From the NCBI GenBank assembly GCA_029940345.1, contig JAOZRC010000050.1:1-15128 (forward strand): a stretch of DNA of 15,128 nucleotides, written 5' to 3'. The translations under genes were made by a program, and so were the position numbers. Below, one piece after another: positions 1-15,128 of the stretch (the stretch's first letter is position 1; every line of letters begins with the position of its first letter). Under the pieces are notes generated by a model. The model was not told where the DNA came from. It did no database searches and saw nothing but the letters and a program-made list of their open reading frames with translations. Source of the stretch: Desulfobacterales bacterium (GTDB lineage Bacteria; Desulfobacterota; Desulfobacteria; Desulfobacterales; JAUCGF01).

Positions 1-133
<133 letters not shown>

Positions 134-277
134 TCAAATTAGAAACCTGGTAAAGCGGTCTTCCACCAAATTCGCATTTAAATATCGTATTTCGATTTTG
201 ATTAATCCCTTTAATACAAACAAGCTACAGCACATTAACTCAAGAAAAACAAAATCATAAAATCGGATCAGTTTAAT

Positions 278-748
278 CTACCATCTATAATGAGCAAAGG
301 CTTTATTCGCCTCAGCCATTTTGTGCGTGTCTTCGCGCTTTTTTATCGAAGCGCCTTTTGAATTGGCAGCGTCCATCAACTCAGCCGCCAGTTTGTTTGC
401 CATCCCCTTTTCAGCACGTTTGCTGGCAAAAGCCTTTATCCACCGAATACCAAGAGCTGTTCGCCTGGCAGGTCTTACTTCTTGGGGAATCTGGTAAGTG
501 GATCCTCCGACACGGCGCGATTTCACTTCAATTAACGGCCTTACATTATCTAATGCTTTTTCAAACACTTTTATTGGAGATTCATTTGTTTTCGCTTCAA
601 TGATATCGAACGCCCGGTATAATATAGACTCAGCCGTACTTTTTTTACCATCACGCATAATCGCCGTTATGAACATAGCCGCCATTGGGCTATTATATTT
701 TGAATCCGGCACGATCGGCCTTTTAGGCACTTCTCTTCTTCTTGGCAT
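278..748 (-). CDS. rpsG: 30S ribosomal protein S7
   Basis: S7 is a primary 16S rRNA-binding protein that nucleates assembly of the 30S head and lies near the E site. The 156-residue product has the normal family length. It shows the family hallmarks: N-terminal [11 protein letters not shown], the block [10 protein letters not shown] near residues 31-40, [20 protein letters not shown] near residues 69-88, and the C-terminal [20 protein letters not shown]. The ATG at 746-748 fits the conserved N-terminus, but its ribosome-binding site is weak (GGTG about 8 nt upstream), which suggests some coupling to rpsL 74 nt upstream. In E. coli S7 represses its own operon by binding the rpsL-rpsG spacer. 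I could not identify an equivalent structure in the 74-nt spacer here. Confidence 0.98.
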
Positions 749-822
749 ACTTTACACCATTTTAATCTTTATTCCCACATATCTTATTTGGGATAATACA
801 TTCTTACCACTTACCAAAAACA

Positions 823-1194
823 CTATTTTGGTCGCTTGGCACCGTATTTTGATCGTCCTTGCTTGCGATCGGCCACACCCAACGTATCCAAGGTTCCCCT
901 GACTATATGGTATCTTACACCGGGAAGATCCTTGACGCGACCTCCACGGACCAATACAACAGAATGCTCTTGAAGATTATGTCCGATACCGGGGATGTAA
1001 GCTGTTACCTCAACCCCCGTGGTCAACCTAATCCGAGCCACCTTACGCAAAGCGGAATTCGGCTTTTTAGGCGTCGAGGTATAAACTCGAGTACATACGC
1101 CTCGTTTTTGCGGCGCTCCTTTTAATGCCGGCGTATTGGTTTTTTTCTTAATGCGCTTACGCCCTTTTCTTACAAGTTGATTAATCGTTGGCAT
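823..1194 (-). CDS. rpsL: 30S ribosomal protein S12
   Basis: S12 sits at the decoding centre of the 30S subunit and controls accuracy. The 123-residue product is typical in length: [12 protein letters not shown] at the start, [13 protein letters not shown] at residues 39-51 and GGRVKDLPG at residues 84-92. The lysines that matter for streptomycin (E. coli K42 and K87, numbered without Met) are present as K43 and K88, so no classical resistance substitution is seen. The neighbouring D89 is the aspartate methylthiolated by RimO in some bacteria. The ATG at 1192-1194 has a strong ribosome-binding site (GAAGGGGA). It is the first gene of the str-type group rpsL-rpsG-tuf and has its own promoter candidate at 1250-1278, separate from the upstream rpoBC genes. 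Confidence 0.98.
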
Positions 1195-1249
1195 AAAATC
1201 CCCTTCATTAATTTATACAAACATCATACCAGAAGCTGATAAAACGGAA

Positions 1250-1278
1250 TATCTACACATGAAATTGCCAGTTGTCAA
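1250..1278 (-). promoter_or_regulatory. Sigma70-type promoter candidate for rpsL-rpsG-tuf
   Basis: Read on the minus strand, a perfect TTGACA -35 hexamer (plus-strand 1273-1278) is followed after 17 bp by TAGATA (1250-1255). The -10 match is poor, and an alternative -10, GATATT, lies 2 bp further on. A start near 1243 would give a leader of about 50 nt before the rpsL ATG at 1194. The position, immediately upstream of the first str gene and after a 471-bp break from rpoC, supports it. No experiment is available. Confidence 0.55.
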
Positions 1279-1319
1279 GATATTTAAGGCTTAACTGCAA
1301 AATAAATCATAGTATTTTA

Positions 1320-1633
1320 GGCATCCTTCATTTAGCAGTTTAAACTTCTTCTGAAATGAAAGCTTTTCATATTTTATCTGATTTCTGAAAATACTGATTT
1401 TGAGAACAATTTTACAGATACTCGGAAGTCTTAAGTTCTCGTAACATAACATAATGAAATTTTTTACACTTAAAAAAACAAGTGCTGAAATTTTTTATAT
1501 GATTTCAACATGTTATCACAAATTTCTTTCTAAAAGATAAAGAACTTATGACTGTCGAAACAGATAGAAAAAAGCAATTTTTTAAAAAAATACGGAAAGA
1601 GTAAATTCCTTTCGGGCTGATATGAAGGATGCC
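1320..1633. repeat. Possible miniature inverted-repeat element (12-bp TIRs, 314 bp)
   Basis: GGCATCCTTCAT at 1320-1331 is repeated as its exact reverse complement at 1622-1633. Immediately outside the two ends lie GTATTTTA (1312-1319) and GTATTCTA (1634-1641), matching 7 of 8, as expected for an aged target-site duplication. The interior is AT-rich and codes for nothing. By rough count a 12-bp inverted repeat in 471 bp is unlikely by chance (under 1 in 100 before allowing for AT bias). No transposase is present, so if mobile it would be a non-autonomous MITE-like element. Chance, or a transcript-folding function, remains possible. Confidence 0.4.
1583..1616 (-). terminator. Rho-independent terminator candidate after rpoC
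   Basis: In the minus-strand transcript, GAAAG pairs with CTTTC across a 9-nt loop, extended by one outer C-G pair past a mismatch, and is followed by TATTTTTTT (plus-strand A-run 1584-1590). It lies about 50 nt after the rpoC stop. The stem is short, so efficiency is uncertain. Confidence 0.4.
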
Positions 1634-1665
1634 GTATTCTAAATTACGCTTATCCAGTCCAATCA

Positions 1666-4600
1666 CTAGGCCGTTTCCCATTCGATTTCTAATTCACGAT
1701 GCTTCGGGAACCCCGTACCAGCAGGTATTGTACGCCCCATAATGACATTTTCCTTCAAACCTCTGAGGTGATCCTTTTTCCCGGCAATACTGGCCTCGGT
1801 TAGCACTTTGGTTGTTTCCTGAAAGGAAGCCGCTGATATAAAACTGTCTGTGCTTAAAGATGCTTTGGTGATTCCTAAAATCAATGGCTCGGCAGTGGCC
1901 GGTTTGCCTCCTTCGGCACTTATAGCCATGTTCACATTTCTGAAATTAAGTTTATCAACCTGTTCTTCGGTGATAAAATCAGTATCGCCAGGATCGGTCA
2001 CTTTAGCCCGCCGCATCATCTGACGGACAATGACTTCAATATGTTTATCGTTAATTTGAACACCTTGCAGCCGGTAAACTTCCTGCACCTCATCCACTAA
2101 ATATTGGGCGAGTTCGATTTCACCCTTAATATTCAAAACATCCTGCGGATTAGCGGAACCACCGATAAGCGGGTCACCTGCACGAACGTAATCGCCTTCA
2201 TAAACACTGATATGCTTCCCACGAGGAATTAAATATTCCTTTTTCTCTCCGACCTCGTCGACCGGCGTTACAACCACTTTTTGTTTCCCTTTTTTAGTTG
2301 TTTTAGGGATGGAAATGTAACCGTCAATTTCAGTCAGAACCGCCAATTCTTTAGGTTTACGAACTTCAAAAAGTTCTGCCACACGCGGAAGGCCGCCTGT
2401 GATATCCTTTGTTTTAGTAGTCGCCCGTGGAAGCTTGGCTAAAATATCCCCGCCTTTTACCATTTCACCTTCGTCCACTAAAAGGATGGCATCAATTGGT
2501 AAAAAATTACGCGCCACTCCGACTCCGCCAGGAAGTGAGATGGTATTGCCCGACTCATCTTTAATGGAAATACGCGGCCTGTCATCAACATTTTTGGATT
2601 CGATAATCGTTCGACTGGCTTTTCCAGTCACCGGATCAACTTTGTAATCCATCGTCCGTTTATCAATGATATCTCCGAATTTCACAAACCCATCCACTTC
2701 ACTTAAAATGGGAGTCGTGAAAGGATCCCATACAGCTAATAAATCATCGACAGCAACCGTGTCACCGTCCTCAACAGCAAGATGGGCTCCGTAAATCACT
2801 TGGAACCGCTCTCGTTCACGCCCGGAAGCACTGATAATAGAAAATTCACCGCCCTGACGATTCATTACTACAATTTCATTTGCATCATTTTTGGCTATAT
2901 GTAAATCAATAAACTGAATCGTTCCCTCAGAACGGGCTTTTATATCTGCCTGTTCAACCCTTCGGCTTGCCGTTCCACCGATATGAAACGTGCGCATCGT
3001 CAATTGGGTTCCAGGTTCGCCAATCGATTGCGCCGCCAATATTCCGACAGCCTGACCGATCTCAATAGGAGCGCCGTGCGCCAAATCACGGCCATAACAG
3101 CTCGAACATACGCCGTTATCCGTTTGGCAAGTCAGCACAGATCGAATTTTAGCACTGGTAATATTAGCCTTTTCAATTCTTTCAACAGCGTCTTCATCAA
3201 TTTCTCTGCCGGTTGCAACAAGGCATTCATCGGTATACGGATCGCGTATATCTTCATTGGTTATTCGTCCCAATATGCGATCTCCGAGTCGTTGAATAAT
3301 CTCGCCGCCTTCCATAAGCGGTTCAACTTTAATACCTCGCTGAGTTCCGCAATCTTCTTCAAGTATGGTGCAGTCCTGTGCGACATCAGCCAAACGGCGT
3401 GTTAAATAACCCGAATTGGCGGTTTTTAACGCGGTGTCAGCGAGTCCTTTACGAGCGCCGTGCGTGGATATAAAATATTGTAAAACGGAAAGGCCTTCTC
3501 TGAAATTAGCCTGAATCGGCGTTTCGATTATCTCGCCGGAAGGTTTGGCCATCAATCCACGCATACCGGCAAGTTGGCGCATCTGATCTTTACTGCCCCG
3601 AGCGCCTGAGTCCGCCATCATATAAATCGGATTAAAGCTTTCTTCATAAACAGGCCGCCCGTTCTCATCATTTAGCGAGTTTCCATGCTTATCTTTAACA
3701 AGCGCGTTTTTCATTGAATCCATCATCGCCTCGGCCACTTCATCCGTAGCTTTGGCCCAGATATCCACAACTTTATTATACTTCTCACCCGGTGTGATCA
3801 GACCATCATTGTACTGAGCATCGATTTTTTTAACCTGTATCTCCGCTGCCTTGCATATTTCCCATTTAGACGGCGGAACAATCATGGCATCTATAGAAAT
3901 AGACAATCCGCCTTCAGTGGAATAGCGATAACCGATATTCTTGAGTCGGTCAGCCATCATCACCGTAGCTTTCGGCCCTAAATTACGATACGCATAGTCA
4001 ATCAACTTGCGAATAGATCCCTTATCTTGTACTTTGTTCACAATCTCAAAAGGCATACCGGACCGTTTGTCGATAACCTTAAAAATATGCCAGGCGTTAT
4101 CTACATAAACTTCACAACTGATACCGTTCACGGGTAGCGAGAAAACTGTTTCCGCTTCGGCTTTACGTGCGCCGAACTGCTCTATGAATTCATCTGTGTT
4201 AAGCCATCCGATAAGGTCGCTTCGATTGTCCGGAGCATCGCTTTCTTTAAGATCAAGTTCTTGCGATTCCACATTCCGATTTAACGCTTCGGTTGACAGA
4301 TCATCAAAATTCGCCCCCGCGTGCAACCGCTCTGAAAATTCATGCGCTTCATCTCTATCGGAAGCGACAATACGTTTCAGCTTCAATATATTATTTTCAG
4401 GAATAATTTCCCACAACAAAACACGCCCAACGGTGGTTTCTACGATTTTATCTTTGATGCGAACCCGTATCGCCGCGTGCAGGTCCGCAGCTCCGGCGTT
4501 ATAAGCGGAACGCACTTCATCAAAATCAGCAAAAAGTTTACCAGAACCGTGCGCATTTCTAATTGAACGCGTCATATAGTATGTACCTAAAACGATATCC

Positions 4601-6111
4601 TGACTCGGTACGATGATGGGGCTTCCACTCGCCGGAGATAGGATATTATTACTGGAAAGCATCAAAATACGCGCTTCTATTTGCGCTTCAACCGAGAGCG
4701 GAATGTGGATCGCCATCTGGTCGCCATCAAAGTCGGCATTAAAGGCCGTACAGACCAGTGGGTGCAATTGCATGGCTTTGCCTTCAATAAGAATGGGTTC
4801 GAATGCCTGAAATCCCAAGCGATGAAGTGTTGGCGCCCGATTGAGCATTACCGGATATTCTCGGACAACTTCGTCTAGCGTATCCCAGACTTCGGGTTCT
4901 TCCCGTTCAACCATTCGCTTTGCACTTTTGACTGTTGAAACAAGTCCTTTTTTTTCCAGAAGGTAATATACAAAAGGCTTAAATAATTCCAGCGCGATTT
5001 TTTTAGGCAGACCGCATTGATGAAGTCGGAGTTCGGGACCGACTGTAACAACGGTTCTGCCGGAATAATCCACCCGTTTTCCTAGTAAATTTTGACGAAA
5101 GCGTCCCTGTTTGCCTTTAAGTGTATCACTTAAAGATTTTAAAGGCCTTTTATTCGTGCCTGTAATGGTTCGACCATGACGTCCGTTGTCAAACAAAACA
5201 TCAACGGCTTCCTGGAGCATCCGTTTTTCGTTGCGCACAATAATATCAGGCGCTTTCAATTCGATCAGCCGTTTTAAACGATTATTCCGATTAATTACCC
5301 TGCGGTATAGATCATTAAGGTCCGATGTCGCAAACCGTCCGCCTTCAAGGGGAACCAATGGCCGCAAGTCCGGCGGCAGAACCGGAACCACTTCCAAGAC
5401 CATCCAGGTCGGATCAATTCCAGAACGGCGAAAAGCATCAATAATTCTCAAACGTTTTGAAAATTTTTGTCTTTTAGCGACCGAACCCGTCTTTTTAATG
5501 TCAATTTTCAGTTTTTTATATTCGGCTTCCAAATCAATTCGGGATAACATCTCCCTGATCGCTTCAGCGCCGATGCCAAATTCAAAGGCCGGTCCGTATC
5601 GGTCAACCGCATCCTGATATTGTTCGGGAGAAAGGAGTTGTCCGTAACTCAGATCGGTGTCCTTCGGATCCAATATGATATAACAGTCAAAATAAAGAAC
5701 TTTTTCAATATTTTTTAATGAAATATCAAGTAAATTACAAATTTTACTAGGAAGGCTTTTTAAAAACCAGATATGTGCGCAAGGGGTCGCCAATTCAATA
5801 TGCGCCATGCGTTCGCGGCGCACTTTAGACTGAATGACTTCCACACCGCATTTTTCGCAAATAACACCACGGTGCTTCATACGTTTATATTTACCACAAT
5901 TGCATTCATAGTCCTTGGTCGGTCCGAAAATTTTAGCGCAAAAAAGCCCGTCACGTTCGGGTTTGAAAGTCCGATAATTGATTGTTTCCGGCTTTTTTAT
6001 CTCACCATGCGACCATTTCAGAATCGTTTCTGGAGAGGCTAATGCTACTTGAACGCCACTATAAAGCTTGGGATTCGTCGGTTTTGCGAAAAAATCGTAT
6101 ACTGTTTCCAA
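1666..6111 (-). CDS. rpoC: RNA polymerase subunit beta' with a parvulin-like insertion
   Basis: RpoC forms the active site and clamp of RNA polymerase. The 1481-residue product has all core signatures: first zinc site C70/C72/C85/C88, the catalytic loop NADFDGDQM with Mg-binding D460, D462 and D464, second zinc site C921/C995/C1002/C1005, and the trigger loop [10 protein letters not shown] with H1043. An SI3-like insertion (about residues 1050-1237) interrupts the trigger loop, as in Gram-negative lineages. Zinc site 1 and the NADFDGD loop align to E. coli with no offset. Zinc site 2 and the trigger loop are shifted by exactly 107, so a net 107 residues are inserted between 464 and 921, located at about 571-686 (separate entry). 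The start is TTG at 6109-6111, with GGAG 7 nt upstream; the next in-frame Met is residue 78, inside the zinc domain. It lies 52 nt after rpoB, so the two are presumably co-transcribed. Confidence 0.98.
4060..4392 (-). other. Parvulin/PpiC-like domain inserted in RpoC (residues about 574-684)
   Basis: The segment lies between [11 protein letters not shown] (562-572) and MPFEIVNK (686-693), which are adjacent in E. coli beta'. Within it, [20 protein letters not shown] (587-606) matches the parvulin pattern of an A-E-x-L helix followed by G-a-d-F-a-x-L-A. Next, SDLIGWL (631-637) matches G-D-L-G-W-f, and FSLPVNGIS (657-665) matches f-x-l-k-x-G-e-I-S. Finally [10 protein letters not shown] (674-683) matches the closing G-y-H-I-i-K-v-x-x-x-R strand. 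The order and spacing are those of the Rotamase/PpiC family (PrsA, SurA, PpiD). The late His (H675) is kept, but the early active-site His of the 'HIL' strand appears to be Arg (R580), so catalysis is doubtful. The recognition is by eye; a profile search was not possible. Confidence 0.75.
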
Positions 6112-6126
6112 AATAGTCTCCTTTGC

Positions 6127-6172
6127 AAAGTGTAAAGTGAAAAGCTATCAGTAAATCGTAACTTTAAACTTT
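6127..6172. repeat. Inverted heptamer pairs in the rpoB-rpoC spacer
   Basis: Plus-strand AAAGTGT-AAAGTGA (6127-6140) faces AACTTTA-AACTTTA (6160-6173). AAAGTGTAAAGT pairs with ACTTTAAACTTT at 11 of 12 positions across a 22-nt loop. The right arm overlaps the last rpoB codons. Each arm is itself a heptamer dimer. An imperfect hairpin in the rpoBC mRNA is possible; there is no T-run, so it is not an ordinary terminator. Confidence 0.55.
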
Positions 6173-9100
6173 ATCCTCATTAAGCGTTACCTCTATCCCC
6201 AGACTTTGCAATTCTTTAGTCAGAACCCTAAAGGATTCCGGAATACCCGGTTCCAGTGTATTGTGGCCTTTCACAATTTTTTCATACATCCGCGTTCTTC
6301 CGGCCATGTCATCCGATTTTACCGTTAAAAACTCCTGAAGCGAACTAGCCGCGCCATAAGCTTCCATCGCCCAGACCTCCATCTCACCGAGACGTTGACC
6401 TCCGAATTGGGCTTTGCCGCCTAATGGTTGTTGAGTCACAAGTGAGTAAGGTCCGATGGAACGCGCATGGATTTTATCATCCACTAAATGGTGAAGTTTC
6501 AACATATACATTGTGCCGACTGTGATTTTGCCTTTAAATTTTTCTCCGGTGCGTCCGTCATACAATGTTGCCTGGGCGGTCTGACTTAAACCCGCCTCTG
6601 TCAAAAGTGCTTTGATTTCATCCTCTTTGGCACCGTCAAAAACCGGTGTGGCGATATGCACGCCTTCACGATAATACCCAGCCAACACTTCCAATTCATC
6701 GTCCGCCAGATCATCCATTTGCGCAATCGCATTACCTGATTGGTCAATCCGATCAGTTGTCAGTTTTGTGTCAGAATTGGAAAAAATACGCTTCATTTTG
6801 GCCCGCAAATCTATGAATTTCTTTTCCTCCAGCAACTTGTTAATTTGCAGACCAAGTGATCTTGCGGCGTAACCCAGATGAATTTCCAAAACCTGGCCAA
6901 CATTCATACGCGAGGGTACGCCCAAAGGGTTTAAAACCATATCAACCGTTGTGCCGTCTTTGAAATAAGGAAGATCTTCTTGGGGCAAAATGCGTGAAAC
7001 AACACCTTTGTTTCCGTGCCGGCCGGCCATTTTATCACCGACCGAGAGCTTTCGTTTCATGGCGACATAGATCTTTACCATTTTAATTACCCCAGGAGGT
7101 AAATCGTCACCTTTTTCAAAACGACTGACACTCTTGTAAAAGTCATCATTACATCGCTTTATTTCCTGTTTATATTTTTTCAGCAACGCGTCGACCTGTT
7201 CCGTACATTTTTCATCAACGAGCACTAAACGTTCGAATACGGATAAAGGTATATCCGCCAATTGTTTAGATTCGATCTTATCCCCTTTGGCTATAAGCAC
7301 CTTTCGGTTTTGTTTTAGATTGGCAGCGGATGTTTGCCCAACCAACAATTTTTGAAGTGATTGACTTGCCATTAAATTAATTACGAAACGTTCGTCCTCA
7401 CGCTTTTTCTCAAGTACCTCTATTTCACGGTCCTCAATCAGACGCGTGCGTTCATCTTTCTCAACGCCTTTTCTTGAAAAAATTTTGGCATCAATAACAA
7501 TGCCTTGGACACCGGGAGGGACGCGAAGTGATGTGTCTTTGACATCACCGGCTTTCTCACCGAAAATAGCGCGTAAAAGTTTTTCTTCGGGTGACAATTG
7601 GGTTTCACCCTTGGGTGTTATTTTGCCCACCAGGATATCACTGGGACGCACCTCCGCACCCAATACGATAACGCCACTGTCATCTAAGTATTTTAAGGCG
7701 TCTTCTCCAACATTGGGAATATCCCTGGTGATATCCTCTTTACCGAGTTTGGTGTCTCTGGCAATGACTTCAAATTCCTCAATATGAATGGAAGTATATA
7801 CACCCTCGCGATGGAGTCTTTCACCCACGAGAATCGAATCTTCAAAATTATACCCTCCCCAAGGCATAAAAGCGACGATCACATTTTTTCCAAGCGCCAA
7901 TTCGCCCTGTTCGGTCGCAGGCCCATCGGCAATTATTTCGCCTGCCTTCACATACTGGCCTTTTTTCACTATTGGGCGATGATTAAAACACGTATTCTGA
8001 TTTGTACGGACAAATTTAGAAAGAGTGTATACCGACGAAATATTATTTTTAAGGTGATCATATCGAATTACGATGCGTGATGCATCCACGTCGGTGACAA
8101 CCCCGTCCGCTTTGGCAATAACGGTCACACCTGAATCCTTGGCCACGACGTTTTCAATCCCGGTACCTACTAAAGGCGCACTTGCGTTAAGCAGGGGCAC
8201 TGCCTGCCGCATCATGTTAGAACCCATAAGAGCGCGGTTAGCGTCATCGTTCTCCAAAAAGGGGATTAATGAGGCTGAGACACTTACCAATTGGTTAGGC
8301 GAAACATCCATCAGTGCGATGTTCTCACGCTTCGTCATCATCAGTTCGCCCTCAACCCGCGACGTTACCATTGGATTAACATAACGCCCCAAATCATCTA
8401 TCGGCGCATTCGCCTGCGCAATCGGTATCTGTTTTTCATCAAAAGCGCTTAAAAATTTGACTTGGGAGGTGACATCACCATTTTCAACAACGCGGTAGGG
8501 CGTTTCGATAAATCCGTATTGATTGACATTCGCATACGTGCTTAATGAAACGATCAGACCGATATTGGGACCTTCCGGTGTTTCAATCGGGCATATTCGC
8601 CCGTAATGCGACGGATGAACATCCCTTACTTCAAAACCGGCCCGTTCACGGGTCAGGCCGCCCGGCCCCAATGCGGAAAGGCGACGTTTATGGGTCGTTT
8701 CCGATAGCGCGTTGGTCTGATCCATAAACTGGCTTAATTGGCTGGTGCCGAAAAACTCTTTCACCACTGATGTAACCGGTTTGGGATTGACCAAATCATC
8801 AGGCATAAGCGCATCAACTTCTTGTAAGCTCATACGCTCTTTTATCGCGCGTTCCATGCGCACCAGACCAACACGATACTGATTTTCCAACAATTCGCCA
8901 ACCGAGCGTACGCGTCGGTTGCCCAGATGGTCGATGTCATCAACAACACCTTGAGTTTCGCGCAACTCAATCATTTTCTTTGCTGTGAGCAAAATATCTT
9001 CTTTACGAAGCGTTTTAACATCATTGGGAGTGTCAATACCAAGACGGCTGTTAATTTTATGACGTCCGACGATGGAAAGATCATAATAAGCCGGTTTGAA

Positions 9101-10564
9101 GAACATATTGTCAACGAATTCCTGGGCGACATCAAACGTTGCCGGATTTCCCGGTCGCAGCCTTCGATAGAGTTCTAGCATGGCTTCCTCGCGGCCGTCG
9201 ACTTTATCCAGCATCAGTGTTTTATGAATCGAAACACTTTTTTTGCTTGGCGTCACATCAACAAGATCAATTGAAGTGATACCGTTTTCGAGCAACTCCG
9301 TATATAAATTTTCTGTTACCACCTCGTTTGGCCGGAGGATTGTTTCTTGGGTTACCGGTTCTTTAACAGTTCGAGCCGAAATAAAGGCATTATCATCTTT
9401 GAAAAAAGATTCAAGTGGAATGGAGATGCGGTCTATTGCGGCTGATTTGATTTTTTCAATCGCACCAGCATTAAATGGCCTTCCTTCTTTTACAATCAGG
9501 GCACCGGTGTCAGGATTTACAATATCTTGAAGCGCACGCCGCTTTTCAAAGAAAAAATTGATATCCTCACCCTGGGGCAGATTGGATTTCTGAAGTGCAT
9601 GTGATTTTTCAAAAATTGACTTAGTAAAATGAAATGCATGTTGGCAAATCAGTTCCTGATGCCGAATTCGGTTTTCCTGACCGATTTCCGCATCCAGAGC
9701 CTGAAAAAACGCCTTGCGATGATACTCGCGCTTTTCGATATTAGCCAAACTGTTAAAGACCTCTCCAGGTAATTTCCCACGTAATTTATTCAGCACCACA
9801 GTCGCCAGCGTAAAGAAACCGATTTTGAGAAACATTGTTTCTTCGTCAAGGATAAAAGTTTCCGGTTGGCCATAAAAAATATCTATAATATCTTCAACGG
9901 TGTATCCGAATGTTTTAAACAAAAGGGTGATGGGAAATTTGCGACGTCGGTCAATACGGATATTCACAATCGCTTTGTGATCAATCTCCATATCCACCCA
10001 AGATCCTCGCACCGGGATAATTCGCGCGCTATAAATCACTTTCCCGCTGGAATGACTTTTACCTTTGTCGTGAGCGAAAAAAACACCGGAGGAACGATGG
10101 AGTTGGCTTACAACCACACGTTCGGTACCGTTAATGACAAAAGTGCCGCGCGAAGTCATCAAAGGGAGGGCTCCGAAATATATTTCCTGCTCTTTTATGT
10201 CCCGAATACTGGAAACACCCGTTTCTTTATCAACATCATACACTACCAATCGGACAGTGATTCGAATCGGTATTTCGTAGGTCATCCCGCTGTGGATGCA
10301 TTCCTCGACATCATTCTTCGATTCTACGAAACGATAAGAAACAAACTCAAGAGATGCGCACCCGGTGAAATCTTTAATCGGAAAAACAGACTTAAAAACA
10401 GTCTGCAGGCCTATGTCATCTCTTTGAACCGGATCAATATCCTTTTGCAAAAATCGATTATACGATTGGCGCTGAACTCCTATAAGATCAGGAATATCTG
10501 TAATTTTCTTAATTTTACCGAAGTTTTTACGAATGCGTCGAACTGCCATAGGCTTTGCGGACAT
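6164..10564 (-). CDS. rpoB: RNA polymerase subunit beta
   Basis: RpoB forms the other half of the polymerase cleft and binds rifamycins. Recognised blocks include [19 protein letters not shown] (140-158), the rifampicin region [20 protein letters not shown] (608-627), [20 protein letters not shown] (633-652), and [12 protein letters not shown] (1176-1187) with catalytic lysines K1178 and K1186. D615, H625 and S630, the main rifampicin-resistance sites (E. coli 516, 526, 531), are wild type. An SI2-like region lies near 1020-1165. At 1466 residues it is about 120 longer than E. coli, mostly from an extra segment at about 248-343. The frame stays open for 34 codons further upstream, but I chose the ATG at 10562-10564: AAGGAG lies 6 nt before it, the family N-terminus follows, and the upstream extension is only translated tandem repeat and spacer. 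Confidence 0.97.
9536..9823 (-). other. Extra helical segment in RpoB SI1 region (residues about 248-343)
   Basis: From the conserved VINGTER block (offset +6 to E. coli) to the rifampicin region (offset +99), RpoB gains about 93 residues. Normal SI1/BBM1 sequence resumes at [20 protein letters not shown] (342-361), so the addition falls just before it. It is rich in Lys, Glu, Phe and His, contains [17 protein letters not shown] (274-290) and looks helical. It matches no domain I recognise. The frame is open throughout and the base composition does not differ visibly from its surroundings. Confidence 0.6.
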
Positions 10565-10575
10565 AGTATCTCCTT

Positions 10576-10614
<39 letters not shown>

Positions 10615-10619
10615 GAAAA

Positions 10620-10685
10620 GAAGTGTGAAGTTTAAAGGTCAATGCCCGATTTGAAAGCCTTAACATTTAAATCACTTCACACTTC
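10620..10685. repeat. Perfect 12-bp inverted repeat in the rplL-rpoB spacer
   Basis: GAAGTGTGAAGT (10620-10631) is the exact reverse complement of ACTTCACACTTC (10674-10685), with a 42-nt gap. Each arm is a heptamer near-dimer (GAAGTGT-GAAGTTT; ACTTCAC-ACTTCAA). In RNA it would form a hairpin between rplL and rpoB, where E. coli has its attenuator and RNase III site. There is no T-run, so a processing or stability role is one inference and a mere repeat relic another. Confidence 0.7.
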
Positions 10686-10698
10686 AAGTTTCCAATCT

Positions 10699-11079
10699 TT
10701 ACTTCAATTCTACTTGAGCACCGACATCTTCTAATTGAGCTTTAATTTTTTCGGCATCTTCTTTGGCAATTCCTTCTTTTACAGGGGAAGGTACATTATC
10801 CACAAGTGCCTTGGCATCCTTCAAACCAAGGCCCGTAATCGCGCGAACTTCCTTAATCACTTGAATCTTTTTATCCCCAAAAGTGTTGAGAATAACGTCG
10901 AATTCAGTTTGTTCGACTTTTTCTTCTTCTTGGTCACCACCACCAGGAGCCATCATTGCCATGGGGGCGGCTGCTGAAACGCCAAATTTTTCTTCCATCT
11001 CTTTGACTAATTCGGATAATTCAAGAACCGACATGTTTGAAATGAACTCAATTACATCATCTTTACTAATATCTGCCAT
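10699..11079 (-). CDS. rplL: 50S ribosomal protein L7/L12
   Basis: L12 is the multicopy stalk protein that recruits GTPase factors (EF-Tu, EF-G, IF2, RF3). The 126-residue product shows the N-terminal dimerisation domain ([20 protein letters not shown], residues 16-35), an Ala/Met/Gly-rich and acidic hinge (about 36-58) and the globular C-terminal domain. That domain includes [20 protein letters not shown] (58-77) and [20 protein letters not shown] (83-102), the latter carrying the factor-binding helix. The ATG has an excellent ribosome-binding site (GGAGG, 6 nt). A 199-nt AT-rich spacer separates it from rplJ, unusually long for this pair. That leaves room for an internal promoter that could help reach the higher dose of L12 over L10, but I see no convincing one. 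Confidence 0.98.
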
Positions 11080-11278
11080 TTTTTCCTCCGATTTTACTTT
11101 ATTTAAGGCAGTACGCTATTAAGCTATACTTTTTCATAAATTAAATAGCATAAATCAATTTTTTCAACCAATTGAAAATAATTTCATTTTTTATGATATT
11201 AATTATCAGAACATCTATAACATTATTAACAGACTGCTTCAGACCATTTTAATTTAAATAACACCTCTGCAAGCGCCC

Positions 11279-11812
11279 TCAACTCAACGTTTCAGCACTC
11301 TCTTTTTGTTCTTTTATAGCTGTTAACACATTGAGGAACTGGGATGTGACACCACTAAGAACACGCACCAATGCTGACGGAACTCCGTTCATTGTCGAAA
11401 GCAATTGACCGAGAAGTATCTCTCGTGACGGAAGCGCCGAAAGCGCCTTGATAGCTGCCAGGTCCAGGATATTACCGTCCATAACACCGATTTTAATTTC
11501 AAGCGCTTTATTTTCTTTGGCAAAATCCATTAAAATTTTTGCCGGTGCAACCGGGTCATCCTCACAATATGCAACTCCGCTAGGCCCTTTAAAATAATCT
11601 TTGATTACATCGACATTCGTACTCTCAGAGGCTCTGACAAGTAACGAATTTTTAACGACTCTGTATTGAACACCGCCCTCTCTGAGTTTGCGGCGCAACG
11701 CATTTATCGTTGTTACGTCAAGCCCTTTGTAGTCAGTTAAAATAACAATCTGCGCTTTTGTAAAGTTAGCATGCATAGCTGCAACGATACTTTTTTTCTG
11801 TTTGATATTCAT
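11279..11812 (-). CDS. rplJ: 50S ribosomal protein L10
   Basis: L10 anchors L12 dimers to 23S rRNA at the stalk base. The 177-residue product is of family length. It opens MNIKQKKSIVAAMHANFTKA and has the conserved block GLDVTTINALRRKLREGGVQ near residues 30-49, then VVKNSLLVRAS near residues 53-63. The helical C-terminal tail that binds L12 follows. The ATG at 11810-11812 has an AAGGG ribosome-binding site about 8 nt upstream. The 306-bp spacer before it contains an L10-leader RNA, through which the L10-L12 complex is known in E. coli and Bacillus to regulate its own synthesis. Confidence 0.97.
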   Translation of the reverse strand: MNIKQKKSIVAAMHANFTKAQIVILTDYKGLDVTTINALRRKLREGGVQYRVVKNSLLVRASESTNVDVIKDYFKGPSGVAYCEDDPVAPAKILMDFAKENKALEIKIGVMDGNILDLAAIKALSALPSREILLGQLLSTMNGVPSALVRVLSGVTSQFLNVLTAIKEQKESAETLS

Positions 11813-11837
11813 TTCTATCGCCCTTTATATAAAATTT

Positions 11838-11964
11838 AGGTATAACTGGCGAACACCTCCTTTCGTCTTGTTAAAAACCGAAGGTATAGATCAGGCATTG
11901 TCCTATCTCGGTAGGTTGGCGCAGCCAGTTAAACACAATCCTGTGTACCTACGGTCTTTGACAG
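11838..11964 (-). ncRNA. L10 leader (ribosomal protein autoregulatory element)
   Basis: The rplJ leader reads GTCAAAGACCGTAGGT ... ACCTACCGAGA, the signature of the L10 leader. GTAGGT (plus 11947-11952) pairs with ACCTAC (11911-11916) and closes a junction with two hairpins: ACACA/TGTGT (11933-11946) and TGGC/GCCA (11917-11927). The unpaired AGACC and GAGATAG elements are in their usual places. In the family, the L10-(L12)n complex binds here and reduces rplJ-rplL expression. A second fold is possible: AACTGGC (plus 11924-11930) is complementary to GCCAGTT (11844-11850), so the downstream segment could compete with the binding fold. Confidence 0.85.
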
Positions 11965-12033
11965 AAAACATAATTGGTATTAGATTTTAGTTTGGAATTT
12001 GAAATAAAATTGAGGATTAGGCATTACATCTTG

Positions 12034-12061
12034 ATTTTACGCAAGGGAGAATTGGAAACAA
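12034..12061 (-). promoter_or_regulatory. Weak promoter candidate upstream of the L10 leader
   Basis: Minus strand TTGTTT (plus 12056-12061), 16 bp, then TAAAAT (12034-12039). The -10 matches five of six positions and the -35 only three. The location between rplA and the L10 leader is where E. coli has its rplJ promoter. AT-rich sequence makes chance matches common. Confidence 0.35.
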
Positions 12062-12085
12062 ACCCGATTCTTTTCCAGTATACAT

Positions 12086-12107
12086 CAATTTCCCAATTTC
12101 CAATTTC
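12086..12107. repeat. CAATTTC heptamer triplet after rplA
   Basis: Three CAATTTC units at 12086-12092, 12094-12100 and 12101-12107, one extra C between the first two. An approximate inverted partner GAATTGGAAA lies at 12049-12058. The same heptamer recurs in both arms of the hairpin before secE (14318-14382), so this is a shared repeat family rather than an isolated coincidence. Confidence 0.7.
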
Positions 12108-12118
12108 TATTCCCTGGC

Positions 12119-12823
12119 TTATTTCATCAGTTCACGAACACTATTCGTATCAATCCTTACACCAGGTCCCATGGTTGTTGAAATGGCAAGTCCTTTGATA
12201 TAGACTCCTTTGCTTACAGCAGGTTTCAAACGAACAATCACCTCTAAAAAGGCCATCATATTCTCAACCAGTTTTTCAACTCCGAATGAGACTTTTCCCA
12301 TCGTAGCATGAACGATCCCTGTTTTTTCAACACGAAAATCAATTTTACCCGCTTTAAGCTCTTCAACCGCTTTGGCGACATCAAAAGTAACCGTACCGGT
12401 TTTGGCATTGGGCATAAGCCCGCGAGGGCCCAACAAACGCCCAATTTTCCCTACCAAACCCATCACATCGGGTGTAGCTACAGCTTTATCAAATTGAAAC
12501 CAACCTTCTTTGATCTTATCAATTAATTCGATATGGCCAACATAATCAGCGCCGGCTTCAAGTGCTTCTTTTTCTTTATCGCCCTTAGCAAACACAATGA
12601 CCGTCACATCTTTACCAATACCGTTTGGTAAAACAACCGTTCCCCGAACCATCTGCTCAGCATGTCGTGGGTCAACGCCAAGACGAACAGCAATATCAAC
12701 CGATTCATCAAAGCGTACAAATGATGCATCTATCACTTTTTTAACGTAATCGCTAAATTCGGCTCCGTCTGCAGTTTCTAATTTGCTTCTGGCATTTAAA
12801 TATTTTTTTCCCCGTTTTGGCAT
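12119..12823 (-). CDS. rplA: 50S ribosomal protein L1
   Basis: L1 forms the mobile stalk that binds 23S rRNA near the E site and helps release deacylated tRNA. The 234-residue product is the usual bacterial length. It begins [14 protein letters not shown] and contains [20 protein letters not shown] near residues 59-78, the hallmark [16 protein letters not shown] at about residues 131-146, and the closing [15 protein letters not shown]. The ATG at 12821-12823 sits 24 nt after the rplK stop, so the two are almost certainly translated from one mRNA. In E. coli L1 represses rplK-rplA by binding the rplK leader; an equivalent site could not be confirmed here. Confidence 0.98.
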
Positions 12824-12847
12824 CTTTCGTTTCCACTCCTTTTCTTT

Positions 12848-13270
12848 TTAACCCACTTCGATTCCCATACTTCTTGCCGTGCCCGCTATAATTTTGCAGG
12901 CTGCATCCATATCGTTGGCATTCAAGTCAACCATCTTCATAGAAGCAATTTCTTCCACCTGTTGGCGCGTCACCTTACCGACGCGTTCACGTTTCGGGTC
13001 TCCGGCACCTTTGGCAATCTTAGCGGCTTTTTTTAATAAAATCGCAGCCGGCGGAGTTTTAGTGATAAACGTGAAAGTTCTGTCCTGATATATTGTCAGG
13101 ACAACAGGTATGACCATCCCCTCATCATTAGCAGTGCGCGCATTAAACGCCTTGCAAAAATCCATGATATTAACACCATGCTGTCCTAAGGCAGGACCTA
13201 TCGGGGGGGATGGATTTGCCTTACCCGCGGGAACCTGCAACTTTACTAACGCCATTATTTTTTTGGCCAT
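12848..13270 (-). CDS. rplK: 50S ribosomal protein L11
   Basis: L11 binds the GTPase-associated centre of 23S rRNA and, in many bacteria, is needed for RelA activation and thiostrepton action. The 140-residue product has the N-terminal block [20 protein letters not shown] (9-28) with the proline-rich element contacted by thiostrepton, then [18 protein letters not shown]. The C-terminal rRNA-binding domain includes [15 protein letters not shown] near residues 71-85 and ends [11 protein letters not shown]. The ATG at 13268-13270 matches the conserved N-terminus and has AAGG close upstream. It follows nusG by 70 nt and is closely linked to rplA. Confidence 0.98.
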
Positions 13271-13292
13271 TTGCCTTTTTCTCCATCTTTAA

Positions 13293-13335
13293 AAGTACAG
13301 GATTTCAGATTTCACCTAAAGATCACTCCGTACTT
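13293..13335. repeat. GATTTCA heptamer dimer inside a short inverted repeat, nusG-rplK spacer
   Basis: GATTTCA occurs twice in tandem at 13301-13314. Around it, AAGTACAGGA (13293-13302) and TCCGTACTT (13327-13335) are inverted with one bulged base, giving a 9-bp stem in the nusG-rplK message. There is no T-run. A processing hairpin or an L1/L11 regulatory structure is possible but not shown. Confidence 0.5.
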
Positions 13336-13340
13336 CCACT

Positions 13341-13871
13341 TTATAGCTTGGAAACTTGAACGAACTCCAATTCGACAGGAGTAGAACGTCCAAAAATACT
13401 AACTAAAACTCTGATTTTACCCTTTTCGGGATTCACTTCATCCACTACGCCGTTGAAATTCGTAAACGGACCGTCAATTACGCGTATCTCATCTCCGATT
13501 TCAAATAAATACTTGGGCTTGGGTTTCAATTTGCCCGCTTCCATGTGGTCTAAAATCCGACTTGCCTCCTGCTCAGTCAAAGGTGTCGGTTTTTCACGTC
13601 CGCCAAGAAACCCAGTAACTTTAGCAGTGCTATTTATAATATGCCATGTTTCATTATTCAAGTGCATATTAACGAGAATATAACCGGGATAAAATTTACG
13701 TGAAGATTCCTTTCTTTTACCGTTCACCAGCTCCACAACCTGTTCCGTTGGTACGATAATCTCTCCGAATTTATCCGAGCAAGAAGAAACGGCCATACGT
13801 TCTTCAAGAGCCACTTTTACTTTGTTTTCAAAACCCGAGTAGACATGCACAATATACCACTTTTTTGCCAC
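13341..13871 (-). CDS. nusG: Transcription elongation/antitermination factor NusG
   Basis: NusG binds the polymerase clamp, suppresses pausing and links RNA polymerase to Rho or to ribosomal S10. The 176-residue product has the NGN domain (about 1-110), opening MAKKWYIVHVYSGFENKVK and containing RKFYPGYILVNM, TAKVTGFLGG and PTPLTEQEASRIL. The KOW domain (about 122-176) includes GDEIRVIDGPFTNFNGVVDE and VSIFGRSTPVELEF. The start is GTG at 13869-13871, the only one giving the family N-terminus, with GGA about 10 nt upstream. It lies 13 nt after secE, the classical secE-nusG pairing. Confidence 0.98.
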   Translation of the reverse strand: MAKKWYIVHVYSGFENKVKVALEERMAVSSCSDKFGEIIVPTEQVVELVNGKRKESSRKFYPGYILVNMHLNNETWHIINSTAKVTGFLGGREKPTPLTEQEASRILDHMEAGKLKPKPKYLFEIGDEIRVIDGPFTNFNGVVDEVNPEKGKIRVLVSIFGRSTPVELEFVQVSKL

Positions 13872-13884
13872 TGGTCAGATATCC

Positions 13885-14298
13885 TTAATTACTATGAAGA
13901 ACCAATCGAATAATGCCGGCCAATCCGGAATCAATAAAAAAAAGGAACAATGAAATCAGCAACACAAGAATAATAACTACTGTTGATGATCCCATCGTCT
14001 GTTTTCGCGATGGCCACGTCACTTTTTTTAGCTCTATTTTCACTTCACGCAGAAACTGGACTGACAAATCAAGATAGCCCAAAATTTTGCCCCGGTCAAC
14101 ACTACCAGGTTTCTTGGATTGCGGTTTGATTTTAGAGATAGGCAATTTTTTCTTTAAAACGGTGCCGGAATCCGAAAATTGATTGATGCGCTTAACCTCA
14201 CCAGTACCCTTTTCATGCGAGGAAGCAAGCTTGGTTTCGTTTTTTTTCTTTCTTTTTCTTATCCCAGCAGATGTTTTTTTTCTTTGTAATCGGCCCAT
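13885..14298 (-). CDS. secE: Preprotein translocase subunit SecE with long basic N-terminus
   Basis: SecE clamps SecY in the inner-membrane SecYEG channel. The family core is at the C-terminus: FLREVKIELKKVTWPSRKQT at about 82-101, an amphipathic helix and the conserved Pro-Ser hinge, then one membrane span rich in Val, Ile and Leu (about 106-130). The 137-residue form is long for a single-span SecE (often 60-75). The extra length is a Lys/Arg-rich, probably disordered N-terminus starting MGRLQRKKTSAGIRKRKKKN. I chose the ATG at 14296-14298. The frame extends to 14346, but that would read through the spacer hairpin and the added residues do not look like SecE. The ribosome-binding site is weak (GAG about 8 nt upstream). 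Confidence 0.93.
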   Translation of the reverse strand: MGRLQRKKTSAGIRKRKKKNETKLASSHEKGTGEVKRINQFSDSGTVLKKKLPISKIKPQSKKPGSVDRGKILGYLDLSVQFLREVKIELKKVTWPSRKQTMGSSTVVIILVLLISLFLFFIDSGLAGIIRLVLHSN

Positions 14299-14317
14299 TA
14301 TATTCTCGTTGGAAAAA

Positions 14318-14382
14318 GAAATTGGAAATTGACCTGGAGTTGACACGACCGCGTCAACTCCCTTTTTTCAATTTCCAATTTA
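14318..14382. repeat. Two-tier inverted repeat between tRNA-Trp and secE
   Basis: AAATTGGAAATTGA (14319-14332) is the exact reverse complement of TCAATTTCCAATTT (14368-14381). Inside it, GGAGTTGAC (14336-14344) pairs exactly with GTCAACTCC (14353-14361) around an 8-nt loop. The outer arms are heptamer dimers (GAAATTG x2). In the minus-strand transcript the structure begins 11 nt after the tRNA CCA end and is followed by CTTTTTCC, then the secE start. It may be an attenuator or a processing hairpin separating tRNA from mRNA. Confidence 0.75.
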
Positions 14383-14392
14383 CTTTCCAGTA

Positions 14393-14469
14393 TGGCAGGC
14401 CAGGAGGGATTCGAACCCCCAGCACTCGGATTTGGAGTCCGATGCTCTACCAATTAGAGCTACTGGCCT
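14393..14469 (-). tRNA. trpT: tRNA-Trp (anticodon CCA)
   Basis: A full 77-nt cloverleaf with encoded CCA. The acceptor stem is AGGCCAG/CTGGCCT. The D arm is GCTC/GAGC with loop TAATTGGTA. The anticodon stem TCGGA/TCCGA encloses CTCCAAA, giving anticodon CCA for UGG codons. The T arm is GGGGG/CCCTC with TTCGAAT. The discriminator is G, as expected for bacterial tryptophan tRNA. Its place between tuf and secE is a widely conserved gene order. It is probably cut from a transcript that includes secE, since only 94 nt separate them. Confidence 0.97.
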
Positions 14470-14489
14470 GTAAAATACAGATTTATTTG

Positions 14490-14500
14490 ATATTATATAA
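14490..14500 (-). promoter_or_regulatory. Possible -10 element upstream of tRNA-Trp
   Basis: TATAAT on the minus strand (plus 14492-14497), 23 nt before the tRNA. A correctly spaced -35 is not convincing; TTGCGA lies 21 bp upstream, too far. It could start the trpT-secE-nusG transcript, but the sequence is AT-rich. Confidence 0.3.
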
Positions 14501-14669
14501 CCCGTTTGTCATATATTCTCGCAAACTATAAAAATCATTGTCATTTAAATCGCAGTTGCAATTTTATCGGTTTTAATGATTTCATCATATTACAGAGTGC
14601 TTTAGTATTTTGCACTATCAAGTATACAAAATGTGAGTTGCCCAACAAACAATTATTCAGTATTCCGTG

Positions 14670-14819
14670 CTACTTAGTTTCCTTGTGCTGAGTATGTTTG
14701 CAACAAAAGCGACAATACTTACTAAATATCAGTTTATCAGGTGTAGAGCGTTTATTTTTGGTGGTAGAATAGTTTCTGTTTTTGCATTCTACGCACGCAA
14801 GTGTAACAATGATTCTCAC
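14670..14819 (-). CDS. rpmG: 50S ribosomal protein L33, zinc-binding type
   Basis: L33 is a small protein near the 50S E site. The 49-residue product reads [20 protein letters not shown] at the start and [15 protein letters not shown] at the end. It keeps both CxxC pairs (C9/C12 and C36/C39), so it is the zinc-coordinating (C+) form. The motif KNRNY-TTKNK is diagnostic. The frame is open for 11 more codons upstream, but the GTG at 14817-14819 gives the normal family N-terminus and has GGGG about 9 nt upstream. The order tuf-rpmG-trpT-secE is a common bacterial arrangement. About 200 AT-rich bases separate it from tRNA-Trp. Confidence 0.93.
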
Positions 14820-15035
14820 CTTATTATTCCCCTTCCCTCTTCCGGCAGACACCTAAATCAAATACGTTCATTTTACACTAAACATATCGGCACATACTTG
14901 GCATCCCTTTTCATTTTGCCGTTGGCACACCAAATTACAATTCGAACCTACCTGACATCGTCGTACATTTTTTAGTTCCTGTGCAAAGACTTTAAGATAG
15001 CCAGCCTACATTATCAATTTAATGTCTTCATATCC

Positions 15036-15061
15036 TTCCGGGCCGAAATACGACCCGGGAA
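15036..15061 (-). terminator. Hairpin after tuf, possible terminator
   Basis: TTCCCGGGTCG pairs with CGGCCCGGAA in the transcript, about 10 pairs with one C-C mismatch and a small loop, starting 13 nt after the tuf stop. There is no following T-run, so it may be a stability hairpin rather than an intrinsic terminator. Confidence 0.35.
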
Positions 15062-15074
15062 CCGGAGAATTTAA

Positions 15075-15128
15075 TCATTCAACAATTTCGCTCACCACAC
15101 CGGCGCCAACCGTTCTGCCGCCCTCCCG
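15075..15128 (-). CDS. tuf: Elongation factor Tu, C-terminal fragment (gene runs off the window)
   Basis: The last 17 codons and stop of a tuf gene: REGGRTVGAGVVSEIVE then TGA. The REGGRTVGAG.V.EI. ending of domain 3 is specific to bacterial EF-Tu. The reading frame enters from beyond the right edge. Position upstream of rpmG-trpT-secE makes this the 'tufB-type' copy. The copy at 1-124 is the 'tufA-type' one of the str group. The two fragments do not overlap in sequence, so identity between the copies cannot be judged here. Confidence 0.95.
   Translation of the reverse strand, partial: REGGRTVGAGVVSEIVE

Follow-up and report, generated by a model that had tools for sequence, protein, structure and literature searches.

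A parvulin-like domain in the pore domain of the RNA polymerase beta' subunit of Desulfobacterales: position, distribution and possible role

Lineage-specific insertions in the beta' subunit of bacterial RNA polymerase are treated in a survey of 2024 (PMC11515920), the main text of which names HABAS domains as the type of most insertions, besides BEAN and sLC, counts the middle of beta'-bD4 among seven insertion places, and argues that insertion into the polymerase largely stopped early. The trigger-loop insertion SI3 is, according to the literature, of the HABAS type. Archaeal and eukaryotic polymerases carry an additional small subunit at the largest subunit: in the relevant parts of the respective publications, Rpo8 is placed in an external crevice formed by residues 507-596 of archaeal Rpo1N (PMC2675907), and Rpb8 is stated to contact chiefly the Pore 1 domain (PMC13257274). 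Concerning the secondary channel, the C-terminal domains of GreA and GreB are said to resemble FKBPs, at least in the section on these factors in PMC7461557.

The window, i.e., the whole stretch of 15,128 nucleotides analysed here, contains an rpoC gene, which is the single rpoC match obtained in a search of its genome (G000). The following features are situated in this gene:

1666..6111, minus strand: rpoC, encoding the RNA polymerase beta' subunit of 1481 aa (TIGR02386, 1732.6 bits; listed start TTG)
4060..4398, minus strand: parvulin-like insert, RpoC residues 572-684 (113 residues), between P571 and G685
4240..4281, minus strand: extra loop within the insert, around residues 611-624 according to alignments (boundaries approximate), beyond the usual insert of 100 aa
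4720..4734, minus strand: catalytic DFDGD motif of beta' with D460, D462, and D464, in E. coli register and used as host landmark
2407..2973, minus strand: stretch between MRTFHIGG and DITGGLP, regarded here as SI3, the insertion of the trigger loop; present besides the parvulin-like insert and used as negative control

In alignments to solved beta' chains, the best-matching chain has its residue 584 opposite P571, and G685 is paired with E. coli residue 586; E. coli possesses two residues at the site where the window has 113. In the comparison with the best-matching chain, around 13 residues are fewer just upstream of the insert and 8 are more downstream, and together with the insert this roughly explains the net register shift of 107. 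The extra stretch in RpoC had been claimed in an earlier note made from the letters of the window, and it is real: DFDGD begins at residue 460, in accordance with an E. coli register up to D464, and C921 is present within DCGT at 920. Its limits, given there as about residues 574-684, had to be extended to residue 572, by which the segment becomes six bases longer. In E. coli, the counterpart of C921 is C814.

The insert splits the pore domain of Pfam (Rpb1 domain 3, PF04983), which is matched in two stretches; the better one comprises positions 1-82 of the 162 profile positions and ends at RpoC residue 574. The insertion point in the alignments to beta' chains bears out the location in the pore part of beta' proposed in the earlier note, and by linear position the insert appears to have one half of beta'-uD3 on either side and to fall within beta'-bD4 or at its end. 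In E. coli, residues 615-626 constitute ppGpp site 1 and residues from about 650 to 700 the rim helices, to which Gre and DksA bind; these sites are situated 30 to 120 residues beyond the insertion site. Some inserts possess long extra loops, with 127 residues in L166 (G239) and 129 residues in L011 (G232) as compared to around 100 usually; L011 is a copy from the genus of the window, and its loop is longer than that of the window.

Concerning the identity of the insert, the copy of the window taken alone yields a weak signal. A slice of 134 aa reaches 27.5 bits against PF13145 (cut-off 27.0), the whole protein is under this cut-off with 21.9 bits, and the slice is below the cut-off for PF00639 (15.8 bits vs. 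21.7) and for PF13616, whereas E is 1.4e-6 against the PrsA model NF002827 and 6e-5 against the PrsA structure 6vj4. It is the related inserts that settle the relationship at the level of sequence profiles: among 34 aligned members, the window copy included, 33 match PF00639, 33 match PF13145, and 31 match PF13616 at E<=0.01 (best 7e-13). Searched against PDB sequences, the profile of these 34 members finds PrsA (6vj4, 2.8e-14), followed by SurA, by the PpiC/Par10 type, and by Pin1. When PF00639 alone was run, blind to rpoC, over 40 genomes of the order, 21 of them gave matches above the cut-off in frames of rpoC size, the window not being among them. In a large protein set, precomputed rotamase domains of Pfam are found on 35 of 38 relatives of a typical insert and on none of the 4 proteins related to the insert of the window itself. 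The four parvulin motifs quoted in the earlier note were all recovered in the order claimed, and its assignment to a parvulin-type domain, for which a match to a rotamase family had been expected, agrees with these profiles.

With parvulins (PrsA, SurA, PpiD, PpiC/Par10, Pin1; PF00639, PF13145, PF13616), the insert thus has in common a profile match over the whole domain, conserved Gly and Phe residues, and both His positions, and with PrsA and small stand-alone parvulins also a short first loop. It differs from them in its situation within a polymerase subunit, in the replacement of the pocket Met by Phe and of Cys/Asp, and in a 6-residue extra stretch ahead of the last strands; the window copy, furthermore, is without the first His. 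Equally to the lineage-specific insertions described (HABAS, i.e., SI3 and its relatives, BEAN, and sLC), it is a beta'-inserted domain inherited with a lineage, whereas by sequence profile its fold would be another one than those named in the main text of the survey (PMC11515920). Early insertion and later cessation are reported there, whereas the parvulin-like insert appears to belong to a single order and to postdate its first splits. Rpb8/Rpo8 is similar as an extra small domain on what is, by linear position, the corresponding stretch of the pore domain of the largest subunit; Rpb8, however, is a separate subunit with an OB fold, whereas the insert is parvulin-like and covalently linked. 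The FKBP-like C-terminal domain of GreA/GreB and DksA, for which PPIase activity is reported in a section of PMC7461557, adjoin the same channel, but are separate factors.

With the window slice as query, matches were obtained in 250 of the 291 genomes of the window's order, a large group of sulfate reducers which, judging from named relatives, is Desulfobacterales. Across a sample of the phylum, a mapping already suggested in the earlier note, 7 of 198 genomes match; besides the window these are six others, all belonging to its order. When 20 listed genomes out of the 41 non-matching ones of the order were searched with RpoC including the flanks, 7 turned out to have an insert-less RpoC, 2 carry diverged inserts, 1 gave an edge fragment, and 10 are without an RpoC match. 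In a set of 30 genomes, 19 were already known to bear the insert and 11 had shown earlier weak matches only; among the latter, G312 has an RpoC without insert, and 10 have no RpoC match. A pattern from the host flank was applied to named genomes (84,980 species) and gave 170 relatives, 80 of which were kept. Titles of 78 of these are Desulfobacterales-type or deltaproteobacterial, and the remaining two are a Thermodesulfobacteriota bacterium and a Proteobacteria bacterium; since the pattern was taken from the host flank, independent cases in other phyla may exist. Among the relatives are the named strain Desulfatitalea alkaliphila M08but and Desulfococcaceae bacterium HSG9.

Outside the order, exactly 2 residues are present at the site in all 27 aligned RpoC sequences, which were drawn from 54 outside-order genomes with an RpoC match; the inserts themselves measure around 100 residues in most cases, and 113 in the window. 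A maximum likelihood tree of RpoC (quick search, LG+G4, 104 rows including 9 of the outgroup, insert columns omitted) requires four changes in presence or absence of the insert. We read these as one gain (node 97), after the families f136 and f83 had split off, and as losses in f95, in f98, and in G312. In both f136 and f83 the site is 2 residues long, as in the outgroup, whereas 6, 9, and 7 residues were left in f95, f98, and G312, respectively, and the remnant of the latter, RDNIKRP, preserves both insert ends of its congeners. It is for these scars that the three insert-less cases are considered losses, as change counts alone do not separate gain from loss. The insert is accordingly an old feature of the order that is passed on together with rpoC, retained in most cases, and dispensable. 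Almost certainly, a whole parvulin-type (PpiC/rotamase) domain of around 100 residues was inserted once into the beta' pore domain early in Desulfobacterales, was inherited with rpoC, and was lost at least three times. The rpoC of G312 (L276) constitutes a natural, near-exact deletion, and its sampled congeners in the tree (L005, L018, L022) retain the insert.

Concerning the origin, a tree combining 30 of the 87 collected inserts with 47 same-order parvulin domains gave no resolution (29/84 for the split between inserts and parvulins). Among the parvulins compared, L261 matches the insert profile best (59.0 bits; the next reaches 48.3 bits), and it stems from G202, a basal genome without insert; as a lead only, its family is a possible donor. 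Stand-alone parvulin frames of about insert size also exist in the order (L256-L260, 97-111 aa).

As to the role of the insert, our preferred reading, to which we give slightly less than an even chance, is that of a surface knob beside the secondary channel whose reshaped groove docks a partner, isomerisation having been weakened or lost in many species; for this mechanism and the above identity taken together, the chances are about even. The domain would fold as a knob that projects from the outside of the pore domain, adjoining the secondary channel, and given a size of 100 residues it should be exposed there. It would occupy the stretch at which archaeal and eukaryotic polymerases dock Rpb8, an equivalence suggested by domain tables and linear position. 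The reshaped parvulin groove would then provide a docking surface for a partner with access to the secondary channel or to the enzyme's shelf side, be it a protein factor or, while the polymerase is being assembled, a nascent subunit, and prolyl isomerisation may have been weakened or lost in many species, including that of the window. By analogy, the FKBP-like C-terminal domains of the Gre factors suggest that PPIase-like folds recur around this channel. Docking cannot be essential, since the insert evolves fast and was lost three times.

Both active-site His positions of parvulins can be located in the window:

4372..4374, minus strand: R580, at the position of the first active-site His, which is His in 62 of 87 inserts
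4087..4089, minus strand: H675, at the position of the second active-site His, which is His in 65 of 87 inserts

The loss of the early His, from which the earlier note had argued for binding or altered catalysis, holds for the window, which combines R580 with H675, but not for the lineage: L011 of the same genus has both His, as have 57 of the 87 inserts, and neither is left in 17. With His retained in L011 and at the first position in most inserts, loss of catalysis is not arguable for the lineage from R580 alone. Changes commoner than this type of His loss are the replacement of Met by Phe in the pocket and the loss of Cys/Asp. With the columns assigned after the residues of Pin1, the equivalent of F134 is Phe in 75 of 87 inserts; at the M130 equivalent, 70 inserts have Phe and 2 have Met, while the Cys/Asp position contains no Cys and three Asp (3 rows gapped). 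For comparison, 47 control parvulins were used, namely those among 52 fetched parvulin loci whose match to the insert profile is sufficiently long and scores at least 24 bits (L003, L263, L264, L265, L273, L275, and short second matches being left out), a set biased toward insert-like parvulins since weaker matches were omitted. In the same columns, these possess the first His in 37, the second His in 37, Phe at F134 in 37, and Met at M130 in 36 cases; at the Cys/Asp position, Gly is commonest (19), followed by Cys (15) and with Asp in 4, such that even among the control parvulins not all carry Cys or Asp here. The signature of an active PPIase, Cys/Asp plus a Met-Phe proline pocket, is not characteristic of the 87 inserts. 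Two other positions are characteristic of the inserts: Glu precedes the pocket Phe in 75 of 87 (parvulins: Gln in 19 and Glu in 8 of 47), and Phe stands two positions past the second His in 86 of 87 (parvulins: Ile in 34 and Phe in 8 of 47). This gives the impression of a groove that was retained and remodelled instead of decaying at random.

These counts bear on a reading by which many species would possess, in the insert, a built-in prolyl isomerase that works, with prolines of beta' and beta during assembly, or those of bound transcription factors, as its clients. The 57 inserts with both His speak for it and count against docking, as pure docking needs neither. It would also be in line with the aggregation of RpoB, RpoC, and RpoA in E. 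coli lacking six cytoplasmic PPIases and with the co-purification of NusG, Rho, and RpoA with E. coli PpiC, both described in the part of PMC7353009 on these proteins, as well as with the activity of DksA, a secondary-channel factor, which is reported to be weak in the corresponding section of PMC7461557. Nevertheless, we regard it as rather unlikely, and favour docking over catalysis, in view of the Phe in place of the pocket Met, the near absence of Cys and Asp, the inserts that lack both His, R580 in the window itself, and the loss of the domain from several lineages.

Concerning selection, dN/dS of the insert ranged from 0.05 to 0.57 in the 13 of 14 pairs giving a value and that of the flanks from 0.02 to 0.17 in 14 pairs, some dS values being near saturation, and in 12 of 13 pairs the insert had the greater value. 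Purifying selection acts on the insert, mostly less strongly than on the flanks. Such relaxation, together with three independent losses leaving scars and with a beta'-bD4 length that varies from 46 to 91 residues among the representatives in Table 2 of the survey (PMC11515920), would be expected of a spacer or neutral passenger, i.e., of an old insertion in a tolerant surface loop that remains foldable because misfolding would harm beta', and whose groove is without function. This, too, seems unlikely to us, as the insert was matched in most genomes of the order, has kept a length of around 100 residues in most cases, and exhibits the insert-specific residues before the pocket Phe and after the second His.

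Unlikely as well is a built-in proline switch, by which species with both His would isomerise a proline of the polymerase or of a secondary-channel factor, tuning assembly, pausing, or factor exchange, while in the lineage of the window the enzyme would have become a binding domain. Pin1 and Ess1 act on the tail of RNA polymerase II, and such a switch, if true, would be their bacterial in-cis counterpart.

Since HABAS domains make up most lineage-specific beta' insertions in the 2024 survey, as far as its main text goes (PMC11515920), the segment might also be one of the usual insertion folds (HABAS/SBHM or BEAN) with a chance likeness to parvulins. In a single hhalign comparison, however, the 87 inserts and the 47 same-order parvulin domains, a set favouring insert-like parvulins, gave a probability of 99.7% (E 1.1e-25), and the single sequence of the window still reached 94.6% against parvulin domains, whereas the inserts gave 0.2% against the SI3 stretch, represented by 60 of the 167 rows extracted from the same proteins, by which HABAS is covered, and 0.3% against the following pore segment. 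An SI3-like fold, the sandwich-barrel hybrid considered as alternative in the earlier note, is not supported at the sequence level, and with the matches of Pfam and PDB profiles to parvulins a chance likeness becomes very improbable. An assembly artefact or recent chimera, conceivable for a contig from a draft genome of 1024 contigs, is refuted by the recurrence of the insert at the same site, in frame, and with similar length across many independent assemblies, some of them single-contig, and in protein sets of other origin.

A replacement of Gre or DksA by the insert was considered and rejected, since both families occur alike in insert-bearing and insert-less genomes: GreA/GreB matches exist in 12 of 13 genomes, being absent from the insert-less G311, and DksA/TraR zinc-finger matches likewise in 12 of 13, being absent from the insert-bearing G232.

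In-frame, absent from the 27 outgroup sequences, and inherited with its lineage, the segment behaves as lineage-specific beta' insertions do, and by its profiles it appears to be one with a fold undescribed for such insertions in the literature examined. Neither "parvulin" nor "prolyl" is used in the main texts of the 2024 survey (PMC11515920) and of a 2026 survey on domain insertions, and among the titles and beginnings of abstracts listed from 5.39 million open papers, none describes a parvulin in RNA polymerase, although the older surveys PubMed 15194191 and 19895820 may mention one. Set against the picture of the 2024 survey, a domain of the folding-helper type would have been gained inside one bacterial order and naturally deleted several times. 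Polymerases with and without the insert exist in close relatives (e.g., G072 and G312 of one genus), which makes its role directly testable, and the case bears on the reason why PPIase-like folds appear around the secondary channel. As to annotation, fragments of rpoC may be labelled peptidylprolyl isomerase; the public rpoC fragment P0025 bears this name, presumably owing to the parvulin-like insert.

In the remaining part of the window, short repeats (GAACATCGAACATCGAA) and an inverted repeat are situated at 10576-10685 between rplL and rpoB. The listed rpoB frame from 10666 crosses these repeats, and the true start is therefore probably a later ATG ahead of SAKPMAVRR. Between nusG and a tRNA gene, a SecE-like frame (judged by eye) is found at 13885-14346 on the minus strand, with a long, lysine-rich N-terminal extension of around 90 residues, provided that translation indeed begins at the listed GTG. 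The tRNA gene itself (14396-14469, minus strand), the sole Rfam match of the window at the gathering threshold, lies upstream of the run secE-nusG-rplKAJL-rpoBC-rpsL-rpsG (gene names by eye).
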